The notes under the pieces: generated by a model | What the model was told of the DNA's origin: nothing | The model's input: the letters and a program-made list of their open reading frames with translations, nothing else | Database searches by the model: none | Origin: Datnioides undecimradiatus | Taxonomy: Eukaryota > Chordata > Actinopteri > Lobotiformes > Datnioididae | Direction of reading: 5' to 3' | Length of the DNA stretch: 64,000 nucleotides | Assembly (NCBI GenBank): GCA_008933995.1 | Contig: WARS01000090.1 | Coordinates: 1,745,501-1,809,500, forward strand | Shown here: one piece after another, positions 1 to 64,000 of the stretch | Numbering within the stretch: position 1 is the first letter of the stretch | How the letters are laid out: every line of letters begins with the position of its first letter | Translations under genes and position numbers: made by a program

Positions 1-797
1 TGAGCAGTTAACACCTTAACTTGATAATTAAGAAATAAGAAGAAAATCTGATATCTTCATTGCTTTTTATAGTAAACCATTGCTGTGGCTGGTTGTCTTA
101 TGTTGAGTAGAGTCTTTGCTACGGCCCAGTTTGCATCATCCTTAAAATTTTAGGTTTTTTTAATATTTTTAAATATGTTTTAATGCCATCACGGCTTGTT
201 TGAATTGTGTAATCCTGCAGTCTGAGCATCAGGTCTGCCTTCGCCTCTGTCAGAGTTGCCCTTTTTGCTGTGGGTGCTGCAGTGCAGACCTTTCAAATCA
301 GTCTGCGCTTGAAAGACATTACGTTGCAAAACCAGAACACCTTGACAAAAACAATGCAGACTAAGTGCTCACACTGATTTATTACAGAACATGCACGGCT
401 GTGATTTACTCCCATGACATGCAGAAATGAACGGAAACTAATGAGTGTCTGGACAAAAAGGACAAGTGCCAAATCTTAGTCTGCACAGCATTAAAAGTGC
501 ACACAATGCGTAGTTAAGGAGCTAAAAGTAAAGTTTTAAAACTATAAATTGCATTACAGCAAAGCAATATTGAAACTCTGACCAACATCATAGACAGCTA
601 AGTCCTCACTGTGATGAACTGCATATCTCAGTCAGTGCAAACTGGTGTGCCTTGAGATATGCACATCATTAATGGGATAAAACATGCAAAAGTACAGTGT
701 GGTCCCTTTACGACACAGCCAGTGAGTTCAGGTTCAGCGTCCGAGTGATGGTCACAGCCACGGCCAGGTTTGACTTATCACTTCCTCTTCCACAGAG
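1..797 (+). other. dtd1: dtd1 intron (5' end outside window)
   Basis: No coding sequence is recognised here. It is AT-rich intronic sequence leading into the pyrimidine-rich acceptor CTTCCTCTTCCACAG. The upstream dtd1 exons lie before position 1. Confidence 0.7.
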
Positions 798-1031
798 TGC
801 GCAAGATCCTGAACCTGCGGCTGTTCGAAGACGAGAACGGTCGAGCGTGGAGCAAAAGCGTCATGGACATGGACTTTGAGGTGCTGTGCGTGAGTCAGTT
901 CACGCTGCAGTGCATACTGAAAGGAAACAAGCCAGACTTCCACTTGGCCATGCCCGCAGAGTTGGCCCAGCCCTTCTACAGCAGCATCCTGGAGAACATG
1001 AGGAGTGCCTACAAGCCAGAGCTCATTAAGG
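798..1031 (+). CDS. dtd1: dtd1 internal coding exon (catalytic core)
   Basis: Reads VRKILNLRLFEDENG... through SQFTLQCILKGNKPDFHLAMP to PELIK, the central DTD core. The donor is AAGG|GTGGGT, leaving one base for the next exon. The acceptor is a tandem CACAGAG. Cutting after the second AG (exon from 798) completes a Val codon, and the conserved Met-Val before RKIL then fits. Cutting after the first AG (exon from 796) would force the preceding codon to end in A. The 5' edge is therefore uncertain by 2 nt. Confidence 0.93.
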
Positions 1032-2779
1032 GTGGGTGAACCGATGACTCGGCCATCTTCGCTGTCCCACTTTAGATTCCTACAGAGGCGTCTTCCTGCT
1101 GCTCTTGGACCTTTTAGACAAGAGCTGATAAAAAACTGAATTTGCGCTTTTTTTTTTTATTTGTTTTTGCCAGATTTTCACATTTATTGCTGAACACTTT
1201 TAAAGTCAGCCGAAGGTCAGATATTGATTAGCGTGTAGCCGTCGTTTATTTCTGAGAATATGATGTATTTTGTAACATTAAAGCAACAAGAGCAGAAAGA
1301 ACAGCTCTGTGTGCCCACAGCTGCTTGTTCCTGAGCCAGCTGAAAGCAGAAGCGTCGTGGGTCACCGTTCACGCCGCTCGTTTCTAAGTTTGGATCGGCG
1401 CCCCGGCCACACGTTATTTAACTGCCTGTATTCCCATCTTCCCGTAGTGAGGTTATGGCTGTTTGGGGTGTGGGAGGTGTGGATTATCGGCGCCGTGACG
1501 CGGTGACGGTGGCAGCGAATTGGGTCGGCCCACCGGGGAGCAGGTGCGGAGAACACCTTGTCCCAGCAAGGGACGCATAAGGCTTCCTAATTAGTCCCCT
1601 CCTCCAGAGGGGAAATATGATGATGCGGCGCTTTTCCACCACGGCCCACAGCTTCATTGTGCAGATGGTGTCATTAATCTCGCGGACCCAGTGGAAGAAA
1701 GGAGAACATTTAAGTTGAAACTTCCTGTCCTCCTACAGCCCCTTCGTCTTTTGTCCCCAATGTCTCAAGGCTCCAACGTAATCCTGCATCCATATGAAAC
1801 ATGGGCTGCCAATGCAGACTCCACCTATTAATACTGGGAAGTGTTGTGATTAACTGGGCCACTTATATTAGATAGTGGACTGCAGGCTAGCTTACCCTGG
1901 TGATCTCAGTGTCTCATTCCTCATGTTTTGTAAGATGTGTCTCTGTCCACTCTCGTGTTTTCAGACGGGAAGTTCGGGGCCTACATGCAGGTTCACATTC
2001 AAAACGACGGACCTGTTACCGTTGAACTGACGTCACCCACTGGTCCCACAGACCCCAAACAGGTACGTTACGCAGAGTAAGATCTTATCTTAGGCTCATT
2101 TTACCGATGCTGTCAGCTTGTTTTCTCAGTTGTTATGGTGACTGCTCAGGTGCAGCTCATGCACTTTTAAAAAGCTAGAAATCAGACATTTCATTGTTTA
2201 ATCATTTTTTAGCAAGTTATATGCAATCCAACAAATATATATATATATACACACACACACCAGAACCATCTGCATCTCCCTGCACAAACTGAACTCGAGC
2301 ATTATAAGTTGTTACCCACTTCAAGCATTCGTTGCATTACCTATTTTAACCACCAGGTGGCGACATTCGCTCTTCTGTTGTGTGCAGTCGCTCTTGTTTC
2401 TGGTGTAAAACGTCAACACACTTTTCTTTTTAATGAGCCTGATGATTCTTGTGCAGCATTTCTGGAATTAAGCTGATTTATTATTATGTTTAGTTTATTT
2501 TCCATCATCACCGACTGATCTAATTATTATCCAGGTGCACGCGATGCATCTGATGAAAGAAAATAAATGTTGTTCTTGGAAGTTCAAGCAAAAAAAAACA
2601 ACAACTTTAAATGCCCGGCAGAAACCGCCGTGTCCTTGCCAAGATCGACGTCTGCCATCGCCACCTCTTCTCCAGCCCCGTGGAGTGGGGCTGATTCACC
2701 GAGTGTTCTCGCTCAGTCAGCCCCGTGGTGAAGCTGAAAGCGCGCCCGATTTGGCTTTCTCGGGCATACGTCTGCGCGA

Positions 2780-2811
<32 letters not shown>

Positions 2812-5135
2812 GCGCGCAGGTTACAGGGTGTTATATGTTGGCTTCAGATGATTGGCACCGCAGCCGACATGCACAGGCGTCGGGGAGCTCGCAGTTGCCC
2901 CTTTGTGGTTACCCTCTGCAGCGCCTGTCAGCATGGGAGCCGACCTGGCCTGCTACCGACATGCTCACCCTGCTCATTGCAATACAGTGTGTGCCCCAGG
3001 GCGAATTTAAATATATATGTATATATACTTTTTAAATTTTAAAACTGTGAGAAGAGAAAGGGTTAATATCGTGTCACTGGGAGTACACAACGTGAGGCAG
3101 GACTGCTGGGCGTCACCTCAGGTCTCTCGTGATGGTCTCTTAGGATTAGCGCTAACCAAAAGACGCTCAGAGCAAAATGATTTTAGCAAAGCCTTGCCAG
3201 AACAGCTGGTTGTGTTTGACAACATTCGACATTTAAAAAGTTTGGCGTCTTGTGCAAAAAGATAAAATGGTTCTGTTCATAAAGAAAGATATGGACAACA
3301 ACCATGCTAGCTGCTCTGTGAGGCTGTGAGCTAAATGCTAATATTAGCTAGCACTGGGCGACATGGACAAAATGAAATATCACTAAGTATTTTAACAAAT
3401 ATGTTGATATCGATTGATGATATTGATCACTATTTGTACTTTCACAACACATTCACACATTAAGAGTTTAGATAATCATCAGTATTATAACTAAGCGAGT
3501 GAGGCAAAGTGAGGCAGTCGGTCAGTTCAGGATTTCACGTCAGTTTACTGTAACTCAGCCTTTAAACCGGGAAAAGATAACATTCGTGTGACTTCATAGT
3601 ATTTGGATAACTCAAATATAAATATAGTATCCTCACTGTGACAACGCTAGCATATTGAGCTGTTGAGCCCTTGCCGCAGTCTTAGTTTAGCCTTTAGCAA
3701 CCAGGCAGTGTTAGCCTGTTAGCTAAGTAAAAGCCAGCAAGGGAAAGTGATGAAAATAAACATAGAAGCCACTGACGTTTAGGTGTCTGACATGCATGTC
3801 GCTGATGTTGCTGTGCTTCCTGCACCAGTAGCTCTGCTGGTTCTGCCCTTAAAGGGATAAATAGTTCACACAGCCCCACCCCAGAAATCCCAAACCATCG
3901 CTTTGAGTCCGAAGTGTTTACTGAACTGAATAAAAAGCTACAATAATGTTTAATTACAGCACATAAACCACCATTTATATGCAGCTTACAGCTATTTTCT
4001 AAAAGGCAGCATTCCCGTGTAGCGTTGAGCAGGGCAGTACAACCACATGCTAGTAAGCAACGAGGATATTAAACCATGCAAACATCCCGAGCCTCACGCT
4101 AACAGGGACACACCTCTCTTGGGCTCTTGCTTCAGCCGTTTGAAAGACGTTCATATATCCGTCTTCCTGAATCGATTCCGGTCACTTCTGCAAAAACCCG
4201 GGCCAGCGTCCTCATGCTTTGGCTCCGGGCCTTTTTGTGGCTGCTCTCCCCCCTCGGTGGGCTTGGTTGCTAGCCCAAAGGGAGGGACATTAAGCGGTCC
4301 TCAGAATTTTAATCTTGTCTGTTTGGGATGTTTTGCTGTGGGGGCCGAGGAGCCAAAGCCAAGGCTGAACATGAGGCATAAAAGGCCAGCCAATAGGCTA
4401 AGCTTGGCACAGGGCGGGGGGGTGGATGAAGCAACGGCCAACAGACACTGTCCCTTTCTTTCCATGAATCAGGGATTTAGTCCGCTGCAGGGTCAAGCGG
4501 CCACAAACAATGGTGTTATCCAGAGCAATGAAAATCATCCTGTTTGGATGCTCTCTTCGGGGAGGCTGAGCGGCTGCGATCGGCGGCAGAGGGGTCCCGA
4601 GTTTTTCCTGTTTGCGCACCTGATATTTCGCTCTGGGGCGTGGGCTGAAACCCAACGCACACAGAGAAGTTATATAATGTTTGATCGTCGAGTTTGATTA
4701 ATATGTTTGTTTTCCGCGCCCGGTTCGTGTTCAGATGTTGACAACATGTGCCCGCCCGTTTGGTTTTTAGCACCAGATGTTACATCGTCAACAAAGACAG
4801 TAGGTGGCTGGTTTGATGCTACAGCACGCTAACGTCTTGGAATGGGAATAACACGCCATTTATTTTTTTTTGCGCTCTTTGAATAATGCAACGCCTTACG
4901 CAACGCTTTGGATTTTTAAAATGACATTTAGTTCATAAATATTTACCCGGCAGCCATAAAAGTTTCAGCGTCTGTGTTTACAGGCCCTCTCTCAGATGAT
5001 GGGTAGCGTACCTACTTCACCATTACTGTTGTGGTGTTTTATGGGCCGTGAAGAATACAATGAGAAAAGAGGCAGGGGCGCGTTTGATTGGACTAGTGAC
5101 TGGTCGTGCTGAGTGGCACCGGGAAGGGCTGTTTT

Positions 5136-5183
<48 letters not shown>

Positions 5184-6500
5184 CGGCGGACAGAGCCCGC
5201 AGTCGCAACAATGGACTCATTGAAGTGATCATATGACGACCCAGAATAGCTGAAAACGAGGAGAGAGGAGCCGCGCAGACGAGTCAGAGTGTTGGTCCGC
5301 GGCGGCTGACGTGTCTCTCCTCCTCTGTTTAATTAATTGTACTAATTCGCATGCACGTTGGGACCTTTGGGCGAATACTGAGCGTGCTGCAAAGGTCATG
5401 ATCTGCAAGTCATGATGCAGCATGTTCATGGTGTGTGCCTCAGCCCGCTGAGCCACCGGGAGCCCGGGGACTGATAAGGTTTCGGTTACAGTTCACGCAG
5501 AGTTGAGCCAACAATGTATTTTTAATATGTTTTTCTAGCTGGAGTGTCGTGGTGAAAATTGAGAAACATGCATGTTAAACACGCGCTTAAAGCCTTGAAT
5601 AGTCACTTTGTTCTTAGTCTCCAGGTGACGATTAAACTCAAATAAAAAAAGTGATTCTCCAGGTATTCTTTAGTGTTTCACACTCAAAACTCAGCTCATC
5701 TGATCCAGCAGGAGTCGGCGTGGTTCACACATTTGTTTGTGATTTCACCTTTTACTAAAGTGACCCAGTTCACTTCAAAACCAGAGAGAGGAGCTTCAAG
5801 AAACACAAATACGCTCTTAGCAAGAGAGCGTTTCTTGGAAAAGCAAACAAAACTGTTCTGACTTTCCCAGAAAGCGTTGGGTTTGTCTGTGTCAGTTAGG
5901 TTTTATTTGGGTAGCGCCTTTCAAAACACAGGTTACGAGGCGCTTTACAAATGGATAAGGGAGAACAAAACGTGACGGTGAAAGTAGAACAGCGACAGAA
6001 CGACAAGCGTGAAAAGCATCGCGGAGCAAAATAATGTGCATGATAACTCTAAAATAACAATATCTAGAAAAAAGAATAAGTCTTCAGCTTGAAACACCCA
6101 CAGGTGCTCACAATTTAGAAAAACAACAACAGCAGGTCGTATTTGAAACATCAGACCCGACTCGCCCGGTAAGCTGAATCCTACACTTCCCACAATGCAC
6201 CTCTTCTTTCATCAGACCCTCCTGCACGCTTAGACTACCAGCCCCAGGGTCATGTTTTGTTTTTTACCTGCTGCAGAAATCAACTTCCTGTCTGCAAACG
6301 CCGCGGCAACATCTCGCCGCCATCCTTCACCCAGAAGAGCCGTTAATTGGCTAATTAGCTACTTAGTTTGTAACGAGCTAGAATGAAGTAGAGCGGGTAA
6401 AGCCAGGATATCACAAATTTAATTTAATTTACAACAAGAGTCTGTTTGTCTCTTTAAATGTTGAATAGAGCTTTTTCATTTAAATAAATCAGTATGTATT

Positions 6501-6538
<38 letters not shown>

Positions 6539-6662
6539 AGCGCAATACTAGGGACATGTAAGATATCAAGAGAACCCTCAAGCTCCCAGGCCTGGTAGAG
6601 GACCCGAGCTTGGTAGAGGAGGATGAGGGCGAGATGGGGAATTTAAAAAAAAAAATATATAT

Positions 6663-6696
<34 letters not shown>

Positions 6697-7431
6697 ATGT
6701 ACTCATTTTAGTTCTAGTTCTATATTTATATTTATCTTATTTTGTTTTTTATCTTTTTTTATCTTTTTTGTGCTGTTGCAATGACAACATTTCCCTCAGG
6801 GGTTTAATAAAGTACTTCTATTCTATTCTATTCTATTCTATTCTATTCTATTCTATATTGAACCATCACACATATGGATACACAAGAGCAGATGTGTCTA
6901 GTTGCAGAATTATTAAAAGCCATAGAAGTAAACGGTGATGTACGCATATGTAGATGATCTAATATATGTTATTTATGTAAATACAGTTTAGTTCAAGCTT
7001 CACTGTTCTGCAAACACAAGATAACACACAAAACTCATCAAATTCAGGCGCATTCATGTGTGGATGTTTCCTCAGTGCTCTTAAGGGCAGTGTCGAGGCA
7101 GAATCCAAGCATCTTTATTATTCATGTCGTGCGTCCTATAGAAAACTGTTTGTGTCATCTCCTTTTACAGGTTTGTACACGTTAAGGTAAAGTGACGTGA
7201 CACTGAACTGCAAGTCAAAGGTTGGGTTTCACGAACCGAGCTTTTCCTCCTGTCCTGCTTCGTGCGTTTCCGCAGCTGTCAAAGCAGGAGAAGCAGCAGC
7301 AGAGGAAGGAGAAGACGCGCTCCAAGGGCCCCTCGGAGTCGAGCAGGGAGAAAGGAGCCCAGCGCTACCGACAGGACCCCAATGCTAGCAGTGGAGCTGA
7401 GGGCGACGTGTCGTCAGAGAGGGAGCCCTAG
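798..7431 (+). CDS. dtd1: D-aminoacyl-tRNA deacylase 1 (dtd1), 3' part only
   Basis: DTD hydrolyses D-amino acids (e.g. D-Tyr) from mischarged tRNAs, a chirality-proofreading step. The vertebrate protein is also known as DUE-B. Three coding exons join in phase: 798-1031, 1965-2062 and 7276-7431, giving ~162 residues and a TAG at 7429-7431. Both family signatures are visible: SQFTLQ (strand/active-site motif) in the first exon and NDGPVT, the Gly-cisPro motif that excludes L-amino acids, in the second. The last exon is the Lys/Gln-rich then Ser/Glu-rich eukaryotic tail, ending SSGAEGDVSSEREP as in human DTD1. Vertebrate DTD1 is ~209 aa, so roughly the first 45 codons lie upstream of position 1. 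No frameshift or stop is seen. Downstream neighbour slc24a3 on the same strand matches human gene order. Identity is from recalled family sequence, not a search. Confidence 0.95.
1032..1964 (+). other. dtd1: dtd1 intron, 933 nt
   Basis: Bounded by GTGGGT and TTTTCAG. Short reading frames around 1309-1556 have no family resemblance. A GC-richer patch at 1360-1550 has no exon signals that I can defend. Confidence 0.75.
1965..2062 (+). CDS. dtd1: dtd1 coding exon with Gly-cisPro motif
   Basis: The acceptor is TTTTCAG|AC. The exon reads DGKFGAYMQVHIQNDGPVTVEL then a Ser/Thr/Pro-rich stretch ending DPKQ, with donor CAG|GTACGT. Length 98 nt (2 + 32 codons) fits the phase of the previous exon. NDGPVT is the invariant NxGPxT motif of the DTD active site. 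Confidence 0.95.
2235..2261. repeat. (AT)n(AC)n compound microsatellite
   Basis: About seven AT units run directly into about six AC units in the dtd1 intron. Confidence 0.9.
2350..2362 (+). promoter_or_regulatory. CTCF-like motif
   Basis: CCACCAGGTGGCG matches the core of the vertebrate CTCF consensus (CCASYAGRKGGCRS type). Single-motif evidence only. Confidence 0.3.
2780..2817. repeat. (GT)n microsatellite with GCGTGTGCGCGC end
   Basis: Thirteen uninterrupted GT units followed by alternating GC/GT, purine-pyrimidine throughout. It produces spurious Val/Cys-repeat reading frames. Confidence 0.9.
5137..5181. repeat. (GT)22 microsatellite
   Basis: An uninterrupted dinucleotide tract in the dtd1 intron, likely length-polymorphic. 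Confidence 0.95.
6506..6533. repeat. (TA)14 microsatellite
   Basis: Flanked by T-run and A-run, so it can fold on itself. It borders the retroelement-like segment that follows. Confidence 0.9.
6540..6856 (+). mobile_element. 3' end of a non-LTR retrotransposon (LINE/SINE tail) with (TTCTA)8
   Basis: The segment at ~6735-6815 runs through GTGCTGTTGCAATGACA, TTTCCCTCAGGGG and TTTAATAAAGTACTTC into eight perfect TTCTA units (6816-6855). An A/T-rich 3' UTR, an internal AATAAA and a terminal short tandem repeat are the hallmark of L2/CR1-type or dependent SINE tails in fish. The stretch 6541-6650 (CCAGGCCTGGTAGAGGACCC...) and the (TA)n at 6666-6693 probably belong to the same insertion. No reverse-transcriptase coding remains, so the copy is 5'-truncated. 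The exact family and 5' boundary are unknown. Confidence 0.7.
7276..7431 (+). CDS. dtd1: dtd1 terminal coding exon (basic/acidic tail)
   Basis: The acceptor is TTTCCGCAG|CTG. The exon encodes LSKQEKQQQRKEKTRSKGPS..., then SSGAEGDVSSEREP and TAG. This C-terminal extension is specific to animal DTD1 and is the region described as phosphorylated in DUE-B. It is not part of the bacterial deacylase fold. 51 codons plus stop. Confidence 0.95.
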   Translation: MSKQEKQQQRKEKTRSKGPSESSREKGAQRYRQDPNASSGAEGDVSSEREP

Positions 7432-7586
7432 GTCGGCGGGGTGAGGGAGATACACGCAAACACACGCAGGACGCGCTCATACACACACCAGTTTACAGGT
7501 GCCTTAAACATCACAGATATCCTATTTATTGTGTTCCTTTGCACAACAAAAACATACATGTCTTAAAGCTGTTCACGTCTTTTTGG

Positions 7587-7600
7587 CCACTTGGGGGCAG
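7587..7600 (+). promoter_or_regulatory. CTCF-like motif in dtd1 3' UTR
   Basis: CCACTTGGGGGCAG, one position off the common CTCF core. Plus orientation. Confidence 0.3.
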
Positions 7601-7722
7601 CGCATCAGTCTGAAGACGCAGCGTCAACAGCTTTTCAAGGAGGTGCAGCTAATATGTTAGCGAACAACTGCCGATTCAGGCCTAAACTAGACGCCTAAAC
7701 TTTGCACATAAACCAATGAATT

Positions 7723-7728
7723 AATAAA
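7723..7728 (+). terminator. dtd1: Candidate dtd1 polyadenylation signal
   Basis: AATAAA, 292 nt after the dtd1 stop, followed by a T/G-containing stretch (CATTGTTATTGAG). It is the only canonical hexamer in the first few hundred bases after the stop, so the 3' UTR is probably ~310 nt. No cDNA support is available. Confidence 0.5.
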
Positions 7729-8689
7729 ATCGATGCATTGTTATTGAGAAACAAAACATAATATTGCGATACTCAAACGAGGAGATGTATATTCCTACGT
7801 CCCTAATTAGCGTTTAATTTCAGTTCATGCTGGCGATCGTGAAAAACCTATCCGCTCGTGAAGCTGCTGAATGCTTCACCGTGTTCGCCAGCTAGTTTCT
7901 AACTTCGTCCGTCTACCATTTGGTGCTGGGCAGGTGGCGGATTTATCAGAGCTTTCTTCTTCTTCTTCTTTTATTTTTTCTTTTTCTGAGAACAGCTGCC
8001 TGCTGTCGCTTGAACAAGGTTGCTGTGAGCGAGCGACGAGACGGAACCACCAAAACAGTAAAGCTGCCGGGCCATAAAACCAAAACATTGATTTAAACGA
8101 CGCCATAAAGCTTCAGCAGAGCCGAGGGGAAGTGCAGGGGTTGGTTGGTAATGATTTATGGGTTCATTCCTTTGAGCAGCAGCTTTAACGTGACCGTTTT
8201 ACATCATTAATATAAGAATATTCATTGGTGCAGCTTTAATAAGCGCAAAACAGAGCGAATGAGCTCTGACTCATAACGATCAGATCAGCAAATAAGAGGA
8301 AAACTTGTATGAAAGCACATTATAACCCCTGTTTTTCATTACAGCGTAAATACAGTATTGAGCAAAACACTTTATTTGCTATATTTTAGCATGTTAGAAG
8401 GTTTAAAGGCTTAACAGTAACTTTACAATTTCCGTTTTTTCGTTTTTAAGCAAAGCATAAATGTGAGAGTTCCTAAATTCAGCGGCGGGCGCTTTAAAAA
8501 ACGTCTCGAGGACAGTTTGATTGTTCATTTCTGCAGGAGCCGTGATGGCGCCCGAACACCTGAGTCAGACACAACATTCAGAAAGTGTACAGCTGGGCCT
8601 TCTTGCAAGAGATCGCACAGTTTTTTGGGGGGGGTGTTTTTTTTTTTTGTATTTTGCACCGTCAACAAACACAGTTGCCCTCAAAAAAT

Positions 8690-9340
8690 AGCTCCCTCCC
8701 ATTTATTATATTAGCGTATTGTGTCAAGCGCAATATGGCGGCTAAACGCGCAGCGGGAGGAGAAGGAACAAGAGCGGCGGCGTCGTTTCGCATTCACCTC
8801 GGCAACTCTTGTTTTCCCACTTCTCCTTCTCCCGCCTGCGCCTGCTCTCTTTGTTGGTGTTGACATTGCGGCGAAGCTCGGCAACGTTCGTGAGAGACAG
8901 ACCTGTTTGTTTCTCGTTCTGCGGTTCGTATTGCGGGGACGAGGAGGGAGAGGGAGGAGGGATCGTGTTGGGGGGGTTGCTCTTATTTGCCTTCGGTATT
9001 TGTTTACTCGTGCAAAAAACAGAGGAGTTCTGGGAGAATAGAGACGGCGAGGCATTGAGTCAGCTCCCTGCGCGTCCCTTCTGCTCTCCCTGCTGAGGCG
9101 GCTGCTGCTGGCTCCCGTGGCACAGCCCTCTCCCCGTGTGAACTCTCCGGCAGGCACGCACATTAGTGGATACGCCGTCGAGCTGGGACTGCAAGCGCCC
9201 TTTAACAGCGGCCGCATACTTCCTGTCTCCGTGCCGACACGCACTCGGACCCATTGGTTCTGTGAGCTGCATAAAGAGAGAAGCACGACGTCTGACACCC
9301 AGTATGAACGTCTGCAATTCACCACTGATGCTCGCATGTA
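8690..9340. promoter_or_regulatory. CpG-rich promoter-like patch with YY1 motif
   Basis: CpG density rises sharply over 8,720-9,240. CAATATGGCGGC at 8731-8742 is a textbook YY1 site of the kind found just downstream of housekeeping start sites, where its ATG often serves as the start codon. That ATG (8735) opens a 42-codon Ala/Arg-rich frame closing at 8863. An ETS-type ACTTCCTG lies at about 9218-9225. It could be a start for an unannotated RNA or an alternative start of slc24a3. Direction and product are unknown. Confidence 0.35.
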
Positions 9341-10180
9341 GGACCTTTTAGTCCTATCTTAGACTGTTCCACACCAGGGGGGCCCTCCACTGTAATCCCC
9401 AAGTGCATGTTGGGTAAATATGTGCCCCAAGACATGGAGGCTTCTGCACCTTGTTACATAAAGCCCTTTTGTCTGACGGAGAGCCAGAGCGAACGGGATG
9501 GGGGGAAAGAAAGAAAGAGAGATGCAGAAAAACAAAAAACTTCTGGAAGCGTCTGCGTGGAGGCGGGAGGAGAGGCGGAAGAGGGGAAATGTGGATGTAA
9601 GAGCGATGTCAGACAAGGGGCTTGCTTGCTTGGCTCTGTCGCTGCATATTTTAAAGAGGGAATTGGTGTTCCCGAGGTTTGCTTTGCATGACTTAAACAT
9701 GAGCAGCGTGTGCTTGCCTCAGAATGAGCAACCTGCGACAGTCCTCCGTTATCTTCTCCGGTCCTGCTTCCTTCCTGTCGCTGCTGTTTCTGATTTGGAC
9801 GTAAACAGCTTGCATCAAGGGGCTTTTCGTCGCTTGTCAGGCTGTTATGAGCGAATTCGGGGGCCCCACTTTGCTGATTTGCCGTTTGCAAATCACCCGT
9901 CGGACATATATTCAGACACTAGAAGCAACTACTTTAAAAGTTTTATGTGGATGCCTTCACAGCGCAGAGCCTTTTTTATATTTAATAAACCTCACAGTCG
10001 CATCCTCTGACTAAATCTACGGATAAGCTGCAGATACAGTGGTAATTCCCCTTTTCTGTCACCTTCATCACTAAGTTTGTGTTTCCGTATCTGCTGGATC
10101 TGTGAGTTTCTAACATGTCAAGGTGTTCACCGTAACGTCTTTTAAGAGGTGGTAGCCCCCCGACACGCTTTTAACTCGTT

Positions 10181-10225
10181 ACGCTGCCCTCTAGTGGCCA
10201 AAACCATCAATTAATGCAGCTTTAA
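10181..10225 (-). repeat. Short dispersed repeat copy carrying a CTCF-like core
   Basis: CTGCCCTCTAGTGG (10184-10197) is, on the minus strand, CCACTAGAGGGCAG, a full CTCF-type match. It continues as GGCCAAAACC...ATGCAGCTTTAATT. The same arrangement (core, GGCCAA, then GCAGCTTTAAT) recurs at 15021-15065, so both are probably copies of one dispersed family. Confidence 0.45.
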
Positions 10226-13200
10226 TTATTACTAAAAAAGAAAATAAGACTTCATCCCTGTTAAAAATGAAAAGTTGAATTAATTTGATGTCATTAGCTT
10301 AATTAGCTTCATTAAATAGTCAATAAAGAAGCAATGAAAAGCGCCATATTTCATGGCTACAGCTGGTATGACCCGTAGCATATAGTGGCTAATGTTACCA
10401 GCGTGCTGTCGTCCTGTAACTCACCACTTGTGCATACAGTAGCTGCTGCTCAGAAGACTGGATACTTGCGCTTTAAACTAGGTGATTATTGATCTCAACA
10501 CGTCTCTGCCCTGTTTGGTCTTGTGCAGATATCACACCGGGGACGTGACGGTGAGCCCGGTTTCCTCAGGAAGGCCTTAATCCTCAGTGACTCTTGCACC
10601 TGATCGCCGACTGTCCTCCTTCCTGTTTGGACGTCAGCGGGAATCTCTCAGCCTGTCGCAGAGCATCGCCGTCCCCTCGCTGGTGTCCTCGGCTTATCTC
10701 CTCCAGAATCACACGTGACTGACCGGATGTAAACAAAGAAGGCAAACGACAAGACGGTGCAGGGTTTTCTAGGATTGATAAAGGGGAACTCAACGCGGGT
10801 GCACCAACAGGAAGGGAACCTGGGTGATATGGGATGGAGCAGCTGTCTTAGTCTTTACCACTGCCTGTCTGTCCACGTCTCGACCTCCATCTGGCTCCGG
10901 CTCTGTCTGTCTTTCTCTTTCAGATTCCCCCTGCCTGTCTCGCTCTCAGCCCCGCTGTTCCCACTTAATCTCTGCTTTAGAGCCGTGGCACCGACCCTGA
11001 AGCGTAACTCTGCTCCAAGTTCTTGGCTTATACCGCAGGCACAAAGAACACCAGGACATCAGTTATAATGTAATAGCCTTGCCATATTTATTGTACCTGT
11101 GACACTTCATGATTGGTGTAGTCACATGTGTGTAGTTTGTTTTAAAAAGGTTATTGTACCTGGTTGAATACACTGCGTTTTAAGGTCCGACTGAACCCGA
11201 ATCCCTCATCAAGAGCTAAACTGCAACAACACACACAAAAAGACCTTTGAATCCACATTAGCTTCCGTGCTAATTGCTGCGTTGAACCTGTGTGGCTAGC
11301 AAACAAAAAAGTGCAGAGCTAACAGTTTGCAAGCTAGATAGCTAATTAGCTGGTCAGCTTAACAGCTTTTAAGCCCAAATCAAAATCGGGCTGTTTAAAT
11401 GTGCTAAATGGTGTGGTCCTTACTCCTCAATACTGCTGCTAACTACAGGGCATCTGTTCTCGCTGTGTAAACCGCCGGTGCAGACGTGAGGTTGTTTACA
11501 TTGTCCCTCTATGGTTGTTTCAGCAGGTCCACTTCGATGTTTGGATGCTAAACCAATCTTTAAATGCAAAAGTGATATGTCGTGTTTTCAGTCGGACCCT
11601 AAAATCCTGGAAAATTACCTTCATTAATTACCTTCACCCTTAGACCTCGTTTCATCGGCCCACCGGCCCCGCACAGAGGAAATGATCGTTTGGCCCGCGG
11701 GGAGGGATAGTGCCGCACTGCTCGCCTCAGCTGCAGTCGATTTAACGCCCAGGATCGAGCACCATCGGCTTAGTCACTACGAGTCTGTTTGTCTCAATTA
11801 CATGTACTTTGCCTCTGTGGAGAGGGGCCCCGGCTGTGCTTCACCATCGCAGCCGTCACGTTGGCGCGCTGTCCCGCCGCCCCTCGACAGACCTGAATGT
11901 ACATTTTGTTGCTGTTTTATAAAGACGTTAATAGAAAAAGTCACCCGCGCTGCGTTTTGTGTGTCTTCCCGCTGTTTTATTCCGTGATGCAAACGCCGGC
12001 GTGCTTGTCCTTGTTTCTCTTTTCAGCATCAACACCTGGCCCGTCTATACTGCCCCAACTTTTTTTTTTTTTTTTCAGTTCAGCAAGCTATTCCTGGCCA
12101 ACCATACCACACATTCGCCACCCCCAACCCTCTTTCTCACTCCCTCCAATGCTGCTGAGCTGAGGTCTCTCCATGTTGTCGCGTAGAGCAGCAAGCGAGG
12201 GAGAGGCGCTGCTGTAGCCCAGACTTAGGAGCTCTCAGAGAGGGAAGACGTGACCCAAATATGTCTGCTAGCTAGCTAGCCTTAGCGCTGCTTTGAACTG
12301 GGCTGGGACTGCAGCTCTACTCCGCAGCGACTGCATTGTGATCCCAGTGCCAGGCGAGCTTTACAGTACGTGAGGAGGAAGTAGACTGTGGGACCTTCGA
12401 TTATTGACGTACCGAGCAAATGAGAGGGCCTGCAATTGATCGCAGCTGTAGCGCAGTGCGAGCAGGGAGTGTCGGGGGGGGAGGCAGACGTTCAGGGTTT
12501 TGCCCGTCCGTGACATCACCTGTGTTTCAGACCGCCGTGGCTTTTGTTCGCGTGTGTCTGCGTGGACACCCCGGGCTGCGGGGCAGGGCAGGGCAGCGGC
12601 AGTGGGCGCGGTGTCAGTCGGACATGGGAAAGTGGGTTAAATTCCAGGCATTCTCTAACATCTGAAGCCGCGCTGTGTCTGGTTTGTCTTCTCGACAACT
12701 TATCTTACATCTTGTGTGTGTTTGTGAGAGTCCTTTGCCAAACCCACTGGCTATGGAAAAACAATTTAACTGGATTTAATTTGTTGCCCCCCCCTCCTGT
12801 CTCTCCTCCTTCCTCTTCCCTCCTTCCCCTTGCACTTTTCTTTCTCTTTTCTTCTTTTGTGTGCCTCTGAGAGGTTGGGAATTCATCTCGTTTGGTAACT
12901 CCGTGCCCGGGCCGACCCCACTTTACAAGTTAGGCACTTCAGGTTTCACGGCAGCTTTAACGTTGATTGTCGCTTGGGTTTACATGCCATACGTGCTGCT
13001 AAAAAAAAAAAAGAATATATAGCATGTTTATGTTATTGTTTAATTTGCCGGGAAAACAGTTGCATTTGGATTAAACATGATTTTCTTCATAATATGTCTG
13101 CTCAACTCTCGGTCACACCTCTGGCTCTCCCTCCCTTCCTTCTCTCTTACTGTATCAGTCGCAGCTCCGAGCTCCAAAGGGTTAAAAAAGCACAATGAAA

Positions 13201-13745
13201 CCAGTTGCCTAGAGCCCTGACCACTTTTTCCATTCTTGCTGGAAAGTTTCCAGTGCTATTTATATGAAACCTCAGGCTCGACAATCAAGGAAACCAACTT
13301 GGCCCGGATAAAGTATTATCCATTATCCTGTTTCGCTCAAATCGTTGCGCAGAAACACATCAGAGGTGGCAGGGACACCGTGAAATCTGTCCTCTCTCCC
13401 TGTTCTGTGGACGCAGACATGCAGCGGGGGTGATGCACAAGCAGGCGCGAGCGACATCAGTCTATATGACCAAGCTACTGTTGTGCAACCAAAGAGAAAT
13501 ACTACATCTCATCTGTCCCGGGCTTGATGAATGAATTTGCCGCAGCCAGCGAGTTCCAACTCGTGTTTCAGAACAACTGCCTGAAACAGAAACTGTCTCT
13601 TACCCGTGTTCAGAGGGAGCTGCATCCACTTTGAGGAGCCAGTTATTAGAGCCTCACAGAGAAACTTTAAGTTGTTATTCAGCAATACAGTACGCAGCTT
13701 CCTTCAAGAACAGGCTGCTGCACTGTAAATCAATAAAGGACGCTC

Positions 13746-13759
13746 CCAGAAGAGGGCAG
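13746..13759 (+). promoter_or_regulatory. CTCF-like motif
   Basis: CCAGAAGAGGGCAG agrees with the CTCF core at nearly every position. Plus orientation, 2 kb upstream of the slc24a3 start codon. Confidence 0.4.
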
Positions 13760-14439
13760 TGAAAGGCGCACCAGTCATGTTTTTTCTTACCTTAACCACA
13801 AAACAAACAAGTTTCCAGTTTAGATCTCCTCCTTCCTTTCATTTCACTTCATTCAAACTCACTTTATTTTATTGGGCTTTTACGTCAAATGCATTGCATT
13901 TGACTCAAAAACAACCAAATTTATCGATGAACATCTGTTCATAAGTCAAAAAAAGGGAGCAGCGAGGTATATTTTTGTGCTTGAGACCATTTTTCACGTA
14001 TTTTGTGGGTAGTCCCGGCTACCCAATTATGACACTTTTATGTAAATTGCTTTAAATATCAGGTATGGTTTCAGACCCAAACTTAAAGTACATTATTTGA
14101 CTAATTGAGAATTCAAAATAAAATGTACACACATGAAAATTAAATAAAAATATAGAAATAAAAATGTAAAGAAATTCATTAAAAACAAAAGCAAAGACTT
14201 ATTTTATCCAAGGGGCACTGGTTTCACACACTCATAGGGAAGCTGACACGTAACCTGACCAAGCTATGCATTTTCCCGTTCAGCTGTGATCACAATGACT
14301 GGGCTGTCAATGCCGTACGACCCACTGATGCCTTTTGTTTGCCTTTTAAGTTGACTCAAGAATGTCTGCTTTATAAGTTGCGCTAAAAATACTGCAGTAG
14401 TATAAATATAGCCAGGCGTACTGTGAAAGGTGTGGCTCC

Positions 14440-15020
14440 TTGTACTGAATACACAGACTTATCACAAAGTAGCGTGGGATCGTGGGAGTTGTCGTCTTTA
14501 TTGTTAAACAACCGGATTATTCTAACAAAATAGCCACAAGCAACGTTGCTAACCACCCAGGTGGCTAGCTAGCGAGCTTACTGACTTCCCTCCCCCATAT
14601 TTGACCGTCATCTGGTGTTTCGCGTGTTTCCTCGGCCATTATGGCAACCAGAGGGCGTGAAGGGGGCGTGACGCCATCTGAAACATTTTGGATAACGTAA
14701 GTACACAAGTAAAACAATATACTGTAGATGACACAGGTATATTTCTGGTATTGTTTTGGTTTCATCTCAATAGGCAGCGTATTTTGGAGAAACAGCTCAG
14801 ATATACCCACTATATACACAAGCCAGGACTAAACAGGGTACAGTCAGCGCCTATAGCCGATGAAGACACCAAATGACTTTGCTCCACGGAGCTAAATACT
14901 GAGAGTAAATATTGTACTAAGATCAATTCATCAATGTCAGCGGGCAACAGTGTGTAAACACATTCACCGTATTAAGTTTATGAGGTGATGTCATTGTCAT
15001 TGTTGTGTTTGCAGCTTGTT
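14440..15020 (+). repeat. Probable degenerate transposable-element copy upstream of slc24a3
   Basis: Shares a 24-nt block (14476-14499) with 21265-21288 and ends next to the CTCF-core repeat at 15021-15065. No transposase or reverse-transcriptase frame is visible. Boundaries are uncertain. Confidence 0.35.
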
Positions 15021-15065
15021 GCACCGCCCCCCGGTGGCCAAGATTATATGAAGCAGCTTTAATAG
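15021..15065 (-). repeat. Second copy of the CTCF-core/GCAGCTTTAAT repeat
   Basis: CCGCCCCCCGGTGG (15024-15037; minus strand CCACCGGGGGGCGG), then GGCCAAGATTATATGAA, then GCAGCTTTAATAG. It is likely the end of a longer degenerate element starting near 14440. Confidence 0.4.
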
Positions 15066-15235
15066 CCAGTTATAACTTTGGCAGCACGTTAAATAAAATG
15101 AAAATAGAAAACAGTAATAGAATAATGTGGGTAGAAATGTACTCAAACATTTATTTTGTTGTTGTTTTATTTTATTTTCCCGGCATCAGAAGATATTTAC
15201 ATTTTTTTTACCCGGGTCTCCGTTTATCTATTTAA

Positions 15236-15725
15236 TCAGTGTGTGCCTGGGCATGCACGCGCACACACTGAGCTCTCTCGCGCGCTCTCTCTCTCTCTAG
15301 TTCTCGCTCTCTCTCGTGCGCGCGTGCTCTCTCTCTCTCCCTCTCCCTCTCCCTCCCTCCTCGCCGCTTTACCCAGACGGACGCATCCATGGAGGGCTCG
15401 TGCAGCAGTCCTCTGCCTCCCTACTTCCAAAACCACATTTCAACATGACATAAGAAGCAAAATCCGGCTCTTACAGCCAGACGCTCGCCGTTTTTTTGCC
15501 AAACAGCCCTCGCAGCATCCCAACGGTACCAATTTCTAACTTTTTTGTTTTTTTTAAATCATCTCCCCCCCACCCCTGCTCCCCTGAAACCCCTCCCCTG
15601 CACTTTTTCATCCATTCCCGGGAGATAAGTCAATTTCCTGGGAATTAAACGTGGTTGCTTCGCTGTTTCTTTTTTCTTTTTTTTTTTTAATATTTAATTT
15701 TTTCTTCCTTACTTCGGGGATCCGC
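15236..15725 (+). promoter_or_regulatory. slc24a3: slc24a3 core promoter and 5' UTR (inferred)
   Basis: The 490 bp before the first in-frame ATG is GC- and CT-rich, with (CT)n/(GC) stretches at 15276-15360, no clear TATA box and GCATGCACGCGC near 15250. An in-frame TAA at 15648-15650 and T-rich runs at 15541-15710 precede the ATG, as expected for a long 5' UTR. The start site is probably within 15250-15450 but cannot be fixed from sequence. Confidence 0.5.
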
Positions 15726-15924
15726 ATGGATGTGGTAGCGGTAGAGGGGATGTCGTCTCTGCCCGGTATCCGACTCCGGAATCGGCCGGCGCAAGTGATG
15801 CCGATCCAGAAGAAGGTCAAAGCGAGGCGGAAAAGACGAAAGGAGTTGGTTTTAATCCAGATTTGCTTGTTCGGCGGCTTGCTGCTGGCCGTGAAGGGGT
15901 TTTCCTACTTTGCGGCAGATTCAG
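15726..15924 (+). CDS. slc24a3: slc24a3 exon 1: start and N-terminal hydrophobic segment
   Basis: 66 codons plus 1 nt; donor TCAG|GTGAGG. A basic stretch ([12 protein letters not shown], 29-40) precedes [19 protein letters not shown], a cleavable signal or first membrane segment. The ATG at 15726 (C at -3, G at +4) is first in frame. Met9 (15750, G at -3) and Met25 are alternative starts, and the N-terminus is poorly conserved in the family. Confidence 0.85.
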
Positions 15925-18900
15925 GTGAGGATTTGGACGTTTGTCCTGGGCGCTGGGGTACCGGGAAGGGGAGCTGGACCCCCCTCCTCCACCTCCACCT
16001 CCCTTGCTTAATGTTATTCTGCATGCTCCTGCAGAGCCTTACAGTGTGACACATTTACACCAAGTGGCTGGTGAAGGTTTCACGGTGTCTTTCTGGCAGC
16101 CCGATCCCGCTGTGAGGGACTGGAAGTTTTGCGCTGTAATATTGCCCCCCAAAATTTCGTCGTAGTTTTCTGTTCGGGGAGCATCAGCACATCCCATCAA
16201 AGTGTGCGCGCGCGCGCGTGTGTGTGTACCTTAACAATATTCAGGGCGAGATCATCGACACACGCTGCCGTATGTCTAAAACCAAAGCGAGCTGCGTCCT
16301 CGTTAACGTTAACCCGAGGAATCCTGCGGTGAGCGCCAAGGTGTCCGCTGTCGTGCAGGTACACAAGAGGCTATAATGGGAATTCACGTGAGGCTTTAAC
16401 TGTGGGAAAGTATTCAGGGGCCGTGGGGGGGCTGCAGAGGCTCCCTGTATGTTCAGGTGTTTTAGCTGCAGAGCCTCAGGGTGCAGGCCGTGCACACCTC
16501 TCCAGGTTACCGCGAGTGTCTGTGCCGCGCTCTTAACTTTGTTCCGGCGCGTTTTAAGGTATCATCAGCGTTGCCAAAGCGTCCAAACGCAATCAGATGA
16601 AACCCCGGCGATGAATAAGCGCATCACTTCCTAACGGCAAACATCTGTACCGCTCATTCCCCTCTCTGTTTTAATTCATCTTTGACTGCGCCCCCCTCTC
16701 CGACACTCCACTTAATTACTGAGTCAGCGTCAGCTAAAGTGAGATGCATTTATCACTTTCCATGGACAGAAGGCCCGCATGAATATTCATACACTCATGA
16801 TTTGTGCATCATCAGTGGGACTAATTTTCTCTCCCTCTCTCCCTCTTCTTTTCCTCCCCACTGCGTATCCTGGTTACATGGAAACGCAACAGCGCTGCGC
16901 TCTCTCTCTCTCTCTCTGCGTGTGCTCGAAATTAGAGGCGAACAAGCGACGACGCCGGGGCGTTTAATGCGTTTCCCTTGTCCCCATTGTGTTCTTGTTA
17001 ACTCTTAATCAGCACGCCGGAATATCAATTAAAGTTGATTATTTATGATGCGCTTAATGAAGTTTCTGCTAAATTGAGCTCGATGTCGCGGAGCTGGAAG
17101 CGGGGCACACACTCGACGCCTCCTCCTTCTTCTTCTCTCCCTGTGCATGGTAGCGAAAGATAGAGGGAAGGAGGGAGCAGTGTAGCGCTGGCACGCAAAC
17201 CTCGCTGCCGCTGTTGTAGCTGCCGTGCGTGGTGTAGCGAAGGTGAGGCCAGGTGAGAAGTTCAGCCATGCCCCGAGGACTACTGAATAACTGGGCTTTT
17301 TAATGCTCCCTGAATCCCCCCCCTCTTAGGGCCAGACTTGTGGTTGGCAGGGTGGAAAGGGCAGAGTGCTCCTGCTGGGCTCTCTGAAGTATGAAATGAA
17401 TTCACTGGTGTTGCTGCTTTCTTGAAGAATGTGCAGATGTAGCCACAGTGGGAGCCCCACTTTGTGCGCTGCGCTGTTGCTCCACCTCCCCGAGAGGATT
17501 TTGTTTTGGAAAATCATGAAATTCCCCTTCAATGTATGAATTACGGGGGAGGGATGGAGGGATGGAGGGATGGAGGGAGGAGTGGGGGTGAGATACCAAA
17601 CTGACACATCTGCAGAGCGCTCCTCCAGCTGTTCACTGCTATTACATAAAGAATCAAACTTTCATGTGGCAGTGAAGACAACGCTCGCCGCTAAAAATGC
17701 ACCAAACTGCCTGACGAGCATGCAGCAACCTGCAGCTGAGACGCGTCACACGTGCATGGATAGAAAAAACGCCCACTTCACTGCAAATGTAACTTCATTC
17801 AGTAACACGGTGACCTCTCAAGTCACTTTTATAACAAAGACACCAAACATTAGCTGGCGTCGTTCTCTCCAGTGAGAAGATTTGCAGCTTTTCTCTGTTT
17901 TATAATGTTGTTTGAATTAATATCTTCCAGTTTTGGAGTGTTGGTTGGACACAAGAAGACTTCAATGTGGGATTTCTGGACAATTTAAACTAAAGGATCA
18001 CCCAAATAATTGAAATTGTAAATGAAATCCATCATTTACAGGCCTAAATTATACTGTAGGCAATAATAATTATGTATTTTAAGTAGTTTGTCCAAAGATA
18101 AGTCATTGATGGTCTGGCGCAACGCTCCGATGTCCATAAAGTCACTTTCCGTCAGCGTTATGGATTAAAACTCAAGAACTTCTACGTGAAAGCTGTCTCC
18201 AAAAGCTGCAGCTGAGCTCTTGCACAGATTCATAATCATCTTAAAGGAAATCAGCTCGGCAAGGATTAGTTGATTAATCACTTAGTCGGCCGACGGAAAG
18301 TGAATTTGCATCTATTTAAACAAACAGTTTATCATTCCTCAAGTGGGAATTCCAACAATCCCTTCCTCCCTTGGCTTCTCTTTCTACTCTATGATGGTGA
18401 AAGTGATTTCTCTTTGTACGGCGGACCAAACGAGACCGCGGTGGAGCCTGGGAGCCGAAGCTGGCCCAGTTTAAACCGGCTCTCCACATGTGTCTCCCTA
18501 TAAATGATATCAATATAAACCACTGCTGAGGCTTCGATATGCCTTTCTCATAATCTGCGATCACTTAGTCAGTTAAAGGAACTCGGCATCCCAGTTCAGT
18601 TCTGCATCTTCACAATCAAACAGGTCCCGGTTGTTGCCCTCCAAGGGGAGAAGTCGGGGCGCCCGTACTCTGATCACACTGCCGCTCTAATCCTAAAACA
18701 ATCAGGATACGTCATGCAGTGACCCAGAGGGAGCGAGCCAACTAAGGCTCCTGCTGAAACTCGACTCATGTCGCTATTTGAATCAAAGGCAGTTTGTGAA
18801 ATCAGCATTTAATGTTGCCCTCTCCTCGCAGAGTGCGGCAGGCCGCACGGTCAGACCTGGTTTATCGTTTGGCCTTTTCAAAACGCGACGGCGGTGAAGA

Positions 18901-21797
18901 CGGACGGCGCGACTCGACGGCATGTTTGCTCCTGCAGCTGCTTCCTTTCTCTCATGCGGCGCGCTCATAGTTCTCTGATTCACTGGGGCTTCGTCTCAAG
19001 TGCGAGTTCACAGACTGGGACCTTTTTTAGAGTCGCGGCTCAGTGTGACATCGGACAAACTTGTGAGACCGTTGTTATCGCACATTCGCTTACACTTTGA
19101 CGAGACAGGATGTAATTTAGCTGCTAGCTTTGTCGTTTGCAGGCTGCTTTACTCATGCATGCTCGTGGCGCTCCATGTATCTGACAGTCTTGGTGTCGTA
19201 CCTGCGCTGAAGTCTTGTTTTTAAAAGCGGACTCTTATTTCGCTGTGGCAAACACACGTTGTTCCAGGTTTCGATGTGTCGGGCCGCAGCAGCGAGGACC
19301 AGCAGAGATGGGGAGGGAGGAGGCTACTGCACGAGATGGACAACAGCAGCCTGGAGGAGATGGAGAGCGAAGACTCCAAGAACTGCACCACTCCAGGTAA
19401 GACGGGGGCGGGATGAAAGAAAGAGGACATCCAAGTGTTCCCCTCCCTGCAGAACAGAGAGAGTTAGATGGGAAACAAGTGATCACCCCACGTGTTCTGT
19501 CTTTCTTAGCCCCCCCCCCCCTCACTTCTTGATGTGGGGTAACCCAGATTGTGAGGTCAGATGATTTCCCATGAGCGCCGGCTGCAGCAGGCGGTGACAT
19601 TCTGGCTGCCTCAGCGTTTTTTTTTTCTTTCTTTCTCTCTCTCTCGTGCTCCGTCACATGTTTTTAGGATCCTGCAGGTTTCATCCTCGCTCCCTCTCCA
19701 CCTCGTCACCAACATCTCTTCTGTCCCCTTCCTCTGTTCCCCCCCCCCTTTCCCCTTTGAAAAGAAATCCCTGTTTCCATGGCGACCTTTTTATCTTATC
19801 GTCAACCACCGACTTCCGTTTGAGGCGCTCAAGGATGGCGCGTGAGGACGCCGGCGGCATTTTTGTTCGTGAAAGTTAAAACTCACTCGTTTCCAGCAAA
19901 AGGTGAGCGTAGAATAAAGAACATGCTTTGACGTCATGTGAAATAACATCTCGAGGTGTTATCCAGCACGATTCTTACTCATTCGCGGGCTCTCGCCGTC
20001 GCCCGTACTGTACCCGTGGCTATTTTTAGATGCAGGTGGAGGGAAATTCACTGTAATTGATGTGAGGTGGATACGAGGCAGGATGGAGAGAGAGGCGACT
20101 CCGCCGACGTCTTTCTTACCTTGAGCCGGAGGAGGCGACCCTGGCCTCCCCTCAGGAGGAGGGGCGGCTCTCTCGTGAGCTCATTAAGCAATACGCCTCA
20201 CCCTCCCAAGGTCGCCGCTGTCATCTATAAAGGGAGCCGAGGTCAAAGTTCAACTCATTCTCTTATCCTGCTTATTATACAGTAGCTGCTCGCGCTAAAT
20301 TTAAGACACGCACCCCTGTGGCTTCGGACCCCGTCACCCTCTCAAGGGCGACAAGGTTTTTCTGCAAAGTAAATCTTGTTTTTTATGGAAGTCGTGGCCT
20401 CCTCCGGTGATTTCTGCACCCGTCACTGGCGTGAGACCCGTAAAACGTGTCCTTGTGGGGAGTTAGTGACTCATTCTTCACCTGACCTTTGGAGAGGGAA
20501 GAGTCGGCGTGTTTTAAAAAGGTGAAGGGAACGACGTCGGAGCAGCGTGGGTTATGTTTCGGGCTACAGCTGATGTTTTTAGTTGGGCGAATAGTTCATT
20601 CCCTCACAACTTCCCAGTGGGAATAAGTAAGTTTGTGGCCTGGATAAGTTTAAAAATGAAGCAGAGTTAGAAAGAAGTCTGCTCGTCAAACCTCTGTATC
20701 CTGGCCCTCGTCTCTGCTTCAGGCTAGCAAGGCTACATTAGCACAACCTACCCAAACTGAACTGTTGGAGGTCGGGTTGCGTCGTGAGTCATGCAGGCAC
20801 CGGGTATTGACAAGGATGAAGATTGCATTTAGCAGGAAAGATGATATCACAGTTTAATTGTTATTTAAACTGTTCATGGTGAGTCTGCGGTTGTTATTGT
20901 GCAACGCTAAACACGGCAGGGCTCAGATGAGACAATGCAAAAACGTTGGTGCAGAACATTAAAGTAAAACTTTGTTACTGAACCTAATCTTGCATCCTGC
21001 AAATTCCCTTTATACCAAAGTTTGTGGTGATTGGGTTGAACTGAGTTTAACAGGGAACATGTGCACAGTGGTGCTTTGGCTGAAATGCTAACAGCAGCGT
21101 GCGAACGTCCTGACAGTGACAATGCTGCTAATGTTCAATCACCACGTTCTCCATCGAGGTCGAGCATATTAGAGGAGCAGACGGCGACGGAGCTGAGACT
21201 GATGGTTGGTTTGGTTTGGCAGATACCTGGTAATAAAAGAAATTGGAAAAACTGTAATTTTGGTGAAGACAACAACTCCCATGATCCCATGCTGTTCACG
21301 ACATCACCAGACCCCTTTTTTCTTGTTGTTTTAAAGGGAAAGAAATGAAATAATGTGCATTTAACTGAAATACGGGCGCTAATAAAGTTATCAAAAGCCT
21401 TTTGAGTGTCTTTGCATGATCGTATCTGTGCACAGTTTACAGAAAATGTTCACTCGAGCTCATATTTCCCATCTTACCGTCTGAAAAATCATATATTGTT
21501 TAGGCTGCGATCATAGATTAAGCTTAAACTTTCAGCATTACATATCTGTCAGTTAGCACATTAGCTTATTGACTAGTGACGCGTGTGAGTCCCCGGCAGC
21601 TTGGGCGAGTACTTGCGCGCGGCAGCTGATTGCGTGTGTGTGCGTGTTTGCGTTTCCGCAGCTTGCCAGTCAGCAGAGCACAATGGCAGCTGATGAGGAA
21701 GTATCCCAACATGAGCTCCGTGTTGTGGGAGGATGCGGGTGCGGCGGAGGCGCTCGCTGATTGTTGCTTGAAATTAGAGGCCTGCTGATCGAGCGCT

Positions 21798-21831
<34 letters not shown>

Positions 21832-24800
21832 TCAGACAGACGGGGAGGAAGAGAGACGAGCTCTCCTTCGCTAATCCTTTCCCTCCCATCCACACACGGA
21901 ACAAGCCATCACACCCGTCGTTACGTCTCCCTGCCTGATTTTAATTGTGAGGACCCCGCCGCTTCTATTGATTTCAGACACTTGCTCAGCCCCCGCCCCC
22001 CTCCAATCCTCCGACGCCTCTCCACCACCACTGCAATTTTTCAGTTACACGAAAGAGAGGGGACACTCAGGCGGCAGCCGGTCACGTCTTGGTAAACTTC
22101 GGTCCTCATGTTCTCCGCCGCGGCCCCCCTCCAGGTTTACAAATTGCTGAAAATGGCTGGAAGAGAGTGTCGATTTATGCGCGTGTGTGTGTGTGTGTGT
22201 GTGTGCAGCTGGGAATCTGAATTTAAGCAACCTTACACAAAAAGGAGCCCCCTCTCTCCTGCTCTTGACCTTCCTTTTATCACTGGACAACAAGGAGCTG
22301 TTGGTTTTGAGGACTTCGCCGCCCAGATCGAGCGCGCGGGGCCACGCTGTGCTTTGATTCCCCGAGTTTATGATGGAAAAATGAGAAAAATCCATTACTC
22401 TTTGAAGATGTCCGAGGAGATTAGTCATGCTGTAGTTTTCACCTGCAGCAAATGTGCACACACACACACACACTCACACACACACACACACACACGTTTC
22501 TGCCACTTCCATCAGTTTTACACGAATACACACACAAACGAACACAGATGCACCTTTTCCTTCCAGGTCTTTCTTCCTCAAACACATTTGCAAACACAGG
22601 TGGTTAATGTAACCCCCCCCCCCCACACACACACACCCTGAGCAGCGTCTGTGTACAGTAGCAGCGGCCGTGTGATTAGACGGATAGCGGCCTGGGCACC
22701 CCGCACATGTGGCTCCTCTCTCCAGGGGTCTTTCCCCGGAGGCTCTCCTCCTCCGTTATTAAAGATCCTCTCCGCTCGGCTCTGCCTCGGCTCCGACGCA
22801 ACACTCCATTTTAGGAAAGGAGGCTGCCGTGACTTAATCAGGGCTTCCCTGTGAGAAATGTGGTGTGTGTGCACGCATGCGTGTGGCTGCAAGTTGAACC
22901 GCCAGGAGCCGAGCCTCGTTAAGAGCGGTATTGATTAATGCGAGGGCCCGGTTTCTGCAGCGAGTAGGTGTGTGTGTGTGTGTGCGTGTGTCAGTTTGTT
23001 CATCCTCTGCGCGGCTGCTCGTGTGTGTATTTGTTTGCTCGCGCTCGCTTCGCTTCACGTGGGCAGCCCGCTGGCTCCTCCCCCGCGCGCCGGAGGCAAG
23101 TCAGGAAGCGCCGCTATTACACAGCTGATGAATTAATCAAATCAGAAAAAATGATCACTCCCTAATACCTCGACAATAGACCTTCACTAATCAAATGCAA
23201 AATTGACCCGGGGAGCTCCCAGAATGATTTCCTCTGAGAAATCAATCCTGCCATATTACAATATTAGCTCTGAGTGGGCCGCTGCCGCTGCCGCTGCCTT
23301 CCCGACGCCACGACAACAACTGCATTAACAGTTGCGGATGGTGGCAAAGTTCTTTCATAACTGCCTGACGCGCAGATTGGCAAAGTCATCTTGTTGTGTT
23401 ATTGCAGGAGCAGGAGCTCAGCGCTCGGGGGAATAAGTCCAATCCATCACAGCAATTAGCTCAGCGTCCCTTCCACGCCAGCTCCCACTGATTCACTGCC
23501 TGTTTCCCTCCTGCAGACAGGACGCTTGGCCAACCTTGCTTTTGTTTGTCTCTCGTTGCCGCTCGTTTTCCTTTTGCTCCTTTGCTCATTGATTGTCATG
23601 CTTCTTCCCCCGTCCCTCCTCTGCGTCCCTCCCCTCCACACGCGGAGCAAACGCTTCCCGGTTTCCCCTGCTGAATTATAGAACTCGGGTTGTTTTGCCA
23701 GCAGCAAAAGCGGCTCGACACACCTTTAAAGATTCATCCTGCCGGTGTGACTGTGAGGCTGTTTCCCGCGGGCCACAAAGCATCCTCCTTTCACTGCCGC
23801 TTTCCAAAGAGTTTAAGAGGAGATGAAGGCCCCCACACAAAGTGTTCTTCTCAACAGCGAGCACAGTGCACACTGGGCTACTAACTGGGCTGCGGGCATG
23901 TCTCAGTTGTGACCATATGGCCATTTTTGGCAGTTTATCCTTCACCTTTGTTGGACCAAAAGAGTACGAAGAGGAGAGCGATGCGGCAAAGGTTGCCTGC
24001 CAAGCTTGAACTGAGAACACTGTGATCGCACGGTTCTTCACTTTATTTGACTCTTCTCCACTGCTGTTCGCGCTTTCCGTCCGTTTCGAACACGAGTGTT
24101 TTGCTTTGTTTCATTGCGTCTTCAGTTCTGAGAAAAATATCAAGATGATGCAGGATATAATCTCAATGTGTGCGTTTCACGCCATGGTGTAACTGTTGTC
24201 TTTCCCTGGTTTATAATTATTATATTATATTACTTATCAAAAATGTCATTGTCTCCAATTACTAATAGTCATCTCCTGCATACAGTTGCAATGGTACATC
24301 GTGGTAGTTGTTTCTGTCCGCGTCATTCAGCGTTACTCGTCTTTACTCGTTGGATCGCTGCAAAAAGTGAGTTTCAAGGCAGAACGGGACACCGCCGCTC
24401 TGCAGCGTGACGTATTTCTGACTTAAAACAGGATCAGCAGGTGGGATGTGAAGGTGAAGAGTGGGCGCGTCAGAACAAACACGGAGAGCTACAGTGATTC
24501 AGCGCTGGACGATCGCCTCTAGGTTGAGGTGTTACACCTGTAGACGCGCAGACGTCATCCGCCGTTGCTAGCTAGCTGCCTGAAGAGCCTTAGCTCTGCG
24601 CTGCTAAACACTTCATTATATTATATGTTGAAGCTGATTGGTTCAAGCTCGTGAAAGCAAATGACACATTTTTCCATAGAGGAAGAAAATATGAGAATGC
24701 AAATAAATGTGTTTTTATGATTTTTTGAGCACGTACTGTTAAACAGATGCACAATACGAGCGGGGCTGTGATCTAAAACAGGTTTGAAAGGCCTTTTCCA

Positions 24801-27800
24801 TTACGTCTCATTATAAATGAGTGTAGCAGGCTCCTGCCTTGATTCTCGTTGCTGCTTTACTCAGTGTTAGAGCATTGTCTCCGTGCCCTGATCGGCTTTA
24901 ATCTGACGACGGAGCCTTGATCGTGCATCTATAGGGGAAAGGCAGGAGCTTGAAAACTACGTTTGATGTGATCCCTGAAGGCAATCGCTTCCTCTGGTTT
25001 TGCATGACAACATCAACCTGCACCTACGAGCTTCACAGAGGCTCGTAAAAGGTGAAAGTGCAGGGAGTTGCGATGAGGCGTTTGATGTGCTTTGTGGGTA
25101 CAAACACTCCTGTTGGTCAGATTTGCCTCTATGAGGATGAGCGCTTCACGCGAGGAACTCGAGCAGCAGAGAGGCTTTGATGATGATTGACGGATCTGCA
25201 GCTGCAACTGTAAACCAGGCAGTTTTAGATCCACCAGGGGACGTAAACAGCTACAGAGAACCGCCGGCCTCATCAGACTGAGAGAGGTAGTTTCATAATT
25301 TGATTACATGTAAACAAAACTGATGGACGCCCAACTCGTTACCAAAATCCTTCCACGAATGCCGCCGCTGCCGCCGCCGCCGCCGACTAACTCAAGCTTA
25401 TAAACTTTTGATATGATGTCCTGAAACAAAGACCAAAACACCACACTTCTTCGTGTAGTGAGCAGCTCTCCTCTGAAGCCATCTTATTATCAGTCTGCTC
25501 GTGAAATTGGCGTTAATTAGCAGCAGCTGATTGGCCGCACAGCAGGTCATTTGCCATTGCCGTAATGAAAGAATGAAACGTCACATCTATATTTCAGTGA
25601 TCATCAGTCATCAATTTGATTTTAACACTTAATATTATAATTATATATACTAAATAATATTTTAAATGCTTATTATTGTTGTTTTTGGGGATGCTGTTGC
25701 AATATTTGTGCGAATGATGGTACGAAACAGAGCCGCCTTCAGTCCACCTGGTTCAGATTGGCCGATCTGGATTCTTCTCTATACTGTATATTTGTTCATG
25801 TTGGGCCCGGAGTATCTGTGAATAGTCGTGTTTAAGGTGTTTGGCAGGTTTCCTCGAGGCGGCTGAAGGCTGAGTTTTCCTTTTCAACTTTGTTCAGGTC
25901 ATCGTGTCTTCAGACAATACATCTTTACACCGAGCAGCTGAGGCAGGTTCACCTCTAGGACTGATGCGGTTGCATGATTTGTTTTCTGTGTCCTTACACA
26001 CACACACACACACATATATATATATCTTCCGGACGTCATCCCTTAGATCACAGGGAGGATGTTATCCAGTGCCCTCTACACATGGTGCGTCACATTAAAG
26101 TTCAAGAGCTCAGCTGACTCGTGTGTTTGCAGCGCGATCTCCGAGATGCACTCGGGATTTGTTGTCCGAGTTGTCCTTGAGTCTTGGTTCTGTCCCCGAG
26201 CAATGCTCTTCTTGCTCGATTGCTCAGTTCGGTCAGACATCTTGGACAAATCTTTTAATAGTCTGACTAGCTCCTGAAGCTGGAAGCTCTGCACCACTGT
26301 TTTCTGGTTTTAAGCCTCCTTAAAAACTGGATATAACATGTAGCAAAACCCTGCCCCACGTCATTAAACCACTGGACTGTTTGTGCTTATTCACTTACCC
26401 CCAAGCAGCTCATGTACTGTACCGACTGTCCTGATGCTAGCTGCAAACCTGCTTGCAAGGGACGAACGACCATGTGCGTGTGGGAGTGTGTGTTTCTGCT
26501 CAACCTCTGGCTGATCGCAGAAGTTCTCGGAGTTCTGCCTGTTAGTTTCCTCCAGTACAATATATAAACAGGCATATCAAAACAACACACGACCTCAGGT
26601 CTCACAAACCTCAAATGAAACAGGTGGAGCTTGCAACTCATGTCCAGTAACATGCATCCTGTGGAGGAGTCCCAGATCAGCCCAGGTAGCTACTGTGTTT
26701 TAGCTTTTTAAGCTAACAAACATCTCTTTTAGCAATGTAGGTTTTCAGTTCTTCTGAAGATCAACTGCATTAAACACGTTTAACTAAACAGTGATTGTTT
26801 ATTAAGAGCCCTGTGGGATCCCTGTACACATTAAGTCAATCGTCTTTGGGATTTGAGGTCGTTGCAGCGCCAGAAGTAACGATGTACAGATGTGTTAGCA
26901 GTAAAGCAGCAACAAAACAGAGAAATCATCTGCAACAAGAGAATAACTTGGCTGACTGCAGGGTGGTTTTAAAAGATAGTGAAATATAATATAAAATGTA
27001 ATAAAATCAAGTCGATGAAAATGTGATTTCTTGAGTCTTTGCGACCTCTCAAAGGCATAAACGAGCTGTTAAAATAGATTCATACCAGCTGCAACAAAGG
27101 AAAGCACCGTTGTGGCTGAGAGGCTGCAGAGCGCTGGAGGTAAAACGGTGTAAACATGCGCGCTAATAATCTTATCAGCAGCGGGCAGTGAACGCAGCGC
27201 TGAAGCCTTTTGATGCAGCACCGTGTCACCGGGCTGCAGACGGGAAAAAGACTTTCTATTCACTAAGCCGGCCTCATGCTGAGGTAATGGGAATGTGGGC
27301 TCAGTCTATTGCTTCAGTCATTCACATGAATAATGTCAGAGCGGACTAAAATTCATTCATTATTGATATTCAAATAATGTTCTGTAAGGTACCTGCTATT
27401 TCTTGGAAGCAGTGTTTTACAGGCAGAGCCCTGGAAAATGCTGCAAACATGTATTTCTTCTATAATAAATCACATGTGCATGCATCAGTTATGCAGCGCT
27501 GTTTTAAATGCATTTTCTCATTCATACGATCTGAATGCAGCAGCGATGCCATTTTATCCCCCCCCCCCCAGCGATGAATCATGAGGGGTTGAGCTTTATA
27601 CGTGGATTCAATAGACTGAACTTAACCTGCTCCAGAGTAAGCCGTGCAGCCTGCGTTGCCATGGCGATGCCACACTGTTTAAAAGTGAGTCACCGGCGTT
27701 ATATTGAAGGGCCAGGGTTATGCCCAAACTTAGCCGCCCGTGCGTCGTGTCACACGTTTTGATTGACCTCGTCGGTGTGCCGGTGGACGTGACGCACAGT

Positions 27801-28577
27801 ACGACAGTGGATGTGGCTGGTTTAGGAAACCTTCTCTCGCTGCGAACGCACCCTGATGTGACCACCTGTTACCGTGTCTGCTGGTATCAAGCAGGGTGCG
27901 CTTCCACGCCACAGCTTTGTGCAGGAGGCACATTTCATCCCGTGGACTCTTCCTGCATGCAAATAATCTTATTATCTCATTACATCAACCTGACCTGCAC
28001 ACAGTTTGTGTGCACAGAGTGTGTGTCACTTGTAATTGTGCGTAACTTTGTTTTATGGGTCCTGTTTGGGGTTTTTAGTCATTGTGCAATTTTAATTATG
28101 ACTTGCCAAAGTGGCTGCTAATGAAAATTAGCTACATGCTAACTCTTAGACAGTGCATTGAATGATTATTGTAATGCTGTACATGGTCCCTTACAAAGAG
28201 ATGAAATAAACAGCCTTCAAACTAACAGCACAGTGAAAGACCTAATTAAACTAATTAAATAGAACCTATATGCCTTTATTGTGATATGATACGGCATAAT
28301 TGTTGTGTCTTCCTCACGATCACGTGATCTCTGGCTAGGCAGTGAAGCAGTGTTAGCGTCGGGCCTCGTCAGATGTTCCTCACGGTCTCCACTGGGAGAT
28401 CTTGGACTGTGAAGTGTAACAGCATAAACAAGGAGTCATGAGCTAGTGAGCGATGCGTAACACCCAAAACCGCGCTGAAGCTCTCCCCAGCCGAAGCGAG
28501 CTTGACTCACGATATATGTGCAAGCGTTCACGTGAGCGCGCCTGTGCATGGGGCACGTAGGGATGTTTGTTGGGGCC

Positions 28578-28625
<48 letters not shown>

Positions 28626-31600
28626 CGTGCGGCAAACTGTGCAAGGAAGGCGGGGGGAGAGCGGGAGTCCTTAAATGTCACATTACTCAGCACGGTAACT
28701 ACGCTCACGACATGCGATGTGTCAGCCTGCATCATCATCGCCCATTGAGCATGTGCGGAACAGGCCCCCAGCCCTCCACGTGCGCTGAGAATATGCACGA
28801 GATGTACACGGGGATGAGCCTGCACAGATCCCCGAGGGCTGGGGGATGCAACTTTAATCACCTTTTTTTGTGTTGTGCCGAGCGCCATCAACCCTCTGGT
28901 TGTTTTGTCTCATCGTCCCCACTGTTCGGCTCTTTGTTGTCGCGGCGCCATTAGAGCCATCGACAGCTTCGCGTGACGGCTGCGCCTCCCGAGGGGCAGC
29001 GGCGACTCTCCCTTGTGTTTCGTGGCGAGAGTGAAACCTCTGCGTCAAACTTCACGTGAAACTCTTACAGCTGTCTCTGCTCTTCCTCCAAACTACGGTC
29101 AAATCAAACTCCCAGAATGCTTTGCTTCCAGCCATATGGTGCAGAGGACTAATGTCAGGCGGCTATTTTTAGCACTGTAATATTTGTCCGCGCTGTTTTT
29201 CATCCCCCCCCCCCCGTCTAAACTGCAAAAGAGGCGATGATTAAAGGATCAGGGCAGCGTGTGAGCGATAAACGGTTGATCCCGAACTCTGCAGCGTCGT
29301 CCGCTCGTGCACGCGCGCACACTTTCCGTTTCATAGGTCTGAGCTGCGGACGACGCTGGATGTTTGCAGACGAGTTTGTTTGCCTCGCAGCTGAGATGCT
29401 GTCCATCTCACAGCTTCAGGAGAGCCAATATCAAGAGGAAAGTCGAGGTTTTTGTTGGGTTTTTTTTTTTCCAGGGCGATTGCGCTCCGCCTCACTGAAC
29501 TTATTCCCTTTGCCTAGATGCAAAATAAGTGTACATGCCAGCTGCGGCACATCAGGGGTTTTTTTTCTCCCTCTATTATCAAGAGATTTGAGTTTAGATG
29601 GTGATTAAATGTGCCCAGACATAATGATCCTTCCGAAGAACACTTTGTTAAATAGCAAAACGGATACGAGGCGATAAAATCAGATGGTATCTGGAGTTTA
29701 TCCCTCTGATTACTCCCTGAAAGGCGCTTCCAAAGTCAGTCCGTCTTTCAAAGCGGCCCCTCAAAACGTCGCCGTTTCCACCTTGCTTCAACCTCGCCGC
29801 CGAACACGATTGCACCGCCATGCGATCGCAGCCTAATTAACTATTAGGGAAGTGGCCGTCGCATCGTTCAGGAGATCTTTTCTGTGTTGTTTATCACAGA
29901 GGAGAAAGCACGCACACACACACACACACGCGCAGGAGGAAAGAAAACACATATCCCACTGTGCATAATTAGCCAGAAGTGTTAGATGCCGAATCATTGC
30001 ATTCATAATGGGCTGCGTAGCTTCCAGTTGATGGTAGTTTGACGCGAGAGAGCGGGGGGAGATGTATCGCAAATCCATAGTGCTTCACACCCCAGCGCGG
30101 GGCGAGCTTGCGGGGAATTCATTAATGGCATATTTAACTGTTATTCATCACCCGCCGCAGCGCTCACAGGTCTGCTAATGGAGTTCCACTGTGGCGCTTT
30201 GCCGTATGAAACCGGCCCCTTGTTTAGTTTTGTCAACATGCGGTGGGGTCCTGAGCGTTTGTGTGACGGGGAATAATTCACTATGACAACAAGGCAACCC
30301 CACAGGACCAAAAGGATGATTGTGTTTTATTACAGCCCCGGGCTTATTACTGTAGTTTTAGTTATCATTCCTAAAGATATTGATTACATTAAACTCATTA
30401 CGTTAATGAATGAGCTCAGCTCTGAGGTAAATCAAGGAATTGACCGTTTATAGCAAATGGCTGTGCAGTTTAGATTTGGTGGAAAAGGCTGTTAAAGAGC
30501 AGCAAAGAGGATCCTGCTGGAATGAACAGATCCAAGAATTAGAGAGGGTCTCGATCCTGATCCTGATCCTGATCCTGATCCAAGGCATACAGACAGGCAG
30601 CTGCTCCACCAAATGCCATTAATGTGAGCCAATCATCGGAGTAACACTGATTTCAGGTTATAACGGCAGTGTGCACCTGCATTAATACAAGGTGCATTCA
30701 AGAAATTACAGGATTGTCTCTGCTGTTGCTAAATGCAGCACAGCCCAGTAACAAGCACTCAACGGCTGTGAGCTTTAACTGCTGGGAGGCAGTATACAGT
30801 GTTACGTTGCACGATCACCAGCGGGAGCAGAGCTGCAGGCCGTTGTGCGACCACTTGGTGGAGCGAATCCGCGGTCCTTTGCGGATTGACGGCGTGGGCT
30901 TCAAACTTAAGCAGACAGAAGAGCCCAAGCTTCATGTCGAGGATGTGATCAAGAACCAAACAACTGCGGAAGAGCTGCAGGGTCAAAGAGGGACGTCGTA
31001 TCAGAAGGACATGCAGCTTGAGAGGACGACCTTCGCTGCCCCGTCCTGAGGCGTCTAAGAGAGGACATTTGGCACAAACAGTCTGTGCAAATGAAAATCA
31101 GGGACTGTCGGCTATGTTACGTTACAACTGCACCTCATACGATTGGTTGCTACTACTCAGCTGGTCGCCACACAATTGATGAATGAGCCAGTGGCTTTAA
31201 AGCACCTGTTAAACAGCCGATGCTAATCAGCCAATCAAAGCACAACGTCAAAGCTATACCCGAGCTATCGCTATCTTCCTGCTAAGGTGGAGATGTAAAA
31301 TGCCTTCATGGCCCTTCTGCACTGAGGTCTCAGCACAGGCTGAAGTTCTGGTCTCCTGATCCTCACCATCCAGCACCATCCTGTTTCTCTCAGGAATACG
31401 TCACAATGTTAAAGCGGCATATGTTTGTAATGCCGTTTCGTCAAGTCTGAGCTACTTGTGTTTGCACATTGTAGTGATTTACCTGTAAATGAAGTGGTTT
31501 AGGTAATTCCATTAAATTAAATGGGTGAGGTCACAGGGGTTTTGCACAGTTTGCAGATCTTTGCAGGACTACATTATTAAAAGCAAATGAAAGAAGTATG

Positions 31601-31810
31601 AAAATTAAGACATAAACATGTAATAAACCAGAAAAACGTGATGTCAGTGGACCCAGGCTTCATGGTCCAGCTGGTTTGATCTGTGAACCAGTGAGACCAG
31701 TTTGTATTTTCAAGCAGGAGCCAGACTGTCTTCAGATATCACACAGATCAGAGTGTGTTCATGCTGCCCTGCCTCTCACTCTCTGCCCCTCTGTCTGTTT
31801 ATCTATCACG

Positions 31811-31846
<36 letters not shown>

Positions 31847-31940
31847 GAAATCCTCTCTTGAGCCTTTACTCCAGAGGTCGGGCCTGGCCTGTACCAAACT
31901 GTAATATAATATGCTTAGTCATCAGAACAGCAAAACAGCA

Positions 31941-31977
<37 letters not shown>

Positions 31978-34900
31978 TCTCTCATACACACACACACACA
32001 CATACACATACAGTGCAATCCAAATAAGAGCCTGCCATCCAAATCTCCAAATGCAGTTAGACAGCCCCCTCCCCTCGTCATCTTACCCCCCAATGCCAAA
32101 TCCAGCCAGTGGTGCCTGTTCGTTTCCATGACAACGGCCTGAAAGTATTATATCATCAGCGAGAGGGGAAGCGGGGCAAAATTTTGCACGCATGCACACA
32201 CACACACACACACACACTTGCATTCCCTCACTGTGTGTCTTTCGCTCTTGCACACACATCCCTAAGTGCCCTCTCCCCCACCCCAGCCCTCCACTACACT
32301 CCACACTCGGAGCACACACAGCCTTGCCTCGTGTTACGTAAGACTCCCAAGCTCTTACTCAGGAGAGGTGACATCATCACCGGTAAGAAAGAGAGAGAGG
32401 GAGGGAGAGGGCGAGCGGGGTAGGGCTTGGGGGGGGCATCGTCCCTGCTCCTCTCTACTCTGCGAAGTTAAACCGCGCAGATCTTCCTCCGGACGTCCTC
32501 AGCGAGGAGTCTGTCAATTTTAAATCACCTCTGGGACGAGCGGCGAAGAAACATCAACCGCGGCGGCTCCGCATTAGTAGTTTCAGCTGGCACTGCAACC
32601 CACTCAAGACGCTCTGAATAATTCACGGTGACCACATAAGCTTATTAACACGTTCTGGGCCCTAATGAAACCATTAACACCTGGTTATCAGCGCGGCCTA
32701 CGAGAGGGATCAAACACCTTCACTCCATGAGTGAGTGAGGGGGCACCGACTTGTGGTCTGCTCTCATTAGCAGGGATGTGGAGCGAGCGTCCAGATATGA
32801 CTTCAGCCTTCTGGCTCTTCGTGGTGAGAGATCAGCAGGGTGGAAGCGCTGGGTGGAGAGCGGTGAAAGAGGGGGTCGTAGCAGGTGCGGGGGGCTTCCT
32901 GGCTCCATATTTTATATTTAAACAGCAGAGATTGCAGGAAATCCCCAAAGACTCTGGAGCACTACTCCACCTTTTCACCCCCATCTCACTGATGGTTATA
33001 AATAAATGTGAAAGATGGAGGGAGCAAGGGAGCGGCAGGTAAAGATGACAAGAGCGGTTTCCCTCTGGGTTTGGTACAGTAGTTGTTTGAGGGAGGCTTC
33101 CAGGCCATGAGCGAGCGCGACGCCGCCGCATGCATGTGCACGGCCCTCCCACTGTTCTCCTCGTCTCTGTTTCCCTCTCCATAAATAAACCCGCACGCTT
33201 GCCCGCATAGCTGCACGGCGCGTTGCTTGAGGTGATGACATCACGATCTGTCACCACAATTTAATCAATCAACAACTATTTGAGCAGTTTTATCTAAATG
33301 TCTCCCAAAACCGCGATAACTGTAATTAACGACCTCAAACTTCAGTAATTAGTCAGTTTTGCTGCATCGTCTCTGCTAGCGTCTCTCTCCCGCGCTGTGA
33401 CCCATAGACTTCACACCGCAGTGGCATCGTGCACATATAAATAGAAATTTTCAGCACTGGGAAAGTTTTTATAAAATCTTTAAAAGGTTTAAAATACAAA
33501 AAAGTGCATTTGAATGCATCCATACACTCTGCATAGTGCTAGCAAGCCAATACACCCCTGTTCCACTCTGGGGCATTTACAAATATGTGTAAGAGCGTGT
33601 GTAAGAGTTACGTTATCACTGTTAGCCTCAACTGTTGTACCTGCTGTGTGTAACGACACGTGCGGCGGAGCAAAACTGAACGTGACACAGTTCTTTGGTT
33701 AGCGAGGAGGAATCAAATAAAAGTAGTCCACGCGGTCTCGCACACTGCACCGCCTGCAGGAAGTATGCCGACGGTGCTGAAGGAGGATGAAGATGAGAAG
33801 CATAAAAGAGATTTGGCAGAAAGGCTCCAACGCGGCAGCTAGTGTGATACGCTCGGTGCATCGGAGCATAAAGAGAAAGCGAAGGTGCCGCAGAGCTCCG
33901 GCACGAGGAAAAGCTACGCAAACAGAAGCCGTCTCGATTCAGAGCCCCTCGGTGGCTCACAGTGGCTCCTTCCAAATTGCCCGGTAAATTGGACTGGCAT
34001 GGGATGGCGAGCAGGCGGGCAGGCAGCTCCGACAGGACCGTGAAGCAGGCTGAGGCAGGATGTGTCCCCCATGTGTCCTGATTGCTGATTGATACATTGA
34101 CTGCTGCTGATTGAACATAGTGAAGAAGAACGGGGGAGACCGGGATGATTGCAGAAAGGGAAACAATGGAAATCTCTCTGGCCTTCTGTGTGTGTACATG
34201 CATGTGTGTGTGTGTGTGTACTACAGCCAGCAGGGGTAGTTGGGGCCAGAGCACCATCAGCAGCTGTTAAGGGTTCATCCCAGTGACCTCACTTACAACT
34301 GCGCTAATTATGAGGCCGACTGCATCACTTCTCCTTTCTTTCTCTCTTTCTCCCCTCATGTGCTCTCACTACAGTTCACTTCCCCTACTCTCTGCTTCAT
34401 CAGCATGGCTGTTAAAACTAATATTACTCCCCGAGCTGCCGTGTTCAGGTACCATCTTTCGCACCGGAAGTTTCCTTCCTTCCATGCAACGCCGCAACGC
34501 CGTTCCCATCATACACCCGTGGCGCATGTATTTTATTTTCTTTTCTCTCCAGTCCCCCAAACATCATGCATAATGCACCGCATCTCAGCCTGAGCGCCGC
34601 ATGTAGTGCATCAAACGTCTCTGCTAATGGCGAGCGCGCCGCCGAGCAGCGGCTGCAGCAGAGGAGTGACTCCCCTCGGGTTAGGGTTAGCGGTCTATTA
34701 TTTTTGCCCACCTCTCCCTGCTGCCACTTAACCGCACTCTGCCTCGAGGAGACACTCACTCTGTTGCTATGGCGTTCGCGTTACAGTCGAGCACGCTTTA
34801 CAGGCACCCAGGCAGGAGTGCCGATATCGATGAAACAGAGCAGAGCGGACTGATGCGAGCGGCTACGTTTGCACATGCAAGTCTTAGGATTCTATCTGCT

Positions 34901-37900
34901 CTGCAGCCACATTTGCTAATTCACTCTGACTGATTATTCAAACTCTTACGCTGGCACTGTGATCAAATATTTATCAGATTAACATCTACAGTATTTGAAA
35001 ATAGTTCCCTACTCAGTAACATATCCATAAATTCAATGTCGTTGCTCTTTTTAGACCCGAGTCCTGAATTTGTCGGTGCTAATTGCGCTTCATATGCACA
35101 AAGTCACCTGACATTACATATTCTTATTGCTGTACATCTTCTGGTGAACCGCAAGTGGCCTCTCTCTACTTGGTTGTCTTGTTTGAATACGTGTTCGATT
35201 AGGTTTCTGGTGGGCTAGTGGATATCAGTGAAGTGGAGATCGGGCATCCGGGACAAGACCCCTCCGTGCGCCCGTGCGCTGGTAATTGTTTACGGGCTTT
35301 ACGTCAGGTTACAATTCAGATAATCTCTATTAATAGATATCCGCGCATAATCCAAGATTAACAGTAAAAACCATGTGATAAAAAGTCTTCAGACGTTTGC
35401 TGATGGGTTGCCAATGTTCGGCCAATGTGTTCTGCCTCTTTTGCTCTGCACGTGGACTGTTCACCTGTGCGCAGCCAAATCCTGCTCAAACTTGATTGGT
35501 CAATACTATCTGGGCTACAAACACGAACCAAGACGCTTGTACTCGTACTGCTGCCGACAGATTTGTCTGCAGAGATGTGATCTATTGGGTGCAGTTCAGT
35601 TGGAGACTTACAACTTTGGGTTTAACACAAATTGTCTTTATGTGCAAAATTGCCACCTCTGAAAACAACCATGTATACACAGACAGAATGAAAAAGATGA
35701 AACTGCTGCCGTGCTATGTTACCTTCCCTTCCCTCAGTAACTGCTGTCAATGTGTCTGAACTGCTTAACCCTCAGCCCGGACGGTGCAGCTGCAGAGTGA
35801 CCAGCAGTAAACCGTGATCTGACAAATCCCAAGAGTCAGTTTGTTTGAAGGTAAAGTCAGAAAAAAGTGTGCTGAGTCAACAGGATGAGAGGGGGGAGAG
35901 GGTGCAGAGTGCTGGTGCACAGTTTATGAAACTATCTGGCCATATCGTACCGTCAGTACTGTCTCAGTTTAATTAATTTAGGGGATCTAAAACCTGCATA
36001 CATGTATAGTTAATTTATTAGATGAGATGAACTGAGGGACTTCGCATGCACCGCTGTCACGTGGAAGCGAATGGAGTTAATGTGCATCAGCGAGGCAGGC
36101 GCGTTCTGGGTGGCGTAAGCCAGACGAGGCAACGGCATCGAGCGCATCTGCTGCCTATATCTCCCCCTGGCACAGAGAGCGTCAGCCTGGGCGCAGTCAA
36201 TGACGAGTGCTCAGCCCGAGCATCCACTGGTGTCCATCACTCGACAAGACTCGATTACTCATTTAAAGCATCGCTCACTTCAATCCAGCCGTTCCCACTT
36301 CCTCTCTGACTGTCCACTTCTTCCCCAGCTGATTGAGGGTTTCCATTTCAGGTTGGCTGGAGCTGTTCTGGTTGTTGAATAGCGTCACGAGACCACATGT
36401 CTATCTATGTTGCACACAGCAGTATACTGTGCATACTCTACTGTCTATAATACACCAATCTGTGTGCTTTTCAGCTGTGTCTGATGTTATAATACTGTAA
36501 TATAACACAATAATAACACAACCTCAGGGAGTGACCCTTTGCTAGGCCCCGTCCCCGCTAATAGCTGTTGCTAGGTCTGTCAAGCTGTCCATCCCTGCAC
36601 ATCATAAATGCAGTTTACAATCATAACGTGGCAGATTTACTGTTGGGAATTCATTTTAAAACAATTATAATTTTACCCAGCTAATTAACCTAAAGTCAAA
36701 GGCAGGCTGTCATGTGCTTTACCATGCATACTGTCAAACTGTATATTCAACTTTTAGGGCTTTATGGCTTTTTAGGATGAGTGTTTACCCCAAGCGTTAT
36801 GCTAGCTTGCAGAGTGAGCTCAGCAAAGACAGAGCTGCTAACGTTAGCTTCGCCTCGGATAAGAAGGAGGTCTGGCTCTGACAAAGGGGTGAAATCCTAC
36901 ACAGAGAGATGAGATATATGTATTTTTGTGTTTTTAGCGTCACATCGTACCGCATAAAGCACTTTTAGGAAAATCTGTCCAGTTGGCAGCCATCTTGGAA
37001 AGACACTGCAGGCTAACAAGATCAGGCTCCTACCATAACGTCACCGTCCGTGGTCACCAGGACATGACAACTGCAGGCAAAACCAATTAAAAACGCTTCA
37101 AACTTTCGGTGACTTTGCCCCAAAATAAGATTTAAAACACCTTATTTCCCACAGTTTTTACTTACTGCTCCCTTATAACATCTCTGGCATAGCCTGGGTC
37201 TTTATAAGCTAACATGCTAACATTCACATGTATAGTTTTAGCACGTTTTATCATAGTGTTTAATCCATTTTGTTGCAGAAAACCAAATGCACATGCTGGC
37301 CTGCAGTGCCTTGTTATGGCTGCACAGCAGTGAGCTGTGTATATATTAGTGTATAATTCTGTATCTTTTCGACGCACCAGTGGTGAAACGGCGAGCATGT
37401 GTTTCTGATTCGCATTCAGGAAGAGCTCAGCGACGTGAAGTGGAACCTTTGAGTGTTGATGTGTATAAAACACCTTGTTTACATGAAGGTTCAGTGGGCT
37501 TCTTGCGGTTCTACATCACATCCGCACATGTACTCGCTCCGTCTCGTGGGAAATCGGGCTTCATGCTTCTTGGAACAGTAATTAGCAGTATTTTTTTTTT
37601 ATCTGCAGGCCCTTTGAAGGCTTCAGGAACACAGCCTCAGCATTCTGCAAATTTAATTTTCAGTCTCCCTCTTCCAGTCGTTCACTCTTGTATTATATCG
37701 CTTTTTCTGGTGATTCTTTTGCATTTCTGCTTCAGACAGGACTGTTTTCCTCATCCACACTCAGCCCTAATACCTGTCATGAGAGCTGCTTGTTCTTTCT
37801 CTTCACACACCCAGCCTGGCATTTAGACCGGATTGAGTCTGAGTTAGCTAACACCGGCTTGTAACAGTAAATATTAAACACATCCAGCTGTCGCAGTGAG

Positions 37901-39940
37901 ATGGCCGTCTGCTCTGCTGCTTTGTACCCCCCTTTTTACAGGCTGCTCTGCATTGTGTCAGGCTTAAAAAGTTATAGCAGCGAAGCATATTGCAGAGGGG
38001 GACTGCAGCCACTCAAACACAGCGAGATACTGTAGATGCAAATAGGTCAACGGAGTACAAAATGGGGGGAGGGAGTGGGAGAAAACAGTGGGAAAGTGGT
38101 GAACTATTCTTTCCGTGCAACATGTTTTGAAGGAGTTGAGACTGAAATAAGAGTAAATGGAGGTGGAATGACAAACTACTCAACACACTGGATTTATTCA
38201 TTCATTCTTTCGCCCACTTACGGTTAACCTACCCGCCACCGGAGTGAAGAGCATCCTACACGCTGCAAGATGCATAAATGTTGCTGCTCCTGATTCAAAC
38301 CGTCTTTGTTGTTAGCTCCGCCGCTCACCTCAACGTGAATAGAGCGACGTTGCAGAGTTATCGGCGGTGTTGCATGCTTGTGTGCTAGCTGAACGGTCGG
38401 CCTTGAATGAACTGAAATGAAATCTGGTGCAGATACTCAGGCTCCTCTGAAGATGAGCTGTAATACTTTTGGTGACGCGTAGACATTTCTGTCTCACGCC
38501 GTCACCGAGTTCAAAACTTCATTGTTAAAATGCAAATGTACAAAGCTAGTGCTGCTTGTGTGTAACGCCAGTTTGCAAATGTGCTAACATGCTAAGCTAT
38601 ATTTGCAAAAACACAGCATTTTACATGCAAAACATCTACAAGCTAGCATTCTCGCTGTAAGCTTAGAGCATTGCCCTGCTTTGCTTTCTTAAAATGAACT
38701 TTTGGCAGTGCTGTGAATGTATTTCCTGGCACTGTTTTGTCAGTAAATGCAGACGCTTTTTTCTTAATTTCCATATCTTGCTCCCTGAATGTGTCAGCCT
38801 TGACAAATTAGATGATTTCCACCAACTTGTTATAATTTATCTGCCTTTTAGCATCGTCTCTTAAAATCAAAATCTCCTTTGCAATTGATTCCCCGCCTGT
38901 AACGGCCTCAACATTACGCTGTGCAAACTCTTTCACTCAGTGTTCTACGTTCACACGACCACGTTGGTAAGTTAAGTGGCACAGTTAGCAACGTGCATCC
39001 CCTGATTTATCAACATCTCCCGTCAGATGTCTTTATATATCCACCACGGTCTCCAAACGTGTTATATTCCTGCCATTCTTGTGTTTCTGTCGCTAGCAGA
39101 CCTTTGTTAGTTGTCTGTGTCATCCATAACCTGCGAGTCAGTCCCTCCGTGTTTCCAGTCTTTAGCATTAGCCTGACTGTCTGCATGTTCCTTGGCTGGG
39201 AAGAGTGTTGGTGCTGAAAGGTGTAACAGACGTTAGCAGCGGCCTGAGAACTGGTTCCTGATTTGTGTGGGAGGAAATGATGACAGCGGCGACTTGAAGG
39301 TTCGTCAACGCTCTCCGGCGGCCAAGCACCTGTCATTGGTGTTGGCAGTCGAGGAGGGACCGTGGGGCTGAGAGAGGGGGAGGACGTCAAGAAGCCATGG
39401 CGAGCGGGCGGAATAACTCAGGCCACCATTTGAAACCAAACTCCCTCTCTTTCACCTCTTTTTGTTTCCCTTCACGCTCTCGCCGTCTGCCAACTTTCCA
39501 CTTCTCCCTCAGCCTCGCTCTCGCCGCCTTTTTTCTCACACACGGTCGCTCTCTCTCGCTCACTCGTACACATTCCCATGCAGAGAAGTGAAGTTTGCAA
39601 ATTGCAGCTAAACTCCCACATCCCGTTCTCTCTCCTTTGCTCTCCATCCCACTTGCCTTACCCTAAATATCCCTCGCTCTATTTTTAAATTGCTCTCTTT
39701 CCTCTTTGCCCTCGCTTTGTCCTCCTAGTGCTCACTTTTTCCATCTCCTTATTCTCTTCTCGTCGCTCTCCGAGGAAGCACGCTCGTGCACAGTTCTTGG
39801 CAGGGCACAGTTAGACTGTCACACACACTCTCTGGGCAAGGCTCCTTGTCAGTACACATGAGTTCAATTGGTCTCCTTGCTCTGTGCCGGGCACTGGAAA
39901 TATGTTCCCTGTGCCACGCTCTGCAGAAACATGCACAAGT

Positions 39941-39976
<36 letters not shown>

Positions 39977-40159
39977 TATATGAACCGTTTTAACCATGTG
40001 TGTCCGTCTCTTCCAGCTCTGCACGAGTTCCCCACAGACCTGTTCACACACAAAGAGCGAACAGAGGGAGCTGTGGCCCTGCACGTGCTCTGTGTAAGTT
40101 TACCTTCACCTACACAACTCTGCATTCGTGTGTGCGCGCAGGTGTGTGTGTGTGCGCGC

Positions 40160-40200
<41 letters not shown>

Positions 40201-43200
40201 GCGAAACACATCAGTGAGCCACACAGTTTCACTAAGTGACGTTCCTGCATACTCTCCCCCCGCTGCTTTTAATACTCACTAAAGCGTCAAATGTTTTTAT
40301 TAATACGCGACAGAAAATAGTCCCCACTCAATGCATTGTTAACTCCATTTGAGAAAAGCTCTGGTGCTCCACTGTTTGAGGAAATGAAACTATGTAATCG
40401 TGCCCTGTTTGTTCAGATTTATGTCTCTGGTGCAAACCGCGGGGCTTGGGGGGCGGGGGGTGAAAACCACAGCGAGGGAACACAGTGTTTTGGTGTAATG
40501 ACGGGATTTGTTGACGGCATGATCGAGAAAAACATCCACCGCATTATTTACAAAGATAGTCTGATTTATTATATTTTATTCAACACATGCTTCTTGTTTC
40601 TCGAACCCGCTGTGCATAACTCACCACTTACAGTTCAGTCTCGACACCCAGATTCGAGTGTGTTAAGCTGGTAGCGGCTAATGTAGCCCCGAGCCTCAAA
40701 CACAGATGATGAGCGGCCTGCGGAGGGCTTGTGAACTCACTTCTTTCTACGTCCACGCCCCCAGATTCGTGTCTTGTTCATGCTCGTGGTCTTCAGGCCT
40801 AAGGTGGATAGACAGATAGATAAACATTATTCAGCCCAAACTGGGAAATTTCCACATTGCAGCAGCAATTTACAAGCGTTCAACATGACAAATGTACAAA
40901 AAAACAAGTATTTACAAGAGATAAAAGAGATAAATATATAAAAATAAAGTTTGCTGAATGTTAACGGTGGCCCAGAAGTTTGCAAGTACAAGCTGTCATC
41001 ACAGCTTGTCATCTGTCGCACACAGATGAGGAGTTACAAAGTCTTATTGCTTGTAACTAATAAATAATAAATACATAAACAGCAGTACTCACAAACACTT
41101 TAACGCCTTTGGAGCTGCAGCATGATAATCAAGAAACATCACAGACCCTTCTCATTAATGTACAGTTTTTATTAAATCGGAGAATAATTGCTGTTGTTAT
41201 TATGCAAAGCAAGGTTAAACACATGGTACCAATGTAAATACAGGAGGAGACGGCATCGCCTCTCCTCTCCTCTCTCCTCTCTTGCCTCTCCTCTCCTCTC
41301 CTCTCCCTTCCTTCTCCCTCCTCTCCTCCTCTGCCCTGATCTCCCCTCCTCTCCTCTCCTCTCCTCTCCTCTCTTGCCTCTCCTCTCCTCTCCTCTCCCT
41401 TCCTTCTCCCTCCTCTCCTCCTCTGCCCTGATCTCCCCTCCTCTCCTCTCCTCTCCTCTCCTCTCTTGCCTCTCCTCTCCTCTCCTCTCCCTTCCTTCTC
41501 CCTCCTCTCCTCCTCTGCCCTGATCTCCCCTCCTCTCCTCTCCTCTCCTCTCCTCTCTTGCCTCTCCTCTCCTCTCCTCTCCCTTCCTTCTCCCTCCTCT
41601 CCTCCTCTGCCCTGATCTCCCCTCCTCTCCTCTCCTCTCCTCTCCTCTCTTGCCTCTCCTCTCCTCTCCTCTCCCTTCCTTCTCCCTCCTCTCCTCCTCT
41701 GCCCTGATCTCCCCTCCTCTCCTCTCCTCTCCTCTCCTCTCTTGCCTCTCCTCTCCTCTCCTCTCCCTTCCTTCTCCCTCCTCTCCTCCTCTGCCCTGAT
41801 CTCCCCTCCTCTCCTCTTCCTGTCTCCTCTCTCCTCCTCTGCTCTCCTCTCCTTTCCTTCTCCCTCCCTCCCTCTCCCCTCTCTCCTCTCTTCTCTCCTC
41901 TCCTGTCCTCCCCTCTCCCCTCTCTCCTCTCTCCTCTCCTCTCCCTTCTCCCCTCCTCTCCTCTCCCTCTCTCATCTCCTGTCCTCCCCTCCTCTCTCCT
42001 CTCCTCTCCTCTCCCTCCTCTCCTCTACCCTCCTCTCCCTTTCCTCTCCTCTCCTCTCCTGTCCCCTCCTCTCCTCTCTCCTCTCCTCTCCTCTCCTTCC
42101 CTTCTCCCCTCCTCTCCTGTCCCCTCCTCTCCTCTCTCCTCTCCTCTCCTCTCCTTTCCTTCTCCCTCCTCTCCTCTCCCCTCCTCTCCTCTCCTCTCCT
42201 CTCCTCTCCTCTCTCCTTTCCCTTCTCCCTCCTCTCCTCTCCCCTCCTCCTCTCCTCTCCTCTCCCCTCCTCTCCTCTCCTCCTCTCCTCTCCCCTCTCC
42301 TCTCCTCTCCTTTCTTCTCCCTCCTCTCCTCTCTCTCCCTCTCCCTTTCCTTCTCCCCTCCTCTCCTCTCCTCCTCCTCCTCCTCCTCTCTCCCTCTCCT
42401 CTCCCTCTCCCTCTCTCCTCTCTCCTCTCCCCTCTCCTCTACCCTCCTCTCCTTTCCTCCCTCCCTGTCCCCTCTCCTCCTGTCCTCCCCTCCTGTCCTC
42501 ACCTTCTCCCTCCTCTCCTCCTGTCCTCATCTCCTCTCTCCTCTCCTCCTACCCTCTCCTCCTGTCCTCACCTCCTCTCCCCTCCTCCTCTCCCCTCCTC
42601 TCTCCTCTCCTCTCCTCTCCCCTCTCTCCCCTGTCCTCCCTCCTCTCCCCTCCCTCTCCTCTCCTCCCTCTCTTCTCCGGCCCTCTCCTCTCTCTCTCCC
42701 TGTCCTCTCCTCTCCTCTCTCTCTCTTCTCATTCCTCCTCCTCCCTCTCCTCTACTGTCCTCTCCTCTCCTCCCTCCCCTCCTCTCCCCCTCCCCTCCTC
42801 TCCCTCTCCTCTCTTCTCCCCTCTCCTCCCCTGCACTCCCCTCCTCTCTTCCTCCCTCTACTCTCCTGTCTCCTCTCCCCTCCCCTCTCCCTGTCCTCTC
42901 CTCCTCTCTCTCCCCTCTCTCCTCCTCTCCCTCTCCTCTCCTCTCCTCTCCCTCCTCTCTCCCTCCTCTCCCCTCTCCCTCTCCCTCTCCTCCTCTCTCT
43001 CCCCTCTCTCTCCTCTCCCTCTCCCTCTCTCCTCCCTCTCTCTCTCCTCCTCTCCTCTCTCCTCCTCTCCCCTCCTCTCCTCTCCTCTCCTCTCCTCTCT
43101 CCTCTCCCCTCCTCTCCTCTCCTCTCCTCCCTCTCCTCTCCTCTCCTCCTCCTCTCCTCTCCTCCCTCTCTCCTCCTCCCCTCCTCTCCTCTCCTCTCCT

Positions 43201-46200
43201 TTCCTCTCCTCCTCTCCCCTCCTCTCCTCTCCTCTCCCACGGCAGTATCTCATCGGTTCAGCACACGCATCACCAGCCCTCCTGGCCTCTCCGGCGTGGC
43301 CCAGCAGGGGTCACTATGCGAGGTCAAGGCTATGATGGAGCGCCTCTGCCGTCACTCTCGTATGACTGGCACAAGGCAGCGTGCAGAATGTTCCCGCACT
43401 TGATGACCCATGTCATGTTGCGCCGTTGCTAATGGTCTCTGGGAGTCTGACTGTAATGGAAGCTCCTGCCAGCAGAGCAGCTTCTCCCGGGAACTTGGCT
43501 GTGCATAAACAGACAAAGAACCACCGAATGGACCATTTTGCCATGTACATGTCTGACATTAGAGGCAATGTCACTACTTACAGGTCAGCCACCCTCTGAG
43601 GTAGCCTACTCCTGCTGCAGGAGGGCAAGTGGAAGTAACCTTTTCTAGGCGGTTTATGTAAAAACAACAAAAAAAAGCCAAAAATAAAGTGATGTGTCAT
43701 TTCATAGCAGGTGTTACTGTACTTTGTGGAGAGAATAGCAATCTGTGAGTCAGGGCCCGTACCTGCAGAGTATACCGGGTGTATTTATAAATGTGTACTG
43801 GATGCAAAATAGGCCAGTCCTGAGTCCTGAGGCATGTATTTGAACTGTGACATGCAATCCATCCACCGACATTTCCCCCAAACTGGGTCTGGGCTGTCGT
43901 ATGTGGGCGGCGGGCAGGCCAAGTGCAAGGTCTTAAACTGAGGCTACGGCTGACGTGTGGAAATTACTAATAAAGTTAATTCTGGATATTGTAAGACGTA
44001 AACTTCTTAACTTAAAGTCCACTTATTAGCTTTATTCTGAGCTTTCACGTCTTCGTTATCAATCAAAACTGGTCTCAAATCACTGATAAAGATCATTTAT
44101 TGCTTTATTGTTATTGGATCCTTTGCGATGCTGCAAATCAAGATCAGTCAGAGCGTCAGTGAATCAGCCTAAGAGTGGAAAACAACAAGAGCAGGATGCA
44201 AAAAGTAAGCAATAAAACATTTAACAAGAATTTACATGTCTCTGAATGTACTTTACTAATTATTACAACGTTAAAATCAAATGTTAATGGTGTTTCATCT
44301 GTTGAGGAGCAGATGGTGACTCACGTGGGACCTGAAAGACAAAGTTTAGGACTTTCACTTTGTTTTTCTGGGGCTTTGAATTTCAAAAAGAAGACCCGAG
44401 ACTCACGTGACTTGCTAAACAACAGCTCTGTCCCACCTCTGCTCTGCACTGAGCAGCCAGGATATATTCAATGGTATAAATGTGCTGGCAGCGCTGTCTC
44501 TCCACCTGACGTAAAGACCAGACGTAAAGCTCAATCTCGCCTGCTTTTATGAACAGGAAGTAGACGATCAGGTCTTTGAAAGGCTTTGTTACGACACAGC
44601 GTGAGAACATCCAGGCCTGGCTTTGTTGAGGCGTTCGCTGTCAGTCTGTCATCACTACCTGACATGTTCTCACTTGATCATCGCCGTCCGTCTTTCATCT
44701 CCACCCTCTCTCCGCGCTCTGTGTTGTATACAGTGGGATTTCATGCAACGATGCACCGGGACAATTTGATTCTGCTCAGGACAAGGATTTTAAATGAGGC
44801 TGCGCAGAGATCGTGCTTTGTCGCGTCAGTCAGTGATGAAATGAAATGTGCGGCAGTAAAAGTGCTGGAAACTGAATCCAATGCAATAACAGACTGGAGA
44901 CTTAATGTAATCCATTTAGTGTCACGTGTGGAATAATGCAACGAAGAGGTGAATTCACAGGGGAGCTGTAGCGTTTCATTTAGGGATAACAAATGCACGC
45001 TGGATTATTTTGCATTATGTGTCTCCTTAACTTGGACCCGTATCTCGGCGCTCCAGGTCAGAGGTCACGCTGCTTTGCTCCGTCTGTTCGGATGGTTTAT
45101 TCCAGCAGGGGAATAAGAAAAAGCCACAAACATAACCTCTGCCCCCCCCTTTTTCAATGTCAGTGTGTTTAAAAAGTGGAAAACTAACTTCCCTATTTTA
45201 AAATGTAAAACAAAACAACAAAAAAATCCGGTCCCACCGTGATGTTATTCATGAATTTTAAATGTCCGAGCCGCTAATGTACCGCGCCGCATTTGCATGG
45301 GATCACTTCCCTGAATCTTTAGCCCTCAATTACTCGACCCACTGTTTCATTTTTCATGGCAATTTGCATCTAAATTTAATGCAGCGTTCAGAGCAGAGAG
45401 GTGTTTCTTTGCTGTAACACTCGGGGGGGGGGGGGGAAACGTACAGAGATCTGCTCCAAACGCAGGCCGAGGTACCGGCGGATAAATCAGAGCTAGCTCG
45501 TTCAGCGGTGCGGCTGCTGGAACCCGTCTCGGCATGGACTCTTCACCCTGTCGTATCACACGTGCACATCGCATCGAGCCCCGTGTTCGTACCTCGCTGA
45601 TCCCCGTAATATTTATCTCTCTCTCTCCATTTGCAGACCATTTACATGTTCTGCGCCCTGGCCCTCGTCTGTGATGACTACTTCGTCCCGTCCCTGGAGA
45701 AGCTGTGTGAGGTAAGAGTGTGAGGTCCTGCGAACTTCCAGATCTTACATATTTCTTCCAGAAATTAAAACATTAATGACTCAACGAGCCAAAAAAAAAA
45801 AAGGAAAACACGTGAATTTTTAAGAGATTTACACTCAAACGCTCCCACGTTGCACTACGATACACCGCTGTGTTTCAAAAATCAAAAATACCAGGTTACA
45901 AATGAGACATTATTCTAACATTTGTTTCAGCATAATTTCTCTTATTATACATTTAAATACATATCAGACACATTTTAGACCCCCAAGCAGGAGAGAGAAG
46001 GAAGCTAAGTTTGCATTTATATCCTTATAAAGTGCTTTTTCCTCCTCATTTCCCTGCGTAAATGTTAGCAAAACTAGTTATTTGTATATTTGTATATTGT
46101 TTTAAAGTACGGTCTTACGTCTGGATCTGTCCCTGTCTTAAGGCGTTGCTAATTCACAGTTAAAAGAAGAGAAGAATAGAAATTAAGATTCATTTTTATT

Positions 46201-46827
46201 GAATTACTACATTTTTATTTCTCCTGGACCGACACGTCGTCAGGTTTGATTGACTGATTGGTAAAATATTGGATTTACTTGCATTTAAAAAGTCTCTCAC
46301 CTGCAAGTTTCCGTGGAACTGAAACAAACTGTTTTGTTGCTTCTGTCTCGCAGCGTCTCCATCTCAGTGAGGACGTGGCAGGCGCCACCTTCATGGCCGC
46401 CGGCAGCTCGGCCCCTGAGCTCTTCACCTCCATCATAGGTACCCGCCGCAGCCGGCCCCTCCCTCTCTTTACCGCCGCGTGCTTTAGCAACGTTAGCTGC
46501 ATTAGGGAGGGAGCGTGCACTGCGTGCATTTTAATGGCCGGGCTTTTATCCCGAGACACGTGCGGTGAACAAACACTATACTGAATCACATTAAAGTCAT
46601 GTTATGTAATAAGCGTGGCCGTGTTCAGCGTAATATATCTGTCTGAACCAACAACACGACGCGCATTCACTTCAAAGGCGGGGCGGCCATGTTTCATTAC
46701 TGCGTTCTTCATATAAAAATCTAATTATACACACAGGCTGGGTTTAAGGGATTCCACTTTCTTCCCATATGTATAAAAAATTAATGTAAATTCAGGTTTT
46801 ATTTGCCTTTCTCTTTGTTTTTCTGCA

Positions 46828-46866
<39 letters not shown>

Positions 46867-46998
46867 GTGTGAGATCTATGACCAATACGGCCGAGTTATT
46901 TACATATGTTTTGACAGTTGTGCGACATCTGCTTTGCAGCGCTGCAGATGCTCTGCTGCAACTGGAAATGTCAAATAGTGTTCAGCGTATCGTCTTTG

Positions 46999-47032
<34 letters not shown>

Positions 47033-50000
47033 ACTTGCTCGTTCTCTCCCCCAGGGGTGTTCATCACCAAAGGTGACGTGGGTGTGGGGACCATCGTGGG
47101 CTCAGCTGTTTTCAACATCCTCTGCATCATCGGCGTGTGCGGCTTCTTCGCCGGCCAGGTATGACGTCACAGCCCCAGCTTTGCGCCGCTGCGGCCGAGC
47201 CCGACCCGGCGCCATTTCCACAGAACACGACCGACGGCCTAATGTCACCTTTAAATATTCAGCCTCGCGTAAACACAGAAGTGGGAGGATGTACTCATGC
47301 ATGCATTCATATGTTCACGCCAGAGACTGCAGGACACTGTTGATTCATGCACACACGCACCAAAACACAGATCCACGTGTGGGCCGCAGATATCGCTACA
47401 TCCTCGCCGTCTAACATAAAGCTGCGTTCGGTGTCTCTGTGTGACAGTTTACAGCAGTCAGCCTTACAGCCGTGGCTGGAGGCATTGTGTTTTGTCCATC
47501 CCGTGCTTGCGAACTCGATATCCCGGAAACATCTTGAGGGAATTTCTAAAAAAAAATCTGGCCCGCAGCGTCCGCTTGGACCGGAGGATGATCAGATAAT
47601 TGGTGGTCAGAGGTTGCCGTGACCTCACCAAAGATGAATTTTCTGCCCTAATTATGATCAGTTTGTAATAGAATAAGATGAAGTCATAACGTTTTCAATC
47701 CAGAAGGTCAACGCTGAACTCCACTGTGACATGTTGCAAAGCGAACTGATGACACTAATCTTGATTTCCGATGTTGATTGTCGAGATCTTCTACCTACCA
47801 CGTTTTAGAGTTTGCAGCATCCATATATGCAGCATTGTGGCCCAGCAGCAGCTCATTTGTTGCGCTCATACTGAGCTTCAGGTTATTGTCGTTGCACCGT
47901 GTGATGAAGCTCTCCATCAGTCCTCTGGAACCACGCATGTGTAGCTGCAACGTTTATATTGACTTGACCTGTTTGTTCGAGATGTACAGCCACGAGGTGT
48001 CATATGAAAATGAACAAGGCTCAGATTTGATGTTTTTATTTGTGCTGCACGCCCTTTTATATCCTCTGGGCTCCGCCTGCTCAACCAGCCACCTGCACAG
48101 CATCCCATCAGCCCAAGCGCAACACATAGTTTTTATTTACTCCTTGATTTGCGTCCCTCAGTGTGGCGTGAGATGCAGAGATAACGCAACACAGAGCAGC
48201 CCCTCTCTGATGCTTTTTGACGTGCCAGGGACATGGAAATGAGCGGAGTACAAGGATAAGCTCTCTGCTTTGAAAAATATATGCACCGGACTCCAAACAG
48301 TGACGCAATCCCAGATTTTGCATTGCGTAATCATGGTGAGATAATGAGGCGGGAGGGCGGGCGGTGTTGGAGGGACGGGCTGCAGCGAAAAGCATCTTCA
48401 AGTCCAGGCCGTTGCGTCTCAACGCCGTTTGTTACCTTTGGCTCGCTGTTCAGCGGCAGGTTCCCGCTACAGAGCGCCGCTGTGCAGTGAATCAGAGCAC
48501 AAGCAAACGCTTCAAAGCTTTGTTACGCTCTGACTCTGCCATCTGCCTCGCAACGGCTCCACAGCTGGGAGTGGCGCATTCAAGATGCGACCTCTGACCC
48601 CTCGTAGTGTGAGCGCTGTGTGGGAGAGCGTTACAGCGTTAGTCACTGCACTGCGGGCTCCTGCATCGTATCTGATTGCGTAAAGTCGATGAACACGCGG
48701 GCACCTTTTCTACGTGGGATGGTACCTCGCGGTTGGCTTTTCCAGTGACTGTAACTCAGGAGGTCAGCTCCGGGGCTCCTGTGTTTACATCACTATGGTA
48801 ATGATGTCAGGGGCGTTTCTGCATCACAGCGCTGCCTCAGACTCCAGCAAGGATACGCGTCGTTGTAAGCACGGGTGAAGCGAAGCTGCGTACTTGCTCT
48901 TACGGGTCTGCTCACCTGGGTTTTCTGTTTCTCCTTGCAGGCGGTGAAGCTCTCCCACTGGGCTCTACTCCGGGATTCAATCTATTACATATTTTCTATC
49001 ATAGCCCTCATTGCGGTAAGAGGTTGCACAAGCACACGGGCTATAAACGCACGGTTCTCACAATCTCACAAAGTGTGGCGATTGCAGAAGACAAAGCATG
49101 TTTAAAATGTGCAGTTTATGGTCCTCACCTTTGCTCTCAATACCCAGTTTGCACTTTCTGCCTCAGCAGAAATGCCTCGATAGTAGAAAGTCAATAAAAA
49201 CACACAAGTACTGCACATCCAGTATAAATGTGTGGGCGGGGCGTGGGGGGAGGGGGTTTATAGCAGGTTTTCACCCACAGCATTCACATCTTCATTCATT
49301 TTGGTTGTGCAAAGCATGCAGCACGTACAGAGTAACACAAGAAACTGAAGCTGCATCCCAAATCTGAATATGTCGTCATTCTTGGACCCGTGCACGCTCA
49401 CAGAGTCATTTTTTTATTAAAAAAGTATTTGTCAGTGCCTTTCTTGTTTTTTAAATTTAGCTTAATGAGCCAAAAGGTCATGCCTTGACCTTTTTCAGTG
49501 CTCCTGAGCGCTGGATTGGTTACGCCCTCTAGTGGCGTTGATGATGAAATGCAGATTTGTTGTAACTTTTGTCCTTTCGTGTCCTCTCTGTCTTTATTTT
49601 TAGTTCATCTACGACGAGAAGGTGTGCTGGTGCGTAATGATGTTTCCTGCAGCAGCCTCAATACAGATATAAATATATAAAGAGGGATTTACTGACCCTG
49701 TGTTTTGTGTCCAGGTGGGAGTCGCTTGTCCTGATCCTCATGTATGCGGTCTACATCCTGATCATGAAGTGAGTGTCCTAATCAGAACCTGCGGAGGCCG
49801 TCGCTCAGCTGATTGGTTAAAAGGAGGAAAAGTCTTACTTGTTTGTCGTTCGTCAGGTTTAACGGCCGGGCGCATCGCTACTTTGACCGTCGAAAGAAGA
49901 GCTCCATGAATCTGGCCAACGGGCTGACAGGAAGCACCGATCTGGAGGATAACGTCACGTGCGATGCCACTGCAGTCCTGCTCAAGAAAGGTAACGTGAT

Positions 50001-53000
50001 GATGTGCTCTATTTTCCACAGTCCTTGCCCTCTAACGGGACTCTGTAGGGTTTATCTGCTCATCGCTGCGCGCTGGAATTTACATAAACACAAGGCGGCC
50101 GGGGCACAACTCATCTATTTTTGTCCAGCTCCGGGATAAGACAGTCACGGATGACTTTATCGACAAAGTTCTGTCTGTTCTGTCCTGGGATGTTTGCCAG
50201 CGTGGACCCTCAATGACAGAGCTGCGCCACGGTATCTGTGTTTTCCCCTGCGAGATGAAGCCCACTGCTAACAGAAGCCTCGACCCACTGGCACCTCCAT
50301 ACCGAAGCTCGTAGAGGAGATCAGTTGAGGAGGGAGAGGAGAACAGTCTCACCAAGCAAACATCTGCTCATTAGCAGGCGATGATGGTAGCAGCTGATTC
50401 TTCTGATTTGCCATGGATCTATTTATGGTCTGCATCAGCCTCTGGTTGGCTCAGTGAGACCGGTCACCAGAGGAGTAAGGATAACCTCCAGGGTCCTCAG
50501 CTGTCAAAGGAAGGGCAGTCTCTTTTACCCTCATCGGTAAGGTACAGGCACAACAGAAGAGGCAAAAGCCTGCAGACATCCATCCAACCTCCAGCTTGTT
50601 TCAGTGCTGCTTGCTCCACCGGGCTTTGCTAACCCCGTTAACTTGTTCCTTGGGATCAACTTAACCAGGCGGCAGCCAGGGTGGGCGTCAAAATGGTCCC
50701 TGCAGTCGCCAGCAGGTACCCGGACTATTGGAAAGATCTTCAGAGGAAATACCTCAGGGGAGGTTCACTTCTTCTGTGATCAAGGACTGTGGGATCATAC
50801 ATAGCCTATAGTGGTTTATAGATGCTGTAAAGCTTTGGAGGGGGATATTGCATGAACAAACTATGGCTAACGGTGTTAATGTTGGCGCTACAACACTTCT
50901 GGTCACTAATAAACAGCTAAATGTATTGGTGACAGCAGTAGATACCGAGGTGGAGCTGACGGTGCTGCAGACTGCTGAGGCCCGGGAAACCACCGAAATC
51001 ACGTATCAAAGCTCAGAAATGAGGCTCGCTGCCTGTTAGCCTGTTTGCACCTGACTATCCTACGATAGGAGCGACCTTCTGCTTTGGGGTCGGGGCTTTT
51101 TTAGCCTCCCTGAGTCAAAGGATCTGCTCAAGCACCTCAAACTTAGAGCCTGAAGTCAATCAGATCAAATCAGTAACCCACCTTCCACTTCTACAGAGAA
51201 AGACGCGTCTTGTCCTCCTCTTCCCAAACTAAAAGGGCGCCGTTACTGTCAGTTTGCAGACTCGATAGCTAAGTAGCTAGCCAGGTGTTGCAGGGGGGTT
51301 TGCTTTTAGCCCGTGCCCGACCAGCAAGTCTCAGTTTCAGCTGTTAAAGTGAAAGATTCAGGTTTGGCTGCTGTTCCATGGACTCGAACAAGTACTGAGA
51401 CGCTTGAAGAACGATGGCACGAGATGCTTTTCATTTATTCGAGTAAATTATGTTCAAACTAGTTTTTAAAAAATCACTTTCACATGTTTTTTTGAACAGG
51501 GCAGCTCACTGTGACTCCAGCTGGACTCAAAAGTAAACAGTCAGCACTGCAGACAGACCGACCGACATGTTTGCGTTTCCTCCCCGCAGCTAACTTCCAC
51601 TGCAAGCCGTCGGTGCTGATGGTGGACGAGCTGCTGTCTGCGTACCCCCACCAGCTGTCTTTCTCCGAAGCCGGCATGAGGATCATGATCACCAGCCATT
51701 TCTCCCCCAGGACCCGCCTCACCATGGCTTCGCGGATGCTCATTAATGAGGTACACACGCCAAACCGCACTCAACATGCGGAGCCGTGCGGCATTTCAAG
51801 TTGTTTTAAAACTGGGAAAGAAGAAAATAGCTTTGTCGACTCAAGCTACTTTGAAAAATCCCCGCCAATCCAGAGTCTTAAGCGTAAATACAAACCAAAC
51901 AACCCTGTCTGTGTTCAGCGGATGAAGGAGTGCGATGAATGTTAATTTTCTTTTGGATATTGCAGCCGGCACTGTCTCTCGGGCACCTGTCTGCCGCGCA
52001 CACTGGATGTAAGCTGATGTGAGATGTAACCAAACAGACAAATTTGGGCTTTAGTGAAGAAAGCAACATCAAACTCTGCTTCAGACTAATATAAAAAAGC
52101 TTTTATTCACATTTTGTTGGAATATAAATTAAAAACATGCGACTGCAAAACGTCCAAATATGTTCACTGACGTATTGCGTTTAGTGTTTAATGTCGTGCT
52201 GTGATCATTTCCAGAGACAGCGACTGATAAACACCACTGAGACTCGAGTCAACCGCATCACTAACGGCGACTCCGACTCAGCCGCCAGGGCTCAGGGGAG
52301 GCGGGGTTTAGAGAACGGGATGGGCGGCGCGGAGCAGGGCCTGAACGGGAAGTGCAGGCTCCAGCGGCTGGAGTCGGGGAACGAGACGGAGAACGAAAAC
52401 GAGGACAACGAGAATAACGAGAACGACGGGGAAGGCGAGGGAGAGGACGACAACGACGGGCCACTGGAGCCTTTCAAAGTTCCAGGTACAGCGCAGGAAG
52501 TGTCAACAAGCCTCAGTGATCTCGTCGCATCGCGTCTGTGCTCACCTCCTTCCTTCTCCCTCTCCCCCCCCCCTCCCAGCCGGGGTGTGCAACAAGCTGA
52601 AGTGGCTGACCATGTGGCCGCTCTCCCTGCTTCTGTTCTTCACCGTGCCCAACTGTGCCAAGCGCCGCTGGGAGAGATGGTTCATGGTCTCCTTCCTCAC
52701 CGCCACCATCTGGATCGCTGGCCTCTCCTACATCATGGTCTGGATGGTCAGTCCGGCCGGCCTCTCTCACCAGCTTGCTGATCTTTAAACAATGAAGATA
52801 TCATTTAATTTTTAGTCAGTATACAAAAATGATTCACTCGCTAAAACATAAAGGTGCGTTTGGATGCGTAGGACACATCTTTGCTTTGATATATCGGTGT
52901 GATATAAAGAATATTTAACCAAACTATGCTCTTCAATAGTCTGTTGTTAATTTAAAGTTATTTGTTTATGTATTTGTTTGTTATTTGGGATACAAACCGC

Positions 53001-55388
53001 ACAGTTTAAGCTAAATAATGGACTGGTCACCGTATTGCCAAAACCTGGCCTGGTTTCAGGTGACTGTGGTCGGCTTCACTCTGGGGATTCCTGACGTCAT
53101 CATGGGCATCACCTTCCTCGCGGCAGGCACCAGCGTCCCGGACTGCATGGCTAGCGTTATAGTTGCACGGCAAGGTACGTGCACACACACACACACACTC
53201 CCAAAACACAGTTAAGTTAATATCGATATTTGCATTAAGGCTGAGTTGCTGTTAAGAGGAGGAGCTCCGCGGCAGAGTGTTGCTTTTCATAACCGACTCG
53301 TCTCCTGACTGACTGTGCGCAGACCTTGACAGTGTTGCTCTCCTTGCCTCAGGTCTGGGAGACATGGCCATCTCCAACTCCATAGGCAGTAATGTGTTTG
53401 ACATCCTGGTCGGCCTGGGCCTGCCCTGGGCGCTGCAGACGCTCTGCATCGACTACGGCTCCAACGTGAGTGCTCCTCGGCTCAGCCGGAGGAGATCCTG
53501 CCGGACTTGGACCAGAATAGAACAGAGCTTTGCTCATGAAGGACGGGAAACAATAGTGTGTAATACTCAGCGCAGAGCAGTGAGGGAGTTTAAGGTCAAC
53601 GCAAACCTGCAGCATTACACCGGGGCAGCTCACAGTTTATCACCTCACGCTGTGAAGACGTTACGTGTTGATTGGTCCGCTGATTACTCTTCACACTAGA
53701 AAAAAGAAATTTGGAATAGGTGCAAGAAAAGTGGGTCCCTGGCTGCATGAATACAGGAAGTACATCTCTGAGTGTGCATCAGGCCTCTGCCTTCTTTTGT
53801 TTTGACGGTTTGAAAAAGCCCTGTAATCTCTGTTTGTCTCCTCAGATTCATCTTAACAGCAGAGGACTTATATTCTCTGTCGGACTCCTGTTAGCCTCAG
53901 TGTTCTTCACAGTAAGTACCAGAGCGTCTCCGTTGTTCTGGGTGCTGAAGGGCATTGAGCTAACACCTTTGTGGTTTTGAATCCAACCAGCGGATTTGCA
54001 TAGAGACGTGAGGCGTTAGCTGTTAGCCGTGGACAAAGCAAAACAGATGAACAGCACATGAACACGGTTAGCACCTCGCCCCACAGCACAAAGGTCCCGG
54101 GTTCGATTCCCAACTGGGGCTTTTCTGTGTTGACTTGTGCTGCCTGTGTCTGCGTGGGTTCCCTCCGGGTGCCTTCCACCACCCAGACACATGCGTGACA
54201 GGTGAACTGGGAACTTTAGATGAGTTTGTTTGTCTGTGTCTAAGACTAGAGACCGGTCCTGGGTCTCCAGCCTCCTGCCCAATGACTGCTGGACTGCAGG
54301 ATATGCTCCTGCAACCCCCCCGCAACCCAGAAAGGGATAAAGCACAGAAAATGGATGATCAATTGAGTAAATCAGGTTTTTTGAGAGAAATGCATGTAAA
54401 AGGGTGCGTCGTTCATCCAACTGGTGCATAAGGGAGGATTATTTCATTCGCCAAAATGAATTCCACTGATCCACAAGGCCCAAGGGGGCGATCGCACAGA
54501 GGTGTGTCTCTAAAAAAAACACGCTGCCGGTGAAACCATTTGTCTCTGCTGGCTCCTCTTTTGCGATGCAAGTCGTGTTTTTCCCGTTTATTCCAGACGA
54601 GTTTAGATATTTCGCCCAGGCAGCCGATCAAATCAAGCCAGGAGGCGGGCTTTACTACCTCGCTACTGCATTCCTGCTTTTTGACGCAGGCAGATTTGGG
54701 AACAGTGAGATAAAATCGTATCTGGTCGCCTGGTCTCGCACCTGGTTTCGCTTCACAGGTGAACCAGTTCTGCCTGAAGAACTCTGCTCAGGTGTTTTCG
54801 AAGCGACTGTGCACCAAGTAGCTGCAGAGAGTGCGTGTGCACAAGTGTAAAGTGTTTTAAAACCAACACTTTTTAACTTTTATGTTCATTAGTTCTTCTT
54901 TTCTGCCTTTATTGACGTGACGCTGCGTTTCTTGGCGTTTCTTCTACTGCCACCTGCAGATAAGTGGAATAGTGTGAAATCATTGGCTGGACTCTTCATT
55001 GCATCATCAAGGTGTGCATGCTGGGAGTCCTTGTGCATGAGGGACATAGATCAGGGACGGTCCCGCTGCTTTTTTTGTGATCTAAACACCATTAAAGCAG
55101 TTCACAGCAAACAAATGTGCAAAATCATCTCAAAGGTATCTCAAACTCTTGACCTCTGAAGCCCATCTCTCCCTTTGTGTAGACATGTTTCTGATTGCGA
55201 CAGCCACAAGCTAACCCTCCACCCTCCACCAACAGGTTCTCGGCGTCCATTTGAACAAATGGACTCTGGACTGGCGACTGGGCTTGGCCTGCCTGATCCT
55301 GTACGCCATCTTTCTCTGCTTCTCCATCCTCATCGAGTTCAACGTCTTCATCTTCGTCAACCTCCCCATGTGCCGAGACATCCACTGA
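15726..55388 (+). CDS. slc24a3: Sodium/potassium/calcium exchanger 3 (NCKX3), complete, 17 exons
   Basis: Plasma-membrane antiporter that extrudes Ca2+ plus K+ in exchange for Na+. Exons: 15726-15924, 19268-19396, 40017-40093, 45637-45711, 46354-46438, 47055-47158, 48941-49015, 49604-49629, 49715-49768, 49857-49990, 51590-51750, 52215-52485, 52580-52746, 53060-53174, 53353-53465, 53846-53911, 55236-55388. They total 2,004 nt (667 aa; human ~644), all GT-AG and phase-consistent. Visible are an N-terminal hydrophobic segment (41-62), sequons NSS and NCT (92, 105), the alpha-1 repeat with [10 protein letters not shown] (Glu182), a long acidic cytosolic loop with [12 protein letters not shown] (429-440), and the alpha-2 repeat with [10 protein letters not shown] (Asp547) and SNVFDI (Asp574). 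These acidic residues align with the cation-binding residues of NCKX2 (Glu188, Asp548, Asp575). [20 protein letters not shown] and the NETENEN loop point to paralog 3 rather than 1, 2, 4 or 5. The C-terminus is [11 protein letters not shown]. Confidence 0.96.
16202..16227. repeat. Alternating GT/GC/GT tract, Z-DNA-prone
   Basis: 26 nt of perfect purine-pyrimidine alternation: (GT)2, six GC steps, then (GT)4-5. It lies ~280 bp inside intron 1. Confidence 0.9.
16680..16815. promoter_or_regulatory. slc24a3: Candidate intron-1 enhancer/conserved noncoding element
   Basis: TGAGTCAGC (16720-16728, AP-1/MAF-type), ATGCATTTATCA, and the perfect 12-bp palindrome ATGAATATTCAT (16779-16790), which resembles a POU-dimer (MORE-type) site, lie within 140 bp. 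Conservation was not tested. Confidence 0.35.
17546..17582. repeat. (GGAGGGAT)n minisatellite
   Basis: About four units of an 8-bp purine-rich repeat. It yields spurious Pro/Ser-rich frames on the minus strand. Confidence 0.85.
19268..19396 (+). CDS. slc24a3: slc24a3 exon 2: extracellular N-terminal segment
   Basis: The acceptor TTCCAG|GTTTCG completes a Gly codon, and the donor is CCAG|GTAAGA. Residues 67-109 are polar and acidic, with sequons NSS and NCT. NCTTP just before the next exon's ALHEFP matches the glycosylated segment of NCKX proteins. This exon diverges fast. Confidence 0.9.
21040..21345 (-). repeat. Degenerate dispersed repeat remnants
   Basis: 21265-21288 is the reverse complement of 14476-14499 with 3 mismatches in 24 (GGGAGTTGT core). 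The preceding GCTGAAATGCTAACAGCAGC resembles a common fish interspersed repeat rich in GCTAACA. Family not determined. Confidence 0.4.
21799..21828. repeat. (GA)15 microsatellite
   Basis: Perfect GA tract in intron 2, followed by CAGTCAGACAGACGG. Confidence 0.95.
22182..22205. repeat. (GT)12 microsatellite
   Basis: Perfect GT tract in intron 2. Confidence 0.9.
22456..22495. repeat. (CA)n microsatellite, one interruption
   Basis: Two CA blocks split by CTC. It is complementary to the (GT)12 at 22182, about 250 nt upstream. Confidence 0.9.
22968..22990. repeat. (GT)n microsatellite
   Basis: Imperfect GT tract with GTGCGTGTG in intron 2. Confidence 0.85.
23105..23290. promoter_or_regulatory. 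slc24a3: Candidate conserved noncoding element, intron 2
   Basis: TAATCAAAT occurs twice 54 bp apart (23134-23142, 23188-23196), with ATGCAAAATT, GACAATAG (SOX-like) and AAATCAAT (ONECUT-like). The patch is free of simple repeats, unlike its surroundings. Inference from motif density only. Confidence 0.35.
25361..25385. repeat. (GCC)n trinucleotide repeat
   Basis: About eight GCC/GCT units in intron 2. It is not within an exon, so it does not encode a poly-Ala or poly-Pro run in a recognised protein. Confidence 0.9.
25998..26024. repeat. (CA)n(TA)n compound microsatellite
   Basis: ACACAC... passes directly into TATATATATATC in intron 2. Confidence 0.9.
28581..28623. repeat. (GT)21 microsatellite
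   Basis: Perfect tract in intron 2, probably polymorphic. Confidence 0.95.
29825..30190. promoter_or_regulatory. slc24a3: Candidate homeodomain-rich noncoding element, intron 2
   Basis: CCTAATTAACTATTAG, CATAATTAGCC, ATTCATAATGG and ATTCATTAATGG are spread over 300 bp, interrupted by a (CA)n at 29911. Homeodomain core sites cluster here. Not tested for conservation. Confidence 0.3.
30285..30470. promoter_or_regulatory. slc24a3: Candidate conserved noncoding element, intron 2
   Basis: Dense run of TTATTAC, TTATCATTCC, GATTACATTAAAC and CATTACGTTAATGAATGAG without simple repeats. Looks enhancer-like; motif inference only. Confidence 0.3.
30551..30581. repeat. (GATCCT)5 hexanucleotide repeat
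   Basis: Five near-perfect GATCCT units; every unit contains a GATC site. Confidence 0.9.
31812..32008. repeat. Cluster of three (CA)n tracts
   Basis: Tracts at 31812-31842, 31945-31975 and 31987-32008; a further (CA)n lies at 32195-32218. All on the same strand, intron 2. Confidence 0.9.
32530..32720. promoter_or_regulatory. slc24a3: Candidate conserved noncoding element, intron 2
   Basis: CATTAGTAG, GAATAATTCACGG, GCTTATTAACACG, CCTAATGAAACC and CATTAACACC within 150 bp. Same reasoning and limits as the other patches. Confidence 0.25.
39943..39974. repeat. (AC)16 microsatellite, 42 nt upstream of exon 3
   Basis: Perfect tract ending just before the branch-point/polypyrimidine zone of exon 3. 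CA repeats in pre-mRNA are known hnRNP L targets. Confidence 0.95.
40017..40093 (+). CDS. slc24a3: slc24a3 exon 3: [10 protein letters not shown] segment
   Basis: 77 nt; acceptor CTTCCAG, donor TGT|GTAAGT. Encodes (A)[25 protein letters not shown], the conserved run into the first transport-domain helix. Flanked by (AC)16 at 39943-39974 and (GT)18 at 40162-40198. Skipping it would break the frame. Confidence 0.96.
40128..40198. repeat. (GT)n with GCGCGCA units, 35 nt downstream of exon 3
   Basis: Two GTGTGCGCGCAG blocks, then a perfect (GT)18 at 40162-40198. It is complementary to the (AC)16 on the other side of the exon. Confidence 0.95.
40807..41010 (-). mobile_element. 3' end of a LINE-type retrotransposon, minus strand
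   Basis: Read on the minus strand: ...GCAATGTGGAAATTTCCCAG, TTTGGGCTGAATAATGTTTA, then TCTATCTGTCTATC. This is the familiar fish non-LTR 3' end (GGAAATTTCCC...AATAAAGTATCTATC). The 5' boundary of the copy is unclear. Confidence 0.65.
41259..43238. repeat. ~1.98-kb CT-rich polypyrimidine satellite with a 92-bp higher-order unit
   Basis: Almost every base on the plus strand is C or T, built from CTCCT/CCTCT. From ~41259 to ~41820 the marker CTGCCCTGATCTCCCC recurs at exactly 92-bp spacing (the GAT starts at 41338, 41430, 41522, 41614, 41706 and 41798), giving about six near-identical units. The rest, to 43238, is degenerate CTCCT. Stop codons are rare in such sequence, so long Ser/Pro/Leu frames (plus) and Glu/Arg/Gly frames (minus) occur by composition and are not genes. 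Confidence 0.97.
45235..45385. promoter_or_regulatory. slc24a3: Candidate intron-3 element with two octamer motifs
   Basis: Exact octamer ATTTGCAT occurs at 45291-45298 and 45362-45369, with TTATTCATGAATTTTAAATG and TAAATTTAATG nearby. Two perfect POU octamers within 80 bp of repeat-free sequence suggest an enhancer. Confidence 0.4.
45423..45436. repeat. G14 homopolymer
   Basis: Uninterrupted G-run in intron 3, able to form intermolecular G-quadruplexes. Its length is prone to sequencing error. Confidence 0.9.
45637..45711 (+). CDS. slc24a3: slc24a3 exon 4: first core membrane helix
   Basis: 75 nt; acceptor TTTGCAG, donor GAG|GTAAGA. Encodes [20 protein letters not shown] then EKLCE, nearly identical across NCKX3/4. 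Confidence 0.97.
45712..46353 (+). other. slc24a3: slc24a3 intron 4, 642 nt
   Basis: AT-rich; no feature beyond the splice sites. Confidence 0.9.
46354..46438 (+). CDS. slc24a3: slc24a3 exon 5: alpha-1 repeat, first half
   Basis: 85 nt; acceptor TCTCGCAG, donor ATAG|GTACCC. Encodes [20 protein letters not shown] then PELFTSII. Glu182 aligns with NCKX2 Glu188, which is essential for cation transport. Confidence 0.97.
46439..47054 (+). other. slc24a3: slc24a3 intron 5 with two (TG)n tracts
   Basis: 616 nt. (TG)n at 46832-46870 and a perfect (TG)14 at 47002-47029, the latter followed by GCGCACTTGCTCGTTCTCTC and CCCCAG. See the finding on exon 6. Confidence 0.9.
47055..47158 (+). CDS. slc24a3: slc24a3 exon 6: alpha-1 repeat, second half
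   Basis: 104 nt; acceptor CTCCCCCAG, donor CAG|GTATGA. Encodes [20 protein letters not shown] then [15 protein letters not shown]. The acceptor lies 25 nt after a (TG)14 tract. Confidence 0.97.
47159..48940 (+). other. slc24a3: slc24a3 intron 6, 1.8 kb
   Basis: No repeat or gene recognised. The frame at 47778-48242 has no resemblance to a known protein. Confidence 0.8.
48941..49015 (+). CDS. slc24a3: slc24a3 exon 7: membrane helix
   Basis: 75 nt; acceptor CCTTGCAG, donor GCG|GTAAGA. Encodes [20 protein letters not shown] then IALIA, a membrane segment typical of NCKX3. Confidence 0.96.
49016..49603 (+). other. slc24a3: slc24a3 intron 7 with a CTCF-like motif
   Basis: 588 nt. CGCCCTCTAGTGGC at 49523-49536 is, on the minus strand, GCCACTAGAGGGCG, close to the CTCF core and lying 68 nt before microexon 8. 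Confidence 0.5.
49604..49629 (+). CDS. slc24a3: slc24a3 exon 8: 26-nt microexon
   Basis: Encodes FIYDEKVC plus two bases of Trp. The acceptor is TTATTTTTAG and the donor is GCTG|GTGCGT, a weaker donor. It is followed by an 85-nt intron. FIYDEKV is invariant in NCKX3, so the exon is real despite its size. Confidence 0.93.
49715..49768 (+). CDS. slc24a3: slc24a3 exon 9: membrane helix
   Basis: 54 nt; acceptor GTGTCCAG, donor ATGAA|GTGAGT. Completes [19 protein letters not shown], closing the first membrane domain. Confidence 0.95.
49857..49990 (+). CDS. slc24a3: slc24a3 exon 10: start of cytosolic loop
   Basis: 134 nt; acceptor CGTCAG, donor AAAG|GTAACG. Encodes [32 protein letters not shown] and [13 protein letters not shown] and CDATxVLLKK are NCKX3-like. 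Confidence 0.95.
49991..51589 (+). other. slc24a3: slc24a3 intron 10, 1.6 kb
   Basis: Two adjacent short hairpins (CTATC-CTAC-GATAG, then CGACC...GGTCG) at ~51055-51093 are followed by TTTTTT. Nothing else recognised; frames at 50381-51039 have no family match. Confidence 0.6.
51590..51750 (+). CDS. slc24a3: slc24a3 exon 11: conserved loop segment
   Basis: 161 nt; acceptor CCCCGCAG, donor GAG|GTACAC. Encodes [38 protein letters not shown] and [13 protein letters not shown], the best discriminator for paralog 3. Confidence 0.96.
51751..52214 (+). other. slc24a3: slc24a3 intron 11, 464 nt
   Basis: Unremarkable AT-rich sequence between GTACAC and TTTCCAG. Confidence 0.9.
52215..52485 (+). CDS. 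slc24a3: slc24a3 exon 12: variable acidic loop
   Basis: 271 nt; acceptor TTTCCAG, donor CCAG|GTACAG. Begins [10 protein letters not shown] and ends in a Glu/Asn/Asp-rich run (429-455) followed by GPLEPFKVP. The poorly conserved middle (Gly/Arg-rich) is longer than in human and accounts for most of the extra protein length. Confidence 0.94.
52580..52746 (+). CDS. slc24a3: slc24a3 exon 13: first helices of second membrane domain
   Basis: 167 nt after a 94-nt intron with a C-rich acceptor. Encodes [20 protein letters not shown] then [20 protein letters not shown] and LSYIMVWM. The donor is ATG|GTCAGT, with C at +3 instead of a purine, and is the only place the phases close. Confidence 0.93.
52747..53059 (+). 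other. slc24a3: slc24a3 intron 13, 313 nt
   Basis: Starts with the non-consensus GTCAGT donor; otherwise AT-rich and featureless. Confidence 0.85.
53060..53174 (+). CDS. slc24a3: slc24a3 exon 14: alpha-2 repeat, first half
   Basis: 115 nt; acceptor GGTTTCAG, donor CAAG|GTACGT. Encodes [20 protein letters not shown] then [18 protein letters not shown]. Asp547 corresponds to NCKX2 Asp548. A (CA)9 tract starts 8 nt into the intron. Confidence 0.97.
53353..53465 (+). CDS. slc24a3: slc24a3 exon 15: alpha-2 repeat, second half
   Basis: 113 nt; acceptor GCCTCAG, donor AAC|GTGAGT. Encodes [20 protein letters not shown] then [11 protein letters not shown]. Asp574 in SNVFDI corresponds to NCKX2 Asp575, the residue that confers K+ dependence. 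Confidence 0.97.
53466..53845 (+). other. slc24a3: slc24a3 intron 15, 380 nt
   Basis: No repeat or gene recognised. Confidence 0.85.
53846..53911 (+). CDS. slc24a3: slc24a3 exon 16: membrane helix
   Basis: 66 nt; acceptor TCTCCTCAG, donor ACA|GTAAGT. Encodes [20 protein letters not shown] then FT. Confidence 0.96.
53912..55235 (+). other. slc24a3: slc24a3 intron 16, 1.3 kb
   Basis: Contains the SINE-like element (54050-54355) and otherwise no recognisable feature. Confidence 0.9.
54050..54355 (+). mobile_element. tRNA-headed SINE-like element in intron 16
   Basis: Begins GGTTAGCACC... and has a Pol III box B, GGTTCGATTCC (54100-54110). It then has the conserved middle TGTCTGCGTGGGTTCCCTCC, followed by CCAATGACTGCTGGACTGCA and GAAAGGGATAAAGCACAGAA, and ends AATGGATGATC. 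This order is that of a widespread fish interspersed repeat. The tRNA-like head is degenerate (poor box A, no intact cloverleaf), so it is not a tRNA gene. It lies in the sense direction of slc24a3. Confidence 0.75.
55236..55388 (+). CDS. slc24a3: slc24a3 exon 17: last helix and stop
   Basis: The acceptor is CACCAACAG. 50 codons plus [53 protein letters not shown]. Length and ending match the family. Confidence 0.97.
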   Translation, partial: VLGVHLNKWTLDWRLGLACLILYAIFLCFSILIEFNVFIFVNLPMCRDIH

Positions 55389-56816
55389 CCTCCTCTTCCT
55401 CCTCTTCCTCCACTTCTTCCTCCCGGTTGAGCGAGGAAACCTCGCCCGGCTTCCAGTTTCTCAGCGCCTTGGAAACGAGTCCTACCTTTTGTTTTTCCAA
55501 ATAGAAACATAGAGCTCTGTATGATTTATCTTTGGTGCAATACACACACGAGAGAGGACACCGGATGTTTTCGGGGGAGGGGGTTTTGGGGGATTTGGGG
55601 GTCCGGCTTTTAAAAGAAAGTCCCATTAGCAGAGATGGCTGCCAATCGTCTGACGAACCGAAAGGCTGGAGCAAACTGTATAAACACCAACGGTAAGGCT
55701 ACTGTTGGCGAAGAAGCTGCTACCGTAACTGACTGACCGGCAGAAGGAGGAAGTAAATCCTGCACGAACAGCCATTTTTAGCTGGATCGTTTGTTACTCT
55801 TTGTACAAGTTTGGATATAAGCACACGATTAAGGTATTTTTAAAGTAAAAACCGGCTTTCTCTGTATATATTTGAGGATTATATAAGTACTAATGTTAGC
55901 TGATACGTGGGATTCTCTTATGCACAACTGGGTCGGCTGCGTCTCGCTCGGCCGGACGATCCGACGGCAGTGACAGTACTTTGTGTTTTAGTGATCTGGT
56001 CAGTTATACACTCAAAGACACTTCGACGTGTCTCCCACGCAGCAGTAGCAGCCAGCGAAGCATGCCGTCCTAGCCACAAGTCAACTCTAGATTTGCACTG
56101 TTGAGATATTTAACACTATTCACATAGAGTCTATTGTTTGTTTCTCTCTCTGCATCCATATCAAGGTAGGTGTGGGCTTTATTTGTCTTTCATACGACCC
56201 ACATAGGAAAGGGATCTCCCTGGAAATGACATCCAGCACTGTCACTTTATTGATTAGAGATATTATTCTGTCATTACAGAGCCTCTACAGGTACTCTTTA
56301 ACCATGTAACTACTGACTTTAAAGCTCCCTGTAGGCGGTAGGACTCCCGTACGATAGAGAAGAGTTAGTCTTTAGCCTCCGAGTCGAGTATAGCGTCATT
56401 ACTTCTTAAAGCCAAAAGTATTTTTTAGAAATAGGAGTTAAGAGTCGTAGATTTGGATTTTAGGAGTGTAAAGTGAGTGCGTGCGCGTGTGTGTGTGTGT
56501 GTGTGAGAGCCTCGAGGGGAACCAAGGACACCACTGTTACTGGGAAGACATAATCATGATTTATTTATGAATTAATTTATTCAAAGATCATGTCTAACCG
56601 CCGGTTTCAGGCCTTTGGATCATGTACAGTGCGCTGCGTGGAAGGCTCTCCGCCCTGTGACGACGGAGCTGTACAATGTACTGTACCTAATATATAATCT
56701 AAGTACTGGAAACTGACTTGATGTTGTTTATATTTAAGAATAGAACTTTATAATTTATAAGTTTTGTATAGTTTGGAGAGATATCGCAAACATTTGTATA
56801 TTGGTACAAACACAGC

Positions 56817-56830
56817 GGGGGGGGGGGGGG
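56817..56830. repeat. G14 homopolymer in the 3' UTR
   Basis: In mRNA sense, followed by TTTT and a GATGAC/GATGAT run. Confidence 0.9.
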
Positions 56831-57841
56831 TTTTGACGATGACGATGATGATGATGCACGGCAGGGTTGTGTTGCCGTGGTGATGGTGGACTGAACCAGT
56901 TTGAAAATCTTCATCACTGGTCCCCAGCATGGGGATGTTGAGCCGTTGATGAACCACAGATATAAAAGATTCACTTTCAGATAAAAATATATGAGTATAT
57001 ATGTAAAGAGGCGCGTACTGATGGCACAGAACCCCTTTCTGGACTTTCACCACACGTCGTTTCTTAAACACCGTGCTTGAAATCTCGTGCCATCCCTTGT
57101 ATTTGAAGCTTCAGAACCAGCGCTTGTGGCCATCCTCCTGCTTGTATTCGAGCCGAAAAAAAAAAAGAAAAACACAAAAACACACCTTCGTCAACAGTAT
57201 TGCCACTCTGTTTCAGCATGTGTTCAAACAAAATGTGGAAGAAACGTACTTTTTATTTAATCTTGTTTTTACCTTGAAGGAGAATCCTCATGGTGATAGA
57301 GTTGCTGATGCGTTAAGAGCATCCACTTGTGCGTCTGTGTGCGTGTGTGTCGATGCTACACCTGCAGCCACGAGAGGGCGCCGTAGAGCCGTGTTACATC
57401 TCCAGAGGTGGCTGTCACTTTACACACCCCATGGGGGTGGGGGGGTGGGTTTTGGGTATGTGTTCAGGTGGGCTGACGTAGAGACAAATACAGGTCGGTT
57501 TGCATGCCTCTTTCATAATTCAGATTATTTTGTGTGTAATTTTAATGGATTTTACCGAGATCAAAAAGGCACTGTCTTGTTCATGCTGTACATATCAGAG
57601 GGATATGCTATTATAAACACAGACGTTGGAGTGACTTCTGACGAGCAGTTATATTTGAGATATATACAGTATTTAGAATGTAGGCGTTCAACAGTTAGTT
57701 TTCAGCTAAATTAATGTCGTTTTATGCTCATGTCTTTTGAATTGTTTGTAAATCCTCATTTTTGTTGATGAGGACCTCTGGGCAGAGCTCAGAGGGAGAC
57801 GGTGGGGGAGATGTCGGCCTTGTTCCCAGTGGTCTTCTTGC

Positions 57842-57847
57842 AATAAA
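57842..57847 (+). terminator. slc24a3: slc24a3 polyadenylation signal
   Basis: AATAAA followed within 25 nt by GTTGTTTTTCCC, a good downstream element. It is the only canonical hexamer I see after the stop codon. Confidence 0.75.
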
Positions 57848-57865
57848 CCGATTTACATACACAAG

Positions 57866-59480
57866 TTGTTTTTCCCATGTCTTCATGAGGCGTTCGCTGT
57901 AACCAATAACCTGCTGTTTATCCTCACAGCAACATATCTTACCCTCATCTTAACAACAAAGCAAGTCGTATTCACGTGTTTTCAAACTAAAAGTCCTGAT
58001 ATTTCAATGCTTTTATAATTTATTTACAATCTAATTATAATTTTAAGCTGATATTCTGGTGTACAGGTGAAAAAGGTAGATAGTCCATAGAGCATAGAAA
58101 CAGCTCAGGTCAGCTGGGTCAGCCCCATGCATGTTAGCGTCTTTCAGCTTTTTGTTTCGCTCTCACAGCCGTCAGTTTTACCATTTCTGCAGACTCGCGC
58201 GGCTCCAGTCAGCGTCACATGCAGTGCATAGCCCTGCCCACTGCAGCCACAGACCGAATGGACACGACAGCTTCCCAAAAAGCAGGACGCTGCTCAGGCT
58301 GTGGACAGACAGATCCTGTCCCATACAAGCTACACGAAAGTGCCGAATCTGACTCCAGCTCATATTCAGGATATTTTTGCATTCTTCTACAGCGGAGGAA
58401 GTGCAGATGCATCATTTTTCTTCATATAAAGTCTGAGGCAGAGCGTCACAAGCAGAACTGGCAGAGTTAGAAAATGTTTTAGCAGCTAAAGAGTCAGATA
58501 TTTCTCTCAGGTGCCGGTGGAGACCAAAAGTGGAGCTAAAAGAAAAGTGAACACTTTAAACTTTTAACACGGCTGGACACACAACTATGAATAAGAACGA
58601 ATGTTGTGTTCACAGCTTGATCTGCTGACCCTGAGTGGCCTAAACAAATCAAGTCAAGTCAAGTCAAGTCAAGTCAAGTGGAGTTTATTGTCATTTCAGC
58701 CATATACAAGTACACAGTGAAACGAAACAACGTTTCTCCAGGACCAAGGTGCTACATAAAACAAACACAGGACGACACAGAACTACAGGGAAAGTGCACA
58801 AGTGCAAAGCATGTGCAGACAGAACAAGACAGTATGTAGCTACGACGCCGACCAGTGCACAGTTCTGTTATGAAAGTGACAGTAGTGCAAATATTACAGC
58901 TGAGGTAGTGTAAACGGAAGTGTAAACATGATAGTAGCAGCAAAAAAAAAATCAATTCATACGGTAAATAATTTATTTAGCATTTATGAAGCCATGACTT
59001 ACAATTACTTATAAACATCAGGAAGTGATTTATGATGTTAATTACATTATGTTGCAACCACATGTAACTTATGGTAGTCCTTGTTGTACTTAAAAGCAAC
59101 CTATTAAGACCGTTAATGTTATACAACCACTCAAATTCATATATATTGTTATATTACTAGGCTATATATTCAATATTTAATATTAAAATCATGTTTTTAT
59201 ATGGTACTGTACTTATAACGTTTCTATAGTATCACCAAACCTTCTGTATAATGGTTATATTAAGAACTTTGCGGCAACTTAAGGTAAGGTCCATTTATTC
59301 TCTATGACATGTCGGTCAAATACTAACGTTAAAACAGAATAAATTATTTAAAAAATGTATCTGTAGGTATAAATGTATTTCTGAATTATGTAAGTGCATA
59401 TTGAATTATAACAAAAATGCGTTATTTTAATAAAAATCTATTTAATCTACTTAAAAAATCAAGGTGGGAATAGCCGTTCT
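57866..59480. other. Spacer between slc24a3 and the next promoter
   Basis: Holds the minus-strand LINE tail at 58646-58945 and AT-rich sequence after it. No gene recognised. Confidence 0.7.
58646..58945 (-). mobile_element. 3' end of a LINE-type retrotransposon, minus strand, with (AAGTC)n tail
   Basis: On the minus strand it reads ...GTAGCACCTTGGTCCTGG, AGAAACGTTGTTTCGTTTC, ACTGTGTACTTGTATATGG, CTGAAATGACAATAAACTCC, then ACTTGACTTGACTTG (six units at 58651-58680). The AATAAA followed by a pentamer tail is the hallmark of a common fish LINE family. 5'-truncated, no coding remains. Confidence 0.75.
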
Positions 59481-59484
59481 CTCC

Positions 59485-59772
59485 TCAGCCAATCAGAAAG
59501 CGGCATCGTATTACCGCAGCTCTCCTCCTCCTCCGGGTCTCTCTCTCTCACCTCAGTGCCGCGGTCCAAACCCGGTGTCTCCGTCTCTGCCCGACATTTA
59601 AACCATGTAACCGACCGAGTTTCGGGGACATTGAGGCTGCTTGGTGTCATCCCGGAAAAAACCAAAAACCAGAAGAAGCCAAACAAACGCAGAGCGGCTG
59701 TGAGTTTGCTCCATGGAGCAAAACCGGAGTCCAGTGCCGAGTTAATGTTGTGAGAGGAAACGAGTCTTTAAG
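59485..59772 (+). promoter_or_regulatory. CCAAT-box promoter and first exon of a downstream gene (possibly rin2)
   Basis: CAGCCAATCAGAA (59486-59498) is a full NF-Y site. It is followed by a GC-rich, CT-rich stretch and an exon-like segment ending TTTAAG|GTGAGTGAAG, a near-perfect donor at 59772/59773. ATGs in the segment open only short frames, so the exon is probably untranslated. In human, RIN2 follows SLC24A3 in the same direction; that is the only basis for the suggested identity. The start site is probably ~59530-59580. Confidence 0.45.
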
Positions 59773-62700
59773 GTGAGTGAAGCTGCCTCTCTGCAGCGGC
59801 AGACCGGTTCTTATCTCTGCAGTTCTTCACCTTTTATGGCAGGAATGTGGACTTGTTGTCAGGCCGGGAGAGTGAATGATACGCAGGAGGATGCTTTTTG
59901 GTTTGCAGTACATGTTGAGAGCTGGAGGAGCCTCAACTTTGGGGAGTTTTGTGGGAGACGGTCTGTGATTTCCCCTTTCTTTATCTGTTGCAGTTGTGTT
60001 TTATTTAGTTTGATGTGAGCGCCTCCCCGCGTCATTAGTCCTGCTTAGACCCGCATATCTCCAGCGCTTACTGACGGTATAAAGCCTCTGGCGCAAGTAA
60101 ACACCAGTACAAGTGTATGGCTCTGCATCACGCATATGTTTCACACGGACTTCAAAGTGCTGGATTTCCTTTGGAAATATGACTTCCATGTGTTTATTCA
60201 AGCTCCAGGGCTCCACACTGGACTCTATAAATCCTCATGACAGCGCAGGGTTTTAAATGCAAAACAATCTACTTTTCCGGACACTGGGGTTTTGTATGAT
60301 TTTAGGGACTGTCCGAAAATAATTAAGGATGGGAGGAAGGACTAAACACTATGGTTCACTTTTAAATATAACAAAACTCTCCCAGACGGACAAATACTTG
60401 TATTAGTAACGTTTTATATATAAAATAATGGAATACTTACTAAACCTGGAATTTCCCAAGGGTTTGTAGACTTTTTATATCCACTGCATACTGTAGCTTT
60501 GCATTATTTGGGGAACTGTATTAAAATAATAGGATGGGGAAGGAAACTAAACCTTATTTTTCACTTTTTAATATCCTTCCTAACAGACACCCCCCTCCCC
60601 CTCAGAGTTGTGCAATCCCCTTTACTGTTTATAACTGAGCCAAAGAGGGAACACGTAAAGTAAAGCGGAACAATGCCAGAGATGTAAATCTGTGCGGTAA
60701 ATAAAGAAAACACTCCCACCTGATCTCCAGAAAAGTTAGATGAGTTTTAACAAAAACATCTCAGCCTTCCTTCAGAAACACGTAGGGCCTGTCTGAACCT
60801 GCTTGATCCCAGCACACACCCCTCTGCAGCTCGCCCCCTCTCTGTTTCTTTCTTTTTTTCCAAATCAACAGTTGGCTGATTTTTATCAGCGTAATGAACG
60901 GTGCCCATTTCCTCGTTTAAGCTCCTTTGGAATCCGAGAGATTAGCTTCACTGTAAAACCAGGGGTTTTGAGGCCGTTTCACGCTGCCATGGAGAAACGA
61001 ACTGGATCAGCAGAAAGGCATTTTAATGAAACGTAACCTGCAGCTCCCGAGCAGTCGATTAAGGTGCGAGGCTGATGTTGTTTCGGTCCACGGTGACCAC
61101 AGCAGCCCTCTGCTCTCTCTCAGATGCTTCTTTTGATGATTCTTTCATTTATTTTAAGTTTCTTGTAAAGGCAGAACCAAGATCTCCGAAAAAAGTGATG
61201 TCATCTCGGCCGGACAAGGAAGCGGCCACTCGAGTTACCGTTTTGAGTGTAAACTGTCCCTGCGGGGGGGATGTTAACACTGAATGCTTTCACAGGAGCC
61301 ACACACTGACGTCTGCTGTAATCCCGCAATCAAACACGCTGAATATGAGCTTTGTGCGCGCATGTTGATGCCGCCGTGTGTTCCCCAAAAACCTTATTAA
61401 CAATAATAGTTTAACTGGAGGAGTTTAGAGTGAAGCCTGGTTGCATGCAGGGTTGGAAAGGCTGGCTAAAGGGCCCCGGGGCCAAAATGAGCTGTGGGCT
61501 CCAGTTTAGTGCACACTGCCCCCCCCCCATTCTCTGCACAAACTCCACGACAGCTGCATCACACTTTGCCCAGATGCCCAGAAATCAGTTCGAACACGAC
61601 TCAAGCCCATGTTTGTTATTTTATAATGTGATTAAACACGTGTATTTAGACATGCGCGTCGTGTAAGTGGAACATCAAGAGGAATAATGAGGATATGTAA
61701 ACTAGAAAACGTACACAGGGAAATGAAAACCCCCTGAGCAGGAGCTGCACAGCTCTTCCAGCTGCTCTGAGATATTTCCAAAACTCCTCAAAGAGTCTTC
61801 AAACCATCTGGATGAAAATATTCCATCCACTGCACCATAAAAAAAACCCAAAACTGTTTTCCAAGTTGCAACTCTGTTTCCAAACAAAGATGGCTGCCAG
61901 AAAGGACATACTCTTTCTATTTACCCAATCTGAACAAGTGTAACTCAAATTACTAGCAGTTTGTCTTCATTACATGAGATATATATTCTCACGCTAAACA
62001 TGATTTGTAAATTTCATATGTGATATAAAAGGATCCTGGATGTTTGAGCCACTGACACTGATTTAACAAGATACAGTGTGTTAATCATTGAGTTTTAGTG
62101 GTGCCGCTACGCTAGGCTAACTAGCTCCCAGCTGCAGCCTCATAGTCATTCAGCAGCTGAGCTCCGCTTCTGCAAAATCATGAGCAGAGCTGATAATAGC
62201 TCACAAGAATCATTGATAACACTGGGCTGCTAATGATTTTCACTTGAGCAGACGATAACGTCCTGCGTTTGCCTACTTCCCTCTCTCAGTTCTTCAATGG
62301 ACCTAAAAGTAGCGTAGCTCTGTGCTAAATGTATGCGCAGTGTGGGTGTGTAGTGTGGCAGCAGAAAGGTTATGGTGACAGTTGTTTGGTTGTTTAATCT
62401 GGCTGCATCTTCTCAAGACACCTTCAGTTTAATAAGAGTGTGCAGACTTTATACATCTACTGCTTGCGTCCAGTGTTGAGACCTATAGTTAGCCCAAGCC
62501 TATAAGCCAATATGATGGAGGTTAAATCAACGTGGAGAGCTACAAAACTCAGCTAAATGACTCATTTGAGAAGGGCTACAGCTGGGTAAGATTTGTATTC
62601 AAGGTTACTGGGTGCTGGTCTAGCTTTTCCAACAATTTGTGTGCAGATGTGGTGATAATAATGGTCCCAAATGGTGTGAAAAGCAAAAACATTGGACCCT

Positions 62701-64000
62701 CAAACCCACCGCTAACTACATTCACTTAAGTTTTCCACGATGCAAGAATAATCTTACATCCCACACTCTTCTCTCAACTCTTGGTGAAAAGTCAACATAT
62801 TTGCACTAACGCCAAGTATTTCTTTAAGCTCCCCTGCATCATTTTGCCGAAACTGTCTGTTGTTGTTTATATTCACTTGGAAATCTATAAATCAAAATAC
62901 CGCAGTCTAATTGCCACTGAAGGAAGCTGGAGATCTGGATCTGGGGCCCCTGAGGGTGTGTCACCCCAGGATAGCTGCTCAAATCGCCGCATTGTTAGCC
63001 CAGCAGTGGTTACAGCTACATTTGGGCCAAAGGAATTAACATCCGCTTTCCGGTGTATGTTTACTCTTTGCGCGTCTTTCTTATCTCCCGCATGACTCAT
63101 CAGGGTAACTATGATATTTTCTGTTCATTTGGAAGTTCCTGTCCGAATTGCTCCATCTTTTCTCCTCCCCCTCTTCCGTTCAAATCCGTAGAAGCAGAGA
63201 CTCGTCCCACCTTCTTGCATCGGACTCCGTCCTTGGCTTGATCCAGTGTTCCTGGTACTAATTTAAAGGGGAGTAGCCCAGAAAAGACAGCCCTGCCCCA
63301 GCTGACCCTCCGTGTGGAAAGCTGTGGCTGGGCGGTGCTGACACAGTTTCTCACCATGATTTAGGCCAGACGCGCATTTTAAAAAAAAATCTGAAGTCTG
63401 ATTTATTGGATGGTGATTTTGAGTGTTTGCATGTTGCTATTGCTGGAGTCTTAAAGCTGTGATTAGAGGTCAGACTGTCGGTCAGATTGGTGTTTGACTG
63501 ACAGAAATCCATAAACATTTCATGGAAAAAAACAAACTTAAGTAATCCAAACCTTCTATCACTGAGAGAAAAACGTGTGCGTGATCAGATTCCTGCAAGT
63601 TACGTTAAAAAAAAAAAAAAGTCTTTGCTCTCTAACCAGCACAACATGGGCCCATCGGTTCAGCTGAACTTGCAGGGAACCACTGACCCAAATTCTGCGG
63701 CTGCACACACACGCACACAGAGTCACGCACACACAAATCTGTGCTTGCTTTTGACACTCTTTAATCACCAATCCAAACCTTTTAACAAACTCATTGTTCT
63801 GCTTTTGAGTAAACAGTCACACTCGGTGGATTAAAATAAAGTACACCCATTAACACACACACTTCATCGTGCGGATTGTCTCAGGGAGTTCTTATCTGCC
63901 CGGGGGACGGGGGTGGTTGTGCAGCTGCCTGCAGCCCCCTCCTCATGCTCTGCTGCCCCGGCAGCAGCATGGAGGCCTGCTAGCTTCTCGACTGGATTGC
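59773..64000 (+). other. Putative first intron of the downstream gene
   Basis: No RIN2 (SH2/VPS9) coding sequence or other protein exon is recognised. A degenerate dispersed repeat is likely at ~62100-62200 (GCTAGGCTAACTAGCTCCCAG). Several homopolymer runs and a short CA tract (63704-63735) occur. The GC-rich end (63,895-64,000) has no feature I can support. Confidence 0.5.

Follow-up and report, generated by a model that had tools for sequence, protein, structure and literature searches.

Do complementary dinucleotide repeats on the two sides of a short exon govern its splicing, or do such repeats simply tend to lie near splice sites? Exon 3 of a K+-dependent Na+/Ca2+ exchanger gene (slc24a3-like) raises this question in the window, i.e. 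the whole stretch of DNA analysed here (G000:C24:1745501-1809500, 64,000 nt within a 581-Mb genome). Paralogous genes of the same genome, found on contigs C13, C307 and C493, were used for comparison.

The gene and its exon 3

Exons 2-15 of the gene were placed on the + strand of the window by comparing its open frames with the paralogous C13 stretch and by reading splice sites; exon 15 was placed by reading and with the help of matching sequence on C307 and C493. The model covers these exons, exon 1 and any exons beyond 15 lying outside it. Some exon ends are heuristic, and the assigned exon 2 acceptor is probably located within coding sequence. Exons 2-7 join into one open frame, which confirms the exon phases (in this joined frame, the end of exon 7 is 2 nt short of that used in the later exon scoring). 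The resulting peptide of 143 residues matches the Na_Ca_ex domain (PF01699, E=4.1e-26). Among NCBIfam models it matches best TIGR00927, for K+-dependent exchangers (E=1.1e-56), with 192 bits against a whole-protein cut-off of 710, the query being a 143-aa part of the protein only. No K+-dependent exchanger was present among the 10 matches listed from a PDB search. As judged from the profile matches, the window gene is a member of the K+-dependent Na+/Ca2+ exchanger (SLC24) family. The original prediction named it slc24a3, which is borne out at the family level; the specific name, taken from human sequence, is no more than plausible.

The features around exon 3 were read on the + strand. A perfect (AC)16 microsatellite (39943..39974) stands at the 3' end of intron 2 and ends 42 nt before exon 3, exactly as had been described. 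The segment between this tract and the exon (39988..40016) contains the intron 2 acceptor and a branch-point-like TTTTAAC (39988-39994), a putative branch point 24 nt upstream of exon 3 that is accompanied by a short pyrimidine tract. Exon 3 (40017..40093; phase 1 in, phase 0 out) was defined by paralog comparison, the joined frame and the profile matches, and its length is 77 nt in 4/4 paralogs scored. It is bordered by ag upstream and by the intron 3 donor gtaagt (40094..40099) downstream, the latter preceded by T, not G. By eye, the splice signals of exon 3 look good. An interrupted GT-rich tract follows (40128..40198), with runs of 7 nt (40128-40134), 13 nt (40142-40154) and 37 nt (40162-40198) that begin 34, 48 and 68 nt past the exon end. 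The last run is (GT)18G and holds the perfect (GU)18 of a tract that had been announced about 35 nt past the donor. Complementary arms are present in both introns adjoining exon 3, which is the arrangement of an exon loop-out. Further into intron 3, a 2-kb pyrimidine array of CCTCT type, with a period of 5 or 92, extends from 41259 to 43237.

Predicted pairing across exon 3

An isolated AC/GU duplex was computed to contain 32 pairs, at -62.8 kcal/mol. Upon equilibrium folding of 341-, 701- and 1301-nt contexts, the AC bases are predicted to pair with 40142-40198 at a mean probability of 0.99-1.00, a figure that applies to naked RNA at equilibrium. The proposal of a duplex of about 32 bp looping out exon 3 is thus supported computationally, with near-complete predicted pairing. 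None of 100 shuffled sequences folded as low as the minimum-energy fold (z = -3.26), a result to which we give little weight since pairing of an AC with a GT tract is inevitable. Intron 3 has no AC tract of at least 12 nt and the nearest GT tract in intron 2 lies at 34203-34219, so that the partner across the exon is the nearest one. Skipping of the 77 nt had been expected to shift the frame. This is confirmed: when exon 2 is joined to exon 4 without exon 3, stop codons arise within exon 4.

The predicted pairing, the proximity of the two partners and the stops in exon 4 all favour the explanation that AC-GU pairing across exon 3 lowers its inclusion, with a premature stop and likely decay as the outcome, or promotes a single-exon circle, repeat length tuning exchanger output. 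We consider this explanation unlikely. A single-exon circle of 77 nt would be unusually short. The splice sites of the exon look good, as noted above, and the pairing is sensitive to distance: because the arms are 168-256 nt apart, AC-GU pairing probability is reduced to 0.27 when base-pair span is limited to 200 nt, and to 0 at 150 nt. The exon 3 donor is mostly paired in the full fold (unpaired probability 0.14) and is still mostly paired when the AC-GU stem is blocked (0.26). Most of its predicted pairing is therefore local and not caused by the tracts.

Tracts beside the exons of paralogous genes

The same explanation is weakened by comparison with the paralogs. None of the other three exon 3 copies scored in this genome (C13, C307, C493) has an AC/GT tract of at least 12 nt within 80 nt of the exon. 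The arms are not conserved among these related genes, and conservation was rejected as support for a function of the tracts. In contrast to the tracts of exon 3, a GT tract before exon 6 and an AC tract after exon 13 recur at the same exons and with the same polarity in the window gene and in the C13 copy. The former is in the window gene a (TG)14 of 28 nt (47002..47029, + strand) ending 25 nt before exon 6, and the latter a CA tract of 17 nt (53182..53198, + strand) beginning 7 nt past exon 13.

To see how general such neighbours are, we scored 47 exons of the four paralogous genes (14 in the window, 12 on C13, 11 on C307 and 10 on C493) for AC/GT tracts of at least 12 nt within 80 nt of the exon, with random placement as the null. 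The set is without exons 11 and 15 of C13, exons 2, 9 and 11 of C307 and C493, and C493 exon 6, for which no GT donor was found; the exon 10 acceptors on C307 and C493 are doubtful. On the minus strand of C493, the expected donor of exon 6 reads CAG followed by gc, possibly that of a GC-AG intron. Tracts were found in 11/94 flanks versus 2.31 expected at random, and complementary tracts on both sides in 3/47 exons versus 0.09, counts that describe a tendency and not a rate, the sample being small and its exons paralogous and not independent. For tracts of at least 16 nt, the figures are 8/94 flanks versus 1.59 expected, and 2/47 exons versus 0.03 for both-sided complementary tracts. As exon 3 of the window was the ascertained case, it was also removed together with its tracts. 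The excess persists: 9/92 flanks versus 2.23 (reached in 6/5000 random placements) and 2/46 both-sided complementary exons versus 0.09 (21/5000), or, for tracts of at least 16 nt, 6/92 flanks versus 1.53 (39/5000) and 1/46 both-sided exons versus 0.02 (114/5000). Exon 3 is not alone in having tracts next to its splice sites.

Both other enclosed exons belong to the C13 copy (minus strand). Its exon 6 lies between a GT23 ending 18 nt before it and an AC31 starting 9 nt after it, and its exon 13 between a GT32 6 nt before and an AC15 21 nt after. Their tract order is opposite to that of exon 3 in the window. Over the 47 exons, three GT and two AC tracts precede exons while four AC and two GT tracts follow them; in these family counts, the polarity of exon 3 is not clearly disfavoured. 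On C307, an AC26 is found 71 nt upstream of exon 4 and a CA14 after exon 5; the donor of C307 exon 6 is itself the start of a 12-nt GT run (gtgtgtgtgtgt). None of the 10 scored C493 exons has a tract of at least 12 nt within 80 nt.

Tract density differs widely between stretches. For AC/GT tracts of at least 12 nt, we counted 2.4 per 10 kb over 143 kb of C24, 6.2 per 10 kb over 64 kb of C13, and a total of 2 tracts (0.67 per 10 kb) over stretches of three other contigs that add up to 30 kb. As the last are tract-poor, an abundance of tracts throughout the genome is not demonstrated. For a random exon-sized stretch of the C24 and C13 regions, the probability of having AC before and GT after (at least 12 nt, within 80 nt) is about 1.0e-3, a value inflated by exon 3's own pair, which the region contains. 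By chance, enclosure by AC and GT is improbable at any one given exon, though it would not be rare over the whole exon set of a genome. AC...GT pairs at similar spacing were found at three other sites, with gaps from 149 nt: one upstream on C24 (gap 149) and two inside C13 intron 2 (gaps 270 and 214, with a further GT at 388). At neither of the two C13 intron 2 sites did we find an exon of this gene.

Because the exon 3 tracts are absent in 3/3 other paralogs scored, the flanks of the family are tract-rich and the donor and branch point look good by eye, we favour as rather likely the reading that the exon 3 tracts are ordinary AC/GT microsatellites near splice sites, with little effect on the exon. 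The tracts would have arisen in the window gene copy, or the other copies would have lost them, in a gene family where AC/GT microsatellites tend to adjoin splice sites. Their pairing in naked RNA would place exon 3 within a loop. For the cell, we infer that exon 3 is most likely included constitutively, owing to its splice sites and to proteins that bind the tracts, and that the tracts have at most a small effect dependent on allele length. Several points argue the other way. The equilibrium fold is near-complete, and a fold cannot show proteins holding the tracts apart. Complementary flanking on both sides exceeds the random expectation in the family and may therefore be favoured by some force, be it functional or mutational. 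The family tendency is itself uneven, given the tract-free exons of C493 and the tract-poor stretches of the three other contigs.

Relation to known systems

Looping out of exons in human genes is the nearest functional parallel to the exon 3 arrangement. According to passages of PMC8052449, human exons looped out by conserved complementary regions are less included, the more so with stable stems, and stable loop-outs are depleted. In both cases the exon is within the loop of a stem formed from its flanking introns, and skipping is the expected outcome. Unlike the conserved human arms, those of exon 3 are microsatellites that are missing at the paralogous exons. The human trend lends support to the explanation by pairing across exon 3, counts against our preferred reading of ordinary microsatellites, and agrees with the original prediction in so far as it held that paired flanking repeats favour skipping; the absence of the arms at 3/3 paralogous exon 3 copies goes against such an effect at exon 3. 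Neither gene name, SLC24A3 or NCKX3, was present among the literature matches listed for circular RNA or exon skipping, and the term 'dinucleotide repeats' was absent among those listed for circRNA with such repeats.

The tracts could also act singly. CA repeats are bound by hnRNP L and GU repeats by TDP-43. Binding of hnRNP L to the CA tract, and of CELF or TDP-43 to the GU tract, or folding of the latter into a pUG quadruplex, could modulate exon 3 without any duplex, which we regard as quite unlikely. The TG tract of CFTR, which sits just upstream of an acceptor, is a precedent for a variable GU repeat adjoining an exon. Whereas the effect of the CFTR repeat is demonstrated, the GU tract of exon 3 is downstream of the donor and its effect is putative. 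Passages of PMC12276007 report that the pUG quadruplex incorporates 12 repeats, a number exceeded by the (GT)18 of exon 3, that human pUG tracts are enriched near splice sites, and that pUG expansion in CFTR causes mis-splicing. A table row in PMC7404189 gives UGUGUGU as the CELF motif, which also fits an action of the single tracts. Against it, the in vitro folding half-life of pUG, at least 13 min in the same passages of PMC12276007, is taken as slow versus splicing, and here too the tracts are missing at the paralogous exons.

AC and GU tracts are best known in fish from bridged introns. In (AC)m-(GT)n introns, the AC tract is near the donor and the GU tract near the acceptor of the same intron, which is spliced without U2AF2, according to passages of PMC9024468, PMC6093180, PMC9198270 and PMC7404189 citing Lin et al. 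(2016, Genome Res); the first two describe the class as common in zebrafish. The exon 3 tracts are similar in being complementary AC and GU dinucleotide tracts near splice sites with a long predicted duplex. However, bridged introns carry their tracts at the two ends of one intron, whereas the tracts at exon 3 belong to two introns, with an exon between them, and their polarity is reversed. Near its donor, intron 2 (19397-40016) is free of tracts of at least 12 nt, the earliest lying at 22183; intron 3 (40094-45636) is likewise free of them near its acceptor. Membership in the (AC)m-(GT)n bridged-intron class was rejected on account of the reversed polarity and of introns 2 and 3 lacking a partner tract at the other end. 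One may still ask whether one tract pairs within its own intron and so aids splice-site pairing without U2AF2. The abundance of the class in zebrafish (PMC9024468, PMC6093180, in the passages cited) and the right polarity elsewhere in the family, e.g. that of the GT tract preceding exon 6 and the AC tract following exon 13 of the window and C13 genes, would speak for it. At exon 3 itself, it is the acceptor that has AC nearby and the donor that has GU, and the sequence of both adjoining introns, without partner tracts, contradicts this proposal, to which we give hardly any credence.

In teleosts, exons lying between complementary AC/GU tracts, of both polarities, may form a class of considerable size, an exon-side mirror of bridged introns in which allele lengths would set the stability of the loop-out stem and, through it, how often the exon is skipped. 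Exon 3 of the window and exons 6 and 13 of C13 would be its members. We put this forward as a long shot. Were the stem at exon 3 to work in cells, two highly mutable repeats would be tuning calcium exchanger output, an instance of splicing variation driven by microsatellites. For now, the main lesson is the excess of AC/GT tracts next to splice sites in this gene family, and single examples therefore mean little without a genome-wide and RNA-level test. A tract pair with the published bridged-intron polarity is seen in intron 5 of the C13 copy (minus strand, 907 nt), which is AC-rich just past its donor and has a GT23 near its acceptor.
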